In this document: piece after piece, positions 1-64,000 of the stretch
Position numbering within the stretch: the stretch's first letter is position 1
How the letters are laid out: each line of letters opens with the position of its first letter
Source of the DNA: Paracidobacterium acidisoli
Lineage (GTDB): Bacteria; Acidobacteriota; Terriglobia; Terriglobales; Acidobacteriaceae
NCBI RefSeq assembly: GCF_003428625.2
Contig: NZ_QVQT02000002.1
Location: forward strand, 248,001 to 312,000
Reading direction: 5' to 3'
DNA length: 64,000 nucleotides
Notes under the pieces: model-generated
The model's input: only the letters and a program-made list of their open reading frames with translations
What the model was told of the DNA's origin: nothing
The model's database searches: none
Made by a program: the position numbers and the translations under genes

Positions 1-20
1 AAGGGTGAGAAGGAAACACC

Positions 21-1124
21 TCAGCCTGCCTTTGATGTTCTCCGGCTCATCGCCGCTACCATCGCGGCGATCCGCAGCGCGGCATCGGGATGCGCCAGCG
101 AGCGTGCTCGTTCTCCCATCGCCGCCAGAGCCGCGGCGTTGTCGAGCAGCTCGCGCAGCGTGGCCTCCAGCAGCGACGGCGTCAGATCGGCCTCGATCAG
201 CATCTTCGCCGCACCCGCCCCGGCCATGACCTCGGCGTTCTTCCGCTGATGATCGTCGGCGGCCTGGGGAAACGGCACCAGCACCGCCGGCTTGCCCGCC
301 GCGCACAGCTCCGCCACCGTAGAGGCTCCGCTCCGCGCCAGCACCAGATCCGCCGCCTCGAAGCGCCGCGGCATGTCATCGAGAAAGGCGTGCACCTGCC
401 ATCGCTCCGGCGGCGCGCCGCTCGCCTCATACGCCGCCAGCGTCGTCTCCGCGTGCCGCGCGCCCGCCTGATGCAGAATCGTCAGCCCCGGCACCGCATC
501 GAGCAGCGGCGCCGCAATCTTCGGCAGGATCGTGTTCAGCACCCGCGCTCCCTGGCTGCCGCCAAAGACCAGCAGGTGCGGAGGCTCTGCCGCCAGCCGC
601 GGCGTGAGACGAAAGAACTCGCTGCGCACGGGAATCCCCGTCACCTGCGCATGGCGGAAATACCTTGCCGCCGGAGCAAAATTCACCGCTGCCCCGGTCA
701 CCCATCGGCCCACCAGCCGGTTCGCCAGCCCCGGCGCCGCATTCGGCTCAAAGGCCAGCGCCGGAATCCTCTCGAGAATCGCCGCGCCCATCGCCGGGCC
801 CGAGGCATAACCGCCCACACCCACCACGGCATGCGGATGAAAATCCCGCAGCAGCCGCATGCAGCGCATTATGCCGAGCGGCAGATCGAGCAGCGTGCGC
901 GCCCGCGTCATCAGGGAAACATTTTTCAGCTGCCCCACCTGGATCAGCTCCAGACGGTAGCCCGCCTGCGGCACCAGCCGCGACTCCAGCCCCCTCGGCG
1001 AGCCGATGAACAGCATCTCCGCCGCGAAGGCCGACTTGAGCTCGTCGGCAATCGCCAGCGCCGGAATAATGTGTCCGCCCGTGCCGCCGCCGGCAATCAC
1101 AACCCGCATCGTTCTCTCACTCAT
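21..1124 (-). CDS. murG: MurG, lipid II synthase (GlcNAc transferase)
   Basis: This 367-residue protein is a peripheral inner-membrane glycosyltransferase (GT28). It adds GlcNAc from UDP-GlcNAc to lipid I, giving lipid II for peptidoglycan. The N-terminus has the glycine-rich GGGTGGHI loop at residues 11-18. The C-terminal half has the donor-site segments FGGSQGA (about 188-194) and RSGASTVAELCAAGKPAVLVPFP. Length is normal for the family. The usual dcw neighbour ftsW is not next to the start: a short peptide end and an IS481-type remnant lie there. The ATG overlaps the stop of that peptide (ATGAGTGA), so the gene probably once followed another cistron. Identity is secure. Confidence 0.97.
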   Translation of the reverse strand: MSERTMRVVIAGGGTGGHIIPALAIADELKSAFAAEMLFIGSPRGLESRLVPQAGYRLELIQVGQLKNVSLMTRARTLLDLPLGIMRCMRLLRDFHPHAVVGVGGYASGPAMGAAILERIPALAFEPNAAPGLANRLVGRWVTGAAVNFAPAARYFRHAQVTGIPVRSEFFRLTPRLAAEPPHLLVFGGSQGARVLNTILPKIAAPLLDAVPGLTILHQAGARHAETTLAAYEASGAPPERWQVHAFLDDMPRRFEAADLVLARSGASTVAELCAAGKPAVLVPFPQAADDHQRKNAEVMAGAGAAKMLIEADLTPSLLEATLRELLDNAAALAAMGERARSLAHPDAALRIAAMVAAMSRRTSKAG

Positions 1125-1203
1125 GCAGAACCTTCGCGGCCAGCACCGCGCCCGGCACCGAGAACCGGATAGTGTCTCCCTCGCGCTGCGGCTTCATATC
1201 CAT
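1117..1203 (-). pseudogene. Short peptide / possible 3' end of a lost cistron overlapping murG start
   Basis: A frame open from about 1240 ends with a stop (1119-1117) inside the first codons of murG, an arrangement typical of translationally coupled genes. From the ATG at 1203 it encodes only 28 residues, MDMKPQREGDTIRF... ending in AAKVLHE. I do not recognise it. It could be the tail of the gene that preceded murG, cut off by the adjacent insertion-sequence remnant, or a small leader peptide. No Shine-Dalgarno sequence is convincing. The coding claim is weak and rests mainly on the overlap geometry. Confidence 0.3.
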
Positions 1204-1216
1204 AAAATCCTCGTCA

Positions 1217-1410
1217 CTGTGTCCCGACTCAGGAGACCAGATGGACTACCACAAGCATGCCCGACCGGCGGTTCATAGTCGAGAGCAGATGGCGAAGCAG
1301 GTTTGCGGAGAGGTTTCATGTTAAAGCGGGCCGCAGCCTGCTTCAACGTGAGCTCCCGTATGGCTGCCAAGCCGGCCGGTATCGCGATCAGGGAGTGGCT
1401 ATTTTGGTGG
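1217..1410 (+). mobile_element. Decayed IS481-type transposase N-terminus
   Basis: An ATG at 1241 opens MDYHKHARPAVHSREQMAKQ, which resembles the leucine-zipper/helix-turn-helix start of IS481-family transposases, and stops after 27 codons at 1322-1324. The continuing homology lies in other frames: LKRAAACFNVSSRMAAK in the frame of 1303, then GRYRDQGVA in the frame of 1257. At least two frameshifts therefore break the helix-turn-helix. Nothing of the catalytic DDE domain is present. The segment starting TGTGTCCCGACTC just upstream may be a remnant of the element end. It is a dead fragment between murG and a secreted hypothetical protein. Confidence 0.6.
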
Positions 1411-1424
1411 GGGCCGGCTGTAGA

Positions 1425-2006
1425 TCAGCCGCGAGGCGGCGGCGGAGTACCGAAGCGGTATTTCCCGGGTTTGGAGGGAATCGCTTCGGGCGTGTTGTTG
1501 CTGAGGTCTTTCAGGTCGAGGAGGATGTTGTTGAGAGCGTCGTCGAAGTTGCGGTCATGCGATTTCTGCAGAAGCGCGGTGTCGACGGATTCAGTCATCG
1601 CCCAGAGGATGTAGTGCGTGGCGCGGTCGTAGATGACGAGGCGGAACATCGGCACCGGATCGGAGGCGCCGTTCTGTTTGCTTCCATTCGATGGACCATT
1701 CGGCGCGGTGAGCTGGATCTCGAAAACGAGATCGGCCTGTGCGGGATCGGCGACGAGGGTGTAGCGATTCCATAATTTCAGGGCCGCGTAGAACTCGTCA
1801 TAGGGGCGGTCGGGGGTCCCGGTGAAGGGGCTGGGGAAGAGCCCGCTGTCGGCTCCGGCGTTAGAGAGGAAGACTGTCTTTGCGTTGAGGATGGCGGGCG
1901 GAACAGGCGCTGTGGGAGATGTGTCGGATGGCTGCGCGAAAGCAGTGGTGGAAATGAGGACAACGCAGAGCAGAAGAAGCAGTTCACAACGAACGGAACG
2001 CAGCAT
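1425..2006 (-). CDS. Secreted hypothetical protein
   Basis: The product has 193 residues with a clear Sec signal peptide: a hydrophobic run LLLLLCVVLI followed by an AFAQ cleavage site near residue 25. The mature part contains NAKTVFLSNAGAD and a later YTLVADPAQADLVFEIQL segment, a layout seen in small exported acidobacterial orphan proteins. I recognise no catalytic motif. It stands alone between an insertion-sequence remnant and a 546-bp gene-free region. Export to the periplasm or outside is likely; function is unknown. Confidence 0.75.
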   Translation of the reverse strand: MLRSVRCELLLLLCVVLISTTAFAQPSDTSPTAPVPPAILNAKTVFLSNAGADSGLFPSPFTGTPDRPYDEFYAALKLWNRYTLVADPAQADLVFEIQLTAPNGPSNGSKQNGASDPVPMFRLVIYDRATHYILWAMTESVDTALLQKSHDRNFDDALNNILLDLKDLSNNTPEAIPSKPGKYRFGTPPPPRG

Positions 2007-2552
2007 GGTCGATCTCCGGACAGCGGTGAAGTACGCCGCTGTTCGATGAGAAGACGAAGCGGCTTGGGGATTTGTTTCGAGGGAGGCTGGAACTCACGTT
2101 CGAGAATCCGGACCCTTCAGCTGCGCTCAGGGCAGGCGATAGAGCACCCTGGCACCCGGCTGTGAAACACGCTACGCGTGCTTCGCTCCAGGATGACAGG
2201 TCTGAGAGTGAATTGACTTCGGCCGGGTGAACAGGGGAGAGGGCGAATGGCGATGCAAAAAAGAGTCTCCAATCGGTGAAGTGCCCGTTTATGCGGCGCT
2301 GCCGTACGCGGACGGCAGCGAAGCCCGCAGATGCCGGAGGACAGGGCAGTTGCGAGAGAGCCGCGATGCTGCAGAGACGGCCATGATTGCAGCATGCGCG
2401 GCTGTCCCGAAGGTCATGTGTCCGAAAACATGTTAGAGACGGGAGGGCCGTCTCTGACGGCTTCACGGCCGCGTGTGCCGAACGCGCGACCGCGACTGCG
2501 GCATACACGGCCGGGAGGAATGCGGGCCGCGTATGCAGGGCAGAGTGATCTT
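2007..2552. other. Gene-free spacer with degenerate intergenic repeat units
   Basis: I find no convincing gene in this 546-bp stretch. Positions about 2108-2205 hold units such as CTTCAGCTGCGCTCAGGGCA and CTTCGCTCCAGGATGACAG, which resemble the 'CTTCGCTCCGCTCAGGATGACA' short repeats scattered through intergenic DNA of many soil bacteria. A long minus-strand open frame across this area has the nonsense composition these repeats give when translated. The rest is unstructured apart from small dyads near 2418-2435. Confidence 0.5.
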
Positions 2553-3161
2553 TCAGATCATCAGAGTACGCATGGGATAGAGGCCGGGTGTGCAGCTCCG
2601 TCGCTCACGCACCGGACCAGGGCAGGCACCGTGAGAGCTGCCGGGAGGATTTGGCGGCTCGGCCAGAGGCGCAGGCGTGGTCCGCGGATCGCGGGCGAGA
2701 TGGATGCTGAGAGCGGCGGCGGATTCCGTGCTGAACCGGCAGCCGGATTCGAAGCCGGGTCCGGCATCGGGCTCTGCATCAGACGATTCGCTGTCCGCGT
2801 TGTTGTCCTCCGCATTCCCGGAGAGCAGCTCGGAGGGAAAGGGTGGGATGGCGCCGAGGCGGCGCAGCATGCCGCGGATGAGCCGTCCTGCCTGGCGGTC
2901 GGAGATGCCTCCGGCTCCTTCATAAAGGAGCGAGCGGAGGACCAGGATGATATCGGAGGGAAGATGCTCGATCGGGCGCGTGGCCACGGAGCGGCGCAGA
3001 TCGCGCCAGCGCGCCATGCGGGAGTAGAGCTCGATGCGGTGGCGCGGCCTGGGACGAAGACCGCCGAGGGAGAGATGATGCCGGCAGAAATCCTGACGGC
3101 GGATGGAGACGCCACGGCATTTGCGGCCGCTGGACAGGACGAAGTTGCATTCATTGAGCAT
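2553..3161 (-). CDS. Hypothetical protein with N-terminal Cys/His cluster
   Basis: The protein has 202 residues from the ATG at 3161, chosen because AGGAG lies 8 nt upstream; an earlier in-frame ATG at 3284 would put a terminator hairpin inside the gene. The N-terminus carries a likely metal-binding cluster: C5, C15, C26 and H28-H29 in MLNECNFVL...GRKCRGVS...DFCRHH. A basic helical region (RPRHRIELYSRMARWRDLRRS) and an acidic, proline-rich low-complexity tail follow. This looks like a lineage-specific acidobacterial family, and I assign no function. A rho-independent terminator sits just upstream in its leader. Confidence 0.65.
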   Translation of the reverse strand: MLNECNFVLSSGRKCRGVSIRRQDFCRHHLSLGGLRPRPRHRIELYSRMARWRDLRRSVATRPIEHLPSDIILVLRSLLYEGAGGISDRQAGRLIRGMLRRLGAIPPFPSELLSGNAEDNNADSESSDAEPDAGPGFESGCRFSTESAAALSIHLARDPRTTPAPLAEPPNPPGSSHGACPGPVRERRSCTPGLYPMRTLMI

Positions 3162-3178
3162 GGGGAGGTTCTCCTGAA

Positions 3179-3206
3179 ATAAAAAAGCCCGGCCGAAGCC
3201 GGGCTT
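3179..3206 (-). terminator. Rho-independent terminator in the leader of the 3161 gene
   Basis: AAGCCCGGC (3198-3206 read on the minus strand), a TTCG loop and GCCGGGCTT form a 9-bp stem followed by a T-run on the minus strand. It lies 18 nt upstream of the start codon at 3161, with no minus-strand gene before it. It either ends an unseen short transcript or acts as an attenuator. Confidence 0.7.
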
Positions 3207-3402
3207 GTGTCTCTGTTTTCCATTGTAGAAGGCAGCGAAAAACTCTATGCCAAATTTGTGCGCCAACAACCGGCCTGTTTTCAATTAGTTAGAAAATAAA
3301 TTTCATCGAGGGGCTTGACAGAAAACAGAGTGCGGCACGAAGACGGGGTGCCTGCGGCCCTGCGACGGGTTTTCCTCCGGATCGCGCAGAGCCGATTCGC
3401 CT

Positions 3403-3408
3403 TACAAT
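3403..3408 (+). promoter_or_regulatory. -10 element, probable leaderless promoter
   Basis: TACAAT lies 6 nt before the ATG at 3415, so transcription would start at or next to the start codon. There is no good -35 at 16-18 bp. A TTGACA occurs at 3314-3319 but is too far away to pair with it. Confidence 0.5.
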
Positions 3409-3414
3409 CGGTTC

Positions 3415-4473
3415 ATGCTGCTCGAAGGCATCTTCATCCCGGTAACGACTCCTTTTTATCCCGATGGAAAACTGTATCTCCGCAAGCTGGAGCATAATCT
3501 CGACCGCTACTCGCGCACGCCGGTGGCGGGTCTGGTAGTGCTGGGGTCGACCGGCGAAGCAGTGATGCTGAGCGATGAGGAGACGCGCCATGTGCTGCAC
3601 ACGGCGCGGTCGGCCGCGGCTCCGGACAAGGTGCTGGTGGCGGGCGTGGGGCGCGAGAGTCTCCAGGAGACGCTGCACCTGGCCGAGTATGCCGCCGAGC
3701 AGAAGTACGATGCGGTGATGGTGCGCACGCCGCACTACTACGGCGCGCAGATGGGCGCGCTGGAGATGTTGACCTGGTATCGCGCGCTGGCCGACCGCTC
3801 GCCGCTGCCGGTGGTGCTGTACAGCATTCCGAAGTTCACGCACTACGAGCTGCCGGTGGAGGTGGTGGCGGAGCTGGCGCAGCATCCGAACATCATCGGC
3901 ATCAAGGATTCGAGCGGAAGCGTGGAGCGGCTGAAGGCGCTGATGGCGGCGACGGGGAATGCTCCGAAGCGCACGGTCTCGGTCACGACGATCTTCACGG
4001 CGATTACCGGACGCATGCTGCTGGATCAGCCGCTGGCTCCGGCGAATTTTGTGCCGGCCGATATTCTGGGCACGGATGCGGCCGCGGTGGCGGTGGCTCC
4101 GCCGAGAGAAGCGATCAAAATGCGCTCGAAGGAGATCGGCTTTCAGGTGCTGAACGGCTCGACGGAGAGGCTGCTGGACGGGCTGGAGGCGGGATCGCCG
4201 GGCGCGGTGCTGAGCTTTGCGGCGTGCGCTCCGCAGGCCTGCCAGGAGGTGTACACGGCCTGGAAGGATAACGATCCGAAGCTGGCGCGTGAGAAGCAGG
4301 AGCGCGTCTTCGGCGCGGCGCGGCTGGTGGCCAGCCGGTACGGCATTCCGGGCATCAAGCATGGCTGCGATCTGAACGGCTACTATGGCGGGCGACCGCG
4401 GATTCCTTTGCTGCCATTGAATGCAGAGCAGCAGGCGGAGGTCGCTGAGGCGATGGCGGATACGCGCAATTAG
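3415..4473 (+). CDS. DapA/HOGA-family aldolase with an internal insertion
   Basis: The 352-residue protein is a (beta/alpha)8 class I lyase/aldolase. Visible motifs are GSTGE (about 45-49), the Tyr of VVLYSIPKFT, the Schiff-base Lys of IIGIKDSSGS and a C-terminal YGIPGIKHGC...GYYGG that matches 4-hydroxy-2-oxoglutarate aldolases (HOGA type) better than lysine-pathway DapA. Members usually have 290-320 residues. Here roughly 50-55 extra residues (from APKRTVSVTT to KMRSKEIG) sit between the schiff-base strand and the QVLNGS strand. No lysine-pathway genes are nearby. Substrate is uncertain: a 2-keto-acid aldolase role is likely, dihydrodipicolinate synthase less so. Confidence 0.85.
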   Translation: MLLEGIFIPVTTPFYPDGKLYLRKLEHNLDRYSRTPVAGLVVLGSTGEAVMLSDEETRHVLHTARSAAAPDKVLVAGVGRESLQETLHLAEYAAEQKYDAVMVRTPHYYGAQMGALEMLTWYRALADRSPLPVVLYSIPKFTHYELPVEVVAELAQHPNIIGIKDSSGSVERLKALMAATGNAPKRTVSVTTIFTAITGRMLLDQPLAPANFVPADILGTDAAAVAVAPPREAIKMRSKEIGFQVLNGSTERLLDGLEAGSPGAVLSFAACAPQACQEVYTAWKDNDPKLAREKQERVFGAARLVASRYGIPGIKHGCDLNGYYGGRPRIPLLPLNAEQQAEVAEAMADTRN

Positions 4474-4589
4474 GCGGGTCCACTTAGACGGCTTGGGCGG
4501 AGAATCGTCATTCAGCGCGGGATTTCTGCCGTTTACGAAATCAATTCGTGTTCCGAATGATATGTGCGTTCCTGCACTCTCCGCATCGC

Positions 4590-4595
4590 TATAAT
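4590..4595 (+). promoter_or_regulatory. -10 box of the korAB promoter
   Basis: A perfect TATAAT lies 58 bp before korA. The -35 region is weak. An AAGGGA Shine-Dalgarno precedes the ATG at 4654, so this transcript has an ordinary leader. Confidence 0.55.
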
Positions 4596-4653
4596 GAATA
4601 AAAGAAAGAGAAATTTTCCTTTCCAATCTCCGATCTGAAGGGAACAGCGCCAC

Positions 4654-6504
4654 ATGGCGACAACAAACGCCAGCGCACCGTCCGCGCAGGGCGAGTCCGC
4701 AGCAGGCAGTACAACCAGGCCTGTAGTCAACGACTTCAGCATTCAGGTTGCCACGGTCAACGGTTCAGGTTCGCAGTCAGCGAACGCGGTGCTTCTGAAG
4801 AGCATCTTTGGCATGGGCATTCCGGTCAGCGGCAAGAATCTCTTCCCGTCGAACATTGCCGGACTGCCGACCTGGTACACCATCCGCGCCAGCAAACATG
4901 GTTATGTTGCGCGCAAAAAAGATATCGACATTCTCGTGGCGATGAATCCGGAGACGGCGAAGGATGACATTCTGTCGCTGCGCGCCGGCTCGGTCGCGAT
5001 CTACGAGGAAGGGCTGAACCTGCAGCAGTACCGCGAAGACGTGATCTGTTATCCGGTGCCTTTCGACAAGCTGACGGCGCAGGTGTGTCCCGAGGCGAAG
5101 CTGCGCAAGCTGGTCCGCAACATGATCTATGTCGGCGTGGTCGCGAAGCTGACGCAGATGGACATGGCGGTGGTGGAAGCCGCGGTGCGGCGCCAGTTCG
5201 CGAAGAAGCAGAAGGCCGCGGACCTGAACTGGGGCGCGGTGCAGGCCGGCTACGACTACACGACGCAGTCGCTGACCAAGCACGATCCGTTCGTGCTGGA
5301 GCGGATGCACGCGACGGAAGGCAAGATCATCATCGACGGCAATGCCGCGGCGGCGCTGGGCGCGATGTTCGCCGGCGTCACGGTGGTGACCTGGTATCCG
5401 ATCACGCCTTCGTCCTCGGTGGTCGAGCAGCTGATCGATTATCTGAAGAAGTACCGCGTGGAGCAGGACGGCAAGGCGAGCTTTGCCGTGGTGCAGGCCG
5501 AAGACGAGCTGGCTGCGGTCGGCATGGTGCTGGGCGCGGGCTGGGCCGGCGCACGCTCGATGACGGCGACCTCGGGACCGGGCATCTCGCTGATGGCGGA
5601 GTTTGCCGGACTGGGCTACTTTTCCGAGCTGCCGGGCGTGATCTTCGACGTGCAGCGCGTGGGGCCCTCGACCGGCCTGCCGACGCGCACGATGCAGGGC
5701 GATCTGCTGTCGATCGCGTATCTGTCGCACGGCGACACGAAGCACGTGATGCTGCTGCCGGGCAGCGTGAAGGAGTGCTTCGAGTTCGGCGGCGCGGCCT
5801 TCGATCTGGCCGAGCAGCTGCAGACGCCGATCTTCGTGCTGTCGGATCTGGATCTGGGCATGAACAACTGGATGTCGGAGCCGTTCGATTATCCGGAGAC
5901 GCCGATTCAGCGCGGCAAGGTGCTGACGGCGGAAGACCTGAAGCGGCTGGGCGGCTTCGGACGCTACAAGGACGTGGACGGCGACGGAATTCCGTACCGC
6001 ACGCTGCCGGGAACCGATCATCCGAAGGCGGCGTACTTTACGCGCGGCAGCGGCCACAACGAACAGGCGCTGTACACGGAGCGTCCGGACGATTACCAGA
6101 ACCTGATGGAGCGGCTGAACCGCAAGTTCGACACGGCGCGCACAATGGTGCCGGCTCCGGTGGTGGTGCAGAACGGCAAATCGAAGATCGGCATCATCGC
6201 CTTCGGCACGTCGGACTTCGCCGTGACAGAGAGCCGTGATCAGATGAAGAAGGAATACGGCCTCGAGGTCGATTACCTGCGCCTGCGCGCGTGGCCCTTC
6301 ACGCCCGAGGTGCTGGACTTCGTCGCGTCGCATGAGCGGGTGTATGTGGTCGAGCAGAACCGCGATGCGCAGATGCTGAGCCTGCTGAAACTGGATCTTC
6401 CGGCGGAAGAGACGGTGCGGCTGCGCAGCGTTCGCCACTTCAACGGTCTGCCGATCGACGCGCGCTCGGTTACGGACGAAATTGTTCTGCAGGAAGGAAT
6501 CTGA
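4654..6504 (+). CDS. korA: 2-oxoacid:ferredoxin oxidoreductase, fused gamma-alpha subunit
   Basis: The 616-residue cytoplasmic subunit belongs to the 2-oxoglutarate/2-oxoacid:ferredoxin oxidoreductase family, which makes acyl-CoA, CO2 and reduced ferredoxin. Residues about 30-215 form the gamma domain (GSQSANAVLLKSIFGMG, then a KHGYVARK loop). From about 225 the alpha (pyrimidine-binding) domain follows, with GNAAAALGAMFAGV, TWYPITPSS, QAEDELAAVGM and ATSGPGISLM. The beta subunit begins 3 bp after its stop. This two-subunit KorAB form replaces or supplements the 2-oxoglutarate dehydrogenase complex in the TCA cycle. The gene symbol follows family usage; pyruvate as substrate is not excluded. 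Confidence 0.9.
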   Translation: MATTNASAPSAQGESAAGSTTRPVVNDFSIQVATVNGSGSQSANAVLLKSIFGMGIPVSGKNLFPSNIAGLPTWYTIRASKHGYVARKKDIDILVAMNPETAKDDILSLRAGSVAIYEEGLNLQQYREDVICYPVPFDKLTAQVCPEAKLRKLVRNMIYVGVVAKLTQMDMAVVEAAVRRQFAKKQKAADLNWGAVQAGYDYTTQSLTKHDPFVLERMHATEGKIIIDGNAAAALGAMFAGVTVVTWYPITPSSSVVEQLIDYLKKYRVEQDGKASFAVVQAEDELAAVGMVLGAGWAGARSMTATSGPGISLMAEFAGLGYFSELPGVIFDVQRVGPSTGLPTRTMQGDLLSIAYLSHGDTKHVMLLPGSVKECFEFGGAAFDLAEQLQTPIFVLSDLDLGMNNWMSEPFDYPETPIQRGKVLTAEDLKRLGGFGRYKDVDGDGIPYRTLPGTDHPKAAYFTRGSGHNEQALYTERPDDYQNLMERLNRKFDTARTMVPAPVVVQNGKSKIGIIAFGTSDFAVTESRDQMKKEYGLEVDYLRLRAWPFTPEVLDFVASHERVYVVEQNRDAQMLSLLKLDLPAEETVRLRSVRHFNGLPIDARSVTDEIVLQEGI

Positions 6505-6507
6505 CCT

Positions 6508-7554
6508 ATGGCAACGACTGCGACACCTCCTCCCGCACCGAAAGTGAATCGTATCGGCCTGCCGGTCCTCGACTATCGCGGCGGCAAGACGACGCTGTGC
6601 GCCGGCTGCGGCCACAATGCGATCTCCGAGCGCATCATCGATTCGCTGTATGAGATGGGCATTCAGCCGGAGCGGGTGATGAAGCTCTCCGGCATCGGCT
6701 GCTCGTCGAAGAGCCCGGCGTACTTTCTTTCGCGCGCGCACAGCTTCAACAGCGTGCACGGACGCATGCCCTCGGTGGCGACGGGCGCGCTGCTGGCGAA
6801 CAAGACGATGATGGGCCTCGGCGTCTCCGGCGACGGCGACACGGCCTCGATTGGTATGGGCCAGTTCGTGCACCTGATGCGCCGCAACCTGCCGATGATC
6901 TACATCATCGAGGACAACGGCGTGTACGGGCTGACCAAAGGCCAGTTCTCGGCGACGGCCGATCTGGGCTCGAAGCTGAAGACGGGCGTCATCAACGATC
7001 TGCCGGCGATCGATACCTGCGCTCTGGCGATTCAGCTGGGCGCGACCTTCGTGGGCCGCTCCTTCTCAGGCGACAAGAAGCAGCTTTCGGCGATGCTGAA
7101 GGCGGCGATTGCGCACAAGGGCACGGTGATGCTCGACGTGATCTCGCCCTGCGTGACCTTCAACGATCACGAAGGATCGACGAAGAGCTACAAGTACATG
7201 CAGGAACACGAAGAGGCCATCGCCGAAGTGGGCTTTGTGCCGCACTTCGAGGACATCAGCGTGGACTACGATGCGGGCTCGACCTTCGACGTGCGCATGC
7301 ACGACGGATCGCACCTGCGTCTGCACAAGCTGCATGAGAACTACAACCCGACCGATCGCGTGCAGGCCGTGAAGGCGCTGATGGAAGCACACGAAAAGGG
7401 CGAGGTGCTGACCGGCGTCTTCTATATCGATCCGGAGAAGCCGACGTTTACGGAGCTGCTGAACATGGTCGACGATCCGCTGGCGACGCTGCCGCAGGAG
7501 CGCACCCGGCCCTCAAAGCAGGTTCTGGACGAGATCATGAACCGGCTGAAGTAA
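6508..7554 (+). CDS. korB: 2-oxoacid:ferredoxin oxidoreductase, beta subunit
   Basis: The beta subunit (348 residues) binds thiamine diphosphate and the [4Fe-4S] cluster. LCAGCGHNAI near residue 31 supplies two cluster cysteines, GIGCSSKSP a third, and ISPCVTFND a fourth near residue 210. VSGDGDTASIGMGQF followed by EDNGVYGLTKGQ is the TPP/Mg motif. It is 3 bp behind the alpha subunit, so the pair is one operon, and it ends at a strong terminator. The Leu/Thr residues around the substrate loop do not let me choose between 2-oxoglutarate and related acids; KorB fits the length and partner architecture. Confidence 0.9.
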   Translation: MATTATPPPAPKVNRIGLPVLDYRGGKTTLCAGCGHNAISERIIDSLYEMGIQPERVMKLSGIGCSSKSPAYFLSRAHSFNSVHGRMPSVATGALLANKTMMGLGVSGDGDTASIGMGQFVHLMRRNLPMIYIIEDNGVYGLTKGQFSATADLGSKLKTGVINDLPAIDTCALAIQLGATFVGRSFSGDKKQLSAMLKAAIAHKGTVMLDVISPCVTFNDHEGSTKSYKYMQEHEEAIAEVGFVPHFEDISVDYDAGSTFDVRMHDGSHLRLHKLHENYNPTDRVQAVKALMEAHEKGEVLTGVFYIDPEKPTFTELLNMVDDPLATLPQERTRPSKQVLDEIMNRLK

Positions 7555-7580
7555 CCTTCGTAACAGCGAAACAGCAGGAA

Positions 7581-7614
7581 AGAGCCGCATTTCGTACGAT
7601 GTGCGGCTCTTTTT
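7581..7614 (+). terminator. Terminator of korAB
   Basis: AGAGCCGCA (7581-7589) pairs with TGCGGCTCT (7602-7610), followed directly by TTTTT. It ends the korAB transcript. Confidence 0.85.
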
Positions 7615-7678
7615 GCGTCTGCGCGGAAGGCGGAACGCATCCAAGCGTACGTAAGGTCGTCGTACCGAGGGGATTACC

Positions 7679-8191
7679 ATGCGCGGTATTTACCTTGTGT
7701 TATGCGGTCTGCTTCTGCTGCCTTTGTCCGGACTGGCTCAAACCGGAATCTACGCCACCTTCAGCGCCTCCGATTACAACCTGCCCAATGTGGACTGGCA
7801 GTATGGTCCAACGGTCGGTCTTTACCATGAGTTCGGGGCGATACCGTTTTTGGGGGTCGGCTTCGATGTCCGCGCCCAGTTTCTGGGATCGGGATCGAGC
7901 CAGATCTACAGCGGGCTTCTCGGCCCGCGTGTCTCCCTGCATCCGCATCTTCTTCCGGTGAAGCCGTATGTCGAGGCACTGGGCGGCGCCGGCGATGTGA
8001 ACGTGGGCGAGGGAGTCGCGAATGCCAGCGATACGGCCTTCGAGTATCAGCTGGTGGCGGGCGCCGACGTCACGATCTTTCCGCGCATCGACTGGCGGGT
8101 CGCGGAATTTTCCTACGGCGGCTTCGCCAACCTGGGGGAGAATCTTCACCCCAGAACGCTGGGCACGGGGATCGTGATTCGATTGCCGTAA
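7679..8191 (+). CDS. Small outer-membrane beta-barrel-like protein
   Basis: The product has 170 residues with a signal peptide (LVLCGLLLLPLSGLAQ, cleavage near residue 20). The mature part alternates hydrophobic and polar residues in short strands with glycine turns, for example GPTVGLYHEFG, GLLGPRVSLHPH and QLVAGADVTIFP. It ends in a strand typical of 8-stranded porin-like barrels. A GAGGGG-like ribosome site precedes the ATG. Outer-membrane location is inferred. There is no neighbour that suggests a task, since it lies between korAB and a convergent HbpS-like gene. Confidence 0.7.
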   Translation: MRGIYLVLCGLLLLPLSGLAQTGIYATFSASDYNLPNVDWQYGPTVGLYHEFGAIPFLGVGFDVRAQFLGSGSSQIYSGLLGPRVSLHPHLLPVKPYVEALGGAGDVNVGEGVANASDTAFEYQLVAGADVTIFPRIDWRVAEFSYGGFANLGENLHPRTLGTGIVIRLP

Positions 8192-8226
8192 CGCAGCAGC
8201 CACCCAGAGGACAGCGCCCGAGGCAA

Positions 8227-8259
8227 AAGCGAAGCCCCGCGCGAGGCGGGGCTGTCGCT
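8227..8259. terminator. Bidirectional terminator between convergent genes
   Basis: GCCCCGC and GCGGGGC form the core stem, extended by AGCGA/TCGCT with bulges. It lies between the stops of the beta-barrel gene (8191) and the HbpS-like gene (8304), with short T-rich tails on both strands. Confidence 0.65.
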
Positions 8260-8303
8260 TTGAATCAACTCTTCGAAGGACTTCTCCGAAGAACGTATGC
8301 GAA

Positions 8304-9122
8304 TTATGGGATGGCCGGAAGCTGTGCAGCGATGGATGTTGCCAGCGCACTGCATGCGGGATGGCCCCATCCATTGGCGCTGACGCCGATGGCGAAGCCG
8401 GGCTGCGTGGAGATGTCGTAGACGATGTTGTCGGGGCGGGCAGCATCGCCGCTGACGCCGGCCGGAACGTAATCGAGCTTCAGCGTGTGGCGGGTGCGCC
8501 AGGCGATGTTGTGGTCGGCGCAGGAGGAGTCGCCGCTGACGCCAAGGGCGCCGATGAGCTCACCCTGCGCGTTGTAGAGAGCGAGACCGCCGCCGAAGAC
8601 ATTCACGCCGCCGATCTTTCCGCCGACCATTGGGTCATTCGCCTGACCGTAGTCTTCGGAATTACCGCGATAGGCAACGTCGGTATCGACGGGGTTGCTG
8701 TGCTGGAGTCCGTAGAGGCTTCCGCCGGGCTGCACGGCGGTGTAGAGGTTGGCGGTCGAGAGAGAGAGCTTCGGCAGGCTGAAGGCATTCGCGGTGTTGG
8801 CCTTCTGCGCGGAGATGACGCGGCTGCCCGGCCACTGATCGCCGCGCTGGCTGCCGGTAAAGGCGACGGCGCAGACGATGCCGTCACGATTGACGACGGT
8901 GGCCCACATATCGAGGTTGAAGCCGCCGTTCTGCTGTGAGCGCGCCGCGATCAGCGCCGCGCGCAGGGCGCCGTGTGAGGGGAGCTGAGCACAGGCCGTC
9001 CGTGCGTCGTTGCCTGTGTTCGAATCGTGTGCGGAAGATTGTGCGCTCATTACCGGGCAGCATAACAGAGAGAGTACGAGCCCCGCTGCCAGGGGAAGAA
9101 ATCCACCCTTGTTCATAGTCAT
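8304..9122 (-). CDS. Secreted GlcG/HbpS-family (DUF336) protein
   Basis: The 272-residue protein starts with a signal peptide (LAAGLVLSLLCCPVMSAQ). The rest has the DUF336 layout: an ISAQKANTANAF helix, a central VFGGGLALYNAQGELIGALGVSGDS core and a final ADHNIAWRTRH helix. Family members bind haem or act with glycolate or diol enzymes. HbpS is an extracellular haem-sensing protein. Extra C-terminal sequence (residues about 225-272) exceeds the usual 150-residue domain. AAAGGAA precedes the ATG. There is no two-component partner or oxidoreductase next to it, so the function is inferred only at family level. Confidence 0.85.
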   Translation of the reverse strand: MTMNKGGFLPLAAGLVLSLLCCPVMSAQSSAHDSNTGNDARTACAQLPSHGALRAALIAARSQQNGGFNLDMWATVVNRDGIVCAVAFTGSQRGDQWPGSRVISAQKANTANAFSLPKLSLSTANLYTAVQPGGSLYGLQHSNPVDTDVAYRGNSEDYGQANDPMVGGKIGGVNVFGGGLALYNAQGELIGALGVSGDSSCADHNIAWRTRHTLKLDYVPAGVSGDAARPDNIVYDISTQPGFAIGVSANGWGHPACSALATSIAAQLPAIP

Positions 9123-9289
9123 TCGTTCCTTTCGTGCGACCAGATCAGGCAGACAGCTACGCGGCTCGCGGGCGCAACCGGCACGGAGCCCCGTTCAGCG
9201 CGCCAACCGTATCACAGACCGTGGAGTGTGTCATGTGAAGATCCATGCAGAAGGAGGTGAGGCAACCTCAGGAATGCAGTGAGAGCAGA

Positions 9290-9362
9290 CCATCCCTCAG
9301 CGGCTGAAGCCGCGATATGGTGCAGCCTGGATGGCGCGGCTGAAGTCTGCCCTTCCCAAAGC
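9290..9362. repeat. Degenerate acidobacterial 'GGCTGAAGCC' intergenic repeat
   Basis: CCCTCAGCGGCTGAAGCCGC is followed by a second arm GCGGCTGAAGTCTGCCCTTC and CCAAAGCG. This has the layout of the multi-copy 'CAGCGGCTGAAGCCGC...CTGAAG...CCCTTCCCAAA' element common in Terriglobia intergenic regions. It sits in the 346-bp gap before the larA-like gene; the rest of the gap holds only the larA promoter. Confidence 0.4.
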
Positions 9363-9453
9363 GAACACTTCCATTGGCCTCTGCGTTGCTGCAGTGTGGA
9401 TGAATCGCGGGAACAAAGCGGTCAGACCACTTACACTTTGCCTTTTGGCCCTG

Positions 9454-9459
9454 TACACT
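9454..9459 (+). promoter_or_regulatory. -10 element of the larA-like gene, probable leaderless start
   Basis: TACACT lies 9 nt before the ATG at 9469, with no Shine-Dalgarno between. It supports the 9469 start over the longer in-frame one at 9331. Confidence 0.4.
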
Positions 9460-9468
9460 GTCTTCGAT

Positions 9469-10779
9469 ATGCCGTGGTTTTCGACAGAAGCACCCGCCCT
9501 GAGTGAGCAGCAGATTCGCGATGCCGTGACGCGACTGCTGGATGAAGCCCGCACCCGCATCAAACGCGACCTGAAGCGCGTGCTGCTGCTGCCGCCGGAT
9601 CTGACACGCGCGCACAGCGGAGCGGGAAAGATTACCGAGATGCTCTATCAGGCGCTGCCTGAGTGCGAGGTCGCGGTGATTCCGACGCTGGGACAGCACG
9701 TTCCGCACACCGAGGAAGAGAACCGCTGGATGTTCGGATCGATTCCGCACAGCCGTATCTTCGCGCACGACTGGCGCAACGGCGTCTCACCGGTGGGCGT
9801 GATTCCGGCGAGCCTGGTGGAGGAGACGACGGGCGGCAAGGCGAACTGGGACATTCCGGTCGATATGAACTCCATGCTGGTCGATGAGCAGTGGGACCTG
9901 ATCGTGAATGTGGGCCACGTGGTGCCGCACGAAGTGCTGGGCTTTGCGAACCACAACAAGAATTACTTCATCGGGCTGGGCGGCAAGGATACGATCTGCG
10001 CGGCGCACATTGCCGCCGCGGTCTACGGCATCGAGAATAACCTGGGCTGTCTGGTGACGCCGCTGCGCGCCTGCTTCAACTGGGCCGAAGAGAAGTATCT
10101 GCAGCGCTTCCCGGATGTCTATCTGCAGATCGTGATGCGCCGCGACGAGCAGAACAAGCTGGTGACGAGCGGCATTTATGTCGGCGACGATCTGGATACC
10201 TATCTGGCCGCGGCGCGCGCCAGCCGGGAGCAGAACATCACGATCTTCGACAAGCCGATCAAAAAAGTAGTCGCCGTGATGCAGGCCGATGAGTTCCGCA
10301 GCACATGGGTGGGCAACAAGGCGGTGTACCGCACGCGCATGGTGATTGCCGACGGCGGCGAGCTGCTGGTGATTGCGCCGGGGCTGGAGCGCTTCGGCGA
10401 GCAGCCCGAGGTGGACGCGCTGATTCGCAAATATGGCTACACGGGCACGGAGCGCGTGCTTCGCCTGTATCAGACCGAGGCCGATATGAAGGCGATTCCG
10501 CATGCGGTGGCTCACCTGATTCACGGATCGAGTGAGGGCCGCTTTACGATCACGTATGCGCCGGGGCATCTGACGCGGGCGGAGATCGAAAGCGTGGGAT
10601 ACCAGTATGCCGACCTGAAGCAGGCGCAGGCGCGCTACTCGCCGGAGAAGATGAAGGAGGGCTGGAACACGATGCCCGACGGAGAAGAGGTCTTCTACAT
10701 CAGCACGCCGTCGGCGGGATTGTGGGCGACCCACGCGAAGCTGAACGATCCGGCGCGGCGCGATCTGGTTCCGGCGTAA
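9469..10779 (+). CDS. Lactate-racemase-domain (LarA/DUF2088) protein
   Basis: The 436-residue protein has the LarA N-terminal domain, including PPDLTRAHSGAGK and the TLGQHVPHTEEEN segment (H77, H80) at the place of the conserved GxH catalytic loop. A GHVVPHEVLGFANHNKNYFIGLGG stretch follows, equivalent to the second His and Lys region. LarA proper uses a nickel-pincer nucleotide made by LarB, LarC and LarE; none of these is in the window. Many DUF2088 homologues racemise or epimerise other 2-hydroxy acids. I chose 9469 because a -10 hexamer lies just before it and the upstream extension is not domain-like. Substrate unknown. Confidence 0.8.
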   Translation: MPWFSTEAPALSEQQIRDAVTRLLDEARTRIKRDLKRVLLLPPDLTRAHSGAGKITEMLYQALPECEVAVIPTLGQHVPHTEEENRWMFGSIPHSRIFAHDWRNGVSPVGVIPASLVEETTGGKANWDIPVDMNSMLVDEQWDLIVNVGHVVPHEVLGFANHNKNYFIGLGGKDTICAAHIAAAVYGIENNLGCLVTPLRACFNWAEEKYLQRFPDVYLQIVMRRDEQNKLVTSGIYVGDDLDTYLAAARASREQNITIFDKPIKKVVAVMQADEFRSTWVGNKAVYRTRMVIADGGELLVIAPGLERFGEQPEVDALIRKYGYTGTERVLRLYQTEADMKAIPHAVAHLIHGSSEGRFTITYAPGHLTRAEIESVGYQYADLKQAQARYSPEKMKEGWNTMPDGEEVFYISTPSAGLWATHAKLNDPARRDLVPA

Positions 10780-10821
10780 CGAGAGCCTTGCAGGACACGC
10801 GTGCTGCGTGCCCTGCAAACG

Positions 10822-10847
10822 AGCCCGGCTGCAATGGCCGGGCTTTT
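10822..10847 (+). terminator. Terminator after the larA-like gene
   Basis: AGCCCGGC (10822-10829) pairs with GCCGGGCT (10837-10844), followed by TTT. Its T-tail touches the stop codon of the convergent DoxX gene. Confidence 0.8.
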
Positions 10848-11286
10848 ACTTTTTGGCGATGGCCCGGTCGATCGAGAGCGCTCCCGCGCCTTTGACGATG
10901 AGAAGAATGCAGAGAGCGATGACGAGCAGGTGGAACTCGTAGCCTTCGCCTTTCTGCTGGCCGTACCAGTTCATGAAGAAGCCGACCGCGATGTGCACCT
11001 TGAAGATGGCCACGACCATGTCGATGGCGATGCCCAGGGCGGCGATGCGGGTGAGGAAGCCGACGAGCAGTCCGATGGCGCCGAGGAACTGCGAGAGGAT
11101 CGCGATGGCGGCGAAGAAGGGCGGGATGCCCACCACGGTGGTGAAGAAGTGCATGCTTCCGGCAAAGCCGTAGCCGCCGAACCAGCCGAGAGCGAGCTGC
11201 GCTCCGTGCACGAAAAAGATGAGTCCGAGGACAAGCCGCATCAGCGCGAGCGTGCAGTCGTTTGTAGTTGCGAGGATTCCTTTCAC
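10846..11286 (-). CDS. DoxX-family membrane protein
   Basis: The 146-residue protein has four predicted membrane helices: LALMRLVLGLIFFVHG, a FFAAIAILSQFLGAIGLLVGF region, LGIAIDMVVAIFKVHI and HLLVIALCILLIVKG. It also has the FVHGAQLALG and NWYGQQKGEG signatures of DoxX/DoxD relatives. These small inner-membrane proteins occur with thiosulfate:quinone oxidoreductase or in redox stress responses, and here no such partner is present. It is a single gene. Confidence 0.85.
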   Translation of the reverse strand: MKGILATTNDCTLALMRLVLGLIFFVHGAQLALGWFGGYGFAGSMHFFTTVVGIPPFFAAIAILSQFLGAIGLLVGFLTRIAALGIAIDMVVAIFKVHIAVGFFMNWYGQQKGEGYEFHLLVIALCILLIVKGAGALSIDRAIAKK

Positions 11287-11440
11287 ACAGCCTCCGTCTA
11301 TCCTTCAGGGCGATGGGTAATGGATGCCCGAAGGCTACCACCGGAACCGGGCAGGGGGGAAAAAGAAAGAAGAGGCGTAAGGCGGAAGTAACGGGCGGGG
11401 AAGTCTGGGCCGCGGCGCGGAAACCGCGGCTTCAGGGTGT

Positions 11441-11650
11441 TTATCGCTGGCCGGTGTGCTCCGGGTTCGATCCGGGCTCGGGGAAATCGGTGTCGGATTC
11501 CTTGATGAGGTCATCGGTTTCGCGGTGAGAGAGCTGGCCACCGAGCCGGTGATCGGCATCAGGACGCAGGGCCGGGTTCGAAGGCGCTTCTTCTTCCTGC
11601 GCACCTTTGCGCACATCGCTGTCGTGACGAAAAACGGCAGGTTTGGTCAT
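11441..11650 (-). CDS. Small hydrophilic hypothetical protein
   Basis: The ORF encodes 69 residues from the ATG at 11650 (MTKPAVFRHDSDVRKGAQEE...). It is highly charged, without cysteines or membrane segments, and ends EPGSNPEHTGQR. A GGAGG lies 20 nt upstream, rather far for a ribosome site, and a TACAAT sits within a perfect inverted repeat at 11674-11696. It is probably a lineage-specific small protein. A non-coding alternative is possible. Confidence 0.4.
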   Translation of the reverse strand: MTKPAVFRHDSDVRKGAQEEEAPSNPALRPDADHRLGGQLSHRETDDLIKESDTDFPEPGSNPEHTGQR

Positions 11651-11673
11651 AGGGTGATGAGATGCAGCGACCT

Positions 11674-11696
11674 CCGGGGGGAATTGTACCCCCCGG
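11674..11696. repeat. Perfect inverted repeat overlapping a -10-like hexamer
   Basis: CCGGGGGG (11674-11681) and CCCCCCGG (11689-11696) flank AATTGTA. Read on the minus strand the loop contains TACAAT. It lies between cpoB and the small 11650 gene and could be an operator over the promoter or an RNA hairpin. Confidence 0.5.
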
Positions 11697-11740
11697 GACA
11701 AAAAATGAAATGAAAAATGGAGCGGAAACCGGAGGGAAAA

Positions 11741-12718
11741 TCAGCGGTAGGCGCTGGGCTTGGCGGCGACGATGCGCACGCCCATGCCGTTCAGACGGCT
11801 GCGGGCCTGCGAAGCCTCCGGCGTCTGGGGATAGCGGGCGATCAGATTTCTGAGATCGCGGATGCCGGCGTCGCGGCGGTGAAGCGAGAGCTCGGCCTCA
11901 CCCTTGTGGAGCTGCGCGGCGGGCGCTTTGGGATTGCCGGCAAACTGCTCGAGCACGGCGTCGTAGGATTTGACGGCGTTCTCGTAGTCGCCTTTGCGGT
12001 AAGAGATTTCGCCGAGGTAGAACTGGGCGTTGCCGGCGAGATCGTCCTGCGGGTAGTACTTCAGCACGTCGCTGAATTCGCCGCCGGCGAGATCGTAGCG
12101 CGCGCCGTTGTAGTCGCGGATGGCGCTCTGATAGAGCTGCTCGAGCGGCGGGGCCTGCGGCTGCTGAGGCTGCTGCTGCATCATCATCATGGCGCCCTGC
12201 GGTGCGGGTTGCTGGCCATTCTGCTGTCCACCCTGCTGCTGATCGGTGGGCTGGCCCTGGGCGGGAGCGCCCGGCTGGCCGGGCTCAGTCGAGCCGGGCG
12301 TGGCGGCGGGCGGCGGAGTGTTGATGTTCTGCAGCTGCGACTGGATGGCCTTCAGCTCGGTATCGAGCTTCGCGATGCGCGACTTCAGCTCGTCGACCGA
12401 ATCGTTCAGCCCCTGCATCTGGGTCGAGACCTGATCGATCTTGCCGCCGCCGGACTCATTCTGCACCTGCACCTGCTGCTGCAGGGCGTTCAGGGCGGTG
12501 CTCATGCGGTTTACGTTATCGGTGGTCTGCTGGATGACGTGCAGAATGACGCTGAGCTGCTGGTCCTGTGTCTCCTGCAGATGCTGTACGGCATCCTGCA
12601 GCTGCTGTACCTGGGTCTGCAGCTGAATCATCTCTTTGGAGACGGCGAAGGCCCGGGGAGCAGGGCAGAGACATGCCAGAGCCGCCACAGACAGAAGCAA
12701 GGTCAGAGTCTTTCGCAT
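11741..12718 (-). CDS. cpoB: CpoB/YbgF-like Tol-Pal periplasmic TPR protein
   Basis: The 325-residue protein has a signal peptide (LTLLLSVAALACLCPAPRAFA) and then a coiled coil of Gln-rich heptads (about 30-130). A Pro/Gln/Gly linker follows, and a C-terminal tetratricopeptide domain (about 210-325) with YQSAIRDYNGARYDLAGGEF, YPQDDLAGNAQFYLGE and YRKGDYENAVKSY. This is the YbgF/CpoB layout, in which the coiled coil trimerises and the TPR binds TolA and coordinates PBP1B with outer-membrane constriction. It is last in the tol-pal cluster, 248 bp beyond pal. I set the start at 12718 so that the basic MRKTL begins the signal peptide. Confidence 0.85.
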   Translation of the reverse strand: MRKTLTLLLSVAALACLCPAPRAFAVSKEMIQLQTQVQQLQDAVQHLQETQDQQLSVILHVIQQTTDNVNRMSTALNALQQQVQVQNESGGGKIDQVSTQMQGLNDSVDELKSRIAKLDTELKAIQSQLQNINTPPPAATPGSTEPGQPGAPAQGQPTDQQQGGQQNGQQPAPQGAMMMMQQQPQQPQAPPLEQLYQSAIRDYNGARYDLAGGEFSDVLKYYPQDDLAGNAQFYLGEISYRKGDYENAVKSYDAVLEQFAGNPKAPAAQLHKGEAELSLHRRDAGIRDLRNLIARYPQTPEASQARSRLNGMGVRIVAAKPSAYR

Positions 12719-12938
12719 AGCGCACATCCTCAATCTGTTGTCCACGTTGAGCGCCGGTGGCGCTCCTTCAAACTCTTACACTCTGATTATCAACGACGAA
12801 CCGGGCCGAGGGCGAGTGCCGCGGACGCAGCAAAGAGAAGCTGCGCGTCGGCTCTGCTGCTGCGCCGCCGCGGCAGCGAAGCCGGCTCGCCTGGGGCAAA
12901 CCGGCCTCGGGTGCGACCCTCGCGGGTCCGCGTCCGGA

Positions 12939-12964
12939 CATTTTCCGAATGACTTCGGAAAATG
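12939..12964 (-). terminator. Hairpin after pal
   Basis: CATTTTCCGAA (12939-12949) and TTCGGAAAATG (12954-12964) form an 11-bp perfect stem with a 4-nt loop, 2 nt past the pal stop. It lacks a long T-tail, so it may act as an RNA-stabilising or weak terminator structure between pal and cpoB. Confidence 0.55.
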
Positions 12965-12966
12965 CC

Positions 12967-13707
12967 TTAGCGGTCCAGCGTGAACTGGCCGCGGCGGTTC
13001 AACTGCCAGCAGCTCTCGGAGTGGTCGGTGCAGAACTGCTTTTCCTTGCCGTAGCTCACCGTGCGCAGGCGGTCCGGGCTTACTCCGGCGCTGACCAGGG
13101 CCTGCTTGGCGGCATTGGCGCGGTTTTCACCGAGGGCCAGGTTGTACTCCGTCGAGCCGCGCTCGTCGCAGTAACCGCCGACGACCACTTTCAGGTCCGG
13201 ATGCTGATTGAGGAAGTTGGCATCGGCCTGGATGGTGGTCTGCGCGTCGGCGCGGATATCGTAGCTGTCGTAGTCGTAGAAGACGGGCTTGACACTCTGC
13301 TCGAAGGCCGCCTCATCGATGTTCGACTCGGCGATATTGTTCTGCACGGGAGCCGAGTTCACCGTGACATTCGCGGTGGCATCCGCCGATCCGCCGTCTC
13401 CGCGGGCGACCAGGTGATAGCTGGTCGAGTTGGCCGGGTTCACGGTCTGCGTGCCGTTGGCGGCGACCTGTCCGAGGCCTTCGATGGAAACGTCGGTGGC
13501 GTCGGAGGTGTGCCAGGTCAGAACCACACTGCCACCCGCGTTGATGGTGTCAGGCGTGGCGGTGATGGCTGCAGTCGGTGCCGGAGCAGCAGCGGGCGTG
13601 GGCGGCGGCGGCGGTGGCGGAGCGGGTTTCTTGTGGCAGCCGGCCACGGTGAGCAGCGCTGCAAGACCCGCAGCAAGAGTAAGAGACCTACGGTAAGTGA
13701 ATTGCAC
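12967..13707 (-). CDS. pal: Pal, peptidoglycan-associated lipoprotein with extra Ig-like segment
   Basis: The 246-residue lipoprotein has a lipobox LTVAGC (Cys24). A proline stretch follows, then an unusual segment of about 80 residues (PTAAITATPDTINAGGSVVLTW..., about 43-120) of Ig-like composition. The C-terminal OmpA-like domain (about 135-246) has VFYDYDSYDIRAD and the peptidoglycan-binding DLKVVVGGYCDERGSTEYNLALGENRA. Pal anchors the outer membrane to peptidoglycan and binds TolB. It lies between tolB and cpoB. A terminator-like hairpin on each side suggests it can be transcribed separately from tolB. Confidence 0.95.
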   Translation of the reverse strand: MQFTYRRSLTLAAGLAALLTVAGCHKKPAPPPPPPPTPAAAPAPTAAITATPDTINAGGSVVLTWHTSDATDVSIEGLGQVAANGTQTVNPANSTSYHLVARGDGGSADATANVTVNSAPVQNNIAESNIDEAAFEQSVKPVFYDYDSYDIRADAQTTIQADANFLNQHPDLKVVVGGYCDERGSTEYNLALGENRANAAKQALVSAGVSPDRLRTVSYGKEKQFCTDHSESCWQLNRRGQFTLDR

Positions 13708-13770
13708 GTTCTCCTCCTTCAGGAGTGTTTATTTGGCCGCTGACGGGCCATTTTTTGTTAACCAAAGCAG

Positions 13771-13791
13771 AAAGGCAGGCCGAAGCCTGCC
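13771..13791 (-). terminator. Terminator after tolB
   Basis: On the minus strand GGCAGGC-TTCG-GCCTGCC is followed by TTTCTGCTTT, 9 nt past the tolB stop. It would end the tolQ-R-A-B transcript before pal. Confidence 0.75.
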
Positions 13792-13799
13792 ACCGTCAT

Positions 13800-15164
13800 T
13801 TATTTCCAGCTCCAGTTGGGCATGGAATTGGAGCCTCCGTGCGTCAGCTGTTGCTGTTGTGTCCCATCCGCGAGCATCGACCAGAGTTCGCTGTGTCCGT
13901 TCTGCTCGCGCTGAAAGACGATGTGCCGTCCATCGGGCGACCAGGAGGGGAAGTCGTTCATTCCCTCCTCGTGCGTGAGCTGAACCCAGCGTTTGCTGGC
14001 GATGTCCATAATGTAGATATCCTGCCCGCCGGGCGCGCCGGGACCGTAGTGCCGGTTCCACGCAAAGGCCAGGAACTGTCCGTTGGGCGACCAGGAGGGC
14101 GACGTGGCATAGCCGCCGTCGGTCATCCGGGTAATGTTGGCGCCGTCCGCATCCATGATGTAAATCTGCGGCAGGCTGGTGCGTCCGCTGACCCACGCGA
14201 TCTGCGAATTCGTTTTGGGGTTCCAGACGGGCGAGGAGTCGGGTCCGCGAAATGCGGTGACGCGATGCTGGCTGCCGCCGCTGGCATCGCAGGTGTAGAT
14301 CTCAGGATCGCCGGAGTGAGAGGAGGAGAAGGCGAGCTTCGATCCGTCGCTGGTCCATGCGGGCGTGATGGTGGTGCCGGTCCACGAGGAGAAGGCGACG
14401 AGGCGGCCGAGCTCGATCGAATACATGCGAATCGACCAGCCGTATTTGCCCAGCTCGGAGAAGGCGACGCGGGAGTTGTCGGGAGAGACGCGCGGCGAAA
14501 GAGCGATACCGCTTACATGCGTGAGCTGATGCTCGTTCTCTCCGTCGTAGTCCATCGCCCAGATCTGCTTGTTGCCGGAGCGATTGGAGACGAAGTAGAT
14601 TTTGGTCTCGGCGATGCCGGGCACGCCGCCGAGGCGGGTGATGATCTCATCGGCGAAGCGGTGCGCGATCTGCCGCGCGGCCTCTTCCGTGGCGTTGTCG
14701 GAGTACTGCTTGCCGAGGACCTGCGGAGTCTGCGCGTTTTTCGTGTCGAAGAGATAACCCTGCACATTGACGCGGCCGCCGGAGACGCCGATGGCGCCGA
14801 AGGCAACCATCTCGGCACTGGAGGGAGCCGCGGACCACTGCGTGAGGTTGATCTCCTGCGGTGAGCCGGGCATGACCGGAGGCGCCATGCTGCGCGAAAC
14901 CATGTCAAAGATGCCGGCGTTTTTCAGATCGGTGTAAAAGGTCTGGTCGAAGACGGTCTTCAGCGGCGTGGTCTGCGCGTCCATCGTGCCGGGCTTGAAA
15001 TCTGCCGCGGCCAGGCGGATGCGTTGTACGCCGAGGTTGGTTCCGGTGCGGACCCAGTCCTGCGCGTGCAGAGACGGTGCTGCGAAACCGGCAGAAAAGA
15101 GAAATATGAAGAGGGAAAACAGTTTCAGAAAAGAATGCAGCTGGGGGTTCTCGCTTTTATTCAT
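13800..15164 (-). CDS. tolB: TolB, Tol-Pal beta-propeller protein
   Basis: The 454-residue periplasmic protein has a signal peptide (LKLFSLFIFLFSAGFAAPSLHA) and an N-terminal alpha/beta domain. A six-bladed propeller follows, built of WD40-like repeats such as IAWVSGRTSLPQIYIMDADG and SWSPNGQFLAFAWNR, and SPDGRHIVF in the last blade. It links Pal to the TolQRA motor. It follows the tonB/tolA-like gene and precedes pal, as in the standard order. Length and repeats fit the family. Confidence 0.95.
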   Translation of the reverse strand: MNKSENPQLHSFLKLFSLFIFLFSAGFAAPSLHAQDWVRTGTNLGVQRIRLAAADFKPGTMDAQTTPLKTVFDQTFYTDLKNAGIFDMVSRSMAPPVMPGSPQEINLTQWSAAPSSAEMVAFGAIGVSGGRVNVQGYLFDTKNAQTPQVLGKQYSDNATEEAARQIAHRFADEIITRLGGVPGIAETKIYFVSNRSGNKQIWAMDYDGENEHQLTHVSGIALSPRVSPDNSRVAFSELGKYGWSIRMYSIELGRLVAFSSWTGTTITPAWTSDGSKLAFSSSHSGDPEIYTCDASGGSQHRVTAFRGPDSSPVWNPKTNSQIAWVSGRTSLPQIYIMDADGANITRMTDGGYATSPSWSPNGQFLAFAWNRHYGPGAPGGQDIYIMDIASKRWVQLTHEEGMNDFPSWSPDGRHIVFQREQNGHSELWSMLADGTQQQQLTHGGSNSMPNWSWK

Positions 15165-15236
15165 GCTTCCGCATCCACAGAAATACTCCGTAAAGATATA
15201 GACGGCCGATACTCCGGCAGGTCATTGCTGCGGTGA

Positions 15237-16043
15237 TCAGCGCGACGGCTGATCATAGGTGAAAGTGTACTCCACGCTGACGGTCGATCCTGTGTACTGA
15301 TTAGGCAACGGTCCAAAAGAATCCACGCGCTGTACGGCTCGCACAGCGGAGGTGTTCAGAGTGGACGAGGCGCTGGGCTGCGAAATGTGAACTTCGTGCA
15401 CGGTTCCGTCGCGCGAGATGGTGAACTCCACTCGCACCTGGCTGCCGTACTGCGTCGCTGAATCGATCTCCTGCCGGTACCATGCTTCGCTCACCTTCCG
15501 AGTGATCAGCGATACATACCAGGGGAACCGCGAGGAGAAATCTCCCCCATTGACGTTGACGGGACTTGCGGGCGTCGGGTTGCCCGTGGTGGCGTGAGGA
15601 ATCTGCGTGGCCTGTGCTTCGCCATAGTTGGCGCGGTTCCGCTGATTGGGAACCGGCTGCGCGTGGCGTGGCGAGGGCGGCTGCAGTTTTTTCTCCTTCA
15701 GCTTCACCTTCGGCTGCTTCGCGGGGATGGGTATGGCGTCGGGAACGGGAACGGGCTCGATCTTCGGAGCGGGCGGCGCAGGCGCCGGGCTGGGCTGCTC
15801 GGTGGCCAGAACGTTGGGCGTGGGCGGCGTGTCCTGAGGCAGAGGAATGGACGGAGCGGAGCTGACGAGCGTGGCCTGGATGGCTCCGGGAGGCGCGTTG
15901 TTGCCCCATTCATTTCCATGCAGGCGGCCGGCCAGCCAGATATACAGAACGAGCGCGCCCGCGATAGCAATATGCAGCAGAAGCGATCCGGCCACGGGGG
16001 GGCCGAAGGGATCGGATTGCAACGGGACGCTGTTTCTCGGCAT
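15237..16043 (-). CDS. TonB/TolA-like energy-transducing protein
   Basis: The 268-residue inner-membrane protein has a single N-terminal helix (GSLLLHIAIAGALVLYIWLAG). A periplasm-spanning Pro/Lys region (about 65-150) follows, and a TonB-type C-terminal domain (about 175-268) with SLITRKVSEAWYR, VRVEFTISRDGTVHEVHI and FGPLPNQ. Its place between tolR and tolB makes it the TolA equivalent, although the C-terminus is of the TonB fold. It overlaps no neighbour and begins 24 bp after the tolR stop. Confidence 0.9.
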   Translation of the reverse strand: MPRNSVPLQSDPFGPPVAGSLLLHIAIAGALVLYIWLAGRLHGNEWGNNAPPGAIQATLVSSAPSIPLPQDTPPTPNVLATEQPSPAPAPPAPKIEPVPVPDAIPIPAKQPKVKLKEKKLQPPSPRHAQPVPNQRNRANYGEAQATQIPHATTGNPTPASPVNVNGGDFSSRFPWYVSLITRKVSEAWYRQEIDSATQYGSQVRVEFTISRDGTVHEVHISQPSASSTLNTSAVRAVQRVDSFGPLPNQYTGSTVSVEYTFTYDQPSR

Positions 16044-16067
16044 AACTTCTCTTACTGCCCCTGCGAA

Positions 16068-16499
16068 CTACTTTGCTGACGCGCCGCCGGGGATGGGCTG
16101 CGTGACGATGCTGATGTTGGTGATGCCGGCCTGCTTCACCGCATCCATCAGTGTGGCGAATGCGCCGAAGGGGACCTTCTCGTCTGCGCGCAGATAGATG
16201 ATCTGGTGCGAGGGATCGCTGTCCGGCTGCTGATGCAGAAGGCCGGGCAGGTCGGCGAGGTTCACCGGCTTGTCGTTGAGAAATATCTCCTGATCGCGGT
16301 TGATGGTAAGCACCGTGCGCTGCTGCGTGATCTCTTTGACGGTCCGCGTCTTCGGCACGCTGACGTCGATGCCGGACTGCAGCACCGGAGCGGTGAGCAT
16401 GAAGATCACCAGCAGCACCAGCACCACGTCGACCAGCGGCGTGATGTTGATCTCTGCCAGAGAGGTCTGCGTATGGCCGCTTCTACTTGTGAAGGCCAC
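16068..16499 (-). CDS. tolR: TolR/ExbD-type biopolymer transport protein
   Basis: The 143-residue protein has one membrane helix preceded by INITPLVDVVLVLLVIFMLTAP, which contains the essential membrane Asp of ExbD/TolR. A periplasmic domain follows with TVLTINRDQEIFLNDKPV and QIIYLRADEKVPFGAFATLMDAVKQAG. With TolQ it forms the proton-driven stator. Its start overlaps the end of tolQ by 17 bp, so the two are translationally coupled. Confidence 0.95.
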   Translation of the reverse strand: MAFTSRSGHTQTSLAEINITPLVDVVLVLLVIFMLTAPVLQSGIDVSVPKTRTVKEITQQRTVLTINRDQEIFLNDKPVNLADLPGLLHQQPDSDPSHQIIYLRADEKVPFGAFATLMDAVKQAGITNISIVTQPIPGGASAK

Positions 16500-17262
16500 G
16501 CACGGTCTCCCTTTCCATCGGGTCCTGATCGGGCCGCAGCGCGACCTCTTCCATGCTGTTCAGCAGCTCGCGCGCGAAGTCGTCCATGCGCGCGCCGAAG
16601 TCGCGGCAGCGCGCGGTCAGCTGGTTGTAGGCCACGACGGCGGGGATGGCGACGAGCAGTCCGGCGGCGGTGGTGATCAGCGCTTCAGAGACGCCGGGCG
16701 CGACGGCGCGCAGCGTTGCGGTGCCGGCGGTGCCGAGTCCGTGAAAGGCATCGACGATGCCCATAATGGTGCCGAAGAGACCGACGAAGGGCGAGATGGC
16801 GCCGATGGTGGCCAGCCAGGTGAGGCGGTGCTCCATGGACGTGAGCGCTTCGCTCGATGCCGTCTGCGCGGCGCGCTCGAGCGCGGTGATGTTGCGCGGC
16901 TGCCCATAGCCGCCGGTCTGCCGCTTGTAGGTCTCATACACTTCGTCGAAGACGGCGACCAGAGGACTGGGTTTGAACTGTTCGCTGACGGTAGCGATCT
17001 CCTGCAGGCGCGACGCCTTGCGAAAGGCGCGGAGGAAGCGGCGGCTTTGCGCGCCGGCTCTGCGGAATGAGGAGCTCTTGCCGAGAATGATGGCCCACGA
17101 CCATATGCTTGCGACGAGGAGAACGGCCAGAACCGCCAGAGCGACCGGCCCGCTGTTCTGCACCATCTCGACGATTGCGCTGCCGTTGCTGACCGGTGGA
17201 GCAGAGGAGCCGGCGTCGGTCTGCAACAGAAAGAATGCTGTGGCACTAAAAAGATGTATCAT
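16483..17262 (-). CDS. tolQ: TolQ/ExbB-type proton channel protein
   Basis: The 259-residue inner-membrane protein has three membrane helices. The first is VALAVLAVLLVASIWSWAIILGKS, and the later pair is in WLATIGAISPFVGLFGTIMGIVDAF and ALITTAAGLLVAIPAVVAYNQLT, the MotA/TolQ/ExbB signature. It forms the channel of the Tol motor. It is the first gene of the tol cluster, so its promoter must lie in 17263-17400; I see no strong boxes there. Confidence 0.95.
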   Translation of the reverse strand: MIHLFSATAFFLLQTDAGSSAPPVSNGSAIVEMVQNSGPVALAVLAVLLVASIWSWAIILGKSSSFRRAGAQSRRFLRAFRKASRLQEIATVSEQFKPSPLVAVFDEVYETYKRQTGGYGQPRNITALERAAQTASSEALTSMEHRLTWLATIGAISPFVGLFGTIMGIVDAFHGLGTAGTATLRAVAPGVSEALITTAAGLLVAIPAVVAYNQLTARCRDFGARMDDFARELLNSMEEVALRPDQDPMERETVRGLHK

Positions 17263-17409
17263 CGCCTGCTTATCACGTTATCAGATGCGGTTTCGCCTCG
17301 CGGAGGTGGTGGAGGCCGTTTCGGCGGGCAGGAATCAGATCAGTGACAGGCCGATCTGCATTTGAAACAAGCGACTTACGCTCGGATGTCTGAGGCTGCA
17401 AGGCAGCTT

Positions 17410-17425
17410 GACGTGTAGCTACAAT
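17410..17425 (+). promoter_or_regulatory. Toxin-antitoxin-type operator/promoter
   Basis: TTGACG is followed by TGTAGCTACA (17414-17423), a perfect 10-bp palindrome that overlaps TACAAT (17420-17425). Palindromes of this kind over the promoter are typical of autoregulated ribbon-helix-helix antitoxin operons. Confidence 0.5.
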
Positions 17426-17515
17426 ATGGCTACGTTGTTGGGTAAGACGTTGTCACAGCTTTTCCGGCACCGAAGGCTCTGCGGACCTTCTACATCACGC
17501 AAAAGGCGGCCGGCT

Positions 17516-17812
17516 ATGGAGAAGAAACTGAAAATCCCTGAATTCCAGAGCGAAGCGGACGAAGCACGCTGGTGGGCTGAGAACCAGAGCGCTCTTGCTG
17601 GAGAATTTCGTCGCGCGGCGGCAGAAGGCCGCCTGGGAAGAGGAACTGCGGCCCGGCGGGGAATTACACCGACGACGACCATTCGCCTTGATCCTGCGGA
17701 TATCGAGCGCGCCCGCGCTCAGGCGGAGCACCGCGGCCTGAAGTATCAGACGTATCTGAAGATGCTGATTCACGAGGCGCTGCAGCGCGAAGAAAAAAAG
17801 ATGGCGAGCTGA
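17516..17812 (+). CDS. Ribbon-helix-helix (BrnA/CopG-like) antitoxin-type protein
   Basis: The 98-residue protein starts at MEKKLKIPEFQSEADEARWW; the N-terminus matches the acidic toxin-wrapping region of BrnA-like antitoxins. The C-terminal half has TTTIRLDPADIERARAQAEHRGLKYQTYLKMLIHEAL, a ribbon-helix-helix DNA-binding domain. The longer frame from 17408 or 17426 is not domain-like, so I prefer 17516. No toxin gene is adjacent. In another frame just upstream, a short stretch ending ITQKAAGYGEET overlaps the start and might be a toxin tail. It is probably a solitary antitoxin whose toxin is lost; a plain CopG regulator is the alternative. Confidence 0.75.
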   Translation: MEKKLKIPEFQSEADEARWWAENQSALAGEFRRAAAEGRLGRGTAARRGITPTTTIRLDPADIERARAQAEHRGLKYQTYLKMLIHEALQREEKKMAS

Positions 17813-17850
17813 GCGCCGCTTTTTACGCCGTATTTTTCAGCGCCCGGATT

Positions 17851-19536
17851 TCAACGGCTTGTCTTCAGCATCTGCTCGGCGTGGCGGCGCGAGGTATCGG
17901 TGACGGTGGCGCCGCTGATCATGCGGGCGATCTCTTCGGCGCGCTCGGTTTCTCCAAGCAGACGGACGGAGGTGCGGGTGCGGCCCTGCTTCTCCTGCTT
18001 CTCGATGAGGAAGTGCTGATCGGCGAAGGCGGCGATCTGCGGCAGATGCGTGACACAGAGCACCTGCTGCGCCTTCGAGAGGGCTTTCAGCTTCTGGCCG
18101 ACGGCCTCGGCGGCGCGGCCTCCGATGCCGATGTCGATTTCGTCGAAGACCAGGGTGCGCGGAACCTGAGTTTTGCGCTTGCCCTTCTGTCCCGCTCCTT
18201 CTTCGACGCTGACTTTGAGAGCGAGCAGCACGCGCGACATCTCGCCGCCGGAGGCGATCTCATCGAGCGGCTTGAGCGGCTCGCCGGCATTGGTGGCGAT
18301 GCGGCACTCGACGGCGTCCCATCCGTGCGTGGTCCAGGCGAGCGAGTCTTCTTCGGGCGTGACGGCGACGGCGAAGCGCACCTTCATGGCGAGATCGTTG
18401 ATCTGCGACTCGGCGAGCTTCTCGAGCTTCTTTGCTGCGGCGGCGCGTTCGGCGCTGAGGCTGCGGGCGGCGCTGCGATAGCTTTCGGCGGCGCGGGTGA
18501 GGTCGGCGCGCAGCGACTTCAGAATTTCATCGCGGTTCTCGATCTCGGAGAGCTTCTGGCGGACCTCTTCTCCATACGCGATGACCCCGGCAAGCGTGGC
18601 TCCGTACTTGCGTTTGAGCCGGTCGAGCTGCGCGAGGCGGTCTTCGATCTCGGCCAGGCGCTCGGGCGAGGCGTTGATGCCCTCGGCGTAATCGCGCACC
18701 GTGGCGCTGACATCCTGCACAGTGGCGCGGGCGGAGGCGAGCTGCTGCGCGGACTCCTGGAACTTCGGGTCGTAGCGGGCGAGCTCTTCGATCTGGCGAA
18801 GCGCGGCGCGGAGAGCGGTCTCGGCCGAGGCGCTGTCGTCGTAGAGCAGGCCGTAGGCGCTCATGGCGGCGGCGTAGAGCTTTTCCGCATTGGCGAGGAC
18901 GCGGCGCTCGGTTTCAAGCGCTTCATCTTCGCCGGGCTCGGGCTTCGCGCCCTCGATCTCGCGCGCCTGGAAGCTCCACAGGTCGGCCATACGAAGGCGG
19001 TCCTGCTCGTCGCGCTCGAGGGCGGCGAGCTTCTCCTGGATCTGCTGCCACTGTGTGTGCGCGGCGGCTGCTGCGTCGGTGGAGAGACCGGCGAAGCGGT
19101 CGAGAAGCTGGCGCTGCTGCGCGGCATCGAAGCCGCCGAGGGTCTCGCTCTGCGCGTGGACCAGGGCGAGCTCGGGCGCAAGCTGGCGGAGCACGGCAAC
19201 GGTTGCGGGCTGATTGTTGACGTAGACGCGGGCCTTGCCGCTTTCGAGAATCTCGCGGCGCAGGATGATCTCCTGGCCCTCCGCGTCGATGCCGTTGGCT
19301 TCGAGGACGGCTTCGGCTCCGGGCGTGCTCTCGAAGACGCAGGCGACGACGGCGCGGTCGGCGCCGTGACGGATGACGTCGGGCGAGGCCTTGTGGCCCA
19401 TGAGCAGGGCGAGGGCATCGACGAGGATGGACTTGCCTGCGCCGGTTTCTCCGGTGAGCAGGTTCAGGCCCGGACCGAAGACGGCGATGGCGTGGTCGAT
19501 GACAGCGTAATTTTCAGCCCGCAGTTCGAGAAGCAT
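17851..19536 (-). CDS. recN: RecN, DNA double-strand-break repair ATPase
   Basis: The 561-residue SMC-like ATPase has Walker A GETGAGKSILVDAL near residue 30, a long central coiled coil (about 150-370), the signature ASGGEMSRVLLALK near 425 and Walker B TLVFDEIDIGIGG near 455. A VLCVTHLPQIAAFAD motif ends it. RecN acts at double-strand breaks in recombinational repair. It follows recR with a 37-bp gap, so the two likely form one repair operon. I see no SOS box. Confidence 0.97.
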   Translation of the reverse strand: MLLELRAENYAVIDHAIAVFGPGLNLLTGETGAGKSILVDALALLMGHKASPDVIRHGADRAVVACVFESTPGAEAVLEANGIDAEGQEIILRREILESGKARVYVNNQPATVAVLRQLAPELALVHAQSETLGGFDAAQQRQLLDRFAGLSTDAAAAAHTQWQQIQEKLAALERDEQDRLRMADLWSFQAREIEGAKPEPGEDEALETERRVLANAEKLYAAAMSAYGLLYDDSASAETALRAALRQIEELARYDPKFQESAQQLASARATVQDVSATVRDYAEGINASPERLAEIEDRLAQLDRLKRKYGATLAGVIAYGEEVRQKLSEIENRDEILKSLRADLTRAAESYRSAARSLSAERAAAAKKLEKLAESQINDLAMKVRFAVAVTPEEDSLAWTTHGWDAVECRIATNAGEPLKPLDEIASGGEMSRVLLALKVSVEEGAGQKGKRKTQVPRTLVFDEIDIGIGGRAAEAVGQKLKALSKAQQVLCVTHLPQIAAFADQHFLIEKQEKQGRTRTSVRLLGETERAEEIARMISGATVTDTSRRHAEQMLKTSR

Positions 19537-19573
19537 GACGCGTCTTCGCGCAGGATACTACAGGGCGCAGGAT

Positions 19574-20173
19574 TCAGAGATCGCGGCGGCCTTCGAGCGC
19601 GCGGGTCATGGTGACTTCGTCGGCGTATTCGATGTCGCTGCCGGCGGGAACGCCGGTGGCGATGCGGGTGAGGCGGACCTTCGACGGGCGCAGCAGGTCG
19701 GCCAGCCAGCTGGCGGTGGCCTCGCCTTCGACGGTGGGCGAGGTGGCGAGGATCACCTCATCGAGCTCGCCGTGCCGGGCGCGCTCGGTGAGGCCGGAGA
19801 CACGCAGATGCTCCGGTCCGACGCCGTGCAGCGGCGAGAGCGTGCCGTGCAGGACGTGGTAGACGCCGTTCCATGCGTGCGTTTTTTCGATGGTGGCGAT
19901 GTTGGTCGGCTCCTCGATGACGCAGACGAGGCGCTGGTTGCGCGTGGGACTGGCGCAGTAGACGCAGGGATCGATATCAGTGATGTTGTTGCAGACGGAG
20001 CAGAGACGGAGACCGGCTTTGACATCGCGGATGGCGGCCGAGAGCGCGTCAGCATCTTCGCTGCCGGAGCGCAGGATGTGAAAGGCCAGGCGCTGCGCGG
20101 ATTTGGTGCCGATGCCGGGGAGCTTGCGCAGCTCTTCGATGAGCCGCGCCATGGGTTCTGCGAATCGTGACAA
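19574..20173 (-). CDS. recR: RecR, recombination mediator
   Basis: The 199-residue protein has the helix-hairpin-helix [17 protein letters not shown], a C4 zinc finger (CSVCNNIT...PCVYC, near 58-73) and a Toprim domain beginning [16 protein letters not shown]. RecR works with RecO/RecF at gapped DNA. I used the TTG start at 20173, because a TACAAT at 20195-20200 and a GAGGG 12-16 nt before the TTG suit it; an ATG at 20152 is the alternative. Confidence 0.96.
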
Positions 20174-20242
20174 AAGCGGGATGCCCTCAGAAAGATTGTA
20201 GCGGGTCAGCGCGACGCGTGGGCGGTGCGGTGGGAGCAGGTG

Positions 20243-20248
20243 TATGCT
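20243..20248 (+). promoter_or_regulatory. -10 element before the DUF1080 gene
   Basis: TATGCT lies 11 nt before the ATG at 20260, giving a leader of only a few nucleotides. Confidence 0.3.
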
Positions 20249-20259
20249 CAGTACGACCT

Positions 20260-21042
20260 ATGAGCATCCGACTTTCACATCTTCTCTCGCTGACTCTTCT
20301 TGTGTCTGTCACGCTTCCTCTTGCTGCGCAGCAGACGAAGCCCAAACCGGAGGACACCGAAGTATGGGAGCCGGTGCCTCAGGTGGTGACTCCGGGCGCG
20401 ACCTGCGGCGCTCCGCCATCGGACGCGATCATTCTCTTCGACGGAAAGAACCTGGACGAGTGGGTCTCGGCTCAGGACCACACGCCGGCGCAGTGGACCG
20501 TCGCCGATGGCATCGTGACGGTAAGCAAGAGCGCGGGCAATATCGAAACGAAGCGGAAGTTCAAGGACTATCAGCTTCATGTCGAGTGGAAGATTCCGGA
20601 GAACATCACCGGCAGCGGCCAGGCACGCGGCAACAGCGGCGTCTTTCTGGCTTCGATGGGACCGGGCGATGCGGGCTATGAGCTGCAGGTTCTGGATTCG
20701 TACAACAACAAGACGTATGTGAACGGCCAGGCGGGCAGCCTCTACAAGCAGGCGATTCCGCTGGTGAATGCGAACCGCAAACCGGGCGAGTGGCAGAGCT
20801 ACGACGTGGTGTGGACGGCGCCGACCTTCAACGCGGACGGCTCACTGAAGACGCCTGCCTATGCGACGGTCTTCTTCAACGGCGTGCTGGTCGAGAACCA
20901 CTTCGAACTGAAGGGGCAGACGCTGTACATCGGCAAGCCGTTTTACAAGGCATATGACTCGGCGCCGATCAAGCTGCAGGCGCACGGCGACCACAGCGAG
21001 CCGATCAGCTTCCGGAACATCTGGGTAAGAGAGCTGCCGTAA
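20260..21042 (+). CDS. DUF1080 (3-keto-disaccharide hydrolase-like) secreted protein
   Basis: The 260-residue exported protein has a signal peptide (LLSLTLLVSVTLPLAAQ) followed by a concanavalin-type beta sandwich. Family markers are AIILFDGKNLDEW, a GNIETKRKFKDYQLHVEWKI strand pair, GNSGVFLAS and GYELQVLDSYNNKTYVNGQAGSLY. Some DUF1080 proteins hydrolyse 3-keto-glycosides made by Gfo/Idh-type enzymes. No such oxidoreductase is adjacent. Start 20260 gives the natural signal peptide. Confidence 0.88.
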   Translation: MSIRLSHLLSLTLLVSVTLPLAAQQTKPKPEDTEVWEPVPQVVTPGATCGAPPSDAIILFDGKNLDEWVSAQDHTPAQWTVADGIVTVSKSAGNIETKRKFKDYQLHVEWKIPENITGSGQARGNSGVFLASMGPGDAGYELQVLDSYNNKTYVNGQAGSLYKQAIPLVNANRKPGEWQSYDVVWTAPTFNADGSLKTPAYATVFFNGVLVENHFELKGQTLYIGKPFYKAYDSAPIKLQAHGDHSEPISFRNIWVRELP

Positions 21043-21152
21043 CACGCACGGGCTGATGGATCTGACATAACCTGGAATGCGGCTGGCTTCGTTGCGCAAA
21101 GCGAAGCGGCCGCATTTGCCGTTATGGCGCCGAAAGATCGGATGGAAAGGGG

Positions 21153-22574
21153 CTAAACGGAGGCCATGGCGCGCTCTCTCAGTGGCGCGAGCCGGGTCTG
21201 TTCCAGCTCATCGCGGTAGAACATGTTATAGGTGTCGAACGGAATGAGCCGCCTGGCGTCCGGGTGAGCGATGTGGATGCAGGTTTTCTTTATCGACCGC
21301 AGATCGAAGCCCTGTGCGTCGATGAACTGCACGATCAGCACACGGAAGAGATTCTCATAGCTCAGACTGGCCGGGGCGGAGATCCGCGGCAGGCAGCAGA
21401 GCAGCTCGCGCAGGGTGTTTGCCTGCGACTGCGGCGAGTGGTTCGTCGCGAAGAGTCTGAAGATGTGATCGGTGACCGCCTGATCTTTCTCGAAGAGGAT
21501 GGTGTTGCGTCCTCCGTTGATCAGTACATCGGGATCGACCATCCCCGTCAGCGGAACGACCTTGCCGCCCAGCTTCAGTGCGTAGGCCATGGCCAGCGTA
21601 TCCGGATGACAGGGTACGGGGATGAGGTCTTCGGGGCGAAAGGCGCTGGTCTGCTCCAGAATGCGCCGCCGCACCTCGCTCAGCGTGAGACGGTGCACTG
21701 CGGGATCGTAACCCTGCAGCCGTCCGGCGCGCTGCACCGGCTGAAAGGTGACGCCGCGGACACAGGACTGCTGCAGAGCGAAGTCGATGATGCTGCCCAT
21801 CTCATCGTCGTTCACGCCGCGCTCGACGGTGACGACCAGCGTGGTGGAGACGTTCAGCCGGTTCAGCTTTTCGAGCGCCTTCTCGCGGATGGAGCGCAGG
21901 TCCGCTCCGCGAAGCTGCATCAGCGGATCGCGGCGCAACGAGTCGAACTGCAGGTAGAGCTCGAACTGCGGCATACAGGCGGCGAGCTGCTCGGCGAAGC
22001 CATCTTCCTGTGCGATGCGGATGCCGTTTGTATTTACCATCAGGTGTTTGATCGGGCGGCGCTTTGCCGCGTCGAGCACTCGGAAGAAATCGGGATGGAG
22101 GGTGGGCTCGCCGCCGGAGATCTGCACGACATCGGGCTCGAGCTCGTTGGCGACGACCATGTCCATCATGGCCTCGATCTGCTCCAGTGTGCGATACGTT
22201 GTGCGGTGGGTTCCGCTTTCGGCGTAGCAGACGGGGCAGTTGAGATTGCAGGCGTCGCAGATTTCGATGAGTGAGAGGCAGGAGTGCTGCTCGTGGTCGG
22301 GGCAGAGGCCGCAGTCATAGGGGCAGCCGTACTTTACCGGCGTGTTGTAGTGCTGCGGCATCTCCGGAGGCTTGATGAAGACCTCGCGGCAGCGGCGGTA
22401 ATAGTCGATGTCGTCGGCCATCAGCACGCGCTCAAATCCATGCTCCGGGCAGCGCTTGAACATGTAGACGCTGCCGTCTTCAAAGACGATCTTTGCATCG
22501 ATCCGGCGGAAGCATACCGTGCAGATCGACACGGCGGTGTCGTAGAAGAGATAATCGCGCGTCTTTGCCATCAC
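21153..22574 (-). CDS. Tes/MJ0619-type radical SAM enzyme
   Basis: The 473-residue radical SAM protein has an N-terminal rubredoxin-like cysteine set (C18, C21, C42 in CPEHG), then CPYDCGLCPDHEQHSC (84-99), the radical SAM CNLNCPVC cluster (C109, C113, C116) and the SAM-binding VQISGGEPTLHPDF. The C-terminus has a KKTCIHIAHPDARRLIPFDTYN motif. This multi-cluster layout is that of MJ0619-like enzymes. One branch (Tes) joins lipid tails into membrane-spanning tetraethers; others act as pterin methylases. Its ATG overlaps the stop of the small membrane gene by 4 bp, and an Lgt paralogue leads the operon. A lipid substrate is inferred from this context. Confidence 0.85.
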   Translation of the reverse strand: MMAKTRDYLFYDTAVSICTVCFRRIDAKIVFEDGSVYMFKRCPEHGFERVLMADDIDYYRRCREVFIKPPEMPQHYNTPVKYGCPYDCGLCPDHEQHSCLSLIEICDACNLNCPVCYAESGTHRTTYRTLEQIEAMMDMVVANELEPDVVQISGGEPTLHPDFFRVLDAAKRRPIKHLMVNTNGIRIAQEDGFAEQLAACMPQFELYLQFDSLRRDPLMQLRGADLRSIREKALEKLNRLNVSTTLVVTVERGVNDDEMGSIIDFALQQSCVRGVTFQPVQRAGRLQGYDPAVHRLTLSEVRRRILEQTSAFRPEDLIPVPCHPDTLAMAYALKLGGKVVPLTGMVDPDVLINGGRNTILFEKDQAVTDHIFRLFATNHSPQSQANTLRELLCCLPRISAPASLSYENLFRVLIVQFIDAQGFDLRSIKKTCIHIAHPDARRLIPFDTYNMFYRDELEQTRLAPLRERAMASV

Positions 22575-22852
22575 CGATCTCCGCTTCGATCCACATTTTG
22601 AAAGAAGCGTTTATATATTGCGAGGATAAGTGCGAAAAATCCCAGAAGGACGAGACCTGCAAAGCTCAGTACGATCGCAAGCAATTCGGTCCATCCGGCA
22701 ATTGCGAGAAATGGTTGAAATATATTCGAAGACCGTAATCCCGTGACGGCAAGGAAATTCACCCCGCACAATCCAAGCGAGACGGTAAAGACCGAAGCCA
22801 GCACTGCCGCTGCCTTCGCAAGTCCCGTCCGGTTTTCCGACTGCAGTTTCAT
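22571..22852 (-). CDS. Small two-helix membrane protein
   Basis: The 93-residue protein has two predicted membrane helices, AAAVLASVFTVSLGLCGVNFLAV and LLAIVLSFAGLVLLGFFALILAI, and a short charged tail KRFFQNVDRSGDR. I know no family. It is 21 bp behind the Lgt-like gene and its stop overlaps the start of the radical SAM gene (ATGA), so it is the middle gene of a tight three-gene operon. It may recruit the radical SAM enzyme to the membrane. That role is inferred only. Confidence 0.65.
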   Translation of the reverse strand: MKLQSENRTGLAKAAAVLASVFTVSLGLCGVNFLAVTGLRSSNIFQPFLAIAGWTELLAIVLSFAGLVLLGFFALILAIYKRFFQNVDRSGDR

Positions 22853-22873
22853 GCGCTCCTCCGGAGTGACCGG

Positions 22874-23596
22874 TCAGACGGCTTCGATTTGCCGCCGGTC
22901 GTTTCCTTCCATGATTCCCAGCGCCGCCAATCCCGCCACGCAGGCCCACTGAATCACATTCATTCCACCGATCAGAGGCTGCGGCTTCAGAAAGTCGATC
23001 CCCAGCCTCCATGCCAGATAGCCGGCCAGAAACAGCCGGAAGATGCGTCCATTTGTATGTGGCCGCCTGCCATAACGCCACAGGATACCTGCCAGAGCCG
23101 TCAGAAACAGGACTTCGTACAACTGCGCCGGGTGCCGTCGCACGCCGTCGCCGAAATCGACGCCCCAGGGCAGCGAAGTCGCTTTTCCGTAGGTGTCGTC
23201 GGCCAGCCCCGCGAAGAAGCAGCCGATGCGCCCGATGGCAATCCCGATACAGAGCGGAACCGCAAAGAGGTCTCCGGTGCGCTCGCCGATTCCGGACGCG
23301 GACTTTATCATTTCCACCGCGAGCCAGCCGCCGAGCAGACCGCCCACGATGGTTTTGCCGCCCGGCAGGAAGAGACTGTGCCAGCTCAACCCTGTTCGCG
23401 GAGCCTGCTCCAGCAGTCCCAGCACCCGGCTGCCGGCGAGCGCTCCAACTGCAGCGGCGGCAAGCAGAATCCATCGCTGTTCGGTGGTCAGGAAGTCCTG
23501 CTGCCGGCTGCGGCTGCGCCGGTAGAAGGCATAGCCGCCCACGTATCCGAGCACTTCAAAGAGCGGATGAAGCTCAGGATGAAAGAGAGAGTGCAA
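22874..23596 (-). CDS. Lgt-like prolipoprotein diacylglyceryl transferase paralogue
   Basis: The 240-residue multi-helix protein belongs to the Lgt family: KTIVGGLLGGWLAVEMIK, the GRIGCFFAGLADDTYGKATSLPWGVDFGDGVRRHPAQLYE core containing the Lgt signature, and a final helix pair. Lgt moves diacylglycerol from phosphatidylglycerol to the lipobox cysteine. It starts at a TTG (23596) with TACACT 8 nt upstream. It lacks the long N-terminal region of housekeeping Lgt and sits at the head of a radical SAM operon. It may be a specialised glycerolipid-handling paralogue rather than the essential Lgt; the window cannot decide. Confidence 0.82.
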   Translation of the reverse strand: MHSLFHPELHPLFEVLGYVGGYAFYRRSRSRQQDFLTTEQRWILLAAAAVGALAGSRVLGLLEQAPRTGLSWHSLFLPGGKTIVGGLLGGWLAVEMIKSASGIGERTGDLFAVPLCIGIAIGRIGCFFAGLADDTYGKATSLPWGVDFGDGVRRHPAQLYEVLFLTALAGILWRYGRRPHTNGRIFRLFLAGYLAWRLGIDFLKPQPLIGGMNVIQWACVAGLAALGIMEGNDRRQIEAV

Positions 23597-23604
23597 GCCG
23601 TATC

Positions 23605-23610
23605 AGTGTA
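23605..23610 (-). promoter_or_regulatory. -10 element of the Lgt/radical SAM operon
   Basis: TACACT on the minus strand, 8 nt before the TTG at 23596. It supports the TTG start and a leaderless operon transcript. Confidence 0.4.
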
Positions 23611-23711
23611 CGGGCCGGGCCTGCATTCTGCAGTCTGGAAAGACGGACTTTCGGAGGAAATGCGTTTCGCGCGGGAGGGTTCCGCGGGTTCGGGGGAGCG
23701 AACCCGCAGGG

Positions 23712-24806
23712 TTACACGGTGACGGCGGCCGGACGGCCTTCGCGGACGGCGGCGGCGAGCTCGGCGAGCAGGCTGCGCGTCTCTTTCCAGTCGATGCAGG
23801 CGTCGGTGATGCTCTGGCCGTAGACCAGAGCGCCGACCTGGGTTTTGCCGGGGACGAACTTCTGCGCTCCGGCGACCAGATTGCTCTCGAGCATGACGCC
23901 GATGATGCGGCGGTCGCCTCCGGCGATCTGCCCGGCCACGTTGCGGCAGACGGCGCCCTGGCGAGTGTGGTCCTTGTTCGAGTTGGCGTGGCTGCAGTCG
24001 ATCATGACGCGCTGCGGTACGCCGGTCTTCGCCATCTGCTCGCAGGTCTTCTGCACCGACGCGGCATCGTAGTTGGTGGTCTCGCGGCCGCCGCGCAGAA
24101 TGATGTGGCAGTCCTCGTTGCCACTGGTAACGAAGATGGCCGACTGGCCGTACTTCGAGTGTCCGAGGAAGGTGTGCGGATGGCTGGCCGAGAGGATGGC
24201 CTCGACGGCGATCTGCGTGTTGCCGGAGGTGCCGTTCTTGAAGCCGACCGGGCAGGACAGACCGGAGACCAGCTCGCGGTGGTTCTGGCTCTCGGTGGTG
24301 CGGGCGCCGATGGCTCCCCAGCTGAGGAGGGCGGCGATGTACTGCGGCGTGATGATGTCGAGCAGCTCGGAGCCGGCGGGCACGCCCATCCCGGCGAGAT
24401 CGATCAGCAGATGGCGGGCGAGGCGCAGGCCGTCGTTGATGCGGAAGGATTCGTCGAGCCAGGGATCGTTGATGAGGCCCTTCCAGCCGAGGGTGGTGCG
24501 GGGCTTCTCGAAGTAGACGCGCATGACCAGCAGCAGCTCCTTCGAGAACTCGGACATGGCGTCTTTGAGCAGCGCGGCATATTCGCGCGCGGCTTTGGGA
24601 TCGTGGATGGAGCAGGGCCCGGCCACGACAATCAGGCGGTGGTCGTCGCCGTTGAGGACGTCGCAGATCTGTCTGCGCGTCTCAAAGACGGTGGCCGATG
24701 CGGTGTCGGTGATGGGCAGCTCTTCTTCGAGGAAGGCCGGTGGAAGAACTACTTTGGTCCACTTGATGCGTAAGTCGTCGGTCGGGTAGAACATGAGGTC
24801 TTTCAC
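23712..24806 (-). CDS. 3-deoxy-7-phosphoheptulonate (DAHP) synthase, class I
   Basis: The 364-residue enzyme condenses phosphoenolpyruvate and erythrose 4-phosphate, the first step of the shikimate pathway. Motifs include VVAGPCSIHDPKAA, MRVYFEKPRTTLGWKGLINDP (Lys/Arg PEP site), GARTTESQNHRELVSGLSCPVGFKNGT and IDCSHANSNKDH. This is the AroF/G/H type with the N-terminal regulatory extension. The residues for Phe, Tyr or Trp feedback cannot be read by eye, so I give no isozyme letter. No other aromatic genes are adjacent. Confidence 0.96.
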   Translation of the reverse strand: MKDLMFYPTDDLRIKWTKVVLPPAFLEEELPITDTASATVFETRRQICDVLNGDDHRLIVVAGPCSIHDPKAAREYAALLKDAMSEFSKELLLVMRVYFEKPRTTLGWKGLINDPWLDESFRINDGLRLARHLLIDLAGMGVPAGSELLDIITPQYIAALLSWGAIGARTTESQNHRELVSGLSCPVGFKNGTSGNTQIAVEAILSASHPHTFLGHSKYGQSAIFVTSGNEDCHIILRGGRETTNYDAASVQKTCEQMAKTGVPQRVMIDCSHANSNKDHTRQGAVCRNVAGQIAGGDRRIIGVMLESNLVAGAQKFVPGKTQVGALVYGQSITDACIDWKETRSLLAELAAAVREGRPAAVTV

Positions 24807-24833
24807 AGTGTAAGCGAGACAGGGCGAGTCCGG

Positions 24834-26930
24834 TTACTCGCCGGCCTTCAGTTCCTCAAGGAGAAAGGCGTAATCGAGCGCGATCTCCTTCAGATAGTCG
24901 TAGCGGCCGGAGGCTCCGCCGTGGCCCGCGCTCATATTGGTCTGCAGCAGCAGACGATGCGCGCCGGTGCCCAGTCTGCGCAGCTTCGCGGCATATTTGG
25001 CCGGTTCCCAGTACATGACCTGGCTGTCGTAGAGCGACGTTTTGACCAGCATGGCGGGGTAGGGCTTTGCCGCGAGGTTGTCATAGGGGGAGTAACTGAG
25101 CATGTACTCGAAGGCCTCTTTTTCATTCGGGTTGCCCCACTCCTCGTATTCGGGAACGGTGAGGGGCAGCGAGGCGTCGAGCATGGTGTTCATCACGTCG
25201 ACGAAGGGCACATGCGAGACGATGGCGCGGAAGAGATCGGGGCGCAGATTGGCGATGGCGCCCATCAGCAGGCCGCCGGCGCTGCCGCCTTCGGCCGAGA
25301 CGCGTGCGGGATCTCCATAGCCGCGGGCGGTGAGGTGCTCGACGACGGCGATGAAGTCGGTGAAGGTGTTCTGCTTGTGCATGAGGCGGCCGGCGTCGTG
25401 CCAGGGCTTGCCGAGGTCGCCTCCGCCGCGGATGTGGGCATAGGCGAGGACAAAGCCGCGATCGAGCAGGCTGAGCCGGTTGCTGTTGAAGCCGATGGGG
25501 AGCGAGTAGCCGTAGGAGCCGTAGCCGTAGACCCAGAGCGGATTGGCGCCGGCGCGGAAGCGGTCTTTTCGATAGACGAGCGAGACCGGGACCTCGACGC
25601 CGTCGGGCGCGGTGGCAAAGATGCGCTCGGAGGCGTAGAGCGTGCGGTCGAAGCCGCCGGGGACCTCCTGCTGTTTGAGCAGGGTGGATGCGCCGGTGGC
25701 GATGTCGTACTCGTAGACCGAGCCGGGCGTGACCAGCGACTGATAGCCGTAGCGGTACGTGGCGGTCTCGAACTCGCGGTTGATGTGCGGATGCGCGGCG
25801 TAGACGGGCTCGGGGAAGGCGATCTCGCGGCCGGGAGCGAGCGCGGCTCCGGAACCGGCGAAGGGCGTGACGCGAAGATGCTCGAGGCCGGCAGAGCGCT
25901 CGCAGACGACGGCGAAGTCTGCGAAGAGATCGAAGTCTTCGAGCATGACGTCGGCGCGGTGAGGGATCAGCTCGGTCCACTGCTGTTTGCCGGGCGAGGC
26001 GACGGGCGCGGTGATGAGGCGGAAGTTGCGCCCTGTGTCGTTGACGCGGATGTAGAAGAGGCCGCCGCGGTGATCGGCGTAGTACTCGATGCTGTCCTGG
26101 CGCGGCGCAATGAGGCTCCACGCGGCAGTGGGCTGGTCGGCGCGGAGGAAGCGCTCTTCGGAGGTGGTGTGGCTGGCGCTTCCGAGAATGAGGTACTGGC
26201 GGTCGCGCGTGCGGCCTGCGCCGATGTTGAAGCGCTCGTCGGTCTCTTCGTAGACGAGCACGTCGGAGTCGTGCGGCGTGCCGAGCTGATGGCGGAAGAG
26301 CTGGTACTGGCGTTTCTGCTCCTCGTCCTCGATGGTGTAGAAGAGCGTGCGGCTGTCGGCGGCCCACACGACGGAGCCGACGCGCTCGACGCGCTCGGGC
26401 AGCAGCTCTCCGGTGCGCAGGTCTTTGACCTGCAGCGTGTACTGGCGGAAGCCTTTGTTGTCGATGGAATACGCGAGCAGATGGCCATCGTCGGAGACGG
26501 TCATGGAGCCGACGGCCATGAACGATTCGCCCTTGGCGAGCTCGTTGATGTCGAGGATGATCTCCTCCGGCGCGAGAGAATCGGGCGCGGAGGCGGAGAT
26601 GCTTCCGGCGACTTTGCGGCACTGGATGGAGTACTGCAGCCCCTGCTCGGTGCGGGAGTAGTACCAGAAGCCGCCGCTGCGGAAGGGGACCGAGACGTCG
26701 GTCTCCTTAATATGGCTCAGCATCTCGTCGTAGAGGCGCTTCTGCAGCGGCTCGGTGGCGGCGAGCGATGCGGAGCAGTACGCGTTCTCGGCTTCGAGGT
26801 ACTCGATGACCTCCGGGTTCTCGCGCTCGCGGAGCCAAGCGTAGTCATCGACGAGGGTGTGGCCGTGAAGGCGGGTTTCGGTGTGGCGAATGGCCGCGAC
26901 CGGGGGCTGAAGGACGGTTTCCGTGCTCAT
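24834..26930 (-). CDS. Oligopeptidase B-like serine peptidase (S9A)
   Basis: The 698-residue peptidase has an N-terminal beta-propeller (about 70-400) and a C-terminal alpha/beta hydrolase domain. The nucleophile is in SAEGGSAGGLLMGA. A GYGSYGYSLPIGFN oxyanion region, a YDSQVMYWEPAKYAAKLR helix and the His-bearing SAGHGGASGRYD complete the catalytic set. It trims short basic peptides in the cytoplasm or periplasm; no signal peptide is seen. I chose the ATG at 26930 (MSTETVLQPP) because the earlier start would overlap the dsbA-like gene. Confidence 0.93.
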   Translation of the reverse strand: MSTETVLQPPVAAIRHTETRLHGHTLVDDYAWLRERENPEVIEYLEAENAYCSASLAATEPLQKRLYDEMLSHIKETDVSVPFRSGGFWYYSRTEQGLQYSIQCRKVAGSISASAPDSLAPEEIILDINELAKGESFMAVGSMTVSDDGHLLAYSIDNKGFRQYTLQVKDLRTGELLPERVERVGSVVWAADSRTLFYTIEDEEQKRQYQLFRHQLGTPHDSDVLVYEETDERFNIGAGRTRDRQYLILGSASHTTSEERFLRADQPTAAWSLIAPRQDSIEYYADHRGGLFYIRVNDTGRNFRLITAPVASPGKQQWTELIPHRADVMLEDFDLFADFAVVCERSAGLEHLRVTPFAGSGAALAPGREIAFPEPVYAAHPHINREFETATYRYGYQSLVTPGSVYEYDIATGASTLLKQQEVPGGFDRTLYASERIFATAPDGVEVPVSLVYRKDRFRAGANPLWVYGYGSYGYSLPIGFNSNRLSLLDRGFVLAYAHIRGGGDLGKPWHDAGRLMHKQNTFTDFIAVVEHLTARGYGDPARVSAEGGSAGGLLMGAIANLRPDLFRAIVSHVPFVDVMNTMLDASLPLTVPEYEEWGNPNEKEAFEYMLSYSPYDNLAAKPYPAMLVKTSLYDSQVMYWEPAKYAAKLRRLGTGAHRLLLQTNMSAGHGGASGRYDYLKEIALDYAFLLEELKAGE

Positions 26931-26943
26931 TCCTGGCTTAGAT

Positions 26944-27612
26944 TCACTTCTTCGCGCGTGCGACGGTGTGTGGGGACTGCGTCTGCGCCTGGGCTTCGTC
27001 AAGCATGGAGTAGAGCTTGTTGAAGTCGAGCACCTGTTCGTAGTTGGGAGCGCCGGAGCCGGCCTTGTCGATCACGATCCACACGGTCGGCGTCTCATGC
27101 ACGCCCATGCGGTCGCCGAGCGCGACGTCGGCGCGCACATCGGCTTCGAGCCTGCCCTGGGGATCGATGACGAAGGGCAGATCGATGCCGCGATCCTTTG
27201 CAAATTTCGCTGTGGCGCTCTGCAGGTCGGCCTTCGTTTCGATGTTGACCTGGTTGGCGAAGACGGCGTCGCGGTACTCATCGCCGGTCTTCTTCGCCTT
27301 CGTGTCGAACCAGCGGGCGTAGACGGCGGCCTGGAAGCTCCAGTTGTGCATGGGGAGCGGGAAGTCGTGGCGCACCCAGGCGGCGTGGTACTGCTCGGCG
27401 GCCTGCTTCAGAATGGGGTTTTCGTGCGCGCACATCGGGCACTCGAGGTCGGCGAACTCGACGAGGGCGATGTGGTATCCGGGCGGTACTTTGAGCGCGG
27501 AGGTATCGTGCACCTGCGCCGGTACCTGCTGGGCCTGCGCCGGTCGAAGACCGCAGTACACAACAAAGAGGGCAGCCAAAACGAAAAGTGCAAAACGGCG
27601 TCTACTCACCAT
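26944..27612 (-). CDS. DsbA-family periplasmic thioredoxin-like protein
   Basis: The 222-residue protein has a signal peptide (LFVLAALFVVYCGLRPAQAQ), then a thioredoxin fold with the CPMC redox site in VEFADLECPMCAHENP and a HETPTVWIVID cis-Pro loop. A helical insertion lies between. It may oxidise or isomerise exported proteins. A VKOR-like gene diverges from it 92 bp away, giving the electron-acceptor partner expected for bacterial disulfide formation. TACATT lies 7 nt before the ATG. Confidence 0.9.
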   Translation of the reverse strand: MVSRRRFALFVLAALFVVYCGLRPAQAQQVPAQVHDTSALKVPPGYHIALVEFADLECPMCAHENPILKQAAEQYHAAWVRHDFPLPMHNWSFQAAVYARWFDTKAKKTGDEYRDAVFANQVNIETKADLQSATAKFAKDRGIDLPFVIDPQGRLEADVRADVALGDRMGVHETPTVWIVIDKAGSGAPNYEQVLDFNKLYSMLDEAQAQTQSPHTVARAKK

Positions 27613-27619
27613 GCCTTCT

Positions 27620-27625
27620 AATGTA
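27620..27625 (-). promoter_or_regulatory. -10 element of the dsbA-like gene
   Basis: TACATT on the minus strand with a 7-nt gap to the ATG at 27612, giving a probable leaderless transcript. Confidence 0.4.
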
Positions 27626-27704
27626 TCGCTTTGCGACGGTCCTGCGGAAATCGGGATTTCGGCCCGGGCCGCTGCTACTCTGAACTCGGGGGTTCGATAG
27701 ACGG

Positions 27705-28109
27705 ATGCGCGTGCTGCTTGTGATTCTCGCTCTGGCCGGTCTGGCGGTCGCTTCGTATACTCTGCACCTGCACTACAGCCATGCGGTCGAGTTCTGCGAC
27801 ATCAACTCGCACTGGGACTGCGGCACGGTCAACCACAGCCGCTACTCGCTCTTCCACGGGATTCCGGTAGCGGTGATCGGCATGATCGGGTACGTGGTGC
27901 TGGCGGTGCTGGCGCTGCTGCGGCAGAAGGCGCTGACGCTGATTGCGGCGCTGGCGGGCCTGGGCTTTGCGCTCTACCTGACCAACATCGAAGCGCACGT
28001 GCTCGAAACCTGGTGCCTGTACTGCGTGACCTCGCAGTGCATTATCGCGGTGATTACGCTGCTCTCGATCGTCTGGCTGTTCCTCGGGCGCAGACCGAAG
28101 ACGGCGTAG
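27705..28109 (+). CDS. Vitamin K epoxide reductase (VKOR) family protein
   Basis: The 134-residue membrane protein has four helices and both VKOR cysteine pairs: C27 and C36 (loop pair, FCDINSHWDCGTVNHS) and the active-site CxxC in WCLYCVTSQC. VKOR homologues reoxidise DsbA via quinones. The divergent DsbA-like gene supports that pairing. It stands without a fused thioredoxin domain. Confidence 0.9.
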   Translation: MRVLLVILALAGLAVASYTLHLHYSHAVEFCDINSHWDCGTVNHSRYSLFHGIPVAVIGMIGYVVLAVLALLRQKALTLIAALAGLGFALYLTNIEAHVLETWCLYCVTSQCIIAVITLLSIVWLFLGRRPKTA

Positions 28110-28127
28110 CGGCGACTTTCCGACCGG

Positions 28128-28910
28128 TTACGGGCGCAGCAGGAGCTGCTCGTGCGCCGAGAAGAGGCGGCGCGTGACCATGCGGCTGGCGATGAGGCAG
28201 GTCAATGCCGAGGCCGAGAAGATGGTCGTGATGACGACGAACTGATAGAGCGCGGCATAGAGCGGCGAGGCTCCGGAGAGCACCATGCCGGCCATGATGC
28301 CGGGAATCCAGACGATGCCGAGCGAGCGGATGTTGTCGATCGAGGGGATGAGGCAGGCGCGGTAAGCGGCGCTGAGGCTGGGCGAGAGCGCGGCTTCGGC
28401 GGTGGCTCCGAGGGCGAGCGCCGACTCGATCTCGCCGGTGTGGGCGAGGACCTCGCCGCGCAGCCGGTCGAGGAAGAGCGACTGCGTGTTCATGGTGTTG
28501 GCGATGACCATGCTGCCCACCGGAATGAGGATGGTGATGCCGAGCGGGATGACGCCAAGCAGCGCCATGAGACAGAGAACGCCTCCGGCTCCCGCTGCGA
28601 TAGCGGTAAGCGCGAGGCGGAAGGCGCGGGGGATGAGCCTGGCGCGTTTGCGCACGATGCCGGCGGCGGCGAAGACCATTCCGGCAAGCACGAAGATGCT
28701 GGTCCAGCGCGGACCGTGGAGCAGGAAGGCCAGGATGGCTCCGACGGCGACGATCTGGAGCACGCCGCGCAGCTCGGCGACGGGCAGATCGCGGAAGAGA
28801 TCGGGCGCGCGGCGGCGGGCGAGCAGCATGACCACGAGGCCGAGCAGAGCGGTGATGGCGCACTCGACCAGACCGCGTGCGATTTCGGTGTGAAAGAAGT
28901 GTTCGATCAT
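28128..28910 (-). CDS. FetB-type ABC transporter permease (UPF0014)
   Basis: The 260-residue inner-membrane permease has seven or so helices and the UPF0014 markers GLVVMLLARRRAP, ILIPVGSMVIANTMNT and MAGMVLSGASPLYAALYQFVVI. It overlaps the ATPase gene by 4 bp. FetAB in Escherichia coli exports iron and raises peroxide resistance. The substrate here is inferred by family. Confidence 0.92.
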   Translation of the reverse strand: MIEHFFHTEIARGLVECAITALLGLVVMLLARRRAPDLFRDLPVAELRGVLQIVAVGAILAFLLHGPRWTSIFVLAGMVFAAAGIVRKRARLIPRAFRLALTAIAAGAGGVLCLMALLGVIPLGITILIPVGSMVIANTMNTQSLFLDRLRGEVLAHTGEIESALALGATAEAALSPSLSAAYRACLIPSIDNIRSLGIVWIPGIMAGMVLSGASPLYAALYQFVVITTIFSASALTCLIASRMVTRRLFSAHEQLLLRP

Positions 28911-29671
28911 GCGGCACCTCCGGGTTCGGATGATGAGCCGGGCAGGGATGGAGCGAGCACGTCGGCGGGCGTGCCGATGGCGCGGATGCGTCCCGCCGCA
29001 AGGACGAGGACGCGGTCGGCCATGGCGCGCGCCTGATCGGTGCTGTGCGTGACCCAGACGCAGGCGAGATGGCGCTCGCGGATCAGCGATTCGAGCAGGC
29101 GCTCGACGCCGGAGCGCGCGGCTTCATCGAGGGCTGAGGTCGGCTCGTCGAGCAGAAGCAGCTCGGGATCGTTGGCGAGGGCGCGGAGAATGGCGACGCG
29201 CTGGGCTTCGCCGCCGGAGAGGGTGAGGGCGTTGCGCGATCCGTACTCTTCGAGGCCGACGCGGGCCAGCATGGAGGCGAGCGTCTCCGGCGGAAGGTTT
29301 TTGCCGTGCTGCGCGGGGCCGTAGGCGATGTTTTCGGCGACGGTCCCGGGAAAGAGATACGCGCGCTGCATGACCATGCCGACGCGGCGGCGCAGATCGA
29401 GCGGGCTGATCTGCCGGTAGTCTTCGCCGTCGAGCCGGACGGCGCCGGAGGTGGGCTCGTCGAGGCGGTTGAGCAGACGCAGCAGGGTGCTTTTACCGGC
29501 TCCGCTGGGGCCGACGACGGCCAGCACCTCGCCGCGGCTGAGAGAAAAGCTCACATCGTGCAGGAGGGTCTTTGCAGGGCCCGCAGAACCGGCGGTCACC
29601 TTTCCCTCGGCAGGCGCGTACAACTCGCGGGTAAGGTTTGCGCATTCAAGCAAGGGAGATGATGGATTCAT
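28907..29671 (-). CDS. FetA-type ABC transporter ATPase
   Basis: The 254-residue ATP-binding subunit has Walker A VVGPSGAGKSTLLRLL near residue 53, Q-loop MQRAYLFP, signature TLSGGEAQRVAILRA and Walker B LLLLDEPTSALDEA. It pairs with the FetB-like permease with overlapping stop and start. An iron or other metal exporter is likely. Confidence 0.92.
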   Translation of the reverse strand: MNPSSPLLECANLTRELYAPAEGKVTAGSAGPAKTLLHDVSFSLSRGEVLAVVGPSGAGKSTLLRLLNRLDEPTSGAVRLDGEDYRQISPLDLRRRVGMVMQRAYLFPGTVAENIAYGPAQHGKNLPPETLASMLARVGLEEYGSRNALTLSGGEAQRVAILRALANDPELLLLDEPTSALDEAARSGVERLLESLIRERHLACVWVTHSTDQARAMADRVLVLAAGRIRAIGTPADVLAPSLPGSSSEPGGAA

Positions 29672-29732
29672 AGCCGGCAGGCAGAGTCAGTCTACACGGC
29701 GCAAAATATATCGCAGAAAGCGGGGCTACCGT

Positions 29733-30368
29733 ATGAAGGCTGAGGCAGGGAACGAAACAGAGAAGCTATCCGGAAAGCGAACAGCAGCCGTGCCGGTCCT
29801 TGTGGCGCTGGCTGCGGTGACGGTGTTTGCTTCGTGCGCGGGCGCCATCATTTCGCCGCGGCGCGGCGGAGCGCAGGATGCGTCGAAGAGCGCTCCGACG
29901 GATGCGGACAGGGCTTTCATCCGTCATGCGCTCGAAAGCGGCAATACGGAGATCCATCTGGGACAGCTTGCCGGGCAGAAGGCGGCCAGCGGCGATGTGA
30001 AGGAGTTTGCGCAGAAGATGATCGACGATCATGAAGCGCTGAATGCGCAGATCCAGCCGGCGGGGCAGCGGCTCGGCATCCAGCCGACGGACGAGATCTC
30101 CTCCGAGGGCAGCCGGCAGGAGGACAGGCTGAAGGGGCTCTCGGGCAGCCGGTTCGATGATGCGTATATCCGCGTCATGGTGCAGGATCACCGCGAGGAC
30201 CTGCAGGCCTTTCGCGTGGAGGCGGCGCAGGGGCACGATGCGGCGGTGAAAGAGGCGGCGAAGCACGGCGGCGACCTTCTCTCGCAGCATCTGCGCATGA
30301 TCTATCAGATCGCGCAGGCACACCACGTCCCGGTCGACGCTCCGCCGGCTGAGGCTCAGAGCCGCTGA
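29733..30368 (+). CDS. DUF4142 (ferritin-like) exported protein
   Basis: The 211-residue protein begins MKAEAGNETEK with a hydrophobic segment (VPVLVALAAVTVFASCAGAI) that may be a signal anchor or lipoprotein signal. A helical DUF4142 domain follows (about 65-195) with DRAFIRHALESGNTEIHLGQLA, DVKEFAQKMIDDHEALN and YIRVMVQDHREDLQAFRVEA. The family has a four-helix bundle, often near stress or metal genes. No metal ligands are evident. I picked 29733 because the upstream open frame runs through the divergent gene's promoter. Confidence 0.8.
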   Translation: MKAEAGNETEKLSGKRTAAVPVLVALAAVTVFASCAGAIISPRRGGAQDASKSAPTDADRAFIRHALESGNTEIHLGQLAGQKAASGDVKEFAQKMIDDHEALNAQIQPAGQRLGIQPTDEISSEGSRQEDRLKGLSGSRFDDAYIRVMVQDHREDLQAFRVEAAQGHDAAVKEAAKHGGDLLSQHLRMIYQIAQAHHVPVDAPPAEAQSR

Positions 30369-30384
30369 GCTTTGACAGCGTGCA

Positions 30385-30390
30385 TACAAT
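30385..30390 (+). promoter_or_regulatory. -10 element of the TPM gene, probable leaderless start
   Basis: TACAAT, 7 nt before the ATG at 30398. A TTGACA at 30372-30377 is only 7 bp away from it, too close to be its -35. Confidence 0.45.
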
Positions 30391-30397
30391 AGAAGCA

Positions 30398-31219
30398 ATG
30401 TCTCCGGCCATGTTTCGACGGAAGCGATGCACGTTTGCGGCTGCGGTGCTGCTGGGGTGCGCAGCGGCACTGCTGTGCGGATCGATGCCGGGCGTCTGCC
30501 AGGCGGTAAAAGACCTGCCCCGGTCCACGGATTACGTCAACGATTTTGCGCATGTGATGTCGCCGGGGGCGAAGCTGCAGCTCGACCATTTGTGCGGCGA
30601 GGTGGATCATCAGGCGCACGCGCAGATTGCGGTGGTGACGATCAACACCACGAACGGCGAGCCGATCCAGCAGTACGCGGTGGAGCTGGAGGACGCCTGG
30701 AAGGTCGGCAATAAACAGGACCGCGGCGTGATCCTGCTGATTGCGGTGAACGACCGCAGGCGTTTCATCGAAACGGGGTACGGGCTCGAAGGGATTCTGC
30801 CCGACGCGAAGGTAGGACAGATTGGCCGGCAGATGGTGCCGATGCTGCGCAACAACGACTTTGACGGCGCGCTGACGCTGGCCACCGATGAGATCGCGCA
30901 GATTATCGCCGACGACGCGGGCGTGAAGCTGACCCCGCTGACCCGGCAGGGCGCGGCGACGCAGCCGCAGCACGCCACGCCGGGGCAGATTATCGGCGGA
31001 ATCATCTTCCTCATCCTGATCGTGATCTTTCTGCTGTGGGCGGGCGGCTCGGGACTGCTGGGCTTTCTGCTGGGCATGTTCTTCGGCGGTGGATGGGGCG
31101 GCCGCGGCGGCGGAGGAGGCTGGGGTGGTGGCGGCGATGGAGGCAGTGATGGCGGAAGCGGCTTCGGCGGATGGGGCGGCGGCAGCACCGGCGGTGGCGG
31201 CGCCGGGGGCGACTGGTAG
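30398..31219 (+). CDS. TPM-domain membrane protein (YgcG type)
   Basis: The 273-residue protein has a signal peptide and then a TPM domain (about 45-175) with VNDFAHVMSP, IAVVTINTTNGEPIQQYAVELEDAWKVGNKQDRGVILLIAVNDRRRFIETGYGLEG-type signatures. One membrane helix follows (IIGGIIFLILIVIFLLWAGG) and a Gly/Trp-rich tail. Related proteins include photosystem II repair factors and YgcG. A LemA gene follows 60 bp downstream, a pairing seen in many genomes. The function of the pair is unresolved. Confidence 0.88.
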   Translation: MSPAMFRRKRCTFAAAVLLGCAAALLCGSMPGVCQAVKDLPRSTDYVNDFAHVMSPGAKLQLDHLCGEVDHQAHAQIAVVTINTTNGEPIQQYAVELEDAWKVGNKQDRGVILLIAVNDRRRFIETGYGLEGILPDAKVGQIGRQMVPMLRNNDFDGALTLATDEIAQIIADDAGVKLTPLTRQGAATQPQHATPGQIIGGIIFLILIVIFLLWAGGSGLLGFLLGMFFGGGWGGRGGGGGWGGGGDGGSDGGSGFGGWGGGSTGGGGAGGDW

Positions 31220-31279
31220 ACTGCGGGTCAGAAGGTGCGGTGAACGGATGCGGGTAAGCGGAAAGGAAATTTCGATTCT

Positions 31280-31861
31280 ATGATGCGTCGCGGGCTGTGG
31301 GTTGCAATCGCGGTGGTAGTGGTGGTGGTTCTGGCGGGGCTGCTGGTCTTCGGCAGCTACGTTACGGCCAAAAACCAGATGGTGGCAAAGCAGGAAGCGG
31401 TCCACGAGGAGTGGTCGCAGGTGGATGTGGTGCTGCAGCGGCGCGCGGACCTGATTCCCAACCTGGTGGCCACGGTGAAGGGCTACGCGCAGCATGAGGA
31501 GACGGTCTTCGGCGATGTGGACAAGGCGCGGGAGGCTCTGCTGGGCGCGCACGATCCTCAGTCGAAGATTCAGGCGAACGGGCAGCTCGACGGCGCGCTG
31601 GGACGGCTGCTGGCGATCTCGGAGAATTATCCGAACCTGAAGGCGGACCAGAATTTTCTGGCGCTGCAGGATCAGCTCGAAGGCAGCGAAAACCGCATCG
31701 CCGTGGAGCGGCGGCGCTACAACGAGACGCTGCGCGACTACAACACCTTCATCCGGCAGTTTCCCAACAGCATCTGGGCGGGCGTAGCGGGCTTTCAGCC
31801 GGACAACGCGTACTTCCAGGCGAGTGAGGGATCGCGCCAGGCGCCTCAGGTCAAGTTCTGA
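31280..31861 (+). CDS. LemA family protein
   Basis: The 193-residue protein has an N-terminal membrane anchor (VVVVLAGLLVFGSYV) and the LemA helices: EEWSQVDVVLQRRADLIPNLVATVKGYAQHEE and ENYPNLKADQNFLALQDQLEGSENRIAVERRRYNE. It is exported to the outside face. It follows the TPM gene in the same direction and its ATG has a GGAAAGG-like ribosome site. Confidence 0.93.
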   Translation: MMRRGLWVAIAVVVVVVLAGLLVFGSYVTAKNQMVAKQEAVHEEWSQVDVVLQRRADLIPNLVATVKGYAQHEETVFGDVDKAREALLGAHDPQSKIQANGQLDGALGRLLAISENYPNLKADQNFLALQDQLEGSENRIAVERRRYNETLRDYNTFIRQFPNSIWAGVAGFQPDNAYFQASEGSRQAPQVKF

Positions 31862-31891
31862 GGCTGCGTCAGTTTGCGCCGGGCCTGGATA

Positions 31892-34225
31892 TCAGGGCTC
31901 GGGATGCATTTCGTATTCGAAGGGCGGCTCGGCGCCCATCAGATAGCGGACAAAGTAATCCCAGCGGCGGCGTGTCATGTAAGCCGTGTCGGGGCCATAG
32001 CCGTGCTTCTGATTCGGCAGCAGAAGCAGGTCGAAGTCTTTGTTGGCGCGGATGAGCGCGTCTACCACCAGCAGCGTGCTGTAAGGTGGCACGTTGTTGT
32101 CCATGGTGCCGTGCGCGAGCAGCAGATGGCCTTTGAGATTTTTTGCGATGTTCTCATTGGCCTGGTTGTCGTAGTTCGTCGTGCCGTCAGGGTGCGTATC
32201 GAGCAGGCCGATCCACTTCTCGCCCCAGTCGTCCTCATACTCGCGGTTGTCGTGGTTGCCGGATTCGGCGATGCCGGCTTTGAAGAAGTCCGGATACTGG
32301 AACATGGCGTCGGCGGTGGCGTTGCCTCCGCCGGAGTGGCCGTAGATGCCGGCGCGGCTGAGGTCGATCCACGGATAGCGCTGCGCGAGCTGCTTCATGC
32401 CGGTGATCTGATCGGGCAGTGTGTTGTCGCCCATGTTGCCGTACCAGGTCTCGTGGAATTTCTTCGAGCGCCAGGGCGTGCCCATGCCGTCGAGCTCGAT
32501 GACGATGAAGCCAAGCTCGGCCAGCGCCTGGCAGTCGCCGCGTGAAGCGCGGAAGGAGCGCGTGCCGACGCTGCCGGTCTGCGGGCCGGGATAGATGTGA
32601 TTGACGATGGGATATTTCCTCGACGGATCGAAGTGCGAGGGTTTGAACATCAGACCGTAGAGATCGGTGACGCCGTCGCGCGCCTTCACGGTAAAGGGAA
32701 CCGGCGGGACCCATCCGGCGGCGAGCAGTTTTGTGATGCCGGTCTTCGAAAAGGTATCGGCCACATGCCCCTCGGTGTCGCGAACGACGGAGATGCCGGG
32801 ACGGTCAGGCGTGGAGTACGAATCGGCAAACCAGCGGCCAGAGGGCGAGGCGCTGATGTCGTGGTCGGCGTCTTCGGGCGAGAGCAGCTTCTGGCCGCTG
32901 CCGTCGAAGCGAATGCTGTAGAGCGCACGATAGTAGGGGTCGCGTCCCGGCTCGCGTCCGTTGCCGATGAACCAGATTGTGCGGCTTTGGGGATCGACGG
33001 AGATCATCTGCGCGACGTTGCCTTCACCGCGGGTGATCTGATTTTTAAGCCGGCCGGTGGTCAGGGCGTAGAGGTAAAGCTGGCCCCAGTTGTCGCGCTC
33101 GGAGAACCAGATGACCTCGTTCGACTGCGGAAGATACTTCCAGTTGGCTTTGCCATTGCCGGATTCGTAGAAGGTCTTCACCGTCTCCTGCATCACGTCG
33201 CGGATCTCCCCGGTTGCGGCGTCGGCGATGCGGAGCCACTCCTGTTTGTGATCGCGCGAGGTGGAGATGAAGGCGAGGTGCGCGGAGTCGGGACTCCACT
33301 GCACGTCCTGCCAGTCGCCGCCGTGGCAGGCGAGATCGTCGCAGAGGGTGGAGCGGTGCTGATCGGGCGGCATTCTGAAGCGCACGACGCGGGGCACATC
33401 CACATCGATGACGACGCGCTGAATGGTGGTGACGACGGCATCGCCGGGCAGCGGATACTTCCAGGCGCGCAGATGAGGATGGCCGATGCGGGTATCGACG
33501 AGATACATTTCGCCGTCGCCGCGCTGGTCCTGCTGATAGGTGGCGACCTTCTTCGAATCGGGCGACCAGACGACGACGGGGTTGTCACTCGAGCTCCAGC
33601 CGGCGTTGTCGGTCGCATAGCCGAAGTCCTTCACGCCATCGGTGGTGAGCTGCGTCTCCTGGCCGGTGGAGAGGTTGCGGACCCAGAGGTTCCAGTTGCG
33701 GATAAAGACGGCGCGCTTTCCGTCGGGCGAGACGGAGGCGTTTTTCCTCCAGGTCTCCGCCTGTTTGTCGGAGGCGCAGGTATTGGAGGCCAGATCGCAC
33801 TTCCAGGAGTGGTCGTCCACCTGAAAGGTTGCGGTCTTCGCGCCGGGGGCGAGGTCGAAGCCTTTGAGGGGCAGCGCGCCGGCAGTGAAGGACTGGCCGG
33901 TGGCCTTCGAGAGAGCGGCGGCGATGCGGGTGTGATCGAAGGCCGGCTTCGCGCTCTTTGCGGACGGATCGACGAGCATGATGCGCGCGCCCTCCGGCGT
34001 CATGGTGCTGTACCAGAAGCGCTCCGGCTCAGAACCCTGCGCCGGCAGCCAGGTCAGGTGCTCGACCGCGCCGTAGACCAGATTCGCGGTGTTGTAAGGC
34101 ATGAACCGCTCGGCGTGGGCGTAGTCGGCGCTGGTGAGAGCGGGCGGCGCGGGCTGCTGCGCGAGGGCGAGAGGCGCGATTCCAAAGGCCAGCAGCAGGG
34201 TGGGAGCGACGAGTTCAGGCAGCAT
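31892..34225 (-). CDS. Dipeptidyl-peptidase IV-like S9 peptidase
   Basis: The 777-residue exported peptidase has a signal peptide (LLLAFGIAPLALAQQ). A DPPIV N-terminal beta-propeller (about 100-470) follows, with VVWSPDSKKVATYQQDQRGDG and VQWSPDSAHLAFIST. The catalytic hydrolase domain has nucleophile AGIYGHSGGGNATADAM and the His of LLLAHGTMDNNVPP. It releases N-terminal Xaa-Pro or Xaa-Ala dipeptides. It is a single gene that follows a bidirectional terminator. Confidence 0.93.
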   Translation of the reverse strand: MLPELVAPTLLLAFGIAPLALAQQPAPPALTSADYAHAERFMPYNTANLVYGAVEHLTWLPAQGSEPERFWYSTMTPEGARIMLVDPSAKSAKPAFDHTRIAAALSKATGQSFTAGALPLKGFDLAPGAKTATFQVDDHSWKCDLASNTCASDKQAETWRKNASVSPDGKRAVFIRNWNLWVRNLSTGQETQLTTDGVKDFGYATDNAGWSSSDNPVVVWSPDSKKVATYQQDQRGDGEMYLVDTRIGHPHLRAWKYPLPGDAVVTTIQRVVIDVDVPRVVRFRMPPDQHRSTLCDDLACHGGDWQDVQWSPDSAHLAFISTSRDHKQEWLRIADAATGEIRDVMQETVKTFYESGNGKANWKYLPQSNEVIWFSERDNWGQLYLYALTTGRLKNQITRGEGNVAQMISVDPQSRTIWFIGNGREPGRDPYYRALYSIRFDGSGQKLLSPEDADHDISASPSGRWFADSYSTPDRPGISVVRDTEGHVADTFSKTGITKLLAAGWVPPVPFTVKARDGVTDLYGLMFKPSHFDPSRKYPIVNHIYPGPQTGSVGTRSFRASRGDCQALAELGFIVIELDGMGTPWRSKKFHETWYGNMGDNTLPDQITGMKQLAQRYPWIDLSRAGIYGHSGGGNATADAMFQYPDFFKAGIAESGNHDNREYEDDWGEKWIGLLDTHPDGTTNYDNQANENIAKNLKGHLLLAHGTMDNNVPPYSTLLVVDALIRANKDFDLLLLPNQKHGYGPDTAYMTRRRWDYFVRYLMGAEPPFEYEMHPEP

Positions 34226-34250
34226 GAAAGCCTTCCGGCACAGAAAATGA

Positions 34251-34276
34251 AAAGGCTGCCGGTGGCGGCAGCCTTT
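34251..34276. terminator. Terminator of the anti-sigma operon
   Basis: AAAGGCTGCC (34251-34260) and GGCAGCCTTT (34267-34276) form a 10-bp stem with T-runs on both strands. It ends the STAS transcript before the S9 peptidase start. Confidence 0.8.
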
Positions 34277-34308
34277 TTGAAACAGAGGAGTGGAGACCGG
34301 CTGCCGCT

Positions 34309-34659
34309 TCAGGCACGCGCGTAGGACGCGATGGCGCTGGCCTCGTCGTCCTTGATGTCGAAGACGGTGTAGAGCTTGGTGATCTGCAGCAGGTCGTGCA
34401 CCTTCTTGGTCAGGTTCAGGAGCTTCAGCTCGCCGCCCTGATTGCGTACGGTGGTGTACGCGCTGACCAGCTCACCGATGCCCGAGCTGTCGATGTAATT
34501 GACGTCTGCCAGGTTGAGCAGAATCTGCTTCTGTCCCCTGGACAGCAGATCGCGGACGGAGTCGCGCAGCATCACGCTGCCCTCGCCGAGAGTAATGCGT
34601 CCGCTCAGATCAAGAATGGTTACGCCGTCCACCTGACGGGTCGTCACTTTCATGCTCAC
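34309..34659 (-). CDS. STAS-domain anti-sigma factor antagonist
   Basis: The 116-residue SpoIIAA/RsbV-type protein has [20 protein letters not shown] and the phosphorylatable serine region [17 protein letters not shown]. It is normally switched by a serine kinase and releases an anti-sigma factor. The kinase-like gene lies immediately upstream, with a 28-bp gap. No sigma factor or phosphatase is present nearby, so the target is unknown. Confidence 0.93.
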
Positions 34660-34687
34660 GTAGAAAATCCTCCTTAACTGACTGCAA

Positions 34688-35188
34688 CTAATTTCCTGTT
34701 GGGGCGGCTCCCAGATGCTTGATCAGCGTCAGCTCAGTCCCGGGATGTAATTGCCTGAAGTGTACCTCATCCATGAACGATCGAATGAGGAAGATACCAC
34801 GGCCTGAGCCACGCAGCAGATTCTCCGGCGCCAGCGGATCGGGAAGCGTTTCCGGGTCCAGTCCTTTGCCCTGGTCGGTGATGCGAATCACGAGATCTTT
34901 GCCGGTATTTTCAAATACGGCGGTGATGCGTTTGGACGGATCGTAGGCGTTGCCGTGGAGCACGGCGTTGACGGCCGCTTCGCGGACGGCCATGGTGATG
35001 CGGAAGATTTCGTCCTCTTCGATGCCGGCTTTTTTCGCCAGTTGCTCGGCGGTTGCCTCCACTTTATTCACGCTGTCGAGCGACGACTCCAGCGTGTAGG
35101 TGATGCGGCTTGCCTGTTGTCCGGTCAAATGCTCTTCCTCATCGTTGCTGCATCGCGTTCCTGGAGCGTTTTCGGGCAATTTCCGCAT
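34688..35188 (-). CDS. RsbW/SpoIIAB-like anti-sigma kinase
   Basis: The 166-residue GHKL ATPase has [17 protein letters not shown] (N box), [13 protein letters not shown] (G1) and [17 protein letters not shown] (G2). It would phosphorylate the STAS protein encoded next. I set the start at 35188 because GAGG lies 7 nt upstream. The N-terminal 40 residues are poorly conserved. It belongs to a two-gene partner-switch unit. Confidence 0.9.
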
Positions 35189-35374
35189 CTCGGACCTCAG
35201 CGGCGTAACCCGTGCTGCCGCCTGCTGCGGCGACCCCGGAACCACTTTTCCTCGTACGTCGCAGTTTGCTTGCTGAGACCTTAGATGTCAAGCGAAGCGT
35301 GAGGGATTGTTTGCGGATCACAGAACTCACCGGAATATGCATGCCTGTTACACTCGGGCCGGGACCCTTGAAAA

Positions 35375-36628
35375 ATGCGGGATAAGCTGGCCATCAAAGC
35401 GCTGACGACTCTGCAGGGCACGCCCATCACGGACGTGGAGGGGCGGCTGCGCGGGCGTCTGAAGGATATTGCCGTGGGCACGGGCGCCGATGCGGGGCGC
35501 GTGGCCGGGCTGGTGCTGAAGACGCGCAACGGGCTCGAGGTGGTTCCGGCAAAGGAGCTGCGCTGGACGCCGAGCGGGGCTCTCGAGCTGCGTCCCGAGG
35601 CCACGCTGCGCGAGCTGAAGGGCGACGAGAACTTCATCCTGCTGCGGCAGGACCTGCTGGACCGGCAGATCATCGATGTGCACGGGCGTAAGGTGGTCCG
35701 GGTGAACGATGTGGACCTGCAGTGGTTCACGACGGGCAATGTCGAGGATCTGCGCGTCTCCGAGGTGGAGACGGGGCTGCGCGGCGCGCTGCGCCGGCTG
35801 CTGGCGGGGACGATGCCGAAGCGGACGATCGAGGCGCTGGTGCGGAAGATTCCGGCGCGGGTGATTCCCTGGCAGTTTGTCGACATGATCGAGGTCGATC
35901 CGGCGCGGCGGGTGAAGCTGCGCATCGAGCACGAGCGGCTGGCGCAGCTGCACCCCTCCGATATCGCGGACATTCTGGAAAATCTTGCTCCGGCCGAGCG
36001 CGAGGCGGTGCTGACGACCCTCGACGAGGAAGTGGCCGCGGAGGCTCTGGAAGAGGTGGACCCGCGGCTGCAGAAGTCGCTGGTGGAGGCGCTGGATTCG
36101 GAGACGGCGGCGGGAATCGTCGAGGAGATGGACCCGTCGGCGGCGGCCGACCTGCTGGCCGAGCTGCCCGATGAGCGGTCGGAGGCCATTCTCGAGGAGA
36201 TGGACCCGGAGGAGCGGCAGGAGGTCGAGGAGCTGCTCGAATTCCGCGAGGACTCGGCCGCCGGGCGCATGACGACCGAGTACATCGCGGTCGCGCATAC
36301 GGCCACGGTCGGCGATGCCATTCAGGCGCTGCGCGAGTTTGACGGCGATCCGGAGACGGTCACGGAGATTTATCTGATCGAGGAGAACGACACGCTGAAG
36401 GGTGTGGTTCCGCTGGCGCGGCTGGTGCTGGCGCGGCCGGAGACGCGGCTGAGCGTGCTGACGGAGCCGCACTTCATCTCCGTGCAGGGTGATGCGCACC
36501 AGAACGAGGTCGCGGAGCTCTTCGACAAATACAACCTGCGCGCGCTGCCGGTGGTGAACGGAGCCGGAAAGCTGGTCGGAGCGATTGAGGCCGATCATGT
36601 GATCGCGTTTCTGCGGGGCAGCCATTAG
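35375..36628 (+). CDS. PRC-barrel/MgtE_N/CBS-pair regulatory protein
   Basis: The 417-residue soluble protein opens with a PRC-barrel-like domain (about 10-75). A second barrel-like stretch follows (to about 165), then an MgtE N-terminal superhelix (about 185-285: LHPSDIADILENLAPAERE, LEEVDPRLQKSLVEAL, MDPSAAADLLAELPDERSE) and two CBS domains (about 295-415). It lacks the MgtE channel helices. The gene precedes an Nramp-like transporter in the same direction, so it probably gates or senses divalent-metal uptake. The mechanism is inferred from MgtE. Confidence 0.85.
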   Translation: MRDKLAIKALTTLQGTPITDVEGRLRGRLKDIAVGTGADAGRVAGLVLKTRNGLEVVPAKELRWTPSGALELRPEATLRELKGDENFILLRQDLLDRQIIDVHGRKVVRVNDVDLQWFTTGNVEDLRVSEVETGLRGALRRLLAGTMPKRTIEALVRKIPARVIPWQFVDMIEVDPARRVKLRIEHERLAQLHPSDIADILENLAPAEREAVLTTLDEEVAAEALEEVDPRLQKSLVEALDSETAAGIVEEMDPSAAADLLAELPDERSEAILEEMDPEERQEVEELLEFREDSAAGRMTTEYIAVAHTATVGDAIQALREFDGDPETVTEIYLIEENDTLKGVVPLARLVLARPETRLSVLTEPHFISVQGDAHQNEVAELFDKYNLRALPVVNGAGKLVGAIEADHVIAFLRGSH

Positions 36629-36680
36629 GGATCAGGGATTAGCCATCAGCCATTAGCTGTCAGGGGTCGGGGATGATTCA
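36629..36680. repeat. Short tandem repeat array, left arm
   Basis: Units such as GGGATTAGCCATCAGCCATTAG and CAGGGGTCGGGGAT follow the stop of the MgtE_N gene. An inverted counterpart lies at about 37185-37245, sharing CAGGGATTAG-type units. Confidence 0.55.
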
Positions 36681-36751
36681 GCATGCCTTCGGTAATGGAC
36701 AGGATTTGCTGGAAGGGCTTTGAGGAATAAGCAGGAATTTATTTTTGAGGG

Positions 36752-37155
36752 ATGTCTGAGACAGCCTGCAAGCCCTCCTGCCGCGACCTTAAGTCTGGCA
36801 GCGTGTCATTCAGATGACCGTTGCGATTTATCAACTCACTGCCGAGTTTCAGCGCGAAGAACTTTACAGCCTGGTCAGTCAGCTGCGGCATGCCGGTATT
36901 TCCACCGCGAGCAATATTGCTGAGGGCTGGGGACGGAATACGACCGGCGAGTATCGGCATTTCCTCGGGATGGCGCGCGGATCGAACTTCGAAATACAAA
37001 CGCAGCTTGTGATCGCTCGGGAGCTCGGCTATGGCGGCAGGGAAAAAATGATGAGAGCCGAAGAGCTTTCCCCGGAAGTCGGTAAGATGCTGGTAGTGAT
37101 GATGAAAAAGCTCGAAACGACTCGCTCCTCCCCAACGTCCAATCATTTCTCTTAA
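36752..37155 (+). pseudogene. Frameshifted four-helix-bundle (23S rRNA IVP-like) gene
   Basis: The intact C-terminal part (from the ATG at 36814) reads MTVAIYQLTAEFQREELYSLVSQL followed by SNIAEGWGRNTTGEYRHFL, which is the IVP/four-helix bundle family. The missing first helix is upstream in the next frame: from the ATG at 36752 (GAGGG before it) the sequence gives MSETACKPSCRDLK. One base then appears missing near 36794, after which WQRVIQ leads into MTVAIYQ. Family proteins start DLxVWxxAM. The gene is therefore probably broken by a 1-bp deletion; a shortened product from 36814 is the alternative. It lies within an array of short repeats. Confidence 0.65.
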
Positions 37156-37184
37156 TAAGTGCTGACTGTCACCTGTGGAGCGTT

Positions 37185-37245
37185 TTTCTGATCGCTGATC
37201 TTAATCCCTGATCGCTAATCCCTAACCCCTGATGGCTCATTCCTG
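37185..37245. repeat. Short tandem repeat array, right arm
   Basis: CTGATCGCTGATC, TTAATCCCTGATCGCTAATCCC and TAACCCCTGATGG are reversed relatives of the array at 36629-36680. The start codon of the Nramp-like gene lies at its edge. Confidence 0.55.
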
Positions 37246-38490
37246 ATGCTGAAACGCTGGAGAACCCGGATCGTGCTGTTCCTCGCTGTGCTGGGGCCGG
37301 GGTTCATCACCGCCAATGTGGACAACGATCCCAACGGCATCCTGACCTATTCGCAGTCGGGAGCGCAGTACGGCTACACGCTGCTGTGGACGATGATTCC
37401 GATCACGCTGGCGCTGATCGTGATTCAGGAGATGTGCGCGCGCATGGGCGCGGTGACGGGCAAGGGTCTGAGCGACCTGATCCGCGAAGAATTCGGGTTG
37501 CGGGCGACGACGATCGTGATGTTCCTGCTGGTGCTGGTGAACTTCGGCAATGTGATCGGCGAGTTCTCCGGCATTGCGGGCAGCCTGGAGCTGTTTCACG
37601 TCAGCAAATACATTGCGGTGCCGGTCTGCGCGGTCCTGGTGTGGCTGCTGGCCGTGCGCGGCGACTACAAGAGCGTCGAAAAGGTCTTTCTGGCGGCGTC
37701 GGTCTTCTACTTCGCCTACATCATCGCCGGAGTGCTCTCCGGGCCGAGCTGGCATACGGCGTGGGTGGCGACGGTGCGGCTGCCCTCGCACACGGTATGG
37801 CGCGAGAGCGGATACATCCTGATGGTGGTGAGCGTGATCGGGACGACGATTGCGCCGTGGATGCAGTTCTATCTGCAGTCGTCGATCGTGGAGAAGGGCG
37901 TTACGGCAAAGACCTACGCTGCCTCGCGGCTCGATGTGATCGTGGGATCGATCTTCACCGATGTGGTGGCGTGGTTCATCATCGTGGCCTGCGCGGCGAC
38001 GCTGTGGGCGCATGGAATGGGAGCGATTCAGGACCCGGCCGATGCCGCGGAGGCGATGAAGCCGCTGGCGGGCTCGTGGTCGTTTCTGCTCTTCGCCTTC
38101 GGCCTCTTCAATGCGGGCTTCTTTTCCGCCTCGGTGCTGCCGCTGTCGACCGCTTACGTGGTCTGCGAGGGCCTGGGGCTGGAGTCAGGCGTCGACAAGC
38201 GCTGGAACGAGGCTCCGTTCTTTTACTGGCTCTATACGCTGCTGATCGCGGGCGGCGCGGCGGTGGTGCTGATTCCGAACTTCCCGCTGGTGAAGTGGGC
38301 GATCGAGTCGCAGGCGCTCAACGGGATTCTGCTGCCGGTAGTCATCATTTACATGCTGCTGCTGATCAACCGCAAGGACCTGATGGGCGAGCACGTGAAC
38401 TCACGCTGGTTCAATGCGATCGCCTGGGCCACGGCGGTGATCGTGATCGGCCTGTCGGTGATGCTGATGGTGCAGCAGTTCAGAGGATAG
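37246..38490 (+). CDS. Nramp-family divalent metal transporter with altered metal-site motifs
   Basis: The 414-residue protein has about 11 membrane helices and the Nramp fold: GPGFITANVDNDPNG in helix 1 (residues 17-31), and VVSVIGTTIAPWMQFYLQSS in helix 6 (about 194-213). Canonical manganese/iron Nramps have DPGN in helix 1 and MPH in helix 6. Here these read DPNG and APW (203-205), so the selectivity methionine is missing. This recalls the Nramp-related magnesium carriers. The upstream MgtE_N-CBS gene supports magnesium or broad divalent transport. Direction and coupling are not deducible. Confidence 0.85.
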   Translation: MLKRWRTRIVLFLAVLGPGFITANVDNDPNGILTYSQSGAQYGYTLLWTMIPITLALIVIQEMCARMGAVTGKGLSDLIREEFGLRATTIVMFLLVLVNFGNVIGEFSGIAGSLELFHVSKYIAVPVCAVLVWLLAVRGDYKSVEKVFLAASVFYFAYIIAGVLSGPSWHTAWVATVRLPSHTVWRESGYILMVVSVIGTTIAPWMQFYLQSSIVEKGVTAKTYAASRLDVIVGSIFTDVVAWFIIVACAATLWAHGMGAIQDPADAAEAMKPLAGSWSFLLFAFGLFNAGFFSASVLPLSTAYVVCEGLGLESGVDKRWNEAPFFYWLYTLLIAGGAAVVLIPNFPLVKWAIESQALNGILLPVVIIYMLLLINRKDLMGEHVNSRWFNAIAWATAVIVIGLSVMLMVQQFRG

Positions 38491-38521
38491 GGAACAGAGT
38501 ACAGGTCGCAGGGCACAGAAA
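38491..38521. repeat. Short tandem repeat arm after the Nramp gene
   Basis: GGAACAGAGTACAGGTCGCA and GGGCACAGAAA start 1 nt after the Nramp stop. The reversed counterpart (CTGCGCCCTGCGCGCTGAGC, CCTGCGTCCTGTTTC) lies at 38650-38684 next to the Nudix stop. Confidence 0.55.
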
Positions 38522-38649
38522 AACCGGGCCGCCTTCTGAAATTACACAGTCCACTTTCAATCGTTACCGGCGATCCAGGAATGTCTGCGCTGGATACCCG
38601 GGCGCGGGATGCGTCTGGATGTATTTGGCCATGACCGGGGTGCTGGCTT

Positions 38650-38684
38650 TTCTGCGCCCTGCGCGCTGAGCCCTGCGTCCTGTT
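38650..38684. repeat. Short tandem repeat arm before the Nudix stop
   Basis: Inverted partner of the array at 38491-38521, ending one base before the Nudix stop codon. The pair bounds about 130 bp that contain only a possible peptide remnant. Confidence 0.55.
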
Positions 38685-39125
38685 TCACAGCAGCTTGCCT
38701 GCGGCCAGATCCCGTACCAGGTCGCGGTCGGCGGCGAGGAAGTCGTAGGTGGGCAGATCGCGAAGGTCGACCCAGCGGATTTCCTGAAAGATGCGGTTGA
38801 CGATCTCGTCTTCAAACTGGTGCACGGCGAAGAATTGCAGATCGACGGCTCCGCCGTTGCGGTAGGTGTGGCGGGTGCGGGCGACGAGGGTGCCGATGGT
38901 GGCGTGAATGCCCAGCTCCTCATTCAGCTCGCGGACGAGGGCCTCTTCAGGGCCTTCGCCGGGCTCGATCTTGCCGCCGGGAAACTCCCATTTCAGGGCC
39001 ATGGCCTGATCGGGGCGGCGCTGGCAGGCCAGAACCTGGCCGCCGCGCAGGATGAGCGCAGCCACCACAAAGCGGATGGACTTAGCCTCTCCGGTCGAAC
39101 CGTTCTCTGTGCCGATGCTCTCCAT
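38685..39125 (-). CDS. Nudix (MutT-like) pyrophosphohydrolase
   Basis: The 146-residue protein has a full Nudix box, GGKIEPGEGPEEALVRELNEELGI (about residues 49-72), preceded by LILRGGQVLACQRRPDQAMALKWEFP. This fits a (d)NTP hydrolase of the MutT/NudG type that cleans oxidised nucleotides. The gene converges on the Nramp gene. TAAACT lies 9 nt before the ATG. Confidence 0.93.
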   Translation of the reverse strand: MESIGTENGSTGEAKSIRFVVAALILRGGQVLACQRRPDQAMALKWEFPGGKIEPGEGPEEALVRELNEELGIHATIGTLVARTRHTYRNGGAVDLQFFAVHQFEDEIVNRIFQEIRWVDLRDLPTYDFLAADRDLVRDLAAGKLL

Positions 39126-39134
39126 GCAACCACT

Positions 39135-39140
39135 AGTTTA
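39135..39140 (-). promoter_or_regulatory. -10 element of the Nudix gene
   Basis: TAAACT on the minus strand, 9 nt from the ATG at 39125, without a Shine-Dalgarno between. Probable leaderless promoter. Confidence 0.35.
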
Positions 39141-39239
39141 GACGCAGACGCTGCAAAAGCGGTGCAATCGGCCGAACAGAGGGATACATGGCGCCGAGGC
39201 GGCCGTGTGCCGGGCTCCAGTAACTAAGCCCTGTGGCGG

Positions 39240-40106
39240 TCAGTCGGATTCCGGCGGCAGCGCGGGGAGAGAGGCGAGATCGATGCGGCGCAGGCCGGGA
39301 GCGGATTCCGCTGAACCATGATCAGGCTGCGCTGAACCATGATCAGGCTCCGCGGTGCGGGGACGAAGCGCTTGGGCGATGGCGCGGAGGCCGCCGAGCA
39401 GCGTGTGTGCGGGGGTGTTCAGCAGCTCGTCGGTCACGCAGTAGACCTGGCCGCTGGTGACGGCGCGAAGCTGCTGCCATCCGCGCTGGACGACGACGCG
39501 TTCGAGCGGCACACGGTCTCCGGCGCCGCACCAGGACATCAGTACAACATCGGGATCGGCGTCGGCGATGGCTTCGGCGGTGGTGGTCGAGCCGGGCTCG
39601 CCAAGGAAGACGCCTCCGGCGGCTTCGACCAGCTCCTTCACCCAGGTCTGGGAGTGGATGAGCGGCTTGCCCCACTCCTCGCAGCAGACCACCGGAGGCT
39701 GCGTGACGGAGGCGGCCTGAGCGCGAGCTTCCGCCAGCGCGGCCTGCATCTCGGCGATCAGCGTTTCTCCGGCTTCGGCGGCGTGCACCACGGAGGCGAG
39801 CAGGCGAATGTCCTGGAAGATGTCGGCGAGGGTATGCGGAGCGAGCAGCAGGACCGGGCAGCCGGCTTTGAGGATTGCAGTGAGCGATTCCTGCCGATAG
39901 GGAACGGAGGCGAGAACGAGATCGGGCCGGATGGGCAGCAGCTCCTCGACACGGGTGGACCAGGAGTCGTGCACGACGGGCAGTCCGCGGCCGCGCAGCG
40001 CGGGTACGGCGTCGAGGCAATAGCGGGTGCAGGCTGCCAGGAGATCGAGGCGGCCCAGCCGTTCCAGCGTGAGGGTGATGCTGGGCTGCAGAGAGATGAT
40101 CTTCAC
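39240..40106 (-). CDS. BtuF-like cobalamin/metal-binding protein without signal peptide
   Basis: The 288-residue protein has the BtuF/FecB binding fold: KIISLQPSITLTLERLGRLDLLAACTRYC, then VEELLPIRPDLVLAS and AHTLADIFQDIRLLA, and DPDVVLMSWCGAG in the second lobe. It has no signal peptide and no permease or ATPase beside it, so it may bind its ligand in the cytoplasm or use parts encoded elsewhere. The C-terminal tail contains a tandem repeat of EPDHGSA/QPDHGSA from a 21-bp DNA duplication at about 39313-39354. The start is GTG at 40106. Confidence 0.75.
   Translation of the reverse strand: MKIISLQPSITLTLERLGRLDLLAACTRYCLDAVPALRGRGLPVVHDSWSTRVEELLPIRPDLVLASVPYRQESLTAILKAGCPVLLLAPHTLADIFQDIRLLASVVHAAEAGETLIAEMQAALAEARAQAASVTQPPVVCCEEWGKPLIHSQTWVKELVEAAGGVFLGEPGSTTTAEAIADADPDVVLMSWCGAGDRVPLERVVVQRGWQQLRAVTSGQVYCVTDELLNTPAHTLLGGLRAIAQALRPRTAEPDHGSAQPDHGSAESAPGLRRIDLASLPALPPESD
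39313..39354. repeat. Two tandem 21-bp repeats
   Basis: The 21-bp unit CTGAACCATGATCAGGCT plus 3 more bases is present twice in a row, inside the 3' end of the BtuF-like gene, and adds the duplicated PDHGSA to its tail. Confidence 0.8.
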
Positions 40107-40130
40107 GATGGTTTTCTTTTTACAAATGCG

Positions 40131-40868
40131 CTACTTGATGTGATCGGTGAGAACGGCCTGCGGGTAATAGACGGTCCAGCCGAGCCGGGCGGAGATATCA
40201 AGCAATCCGGGCGTGGGATTGACGGGGAAGGGCTGACCGGCAAGCTCCAGCATCGCGGCGTCGTGGATGGAGTTGCCGAAGACGGCGTCGGGCGCGGGGA
40301 TGCCGCTGCGCTTCAGCGCCTCGGCCTTGTACTCGTCGGTGGGCACGTCGATCAGCTCGCTGGTGACGAGGCCGCCGGAGACTTTGACGCGCGCCGAGAG
40401 GATATGGTCGGCGTGGATGGAGAAGCGGCGCATGCCCTCTTCGATCACCCAGTTATTGGTGGAGCTGACGGCCCAGACGTCGGCGCCCTCCGCCTTCAGC
40501 CTGGCGACCAGGTCCTGCATCTCGGGGAAGATATGAGACTCGATGTGGGTGCGGAAGAACTCGGCGGCGGCGCGGCGCAGCTCCTCTTCGCGAAGGCCGG
40601 CGTAGACCTGCACCATCTCGCCGCAGATCTCGAGCTCGGAGACCTCGCCCTGCCGGTAGAGGCGGTGGCGGGAGTCGATCCAGTCGCTGGAATTGCGCGA
40701 GAGCAGCCCCACGTCCATCGACCAAGTCATGAACCCCATGCCGGCGTCGCCGCTCCACAGCGTTCCGTCGCAGTCGAAGATCGCGGTGCGGGGCCGGGCG
40801 GAAAGAACGGTCTCCGTAAACTCGGCGCGGCTGTAACGCGCGACGTGCACGGTGGAAAGATCGGTCAC
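40131..40868 (-). CDS. HAD-superfamily phosphatase (phosphoserine phosphatase-like)
   Basis: The 245-residue HAD-IB enzyme has motif I DCDGTLWSGDAG, motif II SSTNNWVIE, a Lys in motif III and FGNSIHDAAML for motif IV. It dephosphorylates a small phosphate ester of unknown identity. I chose the GTG at 40868 because AGGAG lies 7 nt upstream; the longer ATG form would extend into the terminator of the preceding aldolase gene. Single gene. Confidence 0.85.
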   Translation of the reverse strand: MTDLSTVHVARYSRAEFTETVLSARPRTAIFDCDGTLWSGDAGMGFMTWSMDVGLLSRNSSDWIDSRHRLYRQGEVSELEICGEMVQVYAGLREEELRRAAAEFFRTHIESHIFPEMQDLVARLKAEGADVWAVSSTNNWVIEEGMRRFSIHADHILSARVKVSGGLVTSELIDVPTDEYKAEALKRSGIPAPDAVFGNSIHDAAMLELAGQPFPVNPTPGLLDISARLGWTVYYPQAVLTDHIK

Positions 40869-40923
40869 AGCGGAGCTCCTGTCCGGCCGGGTGTGGCCGT
40901 GCGGTTCAGCATGAGATAAGGCA

Positions 40924-40951
40924 AAAGCGCCGCGAAACAACACGGCGCTTT
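40924..40951 (-). terminator. Terminator of the aldolase gene
   Basis: AAAGCGCCG (40924-40932) and CGGCGCTTT (40943-40951) form a 9-bp stem. On the minus strand it is followed by TTTTGCC. It lies 30 nt past the aldolase stop. Confidence 0.75.
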
Positions 40952-40980
40952 CGGGTGAATCGAACGAAAAGCCTGAAAGA

Positions 40981-41997
40981 TCAGGCCAGAGCCTCGGCCG
41001 GTACGTTGACCTTGTCGTGCCAGGACTTCGCCGACTTCAGCGCATTGTTGACGTTGTTGATGTTCTCGACACCGGTGGTGTTGAGCCACTCCTCGAAGGC
41101 CTTCGCGCCCTGCTTCGCGTAGATGGCGATGCCGTCCTTCCAGGTGGCGCGGCCGCAGAGCACGCCGTTGAAGGTGGTGCCGGACTCGACGGCCAGCTCG
41201 AGGGTCTCGATGAAGACCGGGTTCGACACGCCCGCCGACAGATAGATGAACGGCTTGTGCGTCGAGGAAGCGGCGATGCGGAAGTGCTCCAGCGCCTGAG
41301 TGCGGGTGTAGGCCTGCTCGCCTTTGAAGGCTTTGGTGCCGGCGACGAACTCCATCTGAATGGGAACTTCGACCTTCAGCACGTCCACGCCGTAGCGGGC
41401 CTTGCCGAACTCTTCCATCGAGCCGGTGACGATCTCCGGCTTGCGCTTCGCGTAGCCCAGACCCTTTTCGTCCTCGCCATGCACGTCGTAGCCGACGGTC
41501 TCGAGGAAGAACGGGATGTCGTGCGCGATGCACTCGTCGCCGATGCGCTCCACCCAGGCGTGCTTGTGGTCGTTGATGTGCGACTTCTCGAAGGGGGTGT
41601 AGTAGAGCAGGATCTTGATGCAGTCGGCGCCGGCTTCCTTCAGGCGGCGAACGCTCCACACGTCGAGCAGATCGGGCAGACGGCCCGGCAGGGCGGCGTC
41701 GTAACCGGTCTTCTCATAGGCCAGCAGCAGGCCCTTGCCGTTGCGGCGCTTTGCCGCGGGCAGACCAAACTCAGGATCGAGAAGGATGGCCGAAGCATGC
41801 TTCGTGAGCACCTCGGTGACCAGCTCCTTGAACTCGATGAGGGCAGCATCGGGGAGATCCGCCACACCCTTTTCTTTTGCAAGCGACTTCTTCAGCGAGC
41901 CGCGCTGATCCATGGCTGCTGCGGCGATCACGCCACGCTCATCGGATACCGATTTCAGGCCGGCCAGTTTGCCAGGCGTAAGTGTTTCTTTGGACAT
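40981..41997 (-). CDS. Tagatose-1,6-bisphosphate aldolase (LacD-like, class I)
   Basis: The 338-residue aldolase has AAAMDQRGSLKKSL, ILLDPEFGLPAA, ADCIKILLYYTPFE (candidate Lys) and DVLKVEVPIQMEF, the layout of LacD-type class I aldolases. It splits tagatose 1,6-bisphosphate or fructose 1,6-bisphosphate into triose phosphates; the exact sugar cannot be read. The ATG at 41997 has an AGGAGG site 6 nt upstream, among the strongest ribosome sites in the window. Confidence 0.92.
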   Translation of the reverse strand: MSKETLTPGKLAGLKSVSDERGVIAAAAMDQRGSLKKSLAKEKGVADLPDAALIEFKELVTEVLTKHASAILLDPEFGLPAAKRRNGKGLLLAYEKTGYDAALPGRLPDLLDVWSVRRLKEAGADCIKILLYYTPFEKSHINDHKHAWVERIGDECIAHDIPFFLETVGYDVHGEDEKGLGYAKRKPEIVTGSMEEFGKARYGVDVLKVEVPIQMEFVAGTKAFKGEQAYTRTQALEHFRIAASSTHKPFIYLSAGVSNPVFIETLELAVESGTTFNGVLCGRATWKDGIAIYAKQGAKAFEEWLNTTGVENINNVNNALKSAKSWHDKVNVPAEALA

Positions 41998-42050
41998 TGT
42001 GTTCCTCCTGCCTCTTTCTTCCTTACTTTTTCTTTCTTTTCGTGAGGGAG

Positions 42051-42824
42051 TCAGTCTCCACCACCGATTTTAACCGCTCCTGCGGCTGCCTGCGCGAGGG
42101 CGGCCCGCTGGTGCGTAAACAATTCGTGAATGCCGCGCTCCGCATAATCCATCATCTCGAGCAGGCGCGCGCGGGGAAAGGCGCGGCGCTCGGCGGTGGC
42201 CTGGGTTTCGACGATGCCGCCGTCCTCGGTCATCACGAGATTCATGTCGACCTCGGCCTGCGAATCCTCTTCATAGGCGAGGTCGAGCAGCGTGACGCCT
42301 TCGACGATGCCGACGCTGGTGGCGGCCACCATCTGGCGCAGCGGCGAGCTCTTCAGCGCTCCGGTCGCGACCATGCGGCTGAAGGCGATGGCCAGCGCGG
42401 CGCAGGCCCCGGTGATGGCGGCGGTGCGGGTTCCTCCGTCGGCCTGGAGCACATCGCAGTCGAGGATCACGGTGCGCTCGCCGAGGGCGTGCATGTCGAC
42501 GACGGCGCGCAGCGAGCGGCCGATGAGGCGCTGGATCTCGTGGGTGCGTCCGCCGATTTTGCCGCGCTCCGACTCGCGGGGCGTGCGGGTGAGCGTGGCG
42601 CGGGGCAGCATGCCGTATTCGGCGGTGACCCAGCCGCGTCCGCTGTTGCGCAGCCAGGAGGGCACGCCCTGCTCGACGGTGGCATTGCACAGAACGCGGG
42701 TGTTGCCGGTCTCGATGAGGATGGAGCCCTCGGAGACCTGGACGTAGTCGGGAGTGAGGCGGACGGGACGCAGCTCGGCAACGCCGCGGCCCCCGCTGCG
42801 GAAAAATGCTGGACTTTCAGTCAT
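42051..42824 (-). CDS. rph: RNase PH (tRNA 3'-end nuclease)
   Basis: The 257-residue phosphorolytic 3' exonuclease has RPVRLTPDYVQVSEGSILIETGNTRVLCNA, GRGWVTAEYGMLPRAT, RLIGRSLRAVVDM and GGTRTAAITGA, all family signatures. It trims tRNA precursors. The ATG at 42824 is supported by TACAAT 7 nt upstream. RdgB, a frequent neighbour, is not here. Confidence 0.96.
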   Translation of the reverse strand: MTESPAFFRSGGRGVAELRPVRLTPDYVQVSEGSILIETGNTRVLCNATVEQGVPSWLRNSGRGWVTAEYGMLPRATLTRTPRESERGKIGGRTHEIQRLIGRSLRAVVDMHALGERTVILDCDVLQADGGTRTAAITGACAALAIAFSRMVATGALKSSPLRQMVAATSVGIVEGVTLLDLAYEEDSQAEVDMNLVMTEDGGIVETQATAERRAFPRARLLEMMDYAERGIHELFTHQRAALAQAAAGAVKIGGGD

Positions 42825-42831
42825 CCGGACC

Positions 42832-42837
42832 ATTGTA
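42832..42837 (-). promoter_or_regulatory. -10 element of rph, probable leaderless start
   Basis: TACAAT on the minus strand with a 7-nt gap to the ATG at 42824. No -35 or Shine-Dalgarno can be seen. Confidence 0.5.
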
Positions 42838-42851
42838 CGGGGACGGGACGA

Positions 42852-43107
42852 TTCCGTTTCGGGAACGGGCGTTTTGCGTTTCAAAAGGGAACTGCCGCGG
42901 TAAGCGGCTGAAATAGCTGGCCTTGCAGACATAGTGGTCGGTGCCGGTTCCGTTTTGGAACGCGAAAAAGGCGGGCACAGCTTGGCCCGGATTTGCTCCG
43001 ACTCGTATAAGTGCTTTCTTTTTATGCAGATCCAGGACTGTGCCGGTTTGGAACGTGGCTTGCACCAAAGAGGGCGGGTCGCAAGTTCCGACCCCGGAAC
43101 GGGAACC
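42852..43107 (+). promoter_or_regulatory. Cluster of TTCC-N5/6-GGAA dyads (candidate enhancer sites)
   Basis: The leader of the kinase operon holds repeated dyads: TTCCGTTTCGGGAA, TTTCAAAAGGGAA, GTTCCGTTTTGGAAC and GTTCCGACCCCGGAAC, plus half-sites. They lie upstream of, and around, the sigma-54 promoter, as expected for activator binding sites. They could equally be unrelated operator sequence. Confidence 0.45.
43048..43064 (+). promoter_or_regulatory. Sigma-54 (-24/-12) promoter
   Basis: TTGGAACGTGGCTTGCA matches the TTGGCACG-N4-TTGCA consensus with one mismatch and has the exact GG-N10-GC spacing (43050-51 and 43062-63). Transcription would start near 43075, about 100 nt ahead of the sensor kinase ATG. 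Confidence 0.65.
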
Positions 43108-43175
43108 GCCGGGACTATCCAGGGCGATGGCGGTTTCCCGCTCCTGATTGCTACGGGTCAGGGAGAGGAAGCCGC

Positions 43176-44129
43176 ATGCAGAATCTGGTGCAGTACGGAA
43201 AGAGCAGAGTCAGGAACAGGGCCGCGGGAGCCGCGCCGGCCGCGGCTTCGGCGGCGCAAAGACCGCAGTCCCCGAAGCTGCGGGGCATTTCGCGGTCGGA
43301 GCTGTCTCCGCTGGCCGCGCTGGCCCACGACGCGCGCAATGTGATGGGCGCGCTGCAGCTCTACAGCGAGCTGGTGGCGGAGCAGGATGTGCTGACGCCG
43401 AAGTACCGGCACTATGCCGACGAGGTCCGCGCCATCTGCACGGCGGGGCGGCAGCTTCTGCAGCAGATTTCGTCGCTGGCCAGCGAGGAGGCGCAGGAAC
43501 GCAGCCTTTCGCTGCCCCGGCCGGCGCGGCTGCATGAAGCGAGAGATATTGCGGGGATTCCTGAGCCGTGGGTGCGGAATCTGCCGGAGGCCGTGGAGCA
43601 GATGGTTCCGCTGCTGGCGGCGGTGGCCGGTCCGGCGATCGCGCTCGAAGTGAAGAGCCTGCCCTGCCCGGGACAGACAAGGATCTCTTCGGAGAGCCTG
43701 ACGCGGATTCTGGTGAACCTGGTGCGCAATGCGGCTGATGCCATGCCGCGCGGCGGACGGGTGAGGATCACGGTGCAGCAGGCCGGGGGAGGGAACTTTC
43801 TCGACGCCGCGGCCGGCTCCCTGCCCGCGCCGCAGACGGCGCTGCTCTGCATTCAGGACAACGGACCGGGGATCGCTCCCGGCATTCTCGAGCACATCTT
43901 CGAGACCGGCTTTACGACGCGGCAGCTCGACACCTGCTGGCCGAAGCCGCCGCATCGCGGCTTTGGGCTGAGCATTGTGCGCAGCCTGGCGGAGGCCGCG
44001 GGCGGCAGCGTGCGGGTCGTCTCCTCCGCGGAGCGCGGAACGCGCTTCGAGCTGGAGCTGCCCCTTACGAACGTAACGGTGGCTTCCCATTCTGCGACAC
44101 GGCTTCTGCCGGAAGGAAGCCTCCAATGA
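43176..44129 (+). CDS. Sensor histidine kinase (NtrB-like, soluble)
   Basis: The 317-residue kinase has no membrane helix. DHp motif SPLAALAHDARNVMGALQLYSELV gives the phospho-His at residue 51. The ATPase domain shows LVRNAADAMPRGG (N box), LCIQDNGPGIAPGI (G1) and HRGFGLSIVRSLAEAAGG (G2). It begins with a basic, Ala/Pro-rich stretch of 35 residues and has no PAS domain. AGAGGAA precedes the ATG at 43176. Its stop overlaps the start of the response regulator gene by 4 bp. Confidence 0.9.
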   Translation: MQNLVQYGKSRVRNRAAGAAPAAASAAQRPQSPKLRGISRSELSPLAALAHDARNVMGALQLYSELVAEQDVLTPKYRHYADEVRAICTAGRQLLQQISSLASEEAQERSLSLPRPARLHEARDIAGIPEPWVRNLPEAVEQMVPLLAAVAGPAIALEVKSLPCPGQTRISSESLTRILVNLVRNAADAMPRGGRVRITVQQAGGGNFLDAAAGSLPAPQTALLCIQDNGPGIAPGILEHIFETGFTTRQLDTCWPKPPHRGFGLSIVRSLAEAAGGSVRVVSSAERGTRFELELPLTNVTVASHSATRLLPEGSLQ

Positions 44130-45577
44130 TGCGAGGATGGGAAACAACATCTTCCACCATGCTGAATCCAGTGCAACCGACACCCTCTGCGGCGGCCGGC
44201 AGGCTGCACGTGCTTGTGATCGATCGCGACCCGGCGATCCGGAACGCCTGCTGCGAGATTGCGGCCGCCTGCGGCTGCGTGCCGCACGGCAGCGACAGCC
44301 TGACGGCGGCGCGGGCGCTGCTGACGGGACGCGGCGCCGATATCGTGCTGATCGACCAGAAGGCGGCGATGAGCGCCGGCTTCGAGGTGCTGGACGAGAT
44401 GAAGGCGCTGCAGCCGGTGATGGCGGTGGTGCTGATGACAGCGGCATCGACGGTAAGCGCGGCGGTAGAGGCGATTCGCTCAGGGGCGAGCGATTACCTG
44501 ATCAAGCCCTTTGCCGTGGAGGAAGTGACGGCGATTCTGGAGCGGCTGGCGAAGCACCGCCATATGGACCGGGCCAGCCGCACTCTGCGCGAGAAGCTGC
44601 GCACGCAGCAGGGCATGGGAAACATCATCGGACAGAGCCCGGAGATGGAGAAGCTCTACCGGATTCTCTCCAAGGTGGCGCAGAGCACGCACCCGGTGCT
44701 GATCCTGGGCGAGAGCGGAACGGGCAAAGAGCTGGTGGCGCATGCCATTCATGCGCACGGGCCGGGCGCGGGGCGCCCCTTTGTGCCGGTCGACTGCGGA
44801 TCGCTGGTGCCGTCGCTGATCGAGAGCGAGCTCTTCGGCCACGTGAAGGGCGCATTCACCGGGGCCGAGAGGACGAAGGACGGGCTGCTGGTCTCGGCCG
44901 AGGGCGGGACGGTCTTTCTGGACGAGATCGGCGAGCTGCCGCTCGACCTGCAGGCGAAGCTGCTGCGGGCGCTGCAGGAAAAAGAGGTGCGGCCGGTAGG
45001 CGGCAGCCAGAGGATTCCCATCCGCGCGCGCATTCTGACGGCGACCCACCGCGACCTGGCGGGCATGGTGGAGCAGGGCCGCTTCCGGCGCGATCTGTAC
45101 TACCGGCTGAACGTCGTCAAGCTGCAGCTTCCCGCGCTGCGCGACCGGAAAGAGGATATTCCACTGCTGGCCGCGTACTTTCTGGAGCGCAACAGCCGCG
45201 AGTACCGGCGCGACTTCCGCCTGAGCGCCGACACGCTGAGCTTCATCAGCGAGTACCACTGGCCGGGGAATGTGCGCGAGCTGGCGAATGCCATCGACCG
45301 CGCCTGCAATACCGCATCGGACGAGGTGATCGAGATCGGCGAGATGACGACCTCGATCCGCGATTCGTATCTGCACCGGTTACAGACCCTGCGGCCCCGC
45401 GCGGATGCTCCGGTACAGGAGCTGGCGGTGATGCCGCTGGCGGAGATGGAGCGGCAGGCGATTCTGACGACGCTGAATCAGGTGAGAGGCGACAAGCTGC
45501 TGGCGGCGCGGCTGCTCGGCATCGGCAAGACGACCCTCTACCGCAAGCTGAAGGAATACGGGCTGGGTCCGGCATAA
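44126..45577 (+). CDS. Sigma-54-dependent response regulator (NtrC family)
   Basis: The 483-residue regulator has a receiver domain with acidic residues D33 and D35, phospho-Asp D77, T105 and K127. The AAA+ domain has Walker A GESGTGKE (195-202), the sigma-54-contact loop GAFTGA (242-247) and Walker B TVFLDEIGELP. A Fis-type helix-turn-helix ends it (LLAARLLGIGKTTLYRKL). It should activate sigma-54 promoters, including the one in front of its own operon. It is coupled to the kinase by overlap. Confidence 0.95.
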   Translation: MMRGWETTSSTMLNPVQPTPSAAAGRLHVLVIDRDPAIRNACCEIAAACGCVPHGSDSLTAARALLTGRGADIVLIDQKAAMSAGFEVLDEMKALQPVMAVVLMTAASTVSAAVEAIRSGASDYLIKPFAVEEVTAILERLAKHRHMDRASRTLREKLRTQQGMGNIIGQSPEMEKLYRILSKVAQSTHPVLILGESGTGKELVAHAIHAHGPGAGRPFVPVDCGSLVPSLIESELFGHVKGAFTGAERTKDGLLVSAEGGTVFLDEIGELPLDLQAKLLRALQEKEVRPVGGSQRIPIRARILTATHRDLAGMVEQGRFRRDLYYRLNVVKLQLPALRDRKEDIPLLAAYFLERNSREYRRDFRLSADTLSFISEYHWPGNVRELANAIDRACNTASDEVIEIGEMTTSIRDSYLHRLQTLRPRADAPVQELAVMPLAEMERQAILTTLNQVRGDKLLAARLLGIGKTTLYRKLKEYGLGPA

Positions 45578-45683
45578 CGAAGCGCCGATCCCGGAGGCGG
45601 ACGACGGAACCCGGAAATCCGGAGACAGCTTCCGGAGAGACGGCGCGGCGGCAGAGTGCGGAGAGGGAAGAGACGGAGGGGTT

Positions 45684-46196
45684 ATGGGAAACACGGCGCT
45701 GCTGGTGACTACCATCGAGGGGGTCGAGGAGTGCGCGGCCGAGCTGGCCCGCCAGCTGCATCTGATGATCGACGTGGCCGCCGGACGGAAGGCGGCGCTG
45801 ACCCTGCTGGGGCGGCGGGAGTATGCGGTCGTGATCGTCGACCGCGCGGTGACGGAGTCGGACCCGGACGGCGCCGAGCTGCTGTGGAAGCATGCCGGGC
45901 TGGCGGTGCCGCTGGAGGTGAACTTTGCCATCTCCGGCGCGGCGCGGCTGGTGCGCGAGGTGCGGGCGGCGCTGGCGCGGCGCGAGCAGGAACAGCTGCT
46001 CGCCACGCAGGCCGCGGTGGCCGCGGTGGACAGCGAGCTGAAGGATGCGGTCACCGGCTTTCTGCTGCAGTCACAGCTGGCGCTGGCGGAGAAGGACATT
46101 CCTCCCGGCCTCGAGGCGAAGCTGAAGCAGATGGCGGAGCTGGCCGGAGCGCTGCGGCAGCGGCTGGAGGCGCCGGACGGAACGGGCCGTGCATGA
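45684..46196 (+). CDS. Receiver-like/DHp-like accessory protein of the two-component operon
   Basis: The 170-residue protein has an N-terminal receiver-like fold (about 1-95) in which the phosphorylation site is unconvincing: YAVVIVDRAVTES has Asp53 in place but the upstream acidic pair is missing. A helix pair follows (about 100-162), VDSELKDAVTGFLLQSQLALAEKD, that resembles a DHp dimerisation region with no His at the phosphorylation position and no ATPase. It follows the sigma-54 regulator by 106 bp, with GAGGGG before its ATG. I infer an accessory or decoy partner. A paralogous chance resemblance cannot be ruled out. Confidence 0.65.
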   Translation: MGNTALLVTTIEGVEECAAELARQLHLMIDVAAGRKAALTLLGRREYAVVIVDRAVTESDPDGAELLWKHAGLAVPLEVNFAISGAARLVREVRAALARREQEQLLATQAAVAAVDSELKDAVTGFLLQSQLALAEKDIPPGLEAKLKQMAELAGALRQRLEAPDGTGRA

Positions 46197-46440
46197 CGGC
46201 AAAACAGGGTACTTCCGTGCAAAACAGGATGCTGCGGCCGGAGACGTGCAAGGCATCCTAATCTGACGAGTAAGGTGCTGACTGCCTGCTTCCGAAGCGC
46301 AGACTACACCTGAGCCATCCGGCCGGCGTCACGGGCCGGAAGAATCCGCGTCATCGTATTTGCAGGAGAGCCGATAAGCGTTAGAAAGGTACTGTAATTC
46401 AGATCAACAAATTGTTGCAGTTCCCGTACAGGAGAACCCA

Positions 46441-47418
46441 ATGCTCCCCCACACTATGCGGTACCTGCTGTTCCCTGGAGTCTGTCTTTTCGCCCTCACC
46501 CTTGCTGCTCAACCGGTCCGGCCCGCTGCCCGTGCGCAGACCATTCGGCCGCTCATCACTTTGCCTGCCGGTGGAGCAGCCTTTACACCGGTTTCGACTT
46601 CGACCTCATCGGCGTCCCTTCCGGTGGCTCGGCCGGAGCCAGCCTACGAGACGGCATACTCGTCTTCTCTGCTGCCGGAGCCGGAGACCCTGGTCCGCAC
46701 CGCCTCGCCCGATCGTCCTTTGACGGCCATGCGTGCGGCAACAGTGCTGCCGTCGCAGCACATCGCTCCCTTTTCAGGCTTCGCTCTCGGAGTGAGAATG
46801 GGGACGCTCGGAATCGGCTTTGAGGGCGCGACGCCGCTCGCGCAGCACTTCAACCTGCGCGCCGGCGCAAACTTCTTCAGCTTCAGCGACAACTTCACGA
46901 CCAGCGGCTTTACCTATCAGGCCACGCTGCACCTGCGCTCGGCGGATGCGAGCGTCGACTGGTATCCCTGGGCCAAAGGCTTTCACATCAGCCCCGGCGT
47001 TCTGCTCTATAACGGAAACGATGCCGCCGCCAGCTTTCAGGCTCCGGCGGGCACGGTCTTTACGCTGAACGACGTGGATTATCTGAGCAGCGCGACGGAC
47101 CCGGTGACGGGCGGCGCAAGCCTGAAGTTCAACCGCGCCGCGCCGAAGCTGACCGTCGGATTCGGCAACCATATTCCGCGCAGCGGACGGCACTTCAGCG
47201 TGCCCTTCGAGATCGGCTTTGCCTATGTCGGCGATGCGAATCTGGTGCTGAACCTGCACGGCACAGCGTGTGACGCACAGGGCCGGGGCTGCGAGAACGT
47301 GGCAGATGATCCGGGCGTACAGGCGAACCTGAAGGCGCAGCAGCAGAAGTATCAGAGCGACGCCAACGATGCGCGCTTTTACCCCGTCATGTCGGTCGGC
47401 TTTGCCTACAGCTTCTAG
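46441..47418 (+). CDS. Outer-membrane beta-barrel protein, acidobacterial type
   Basis: The 325-residue protein has a signal peptide (LLFPGVCLFALTLAAQP), a low-complexity Pro/Ser/Thr spacer (about 25-105) and a barrel-like C-terminal region. The barrel has strands such as GFALGVRMGTLGIGFEGAT, HFNLRAGANFFSFSDNF and PKLTVGFGNHIPRSG, and ends in an aromatic FAYSF. No function is known. AGGAGAA lies 5 nt before the ATG. A GTGGCCGTTC/GAACGGCCAC hairpin follows the gene. Confidence 0.7.
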   Translation: MLPHTMRYLLFPGVCLFALTLAAQPVRPAARAQTIRPLITLPAGGAAFTPVSTSTSSASLPVARPEPAYETAYSSSLLPEPETLVRTASPDRPLTAMRAATVLPSQHIAPFSGFALGVRMGTLGIGFEGATPLAQHFNLRAGANFFSFSDNFTTSGFTYQATLHLRSADASVDWYPWAKGFHISPGVLLYNGNDAAASFQAPAGTVFTLNDVDYLSSATDPVTGGASLKFNRAAPKLTVGFGNHIPRSGRHFSVPFEIGFAYVGDANLVLNLHGTACDAQGRGCENVADDPGVQANLKAQQQKYQSDANDARFYPVMSVGFAYSF

Positions 47419-47495
47419 ACGAGACGCAGCGTCAGGCCCTTTGCGGAACGATAGAGCCGTTCTCCTGAAGGTGTAGAGGGAAGGAAGGCTTTGGA

Positions 47496-47522
47496 GTGGC
47501 CGTTCCGCCAAAGAACGGCCAC
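47496..47522. repeat. Perfect 10-bp inverted repeat
   Basis: GTGGCCGTTC (47496-47505) and GAACGGCCAC (47513-47522) flank CGCCAAA. It lacks a T-tail, so it may be a REP-like element or an RNA-stabilising hairpin behind the outer-membrane gene. Confidence 0.6.
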
Positions 47523-47685
47523 CCTGCATGGTTCCTGCCACTCTGTCGTATCAGGAGAACTGCTCTAAAATGGCCTCGGAAAGCAGAGGGCCCCGACGCT
47601 GGATAAGACGCTGGACAGAAAACCGACGAGAAGAGTTGTTCTTGCTGCAGCCGGAAGGCTCGCCGCCGCCGCCGCTGCGCTGCCG

Positions 47686-49116
47686 ATGACGGCATTTTCG
47701 CAGCCGTTCGCGCCGATTTCTTCTCCGATCGAAGATCGGAATGAGGATCGAGGCCTGGCTGCGGAACAGAGCGAAGGCACGCGCTTCGCCTCACGCCGCC
47801 CGAAGCCGGCCGACCGGAAGTTCCGCAGCCAAGCCGTCGATGCCTTTATCGCGGAGACGCAGCAGCGCGTCGGCGATCCGGAGCTGGCATGGCTCTTCGG
47901 CAACTGCTTCCCGAATACGCTCGACACCACGGTCGAGCCCGGCAGCTTCGAGGGCAAACCGGACACGGTGGTGATTACCGGAGATATTCCGGCGATGTGG
48001 CTGCGTGATTCTTCGGCGCAGGTGTGGCCCTATCTGCCGCTGGCAGGCAACGACGCGGCGCTGCGCGAGCTGCTCGAAGGGGTGATCCGCCGGCAGACGC
48101 GGTGCATCCTCATCGACCCGTATGCGAATGCGTTTATGGCCGACCTGCATGCGCCTCCACTCGAATGGAGCAGGAGCGACAAGACCGGGATGAAGCAGGG
48201 CGTGGGTGAGCGCAAGTGGGAGCTCGATTCGCTCTGCTATCCGATCCGGCTGGCGCACGGCTACTGGAAGCGGACCGGCGATACGCGCCCCTTCGACGCC
48301 GCGTGGCAGCAGGCGATGCGGCTTGTGGTGAGCACGATGCGGGTGCAGCAGAGGAAGCAGGGCGATGGGCCGTATCACTTTCAGCGCAGCTCCGAGATCG
48401 CGACGGAGACGCTGCCGGCGTCGGGCTATGGGAATCCGGTCAGGCCGGTGGGGCTGATCGCTTCGGGCTTCCGGCCGTCGGATGACGCGTGCCTCTTTCC
48501 GTTCCTGGTGCCGTCGAATCTCTTTGCGGTGACCTCGCTCCGCCAGCTTGCGGAGATGGCGCATGCGGTGCTCGCCGACGATGTGCTGGCGAATGAGGCG
48601 CACGCTCTGGCGGCGGAGGTTGAGTCCGCGCTGCGGCAGTATGCCACCGCCGAGACGCCGGAAGGGACGATCTGGGCCTATGAGGTGGACGGCTACGGCA
48701 GCCGCGTGCTGATGGATGACGCCAATGTTCCCAGCCTGCTCGGTCTCCCGTATCTGGAGAGCTCGCCCGATGCTGCGCTCTATGCGCGCACGCGCCGTTT
48801 TGTGTGGAGCGAGCGCAACCCGTGGTTCTTTCGCGGAACGGCGGGCGAGGGCATCGGCGGTCCGCATGAGGGCAAAGACATGATCTGGCCGATGTCGCAG
48901 ATGGTGTATGCGCTCACCAGCGCGGACGATGCGGAGATTCGCCATGCGCTCGCGATGCTGAAGGCTTCTTCGGCAGGCAGCGGGTTCATGCACGAGAGCT
49001 ACTTCAAAGACGATCCGAAGCGCTTTACCCGCGCGTGGTTCGCGTGGGCGAACACGCTCTTCGGCGAGCTGATCGCGACCCTGGCGGCGAAGCGGTCCAG
49101 GCTGCTGCAGGCATAG
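47686..49116 (+). CDS. GH125 exo-alpha-1,6-mannosidase-like protein (probably Tat-exported)
   Basis: The 476-residue enzyme belongs to GH125 (formerly DUF1237): PDTVVITGDIPAMWLRDSSAQVWPYL, LIDPYANAF, ERKWELDSLCYPIRLAHGYWK, SGFRPSDDACLFPFLVPSN and a final SGFMHESYFKDDPKRFTRAWFAWANTLFGEL. The family removes alpha-1,6-mannose by inversion without a metal. In the same frame, upstream of the ATG, lies TRRVVLAAAGRLAAAAAALP, a good Tat signal, but no ATG, GTG or TTG precedes it after the stop at 47566. A CTG at 47599 or 47611 may be the true start. Confidence 0.88.
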   Translation: MTAFSQPFAPISSPIEDRNEDRGLAAEQSEGTRFASRRPKPADRKFRSQAVDAFIAETQQRVGDPELAWLFGNCFPNTLDTTVEPGSFEGKPDTVVITGDIPAMWLRDSSAQVWPYLPLAGNDAALRELLEGVIRRQTRCILIDPYANAFMADLHAPPLEWSRSDKTGMKQGVGERKWELDSLCYPIRLAHGYWKRTGDTRPFDAAWQQAMRLVVSTMRVQQRKQGDGPYHFQRSSEIATETLPASGYGNPVRPVGLIASGFRPSDDACLFPFLVPSNLFAVTSLRQLAEMAHAVLADDVLANEAHALAAEVESALRQYATAETPEGTIWAYEVDGYGSRVLMDDANVPSLLGLPYLESSPDAALYARTRRFVWSERNPWFFRGTAGEGIGGPHEGKDMIWPMSQMVYALTSADDAEIRHALAMLKASSAGSGFMHESYFKDDPKRFTRAWFAWANTLFGELIATLAAKRSRLLQA

Positions 49117-49179
49117 TCTCGATCTGCTGCATGCCTGGCTGGAGCTGCTGTAGCCAGGCCCGGCCTTCTGCGAAACCTC

Positions 49180-50445
49180 TCAGAAGCTACGCAAAATCGT
49201 GCCGAGTGCCGCCGCGGCATAGCGCAGCTCCTCGTCGCGGGTGAGGCAGTCGGGGCAGAGGCGCAGCCATGCGCCGCGCGCGTCGGCGATCACGCCCTGT
49301 TCGGAGAGCCTGGCGGAGAGCTGTGCGGCCTGCGGATGGCGCAGAGCGAGAAATGCGCCGTGGCCGCTGTCGCCTCCTTTGATCGCCGTGACGCCAGCCT
49401 GCGTGATGCCGGCCTGTTCAAGGTACTGGCGCAGGCGACGAAGCTGATCGAGCGACCACTGACGCAGCCGCTCCACGCTGACGGCGAGCGTGAACTGCTG
49501 GCCGCTGCGCGCCTGGTACCAGGTAAGAACGGGTGGCGTGCCTTCGAGAAAGGCGTCTCCACCGGGGCGCAGGATGGGAGGGTCAGGCCGCTGCCAGGCG
49601 AAGGACTCTTCATTGGCGAACCAGCCGGTGTCGAGCGGGCGCAGACCGCTTTCGAGCATCTGCGGAGAAATGTAGAGAAAGCAGGTTCCGGGGCCGCCGC
49701 GCAGATATTTGTAACTGCCACCGATCAGAAAGTCGGTCTGCATGGCGGCCGTGTCGACGGGAACGACGCCGATGGCGTGATAAGCGTCGACGAGCAGGCG
49801 AGCGCCGTGCGCGTGGCAGGCTGCGGCGAGGCGGTCGAGCGGCGAAAGAAGCTGTCCGGTCATGAACATGACCTGCGAGACAACGACAAGATCGATGCCT
49901 TCCCGCAGCGCGATGCCCTGCCGCACCGCATCGATCAGATCCTCGATGCGAAAGTCTCCATCAGCATCGGGCTCAACCGAGCGCAGTGTGATGCGTCCGA
50001 GCGCGGCGTACTGTTTGAGGATCACGTCGACGGAGTCGAACTCTCCGCATGTGGTGAGCACGCGCGGCCGGCCGGGCAGCATGTTCAGCACGGCGCGCAG
50101 GCCCTGTCCGGCAGCGGTCTTCGGCACGATGCAGTCGGCGCGGGGCGCCCCGATGAGCTGTGCGATGCGGGCGCGAAAGGCCTCGCGCTCGTCGAGCCAG
50201 GCGTCCCAGGCGCTGCCGAGCTGTTCGTACCAGAGGCGCGTGGCCTCTGCGAGATCGTCGGCCATGAGATCGAGCGGGCGGCCGAGCGAGTGATTGGCGA
50301 GGTAGATGCGATCGTTCGCGAGAACGCGAGAGAAGAGCGGAGCGATGTGCCGGGCGACGGCGGCTTCTGTGAGCGCGCCCTGGCCGAGCGCGGCGACGGC
50401 CTGCGCGATGCGTGGATGGATGGCAGTGCGAAGGGTCGCGGTCAT
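49180..50445 (-). CDS. kynU: Kynureninase
   Basis: The 421-residue PLP enzyme has [11 protein letters not shown], then [30 protein letters not shown] and the Lys motif [19 protein letters not shown], a close match to the SKYLNGGPG of kynureninases. It cleaves kynurenine to anthranilate and alanine. The ATG at 50445 overlaps the stop of kynA (ATGA), so the pair is translationally coupled. No formamidase gene is present, so that step must be supplied elsewhere. Confidence 0.88.
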
Positions 50446-51293
50446 TTCTGCTGCAGCCCTGTGCGCACGTCGAGCAGCTCGGGGAAGAAGGTCAGCTCCA
50501 GCGCCTGGCGAAGGAAGCCCACTCCCGATGAGCCGCCGGTGCCGCGGCGAAAGCCGATGATGCGCTCGACGGTCTTCATGTGGCGGAAGCGCCAGAGCTG
50601 GAAGTGCTCCTCGACATCGACGAGTTTTTCGCACATCTCATAGGCGTCCCAGTGCTCACGCGGAGCTTCGTAGATCGTGCGAAAGACTTCGACGAGAGCA
50701 GAGCTGCGCTGGTGCGGCAGGCTCCAGTCGCGTTCGATGCACTCTGCGGGCACGGCGAGGCCGCGGCGGGCGAGATGGCGCAGGAATTCATCGTAGAGCG
50801 ACGGCGCTTCAAGCGTCTGCGTCAGCTCAGAGTGGATCGCCGCGTCGTGCTCGAAGACGCGAAGGGCGTCGCGGTTCTTGTTGCCGAGAAGGAATTCGAG
50901 GCGGCGGTACTGATACGACTGAAAGCCGGAGGCGTGGCCGAGGACGCCGCGGAATTCCATGTACTCCGAGGGCGTCAGCGTTTCGAGCACGGCCCACATC
51001 TCGAAGAGCTGGATCTGGATGAGCTTGACGCGCGACAGAATTTTGAAGCAGGGATCGAGCTGATCGCGCTGCACGAAGCGGATGGCCGCGGAGAGCTCGT
51101 GCAGGAGCTGTTTGATCCAGAGCTCGGCCACCTGATGCTGAACGATGAAGAGCATCTCGTCGTGGCGGGGTGGGCTGGAGAGCGGCTTCTGCTGGTGGAG
51201 CAGCTCGTCGAGGCAGAGATAACCGGCATAACTGAGGCGGCTGGAGAAGTCGGTGACGATGCCGGGTTCGAGGGGGCGCTGGTTTTCGCTCAT
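50442..51293 (-). CDS. kynA: Tryptophan 2,3-dioxygenase
   Basis: The 283-residue haem enzyme has [40 protein letters not shown] (with the haem-ligand His region), [19 protein letters not shown] and [26 protein letters not shown], all conserved. It opens the indole ring of tryptophan. I chose [10 protein letters not shown] at 51293. Its leader contains a terminator. It is followed by kynU in a coupled operon. Confidence 0.96.
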
Positions 51294-51322
51294 CGCTATC
51301 AGGATGACAAAGCGGGTGAAAA

Positions 51323-51357
51323 GAAAAAAGCCTGGCGGTGGATCTCCATCCGCCAGG
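51323..51357 (-). terminator. Rho-independent terminator in the kynA leader
   Basis: On the minus strand CCTGGCGG...CCGCCAGG (51331-51338 and 51350-51357; inner stem TGGA/TCCA with one bulge) is followed by CTTTTTTC. It ends 30-38 nt before the kynA start, and no minus-strand gene precedes it. Confidence 0.75.
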
Positions 51358-51493
51358 TCAGGGAGGCATACTGCCCTCAGCAAAACATGTAAGGCTGCTC
51401 CTGCGAGGAAAGGGTTGTCAATCTATTGGTTATGAATTTCTGATTTTTTTGAGGCAGCGGTCAACAGCACCTGTAACCGGTTGCAGGATCACG

Positions 51494-51499
51494 TATGAT
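51494..51499 (+). promoter_or_regulatory. -10 element of the TIM-barrel gene
   Basis: TATGAT, 9 nt before the ATG at 51509. Leaderless or nearly so; no Shine-Dalgarno between. Confidence 0.4.
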
Positions 51500-51508
51500 G
51501 TTGCGGTT

Positions 51509-52360
51509 ATGCTCACACGCAGAAATTTTCTCAAATCTTCGGCGGCGATGTTGCCGGTGATGGCATTCAGCGGCAGGCGCGCGCTGGCGGCCACGCACAT
51601 TCCGATCGGAGTCCAACTTTATACCGTCCGCAACCTGACAGATCAGCTGCCGGACGTTCTGAAGCAGATTCGGGCCATCGGTTATGACGAAGTCGAGGCA
51701 TTCAGCGGGCTGTACTCGCGCTCTGCGGCGGAGCTTCTGGGCATGGTGCAGGCCGCTGGGCTGCGGATGCCGAGCGGACACTTCAACTACGACGGGCTGT
51801 CGGACAAGTTCGATTACGCGAAGCAGCTTGGACTGAAGTGGATCGTCTGTCCGATCATCACGCGGAAGCTGTGGGATTCGGCGGAGGGCTTTAAGGCCGC
51901 GGCGAAGCAGTTTAACGCGTGGGGCAAACAGGCGAAGGCGCAGGGCCAGCGCTTTGCCTTCCATAATCACGATTACGAGTTCAAAGAGTTCGGCGGCAAG
52001 ACCGGCTACGACGTGCTGATCGATGAGACCGATCCGGAACTGGTCTTCTTCGAGATCGACTGCTACTGGGTGGCGCAGGCCGGGCACGATCCTCTGAAGC
52101 TGCTCGACCGCCTCGGCCATCGCGCGCGGCTGCTGCATCTCAAGGACCGCAAGCCGGGCTTTCCGCCCTCGAACGATATGAGCGCATCGTCGGCGCACTT
52201 CGCTCCGGTCGGGCAGGGAAACATCGACTGGAAGCCGATCCTCGCGCTGGGGCAGCGGCTGCATGTCGAACACTATTTTGTGGAGCAGGACAACACCTAC
52301 GGTCATCCGATCGAGAGCATCCGCTCCAGCTACCAGTATCTGCGGCCTCTGCTGCCGTAG
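51509..52360 (+). CDS. Tat-exported sugar phosphate isomerase/epimerase-like TIM barrel
   Basis: The 283-residue protein starts with a Tat signal (MLTRRNFLKSSAAMLPVMAF...ALAA), then an AP-endonuclease-2-like TIM barrel with IGVQLYTVRNLTDQLPDVLKQI, FHNHDYEFKEF and HLKDRKPGF, metal-site segments of the family. Such proteins isomerise sugars or act with Gfo/Idh dehydrogenases. I chose 51509 because the twin-arginine signal begins there. It diverges from kynA. Confidence 0.88.
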   Translation: MLTRRNFLKSSAAMLPVMAFSGRRALAATHIPIGVQLYTVRNLTDQLPDVLKQIRAIGYDEVEAFSGLYSRSAAELLGMVQAAGLRMPSGHFNYDGLSDKFDYAKQLGLKWIVCPIITRKLWDSAEGFKAAAKQFNAWGKQAKAQGQRFAFHNHDYEFKEFGGKTGYDVLIDETDPELVFFEIDCYWVAQAGHDPLKLLDRLGHRARLLHLKDRKPGFPPSNDMSASSAHFAPVGQGNIDWKPILALGQRLHVEHYFVEQDNTYGHPIESIRSSYQYLRPLLP

Positions 52361-52489
52361 CGCTTCGCGCTGCAGGCCGGAGAAAAAATCTTCGGCCTGC
52401 GGACGCAGCCTGCATTTCGTACCCGCTTTTCCTCAGCTCTTCCAGAGCTTTGCCTCAGCCGGCGCGGCCGTGTGTCTTTACACGGGGAC

Positions 52490-52495
52490 TAAAAT
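52490..52495 (+). promoter_or_regulatory. -10-like element of dnaE
   Basis: TAAAAT lies 12 nt before the ATG of dnaE. It is enclosed in a GGGGAC...GTCCCC dyad (52484-52489 and 52502-52507), the last base of which touches the ATG. Confidence 0.3.
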
Positions 52496-52507
52496 TGACC
52501 TGTCCCC

Positions 52508-55500
52508 ATGGCCGAATTTACTCATCTTCATCTGCATACGGATTACTCGCTGCTGGACGGCGCCTGCGACGTGGAGAAGCTCGCCGAGCGCGTCTCCAAA
52601 ATCGGACAAAAAGCCGTCGCCATCACCGATCACGGCAATATCTACGGCGCGGTGCATTTTTTTGAGGCGGCGAAGAAGTTCGGCGTCAAGCCGATCCTCG
52701 GCTGCGAGCTCTACATCTGCAAGAAAGACGATCATCGCGCCGATCCGCAGGGAGACGACTACAACCATCTGCTGGTGCTGGCCGAGAACGAAGAGGGATA
52801 CCGCAATCTGGTGCGGATCACCTCCGAGGCGTCGCTGCACGGCTTTTATCGCAAGCCGCGCGTGAGCAAGAAGTATCTGGCCGAGCATGCGAAGGGGCTG
52901 ATCGGCTTTTCAGGGTGTCTGGCGGGCGAGCTGTGCGAGAACCTGATGGCGGGAAAGTACGAAGCGGCGCGCACGACGGCCGGTCAGTATCAGGAGATCT
53001 TCGGGCGCGGCAACTTCTTTCTTGAGATTCAGGATCAGGGGCTGGAGCTTGAAAAGAAGATTCACGCGGACCTCTTCCGGCTGGAAAAAGAGCTGGACAT
53101 TCCGCTGGTGGCGACCAACGACAGCCACTATCTCTGCGAAGACGACTCGCACGCGCACGAGGTGCTGCTGTGCGTGCAGACAGCGGGATCGATCCACGAT
53201 CCGAAGCGCTTCAAGTTCGACTCCGATCAGTTTTATGTGAAGACGGCCGAGGAGATGGACCGGCTCTTTTCGCACGCGCCGGAGGTGGTGAGCCGCACCA
53301 TGCAGTTTGCCGAGCGCTGCTCGTTCAAGCTGAGCAAGGTCGACAATCCCTTTCCGGAATTCGCGGTGCCGCCGGGCCACACCATCGACAGCTACTTCGA
53401 GCAGGTGTGCCGCGAAGGCTTCAGAAAGCGTCTGGATACGTCGATTCGCCATCTGCAGGACCGTGGTCTGCTGCGGAGTCCGATTGTGGACTACGAGGCG
53501 CGGCTGGAGCGGGAGATCGCGATCATCAAGCAGATGAAGTTTCCCGGCTACTTTCTGATCGTCTGGGACTTCATCCGTTATGCGCGCGAGCACAACATTC
53601 CGGTAGGGCCGGGGCGCGGATCGGCGGCGGGATCGCTGGTCGGCTACGTGATGGAGATCACGAATATCGATCCGCTGCAGAATGTGCTGCTCTTCGAGCG
53701 CTTTCTGAATCCGGAGCGCGTGTCGATGCCCGATATCGATATCGACTTCGACATGAACCGGCGCGGCGAGGTGATCGAATACGTCACGCGCAAGTATGGC
53801 CGCGAGCAGGTGGCGCAGATCATCACCTTCAACACCATGGCGGCGAAGGCGGCGATCAAGGACGTGGGCCGCGCGCTCGATATGCCGTACGGCGACGTCG
53901 ACCGCATCGCGAAGATGGTGCCGGCAACGATCGGCGTGACCATCGAAGAGGCGCTGAAGGATTCGCCGCAGCTGCAGGAGGCATACGACACCAATCCGCA
54001 GACACGCGAGCTGATCGATACGGCGAAGAAGCTCGAAGGGCTGGTGCGCGGCGCGGGCGTGCATGCGGCCGGAGTGGTGATTGCGCCGCGTCCGCTGACC
54101 GATCTGGTGCCGGTGAGCCGCAGCAAGAACGATGAAATCGTCACCGCCTACGACATGAAGGCGGTCGAGAAGCTGGGCCTGCTGAAGATGGACTTCCTCG
54201 GGCTGACGACGCTGACGGTGATCGACGACTGCCTGAAGCTGATCCGGCGCAACCAGGGAACGGAGCTCGATCTCGAGAAGATTCCGCTCGACGATCAGGT
54301 GACGTACGAGAAGGTCTTTCACCGCGCGCTGACCTCGGGCGTCTTCCAGTTCGAATCGGGCGGCATGCGCGATGTGCTGCGCCGCTACAAGCCGACGACC
54401 GTCGAAGACCTGACCGCTCTCAACGCGCTTTATCGTCCCGGGCCGATCCAGGGTGGCATGATCGACGACTTCATCGAGCGCAAGTGGGGCCGCCGCAAGG
54501 TGGAGTACGAGCTGCCGCCGCTCGAGACCATTCTGAAGGAGACGCTGGGCGTCATCGTCTATCAGGAGCAGGTGATGCAGATCGCGAACGTGCTTGCCGG
54601 CTACTCGCTCGGCGAAGCCGACCTGCTGCGCCGCGCGATGGGCAAGAAAGACCCTGCGGAGATGGCGAAGCAGCGCGACCGCTTCGTCTCGGGAGCGATT
54701 GAAAAGGCTTTTCCGAAGGACAAGATCGTTCACATCTTCGATCTGATGGAGCAGTTCGCCGGTTACGGCTTCAACAAGTCGCACTCGGCGGCGTATGCGC
54801 TGCTGGCCTATCAGACGGCGTATCTGAAGACGCACTATCCGGTGGAGTTTATGTCGGCGCTGTTGACGTCGGAGATCTCGAAGCCGGAGAACGTGGTCAA
54901 GTACATCAAGGAATGCCGCGAGATGGAGATTCCGGTCGAGCCGCCGGATGTGCTCTACAGCGATGCGGATTTTACGCCGCACGGCACGGCGATCCGCTTC
55001 GGGCTGACGGCGATCAAGAACGTCGGGCGCAACGCGATCGACTCGATTCTGGCGGCGCGCAAAGAGCTGGCGGAGCAGGGCAAGAGCTTCGCGTCGTTCT
55101 TCGAGTTCTGCGAGAAGGTCGATCTGCGGCTGATGAACAAGCGCGTGCTGGAGTCGCTGATCAAGGCGGGGGCGCTCGACTCGTTCGGCCGCCGCGCGCA
55201 GCTCATGTCGGCTACCGACAGGGCCATCGAGCGGGCGCAGAAGGCGCAGCGCGACGAAGCGTCGGGGCAGCACGGGCTCTTCGGCATCTTCGACGATCAT
55301 CCTGCCACGACGGCGAAGGCCGATGAGCTGCCGAAGGTCGCCGACTGGGACGAGCATCTGCGGCTGGCGTCGGAGAAAGAGGTGCTGGGCTTCTTCGTCT
55401 CCGGGCATCCGCTGGACAAGTATGCGGAGAAGCTGCGCAATCTGCCGGGCGTGGTGGATACGGCGACGGCACTGGAGATGAAGCCGGCGCCTTCGACGGG

Positions 55501-56029
55501 ACGGCGCGGCCAGGCGGCTCCGGAGAACGAGATCGCCATTGCCGGCGTGATCGTCGGGCTGAAGGTGGCGAAGTCGAAGCGCTCGGGCGATCTGTATGCG
55601 CAGGCCGGTCTGGAGGATGCGACGGGCAGAATCGATCTGATCTGCTTTCCGAAGGATTACGAGCGGCTGGCCGAGAGTCTGAGGATCGAGGTGCCGGTGC
55701 TGCTGCGCGGGCAGCTTCGCGCCGAGGAAGACGCCGCGCCGAAGCTGGCGGTGTCGTCGATCCAGGCTCTGGAAGATGTGAAGGTGAGGCTGCCGAACCA
55801 TGTACGTATTCGCGTGCCGCTCGAGCGCGTGAGCGAAACGACGCTGGTGGAGCTGCGCGATCTGGTCGTGGCCACGCCGGGGCCGGGACGCCTGATGCTG
55901 AACCTGGAGCGGGCCGGCGAGTACTGCGTGGTGCTGGAGCCGAAAGACACGACCATCGCCGCCGATCGCGCGTTCATCGACAAGGTGGAGCTGCTGCTGG
56001 GACGCGGCATGGTGCAGGCGCTGGATTAG
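52508..56029 (+). CDS. dnaE: DNA polymerase III alpha subunit (DnaE)
   Basis: The 1173-residue replicative polymerase has the PHP domain (HLHTDYSLLDGACDVEKLAERV, AITDHGNIYGAVHFF), the polymerase core (GRGSAAGSLVGYVMEITNIDP, PDIDIDFDMNRRGEVIEYV), the finger motif (YRPGPIQGGMIDDFIERK, QEQVMQIANVLAGYSLGEADLLRRAMGKKD) and a C-terminal OB region. Length fits DnaE1. It is the main chromosomal copy by these features. accA follows, with repeats between. Confidence 0.98.
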   Translation: MAEFTHLHLHTDYSLLDGACDVEKLAERVSKIGQKAVAITDHGNIYGAVHFFEAAKKFGVKPILGCELYICKKDDHRADPQGDDYNHLLVLAENEEGYRNLVRITSEASLHGFYRKPRVSKKYLAEHAKGLIGFSGCLAGELCENLMAGKYEAARTTAGQYQEIFGRGNFFLEIQDQGLELEKKIHADLFRLEKELDIPLVATNDSHYLCEDDSHAHEVLLCVQTAGSIHDPKRFKFDSDQFYVKTAEEMDRLFSHAPEVVSRTMQFAERCSFKLSKVDNPFPEFAVPPGHTIDSYFEQVCREGFRKRLDTSIRHLQDRGLLRSPIVDYEARLEREIAIIKQMKFPGYFLIVWDFIRYAREHNIPVGPGRGSAAGSLVGYVMEITNIDPLQNVLLFERFLNPERVSMPDIDIDFDMNRRGEVIEYVTRKYGREQVAQIITFNTMAAKAAIKDVGRALDMPYGDVDRIAKMVPATIGVTIEEALKDSPQLQEAYDTNPQTRELIDTAKKLEGLVRGAGVHAAGVVIAPRPLTDLVPVSRSKNDEIVTAYDMKAVEKLGLLKMDFLGLTTLTVIDDCLKLIRRNQGTELDLEKIPLDDQVTYEKVFHRALTSGVFQFESGGMRDVLRRYKPTTVEDLTALNALYRPGPIQGGMIDDFIERKWGRRKVEYELPPLETILKETLGVIVYQEQVMQIANVLAGYSLGEADLLRRAMGKKDPAEMAKQRDRFVSGAIEKAFPKDKIVHIFDLMEQFAGYGFNKSHSAAYALLAYQTAYLKTHYPVEFMSALLTSEISKPENVVKYIKECREMEIPVEPPDVLYSDADFTPHGTAIRFGLTAIKNVGRNAIDSILAARKELAEQGKSFASFFEFCEKVDLRLMNKRVLESLIKAGALDSFGRRAQLMSATDRAIERAQKAQRDEASGQHGLFGIFDDHPATTAKADELPKVADWDEHLRLASEKEVLGFFVSGHPLDKYAEKLRNLPGVVDTATALEMKPAPSTGRRGQAAPENEIAIAGVIVGLKVAKSKRSGDLYAQAGLEDATGRIDLICFPKDYERLAESLRIEVPVLLRGQLRAEEDAAPKLAVSSIQALEDVKVRLPNHVRIRVPLERVSETTLVELRDLVVATPGPGRLMLNLERAGEYCVVLEPKDTTIAADRAFIDKVELLLGRGMVQALD

Positions 56030-56064
56030 AGCAGGGCACAGATCACAGGGCGCAGGGCACAGAA
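56030..56064. repeat. Short tandem repeat arm after dnaE
   Basis: AGCAGGGCACAGATCACAGG and GCGCAGGGCACAGAAACTG start right after the dnaE stop. The reversed copy is at 56155-56200. Confidence 0.6.
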
Positions 56065-56094
56065 ACTGAAAACAGCGGATCTTTGTTCTGAAAA

Positions 56095-56142
56095 AGCCGG
56101 GCAGGAAGGATCGGCGCACCCTCCTGCTTTATCCGGCTGTTT
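56095..56142 (+). terminator. Terminator-like hairpin of dnaE
   Basis: AGCCGGGCAGGA... folds back on TCCTGC and CCGGCT, followed by GTTTCT. It lies between the two repeat arms and could end dnaE transcription. Confidence 0.45.
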
Positions 56143-56154
56143 CTCGTTACAACG

Positions 56155-56200
56155 ACTCCCTGCGCTCTGCGCCCTGTGATCTGAGCCCTGTTCTTTGTCT
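56155..56200. repeat. Short tandem repeat arm before accA
   Basis: CTCCCTGCGCTCTGCGCCCT, GTGATCTGAGCCCTG and TTCTTTGTC mirror the arm at 56030-56064. Confidence 0.6.
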
Positions 56201-56209
56201 CTCGTCCAT

Positions 56210-56215
56210 TACAAT
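56210..56215 (+). promoter_or_regulatory. -10 element of accA
   Basis: TACAAT, 15 nt before the ATG at 56231 and 3 nt before an in-frame ATG at 56219. Transcription would start near 56222, which favours the 56231 start. Confidence 0.4.
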
Positions 56216-56230
56216 CAAATGCTGAAGCTT

Positions 56231-57082
56231 ATGAGTGATCAGCCAGGCACCAGCAATCCCCCGTCGCAGCAGGAGCCGGTTTCCCCCGCGTGGCTCAGGA
56301 CAGAACAGGCGCGTCATCCGCAGCGGCCCGATCCACTGGCCTTTATCGAGCGGATCTTCACCGATTTCAGCGAGATTCACGGCGACCGCGCCTTTGGCGA
56401 CGATCCTGCGATGATCTGCGGCATGGCCCGTTTCGATGGGCAGGAGGTGATGGTCATTGCCAACCTCAAGGGCCGCACCACCAAAGAGAAGGTGCATCGC
56501 AAATTCGGCATGCCCGATCCTGAGGGATACCGGAAGGCGCTGCGGGCGATGAAGCTGGCGGAGAAGTTCGGCCGTCCGGTGCTGACCTTTATCGATCTGA
56601 TGGGCGCCAACCCCGGCCTCGGCGCGGAAGAGCGCGGACAGGCCGAGGCGATTGCGCGCAATCTGCTGGAGATGTCGCGGCTGCGGGTTCCGACCATTGC
56701 CACCATCACCGGCGAAGGCGGATCGGGCGGCGCGCTGGCGCTGGCCGTGGCCGACCGCGTGCTGATGCTGGAGCGGGCGATCTATTCGGTCATCTCGCCG
56801 GAAGCCTGCGCGTCGATCATGTGGCGCGACGCCTCAAAGCGGGCACTGGCTGCGGCGGCGCTGAAGGCGACTGCAGAGGATGTGCGGGCGCTGGAATGCG
56901 TGGACGATATCGTGCCCGAGCCGGAGAACGGCGCGCATGAGGATGGGCCTGGCGCAGCTTCGCTGCTGGCGGAGAAGCTGCACTGGCATCTCAATGAACT
57001 GCAGGCTCTGCAGGGCGACGAGATGCTGAAGCGCCGCTACGAAAAATTTCGCAATATGGCACAGTTCTATACCGCCGGATGA
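56231..57082 (+). CDS. accA: Acetyl-CoA carboxylase carboxyltransferase alpha subunit (AccA)
   Basis: The 283-residue protein has PLAFIERIFTDFSEIHGDRAFGDDPAMICG, VIANLKGRTTKEKVHRKFGM, DLMGANPGLGAEERGQAEAIA and ITGEGGSGGALALAVADRVLMLE, all AccA signatures. With AccD it transfers carboxyl groups from carboxybiotin to acetyl-CoA in fatty-acid synthesis. accD, accB and accC are not here. The start at 56231 follows the -10 position; 56219 remains possible. Confidence 0.96.
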   Translation: MSDQPGTSNPPSQQEPVSPAWLRTEQARHPQRPDPLAFIERIFTDFSEIHGDRAFGDDPAMICGMARFDGQEVMVIANLKGRTTKEKVHRKFGMPDPEGYRKALRAMKLAEKFGRPVLTFIDLMGANPGLGAEERGQAEAIARNLLEMSRLRVPTIATITGEGGSGGALALAVADRVLMLERAIYSVISPEACASIMWRDASKRALAAAALKATAEDVRALECVDDIVPEPENGAHEDGPGAASLLAEKLHWHLNELQALQGDEMLKRRYEKFRNMAQFYTAG

Positions 57083-57140
57083 TGATCAGCCGTTCCTCAG
57101 CCTCGCCGCGTCCGGTTCCGGCACCTCCCGGTGAGTGCGC

Positions 57141-58229
57141 ATGAGTTTCCCGAACCGTCTGCGCTCTCTCGCCTGGTTTCTGGTTGCAGCCGTTTACTAC
57201 ATTGTGGCGCAGCAGGTGGCCTTTCACTCGGCAAACGGACTGAGCTCGGGCGACTGGTTTGAGCTGGTGCATCGCAGCATGCTGCTGTTTCTCCTGCTGG
57301 CCGGCTTTGCCGCCATGGGCTACGTCGGGCAGCGGCAGCAGGAGCCGCTGAAGGCGATGGGGCTGGTGCTGCGTCCCGGATGGCGGAAGGAATTTGCCCT
57401 CGGCTCCGCGATCGGATGGGGCGGCGTCGTGGCCTGCGTGCTGCCCGTGGCGCTGATCGGCGGCCTGGTGGTGACCTTCTTTACCACCTGGCACCAGTTC
57501 CGCATGATTCTGCTGGACCTGCTGGTGCTGGCGATCGCGGCGCTGCTGGAGGAGGTCGCGTTCCGCGGCTATCCCTTCCAGCGGCTGATCGATGCCATCG
57601 GTCCGAATCTTGCGACTCTGGTGATGTGCCTGATCTTCGGCGCGGCGCATCTGCGCAATCCTGCCGCCACGGGAGCCAGCACGCTGGTGACGATCCTGGC
57701 GGGATGGCTGCTGTCGCTCGCGTATCTCAGAACGCGGGCGCTGTGGGTGGGCTGGGGCTTTCACTTTGCATGGAATGCCAGCATGGCTGTGCTCTTCGGG
57801 CTGCCGATGAGCGGCATCACCGATTTTTCGCCGGTCATTCTGACCAACGCGCGCGGGCCGGCCTGGCTTACCGGCGACGGATACGGTCCGGAGGGAAGCC
57901 TGCTGGCGGTTCTGGTGCTGCTGGCACTGCTGGTGGTGATGGTGAAGGCGACGCGCGACCTGAAGCATCTGTATGCGCAGCCGGTGATCATCCCCGGAGG
58001 CATTCCGGTGGATATCGACGCGGCGGCGCGGCGGCAGCATGAAACCGCGATGGCCTCTCCGGCAGTCGTTGCGGAGCCGAAGCTGGTGCAGATTCTTCCG
58101 GCATCGGGCGGATCGTTTCCGCTTGCCTCATCTCCTGCTTCGGATACGGTATCTTCTTCGCCCGAGGCAGCGGCGGCAGAGCGCCCGGCAGAAGAGTCAC
58201 CGGAGAATCTTCCCGGCGGCGACGCATAG
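57141..58229 (+). CDS. CPBP-family intramembrane metalloprotease-like protein
   Basis: The 362-residue membrane protein has about eight helices and the CPBP motifs: LLEEVAFRGYPFQRLI (EExxxR, catalytic Glu), GAAHLRNP and WGFHFAWNASMA (His ligands). CPBP proteins process prenylated or other membrane proteins in some organisms. The C-terminal 60 residues are Pro/Ala/Ser/Glu-rich and unordered. A GTG at 57135 is an alternative start. It follows accA with no gene between, and I see no link in function. Confidence 0.87.
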   Translation: MSFPNRLRSLAWFLVAAVYYIVAQQVAFHSANGLSSGDWFELVHRSMLLFLLLAGFAAMGYVGQRQQEPLKAMGLVLRPGWRKEFALGSAIGWGGVVACVLPVALIGGLVVTFFTTWHQFRMILLDLLVLAIAALLEEVAFRGYPFQRLIDAIGPNLATLVMCLIFGAAHLRNPAATGASTLVTILAGWLLSLAYLRTRALWVGWGFHFAWNASMAVLFGLPMSGITDFSPVILTNARGPAWLTGDGYGPEGSLLAVLVLLALLVVMVKATRDLKHLYAQPVIIPGGIPVDIDAAARRQHETAMASPAVVAEPKLVQILPASGGSFPLASSPASDTVSSSPEAAAAERPAEESPENLPGGDA

Positions 58230-58368
58230 CCAGCCGTATCGAATACTTCGCGCTGAAGAGCACGGCGGTTTTCGCTCCTGTCAAAGAGAAACCGGCGCAG
58301 ACCCCTCGGCATGCTTGCAAATTGGCGGCAGCAGGCCCATTCTGTTACCAGTTCGTTGTGGGGGCCTC

Positions 58369-59679
58369 ATGCGAAGGTCCATATCAGCCGGCCCAATCCG
58401 CTCCAGGCTGCTGTTTCCGGCGGCATCGATCACGCTTACAGCGCTTCTTATCCCTGTGTTCTGCGGCGCATCGGCCCATGCCCAGGTCTTTGTCGTGCAG
58501 TCGGAGCACATCGACGGACACTACCTCGAATTCAAGCCCACTCATGTAGCGCTGCCGACGCAGCCGATGACGGAGCGCACGCGGCGCGATCTGCTGCGCT
58601 TTCTTACCGCCGAGCAGGGCTTTGCCATGCGTCCGCTGCCCATCGGCGAGCTGACGCTGCGCGCCAACGGCGACATGCACCCCTCGGGCTCGGATTACAT
58701 CACCGAGCTGCAGTCGAAGGGCATCTCGGTCAAGCCTGCCGGACGGGTCACGATCACGAATGTGGTGATTCGCGGCGACCGGATCGTGCTCGACTTCAAC
58801 GGCGGGCCGTACCGCAAACACCGCTTCCTGCGTCATATTTCGGTCGGAGCCGATCCGAACTACACCGCACCGGTGGTGCAGGATGATCCGCAGGCGCCGA
58901 CCGGCTCGCGCCTGACGCTGCTCTTCGACCACAGCCTTCCGGAGGTTACCGGGATGCAGGTCGAGGAGCTGATGAAGCCGATCATCGACTTTTCGGTGAA
59001 GACGCCGCTCGAAGCCTATACGGATACGCTGCCGCCGTTTCTGCGCGCCGCGATCCTGGCGCACCACGTTCTGGTGGGCATGAACACCGATATGGTGCTC
59101 AGCGCGAAGGGTCAGCCCATCGGCAAAATGCGCGAGCAGGAGGGCCAGATGCCCTTCGAGGTATGGATTTACGGCGAAGCGCCCCAGGACGTGGAGTTCG
59201 TCCGCATCAACGGCAACCGCGTGATTCGCGTGGAAGATGCCAGCGTGGGCAAGCCGGTGGTGGTGCGCACGGCGGATGAGATGGGCGACTACTGGAACAC
59301 GCAGCCGAATCCGAATATCCGCGAGGTGAAGCTCGGCGATCAGGGGCCGGCCTCGGCGGCCGAAGAGGATGCCCGGAAGAATGTGCCGACGCTGCGCCAG
59401 GGCGGCGAAAAGCTGCCGAACGACAACGACGCGAATCATCCGGTGATGGGTCCGGTCAACTTCCCGAAGTCGCAGCCGAACGACAAACCGGCAGCGGTGC
59501 CCGCGTCTGCGCAGCAGCAGCCGCCTTCGGCTCCGGCACAGCCGGCCGCGTCGTCTGCATCTTCGCAGAATCCGCCACCTTCGCTGAAGACTCCGCCCTC
59601 TCTGAAGACGCCACCGCCGGCGCAGGGAAGCCCCGCGCCGCCGCAGAACTACGTGGCGATCAACAGACCTGTAAATTAA
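58369..59679 (+). CDS. Secreted hypothetical protein with Pro-rich tail
   Basis: The 436-residue protein has a signal peptide (ITLTALLIPVFCGASAHAQ) and a mature domain (about 40-330) with VFVVQSEHIDGHYLEFKPTH, QGFAMRPLPIGELTLRANGDM and VTITNVVIRGDRIVLDFNGGP. A Pro/Ser/Gln/Ala-rich tail (about 345-436) contains the repeat PPSLKT twice. I recognise no known domain. It appears specific to Acidobacteriota. Its stop overlaps, by 4 bp, the stop of the convergent inhibitor gene. Confidence 0.75.
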   Translation: MRRSISAGPIRSRLLFPAASITLTALLIPVFCGASAHAQVFVVQSEHIDGHYLEFKPTHVALPTQPMTERTRRDLLRFLTAEQGFAMRPLPIGELTLRANGDMHPSGSDYITELQSKGISVKPAGRVTITNVVIRGDRIVLDFNGGPYRKHRFLRHISVGADPNYTAPVVQDDPQAPTGSRLTLLFDHSLPEVTGMQVEELMKPIIDFSVKTPLEAYTDTLPPFLRAAILAHHVLVGMNTDMVLSAKGQPIGKMREQEGQMPFEVWIYGEAPQDVEFVRINGNRVIRVEDASVGKPVVVRTADEMGDYWNTQPNPNIREVKLGDQGPASAAEEDARKNVPTLRQGGEKLPNDNDANHPVMGPVNFPKSQPNDKPAAVPASAQQQPPSAPAQPAASSASSQNPPPSLKTPPSLKTPPPAQGSPAPPQNYVAINRPVN

Positions 59680-59987
59680 GCGGCGCTCTGACCGTCCGCT
59701 ATAACGGTCAGTGCGATCTCGTGCGTCGACTGCGGCTCTCCGGGCGCAAAGCGCCGGATCAGCACGAAGCGGATACAGGTTTCGCCGGGAGCCAGTGCGG
59801 TGAGCTGGAAGCGCTGGTCGAGGCTGCCCTGAAGCGCGCCGCTTGCTTCGCTGGCGTCATTGAGAATCTCTTCGACAGAGACGATCCCGGCATCGGCAGA
59901 GACCATACTCCACTGGTAACCCGCCGATCCGTGACCGGGAAGAGCGAGCATCTGCTGCTCGCCCTTCCGGAGTGTGAGTGTTTCCAT
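59676..59987 (-). CDS. Chagasin-like (MEROPS I42) cysteine-protease inhibitor
   Basis: The 103-residue protein has the chagasin layout: an LPGHGSAGYQWS loop (residues 16-27, equivalent to NPTTGFxW), a middle GSLDQRFQLTALAPGETCIRF strand pair and RRFAPGEP (78-85), where chagasin has RPW/RPF. It has no signal peptide. It follows the papain-like gene by 15 bp on the same strand, giving a protease-inhibitor operon. I42 proteins wedge three loops into C1A active sites. Inhibition of the neighbouring protease is inferred. Confidence 0.78.
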   Translation of the reverse strand: METLTLRKGEQQMLALPGHGSAGYQWSMVSADAGIVSVEEILNDASEASGALQGSLDQRFQLTALAPGETCIRFVLIRRFAPGEPQSTHEIALTVIADGQSAA

Positions 59988-60002
59988 GTTCCTCCTGCGT
60001 AT

Positions 60003-62171
60003 TTACGACACGGTCGAGCCGACGATCGGCCCGGCCTGCCAGACGAGATTCGAGGAATCGCGCCAGAAGTGCTGCAGTGAGCCATCGTTCAGCAGGGCGA
60101 TGAGCTCGAGGTTAAAGCCGAAGCTCGACTGAATCAGTCCAAGCACCTGTTTGATGCCGGAACCGAAGGATGCGCTCATGGCCCATGTGGTTGTGGCGGT
60201 CTTCGGCGCGGCGGTGTACCAGTGCTGGATGGCGCCGTTGACGGCAACGCACAGCTCGTAGTTGCCGGGGACGGTCTCATCGGTGGCGTTGTACATGCCC
60301 TGGATCATGACCGGCGCCGTGCTGACGCCGGAGCCGAAGGTTTCGCAGGCCTGCCAGGCCGCACCGGCCGGATCGTTGCGCCAGTAACGCTGCATGACTC
60401 CGGAGCCGTCAACGGCGATCACATCGAGTCCGTTGTCGAAGCGCTGGATCAGGGATGCTCCACTGGCTTCGATGCCGGAACCGAAGAGCGGGCCTGCATT
60501 CCAGACATTACCGCCGGAGTTGTTCCGCCAGTAATGCTGCAGCTCGGAGATCAGGAACGGGTTGACGATGGGAGACTTGATGGGGATGGTGCTGACCGGC
60601 GCCGTGCTGACCGGAGTGGGTTCCACCGGCAGCTTGCCGATCTCGACGGCCTTCGGCTCCTTCTCCTCATGCGCGGCTGCGGCGGCAACCGGGTTCGGAT
60701 CGACGACGATGGTGCTCCTCGTGACGCGGAAGACCACTTCAAAATTGCCGGGAGCGCCGTAATTGCTCTGAATGAAGCCCGGAGCGCCTGTGACATCGTT
60801 GGGGCCGAAGACGCCGCCGTCGTCCCACTGCCCGGCGCTCTGGTCGTAGTAGCGATGGTGGAGCTGGCTGCCTGTGGTGCGGTAGATGTACTCGAAGTTG
60901 CGGTTGTATGTCGTTCCGCGGGCGCAGGGGCTGGCGGCGCAGTCGTTGCCGACGGTCTCGGCGAGGCTCCAGTTGAGCGAGACGCCGTCGCGCCAGTAGT
61001 GGCGGATGGCGTTGCCGGGGGCCTGGGTCCAGAGCTCGAAGTTCCGGTTCAGGCTGCCGTCTCCACTCTCGTAAAGGCTGCCGTTGTGGGAGCGGCGCTT
61101 GGTCCAGGGATCGGGATTGACGTTGGCGCCGGGCACGCCGAACTTGGCGTTGTTGTCGATGTCGGCCTGTCCGTAGCCGAACCAGCCGTAGCCTTCCATG
61201 CCCCAGCCGGTATTCCACGAGTTGCGGATGAGCCAGGCCTGTTTGCTGTCGTCGTATCCGACGATGACGATGCAGTGGCCTCCGGCAACGCCGGTCGAGG
61301 TATTGGCGGTGTAGACGCCGGAGTTGGGGCCGTACCCGAAGAAGTCGTTATACACGGTGAAGCAGGCCGAGAGCGGGCCGACGTTGTCGATCCACGACTT
61401 CTGGTCCTGAATATTGCTGAGGGTGACGTAGTCGGCAAGTTTTACCGTGCGTCCGTCGCGGTCGGAGGTGGGCTTGTAGGCCTCGTTGCTCGTCTCGTAC
61501 GGCCAGGAGCCGGGATCGGCGACGCCATTCGTCTTCATCCAGTTGAAGGCGGTGGTAGGCCAGCCAGTGGTGCCGCAGCTGGCTCCAAGCCCGTCGTGCA
61601 CGTCGCCTTCAGAGCGGAGGCTCCAGATGGAGTGCTCGATGCGCGTCATGGCCTCGACCACGCCGACGGCGCTGAAGACCCAGCAGGATTCGCAGGGGCC
61701 CTGATCCTTGATCTTCGTAAGCCAGGGCCAGCCGAAGCGGTTGCGCCAGTCGACCGCGGCGCTGGCGCCGGCTCCGGCGGCGGGAGCGGGCGCAGGCTCC
61801 GGGACCGGAGGCTTAACCGGCTCAACGGGCAGCTTGCCGACAGGAAGAGCTTCAGGACCGAGGATGGGCTTTTCGAGAACCGGAGCCTTGAGGTTGATGG
61901 GGCTCTGCAGCTCGACGGGCAGATTCTTCAGCTGCAGCAGACCGCGGTCGACGCGAAGCTGCCGGAGGAAGGGATTCGAGGAGACGGTGCTGATAAACGG
62001 CGTGATGTCGATGCGCTCGACGCTGGTGACTTTGACGGCCTGGGTGAGATCGCCGCCCGTAGGGTAGGTTTTAACGACATCGCTGTCCTTCAGTCTTTCG
62101 TCGACGGTCCACTTCGCGTTGGATGCCTGCAGAGCTTTGCGAAGCTCTCCGGCAGTAAGAGCGTTTGCCAT
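60003..62171 (-). CDS. Papain-like (C1A) cysteine protease with C-terminal lectin-like repeats
   Basis: The 722-residue protein starts MANALTAGELRKALQASNA without a signal peptide. A propeptide-like N-terminus (to about 140) ends in a Pro-rich linker. The C1A domain has Cys163 in QGPCESCWVFSA, His299 in GGHCIVIVGYDD and Asn317 in WLIRNSWNTGWG. Residues about 335-722 hold at least six repeats around xQHYWRN (IRHYWRD, LQHYWRN, MQRYWRN, LQHFWRD), probably a propeller-like or lectin-like binding domain. GKLPVEP occurs in both linkers. The inhibitor gene follows. Substrate and export route are unknown. Confidence 0.85.
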   Translation of the reverse strand: MANALTAGELRKALQASNAKWTVDERLKDSDVVKTYPTGGDLTQAVKVTSVERIDITPFISTVSSNPFLRQLRVDRGLLQLKNLPVELQSPINLKAPVLEKPILGPEALPVGKLPVEPVKPPVPEPAPAPAAGAGASAAVDWRNRFGWPWLTKIKDQGPCESCWVFSAVGVVEAMTRIEHSIWSLRSEGDVHDGLGASCGTTGWPTTAFNWMKTNGVADPGSWPYETSNEAYKPTSDRDGRTVKLADYVTLSNIQDQKSWIDNVGPLSACFTVYNDFFGYGPNSGVYTANTSTGVAGGHCIVIVGYDDSKQAWLIRNSWNTGWGMEGYGWFGYGQADIDNNAKFGVPGANVNPDPWTKRRSHNGSLYESGDGSLNRNFELWTQAPGNAIRHYWRDGVSLNWSLAETVGNDCAASPCARGTTYNRNFEYIYRTTGSQLHHRYYDQSAGQWDDGGVFGPNDVTGAPGFIQSNYGAPGNFEVVFRVTRSTIVVDPNPVAAAAAHEEKEPKAVEIGKLPVEPTPVSTAPVSTIPIKSPIVNPFLISELQHYWRNNSGGNVWNAGPLFGSGIEASGASLIQRFDNGLDVIAVDGSGVMQRYWRNDPAGAAWQACETFGSGVSTAPVMIQGMYNATDETVPGNYELCVAVNGAIQHWYTAAPKTATTTWAMSASFGSGIKQVLGLIQSSFGFNLELIALLNDGSLQHFWRDSSNLVWQAGPIVGSTVS

Positions 62172-62491
62172 TGGATTTTCTCCTGAGTGATTCCGTGCAG
62201 TGGCTGCCGGCACGGGAGGAGAGCGGAGGGGCGGCGCGCGGGCATCGTAGAACGGGTTGTTGCTGACAGGAAAGTGAGCCGGGCGGGGCGAACGTTTCAG
62301 TCCGGGGCGAAAATTGATGGAAAATCTACCGCTGCAATCTGATGTAAACTACTGGGAGCGAGTCCGGTACCCTTCTGCATTGTCCCCTGCACTGTTTCCC
62401 GACGTGATCAGGTGAATCGCCCGGAAGACCGGAGCGCAACTGCGCCTCCCGCCATATATGAGCCGGAGAAGTTTGAGGAGTTATTGTTCCG
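62172..62491. other. Divergent intergenic region, no gene seen
   Basis: 320 bp between the protease start and the small zinc-ribbon gene. It has a possible -10 (TAAACT near 62344) and AT-rich stretches on the plus strand. I see no RNA gene or repeat. Confidence 0.4.
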
Positions 62492-62671
62492 ATGGCCAAG
62501 ATTGCCAAGACAGCCGACCGTAAGAAAGTGATGGATACCTCCAAGAGCACCGATTGTCCGAAGTGCTCGAAGCCGACCCGCATTGTGAAGCGCGTCAAGG
62601 ACCGCGAGCGCGGCACGCCGGGCGGCGTTTACATCTCCTGCTCCGCCTGCGAGTTTCACGAAAAGCTGTAG
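62492..62671 (+). CDS. Small zinc-ribbon protein
   Basis: The ATG at 62492, preceded by GAGGAG 9 nt upstream, encodes 59 residues. Two CxxC pairs, DCPKCSK (Cys22, Cys25) and SCSACEF (Cys50, Cys53), form a zinc ribbon joined by a basic linker (RIVKRVKDRERG). It resembles short ribbon proteins of ribosomal or RNA-binding type. The gene is short, but its ribosome site, codon use and terminator support it. Function unknown. Confidence 0.75.
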   Translation: MAKIAKTADRKKVMDTSKSTDCPKCSKPTRIVKRVKDRERGTPGGVYISCSACEFHEKL

Positions 62672-62704
62672 TCTGCGGAGATCAGGATCGGGGTACGCCG
62701 ATCG

Positions 62705-62732
62705 AAGGCCCGGCCAGCGCCGGGCCTTTTCT
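62705..62732 (+). terminator. Terminator of the zinc-ribbon gene
   Basis: AAGGCCCGGC (62705-62714) and GCCGGGCCTT (62719-62728) form a 10-bp stem with a CAGC loop, followed by TT. Confidence 0.85.
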
Positions 62733-62878
62733 CTGGAGCCGGACTTTCGGGGAGCCGGCACGCCGGTCCGGTTGACACTGCGGCCGCCGCCCTGTTAGGT
62801 TTCACCGAATTACCTCCCTCCGTGCGTCTTCTGAGGGCTGAACGACGGTGCTCAGCTTCTGCCCTGGGGTCCTCATAA

Positions 62879-63397
<519 letters not shown>

Positions 63398-63408
63398 GCC
63401 GGGAAGGC

Positions 63409-64000
63409 TCAGCGCGACGCGGCTTCGAGGCCGTCGAAGAGGTGGCCCATCTTCTCCTGCTTGACCTTCAGATAGCGCTCGAAGGTATCCTCAGCCGGTA
63501 CTTCGGCGGAGACGCGCTCCACCACGGCGATGCCGGCATCGGTGAGCGCCTGTATCTTTTCGGGATTGTTGGTGACGAGCCGCACGGCGGGCACGCCCAG
63601 CTCGCGCAGGATCGCGGCGGGCAGCTCGAACTGCCGGCAGTCGGCCTTGTAGCCCAGCTTTTCGTTGGCTTCGATGGTGTCGTAGCCCTGGTCCTGCAGC
63701 TCGTAGGCCCGCAGCTTGGCCATCAGGCCGATGCCGCGGCCCTCCTGCTGCTCGTAGAGCAGGATGCCGGTGCCTGCGGCGGTGATCTTCGCGAGCGCAA
63801 GCTCGAGCTGCAGACGGCAGTCGCAGCGCAGGGAATGGAAGACGTCTCCGGTAAGGCACTGCGAGTGGATACGCACCAGCGGCGGCGCGGCGTGAATGTC
63901 GCCCATCACCAGCGCCACGGCGCTCTCGATCTTGTGGGCCGGAACCGGCACGCCGTCACGGCAGGGCTCGGGATTGGCGATGACGCCTTCAAACCCGAGG
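63409..64000 (-). CDS. ribA: GTP cyclohydrolase II (RibA), 5' part outside the window
   Basis: The frame runs off the right edge, so the N-terminus is missing; 197 codons are visible. CLTGDVFHSLRCDCRLQLE holds the zinc cysteines, EQQEGRGIGLMAKLRAYELQDQGYDT the GTP-binding and catalytic Arg region, and LVTNNPEKIQAL the conserved end. It opens the guanine ring of GTP in riboflavin synthesis. An N-terminal fusion to a RibB domain is possible but not visible. Identity is secure. Confidence 0.95.
   Translation of the reverse strand, partial: LGFEGVIANPEPCRDGVPVPAHKIESAVALVMGDIHAAPPLVRIHSQCLTGDVFHSLRCDCRLQLELALAKITAAGTGILLYEQQEGRGIGLMAKLRAYELQDQGYDTIEANEKLGYKADCRQFELPAAILRELGVPAVRLVTNNPEKIQALTDAGIAVVERVSAEVPAEDTFERYLKVKQEKMGHLFDGLEAASR

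Follow-up and report, generated by a model that had tools for sequence, protein, structure and literature searches.

MJ0619 is a tetraether synthase (Tes, or GDGT-MAS), and its authors failed to corroborate the older annotation of the protein as a pterin methylase, according to the available part of their report (PMC9433317). The contrast of Tes with methylpterin methylase, which had been set up for the enzyme described here, falls because MJ0619 is the tetraether synthase itself; a methylpterin methylase identity was rejected on the same ground. Bacterial Tes homologues, acidobacterial ones included, are proposed for brGDGT in the accessible portion of PMC8941075, where a figure of 32% is given for the Tes homologue of E. 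aggregans. The bacterial membrane-spanning lipid synthase Mss is said to have the Tes architecture in an excerpt of PMC13274423, and is set beside the present proteins by this description only. The same excerpt cites work in which 17 cultures from subdivisions 1 and 3 had iso-diabolic acid at 20-40% of the fatty acids.

The other described system is Lgt, represented by the LGT family PF01790 and, in its canonical form, by TIGR00544. In E. coli Lgt, H103 of the HGGL motif is essential, and R143 and R239 are catalytic. No published description of a unit joining an Lgt-family gene to a radical SAM gene was found in the literature searched. Such a unit, reported here, is uncharacterised, and its recurrence across phyla is new.

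Genetic organization of the locus

The window, that is, the whole stretch of DNA analysed, comprises 64,000 nucleotides from Paracidobacterium acidisoli. Three touching genes are located on its minus strand, as are all features named below: a gene encoding an Lgt-family (PF01790) paralogue of 240 aa with a TTG start (22874..23596), a gene encoding a small membrane protein of 93 aa (22571..22852) and a gene encoding a radical SAM protein of 473 aa (21153..22574). Between the Lgt-like and the 93-aa genes lie 21 bases, and the stop of the latter overlaps the radical SAM start. The three-gene operon proposed in the sequence-only reading is real, as the overlap, the 21-base gap and the recurrence of the pairing in other genomes indicate.

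Linkage and distribution of the gene pair

A same-strand Lgt-like gene was found upstream of the radical SAM gene in 19 of 21 acidobacterial loci (one about 2.5 kb off, two short fragments); one of the two loci without it is at a contig end. The neighbourhood of G123, a near copy of G165, was left out of the loci examined. In a scan of the genome collection, 64 of 80 loci had a same-strand Lgt-like gene no more than 1.5 kb upstream. The others comprise two with a divergent gene directly downstream, two in which the gene is more distant or lies on the opposite strand, four with less than 500 bases of upstream sequence, and eight that lack the gene despite enough sequence to show it. Other recurrent ORF clusters in the loci are shadow ORFs over the pair or over small membrane proteins.

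Among 396 Acidobacteriota genomes, 22 encode the Lgt-like protein (263 bits or more) and 22 the radical SAM orthologue, with both present in 20; G167, which has a C-terminal fragment only, is outside the 22. The exceptions are two contig ends (G354, G015), a genome with a shortened radical SAM gene and no Lgt-like gene (G233), and one whose Lgt-like gene has a gene for a sister radical SAM protein nearby (G193). Chance adjacency was rejected on the recurrence in 19/21 and 64/80 loci and the 20 shared genomes. Of 44 genomes from the window's family, Acidobacteriaceae, 6 were found to encode an orthologue of the radical SAM protein. Moreover, the pair recurs across many bacterial phyla and in Poseidoniales archaea, and its cultured carrier genera include Paenibacillus, Dyella and Collimonas. 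A Shewanella locus (L134) has no Lgt-like gene and a downstream protein without lipobox; its genome contains two canonical-looking PF01790 matches of 264 and 223 bits.

The radical SAM protein is related to Tes but distinct

The 473-aa protein contains the PF04055 and PF23545 (Zn_ribbon_HMPTM) domains of Pfam. Its cysteine clusters are those first described from the sequence: a zinc-ribbon or rubredoxin-like region at residues 10-53 with CX2CX20CX2H (22416..22547), an N-terminal auxiliary cluster motif CX3CX2CX2H at C84-H94 (22293..22325), and the radical SAM motif CX3CX2C at C109-C116 (22227..22250). All three are kept in 26/26 family rows (H36 in 24/26), and the radical SAM motif is invariant in the 62 aligned sequences, which represent 62 of about 100 loci (alignment A2; L032, with R at 322, left out). 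The motif spacing published for MJ0619 is the same, as given in the available part of PMC9433317. When four sequences were compared, the protein was 31% identical to MJ0619 over 486 columns (E 3e-71); it also matches GDGT-MAS at E 5e-70. In a fold search with the AlphaFold2 model, GDGT-MAS was the best match (7tom/7tol, E 1e-37, TMq 0.80) with the whole protein covered, followed by the peptide maturases SkfB and SuiB at 2e-11. Residues 358-399 of the model have pLDDT <50, and C393/C394 are not placed; together with C322, C432 and D447 they are candidate cluster ligands. The earlier assignment to the MJ0619/Tes superfamily, to which TrsS also belongs, was right.

The protein falls below the curated cut-offs of both Tes (NF045702, 275.9 bits against 450) and TrsS (NF045646, 306.9 bits against 490), the latter being the top-scoring NCBIfam model with an alignment nearly end to end. 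The phylogenetic tree partitions MJ0619/Tes from the Lgt-linked clade, named group A here, on separate sides with support of 100/99. Like Tes, group A possesses the overall fold, the rubredoxin site, the N-terminal auxiliary cluster site and the radical SAM motif; unlike Tes, it is encoded beside an Lgt paralogue and small cysteine-bearing proteins, and has C455, C470 and Y459 replaced. C455 is replaced by S/T and C470 by D/E in 26/26 family rows, and both are C in 11/11 Tes rows. Asp447 of the window protein (21234..21236) occupies the place of MJ0619 Cys470, with D in 21 rows and E in 5. The C338 position has C in 11/26 rows of one alignment, in a loosely aligned stretch where a profile comparison sets C322 four columns earlier. 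C455, C470 and C338 are presumably ligands of the Tes C-terminal cluster domain.

Ten acidobacterial rows of the tree carry the Tes label; the four of them that were scored on the Tes model (L065, L070, L081, L083) reach 493-619 bits. TrsS, represented by one row in tree and alignment, has C322 and C432 in common with group A. The sole protein passing the TrsS model, L067, groups with Tes in the tree and has both C455 and C470. An assignment to Tes or TrsS was rejected on the two failed cut-offs, the separate clade and the replaced C455/C470. Judged from its sequence, the enzyme is a relative of Tes but distinct, and not Tes itself, because it fails the cut-offs, belongs to a separate clade and has C455/C470 replaced in 26/26 rows. 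The phylogeny that had been suggested as a check against Tes goes against the original identification, as does the presence in only 6/44 family genomes.

A second homologue in the same genome, L071, is more Tes-like, with intact C-terminal positions and 30% identity to MJ0619 (window protein 31%). The E. aggregans homologue, with its 32%, may belong with group A or with group D. It suits the role in iso-diabolic acid synthesis better than the window protein.

The Lgt-family partner

The 240-aa protein was correctly recognized as an Lgt paralogue, scoring 92.1 bits on PF01790 (gathering score 24.9), but it does not reach the cut-off of canonical Lgt (TIGR00544, 51.5 bits against 118.9). E. coli Lgt (5azb) is the only match of its AlphaFold2 model at E <= 0.001 (E 6e-7, TMq 0.65). 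The partners share with Lgt the fold and the equivalents of R143, Y235 and R239, which are present in 81/81 rows. The former and the latter arginine correspond to R123 (23228..23230) and R197 of the window protein by an alignment in which the N-terminal segment reaches just 4 bits. Unlike Lgt, none of the 81 partners retains H103, which is replaced by V (71), L (5) or I (5); Val84 (23345..23347) takes its place in the window. Since the other two Lgt homologues of this genome have Y and M there, loss of H103 alone is no marker of the paralogue. The partners have conserved residues of their own: K98 never varies, and E95 and H10 almost never do. The 81 rows leave out L066, L108, L170 and the two other homologues of the genome.

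Small membrane proteins

No Pfam family over cut-off was found for the 93-aa protein or for the other small proteins tried. In its family, the first helix carries a cysteine that does not vary (K...GLCG; Cys29, 22766..22768) and is present in 15/15 aligned relatives. A second family has a fixed cysteine column in 35/37 members; of the other two, L119 is without it and the second is truncated where its contig ends. Dropped from these matches were L040 and L099 (ORF far into the radical SAM gene), those weaker than E 1e-4, and repeats of an identical sequence. Small proteins were counted in the slots beside the pair if they had 60-200 aa and two or more predicted transmembrane helices. A lipobox-like Cys late in, or just after, a helix was found in 62 of 63 such proteins, and in 30 of 45 small transmembrane proteins taken as controls from these loci (Fisher p 4e-6, with no correction for kinship).

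Note that some of the 45 control proteins are themselves array members. The GLCG and NAACFG motifs are lipobox-like only.

Up to three small proteins are encoded per unit, and 47 of 99 loci have none by the detector, some for lack of sequence. Lipoproteins with a lipobox were identified by eye in the slot of some proteobacterial units (L132, L141, L144, L151, L156). In 58 of 75 cases (L099 and L106 dropped as duplicates), the cysteine helix is flanked by a more positively charged N-terminal side. This figure is biased, since the helix retained by the script was always the one in which that excess was greatest. A graspetide link arising from a literature match was rejected as unrelated.

Proposed function and alternative explanations

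The gene pair probably represents a unit that modifies lipids or membrane proteins and differs from Tes. Tentatively, and with the balance somewhat against it, we propose as the best of the readings a membrane lipidation unit for small proteins with an added radical step; its catalysis, acceptor, topology and product are all inferred. The Lgt-family protein, via its conserved arginine core, would transfer diacylglyceryl from phosphatidylglycerol to the lipobox-like Cys29, the putative lipid acceptor towards the outer end of the small protein's first transmembrane helix, and signal-peptide cleavage would not be needed. The radical SAM enzyme, as a Tes relative with altered C-terminal cluster ligands, would make a 5'-deoxyadenosyl radical that functionalises a carbon of the attached lipid or of a neighbouring one; this step is a guess from its relatives. 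The several small proteins per unit are more like substrates than subunits, and they may be anchors of the enzymes instead. The gene linkage, the conserved cysteines, the lipoproteins in some slots and the kept arginine core speak for this proposal; the 8 of 80 loci lacking the Lgt-like gene, the 47 of 99 with no small protein by the detector, L134, L119 and the cysteines in 30 of 45 controls speak against it.

It is improbable that, as the sequence-only reading had it, the enzyme is a Tes-type synthase that joins lipid tails and so yields membrane-spanning or ether lipids, while the Lgt paralogue acts on a glycerolipid. The GDGT-MAS superfamily and fold (E 5e-70; TMq 0.80), the kept N-terminal metal sites and the proposal of acidobacterial and other bacterial Tes homologues for brGDGT (PMC8941075, accessible portion) argue for it, and the C-terminal cluster may persist with other ligands. 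However, it has to be reconciled with the failed Tes cut-off, the separate clade, C455 and C470 replaced in 26/26 rows, and a genome that encodes the more Tes-like L071 with its C-terminal positions intact. Moreover, the orthologues occur in 6/44 family genomes although iso-diabolic acid reaches 20-40% in the 17 cultures (PMC13274423, excerpt). A presumed lipid connection is what we keep of the function first suggested; the making of Terriglobial membrane-spanning lipids by this unit is not supported.

Rather doubtful is the transfer of diacylglyceryl to a small-molecule or lipid acceptor, yielding an unusual glycerolipid modified by the radical SAM enzyme, with the small proteins as anchors or chaperones holding that enzyme at the membrane. 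This would suit the loss of the acceptor-side H103 in 81/81 partners with the arginine core in place, the small protein undetected at many loci, and the two phospholipids bound by Tes in the available part of PMC9433317, but not the fixed cysteine column in two small-protein families, the several small proteins per unit or the lipoproteins in the slot of some units. The up to three small-protein copies beside the radical SAM gene, and the rank of SkfB and SuiB directly after GDGT-MAS, are consistent with RiPP-like action of the radical SAM enzyme on the small protein, for example thioether formation from the conserved Cys, after which the Lgt-like protein would anchor or finish the product. 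We find this unlikely, as the GDGT-MAS match is far stronger (E 1e-37 versus 2e-11) and covers the whole protein, and the helix Cys is probably on the outer-face side, away from a cytosolic enzyme.

In its boldest form, which we regard as rather doubtful, the proposed lipidation unit would constitute a second, hitherto unrecognised protein-lipidation pathway spread over bacterial phyla and marine Poseidoniales. The Lgt paralogue would attach a diacylglyceryl thioether, or its archaeal counterpart, to a Cys that stays uncleaved inside small multi-pass membrane proteins, and the Tes-like radical SAM enzyme would then link a carbon of the chains to another carbon or to sulfur, giving a new kind of lipid anchor, possibly membrane-spanning or cross-linking.

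A widespread unit is now named and is testable in cultured genera, and it places Lgt-family proteins in archaea. A published screen for Tes homologues, in the part available, used Methanococcus aeolicus Tes as query with E under 1e-30 and identity of 30% or more (PMC11868695). With 31% identity to MJ0619 and E 3e-71, the window protein would therefore probably pass such a screen without being Tes. The bacterial Tes counts used to suggest brGDGT producers may include the group A family.

Organization and spread of the three-gene unit

The Lgt-family gene (22874-23596), the gene for a 93-codon membrane protein (22571-22852) and the radical SAM gene (21153-22574) follow one another in this order on the minus strand, as the sequence-only reading had observed. 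A GGAGGAG Shine-Dalgarno-like sequence precedes the ATG of the 93-codon gene, and its stop overlaps the radical SAM start. Elsewhere in the window, at 26944-28109, a thioredoxin-like gene (minus) adjoins a VKOR-like membrane gene (plus), both assigned by eye.

The pairing suggested by that reading was confirmed by a survey of 396 Acidobacteriota genomes, in which the Lgt-like gene and the radical SAM orthologue were found together in 20/22 and 20/22 of their respective carriers. A scan of a genome collection returned at least 577 relatives of the radical SAM protein, and the 80 best were carried forward. By record title, these include Acidobacteriota, Bacillota, Pseudomonadota, Bacteroidota, Planctomycetota, Cyanobacteriota, Omnitrophota, Elusimicrobiota and three Poseidoniales/Euryarchaeota records; many are metagenome-assembled, and single taxon assignments may be wrong. 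An Lgt-like gene lies within 1.5 kb upstream in 64 of these 80 loci, directly downstream in divergent form in two, and further off or on the opposite strand in two; it is absent from eight, and the upstream sequence is too short to judge in four. The Lgt-family genes of the Poseidoniales archaea (L121, L136 and L161) lie within the cassette, and each is the sole PF01790 match of its possibly incomplete genome. No match was found in four archaeal control genomes. Genes that we take to be archaeal lie on two of the three archaeal contigs, namely a sliding clamp gene (L136) and a PurP-type ligase gene (L161).

The radical SAM protein is distinct from known tetraether synthases

The window protein possesses a zinc-ribbon domain (PF23545) and PF04055 by Pfam. 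Its nearest solved relative is MJ0619, the tetraether synthase (Tes) of M. jannaschii (E 5e-70), whose structure matches the AlphaFold2 model (mean pLDDT 86.6) with TMq 0.80, the next distinct match being at 0.38. The Tes identity proposed earlier did not hold, since the protein reaches 276 bits against a cut-off of 450 for the curated Tes model. It also falls under the TrsS cut-off (307 against 490 bits), and five relatives, from Brevibacillus, Dyella, a Thalassarchaeaceae archaeon, Chitinophagales and Leptolyngbya, are likewise below both. Four acidobacterial proteins reach the Tes cut-off and one the TrsS cut-off.

In a 57-row tree, the phylogenetic check against Tes, the 26 rows of the Lgt-linked family (group A) form one clade with support 100/99. 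A further 100/99 split puts the Tes rows, the single TrsS row and the long group D on one side and group A on the other, together with its sisters B and E and with L053 and L066, two more Lgt-linked rows whose branches are long and uncertain. Both Tes and TrsS were rejected as the identity of the protein. Outside the main clade, L066 (genome G219) has very divergent counterparts of all three genes in the same order.

In MJ0619 numbering, group A shares with Tes the rubredoxin ligands (H36 in 24/26 rows), the N-cluster ligands (26/26) and the radical SAM motif. The two differ towards the C terminus, where Cys455 is replaced by S or T, Cys470 by D or E and Tyr459 by I or F in all 26 group A rows, while the originals are kept in 11/11 Tes rows. 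Met439 is retained in 15/26 rows and is V in the window protein; the alignment at C338 is ambiguous in group A. According to Lloyd et al. (PMC9433317), a lipid-sulfur intermediate was found on the C-terminal cluster of MJ0619, and Met439 and Tyr459 variants remained active, so the cysteine changes weigh most. We infer that C338, C455 and C470 are the ligands of this cluster. Group A has its own near-invariant cysteines, namely C322, C393, C394 and C432, in 62 aligned sequences (leaving out L032, which has R at position 322). Because C432 lies one place after C455, C322 lies four columns before C338 in a profile comparison, and position 470 is exclusively acidic, the C-terminal cluster may be coordinated by cysteines at shifted positions together with a carboxylate, and we therefore describe it as having altered ligands rather than as lost. 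Possible decay is seen in L041 (G233), with a shortened radical SAM gene and no Lgt, in L032 (G094), by its loss of C322, and in L080 (G167), with a C-terminal fragment only.

The Lgt-family partner

E. coli Lgt is the only structure match of the Lgt-like AlphaFold2 model (mean pLDDT 87.6) at E ≤ 0.001. Equivalents of its R143, Y235 and R239 are present in 81/81 family members, whereas that of H103 is found in 0/81, as judged from one alignment with a weak first segment. Every R143, H103 and R239 variant of E. coli Lgt tested failed (PMC4728403). The other two Lgt homologues of the genome (L072 and L073) have Y and M at the H103 position, so the missing histidine is not in itself diagnostic. 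The family also displays K98 (81/81), E95 (80/81) and H10 (77/81). Among ten carrier genomes searched, six of seven bacterial ones pair a high-scoring with a low-scoring Lgt, Shewanella has two high-scoring copies, and the archaea have low-scoring Lgt only.

Small membrane proteins with a conserved cysteine

A recurrent third component is a small protein of two or three helices, encoded either immediately downstream of the radical SAM gene or between that gene and the Lgt-like one. By the detector used, 38 of 99 loci have one, eight have two, six have three and 47 have none. The family with the motif NAACFG in its final helix has the cysteine in 35/37 members, one of the others lacking it and one being cut at a contig end; in the window's family (K...GLCG) the cysteine is present in 15/15 and the lysine in 14/15. 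A cysteine placed late in a TM helix or just past it occurs in 75/89 membrane proteins in these slots, larger and unrelated ones included. For small slot proteins (60-200 aa, at least two TM helices) the figure is 62/63, against 30/45 for small membrane proteins encoded elsewhere in those loci, a comparison unadjusted for kinship and with some array members among the 45. Downstream of the unit of one Holophagae genome (L114), a run of several more small three-helix proteins at 8323-10786 lies among the control ORFs.

Some proteobacterial units have in the slot proteins in which a lipobox can be recognised by eye, while others have DUF547 proteins there (assigned by Pfam in L132, and by 45-63% identity in L134 and L141). 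In these three loci the DUF547-type protein adjoins the radical SAM gene downstream with no Lgt-like gene in view, L132 having under 500 bases upstream; two of the three proteins have a lipobox by eye.

Distribution and membrane-spanning lipids

The radical SAM orthologue is present in 22 of 396 Acidobacteriota genomes, own genome included (one orthologue in pieces, one shortened), the others being 60-86% identical to the window protein; one further genome has a C-terminal fragment only. Within the window's family, 6 of 44 genomes have it. The family presumably belongs to subdivision 1, a placement supported by the nearest named match among the best 80 of at least 577 relatives, Granulicella (83%). 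Among 17 cultures belonging to Acidobacteria subdivisions 1 and 3, iso-diabolic acid makes up 20-40% of fatty acids, as cited in PMC13274423. Set against this abundance, the occurrence in 6/44 genomes does not bear out the earlier suggestion that the window gene makes the membrane-spanning lipids of Terriglobia.

Each of the 44 family genomes yields a match with E no higher than 2.4e-25, of about the strength of L071, the second MJ0619-superfamily protein of the genome (G000:C10:93408-94277; 696 aa, group D). The three weaker matches examined (own genome, G121 and G265) are of the group D type, 696-719 aa in size. L071 scores 328 on the curated Tes model, under the cut-off, yet spans nearly the whole model. 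Group D has lost the N-cluster cysteines and keeps C338, C455, C470, Met439 and Tyr459 in 6/6 proteins. Because of this distribution and these residues, L071 is a likelier candidate than the window gene for the iso-diabolic acid synthase.

Proposed role of the unit

No account of the unit was found in the accessible literature, mostly outside subscription journals, on Lgt with radical SAM or tetraether, Lgt paralogues, Lgt in Poseidoniales or the MJ0619 family. Two cases count against lipidation, namely the Shewanella locus L134, which has neither an Lgt-like gene nor a lipobox, and L119, whose small protein has no cysteine. The gene linkage, residues and cysteine pattern of the unit fit a predicted pathway in which it would lipidate a cognate membrane cysteine and then carry out radical chemistry, most simply on the lipid.
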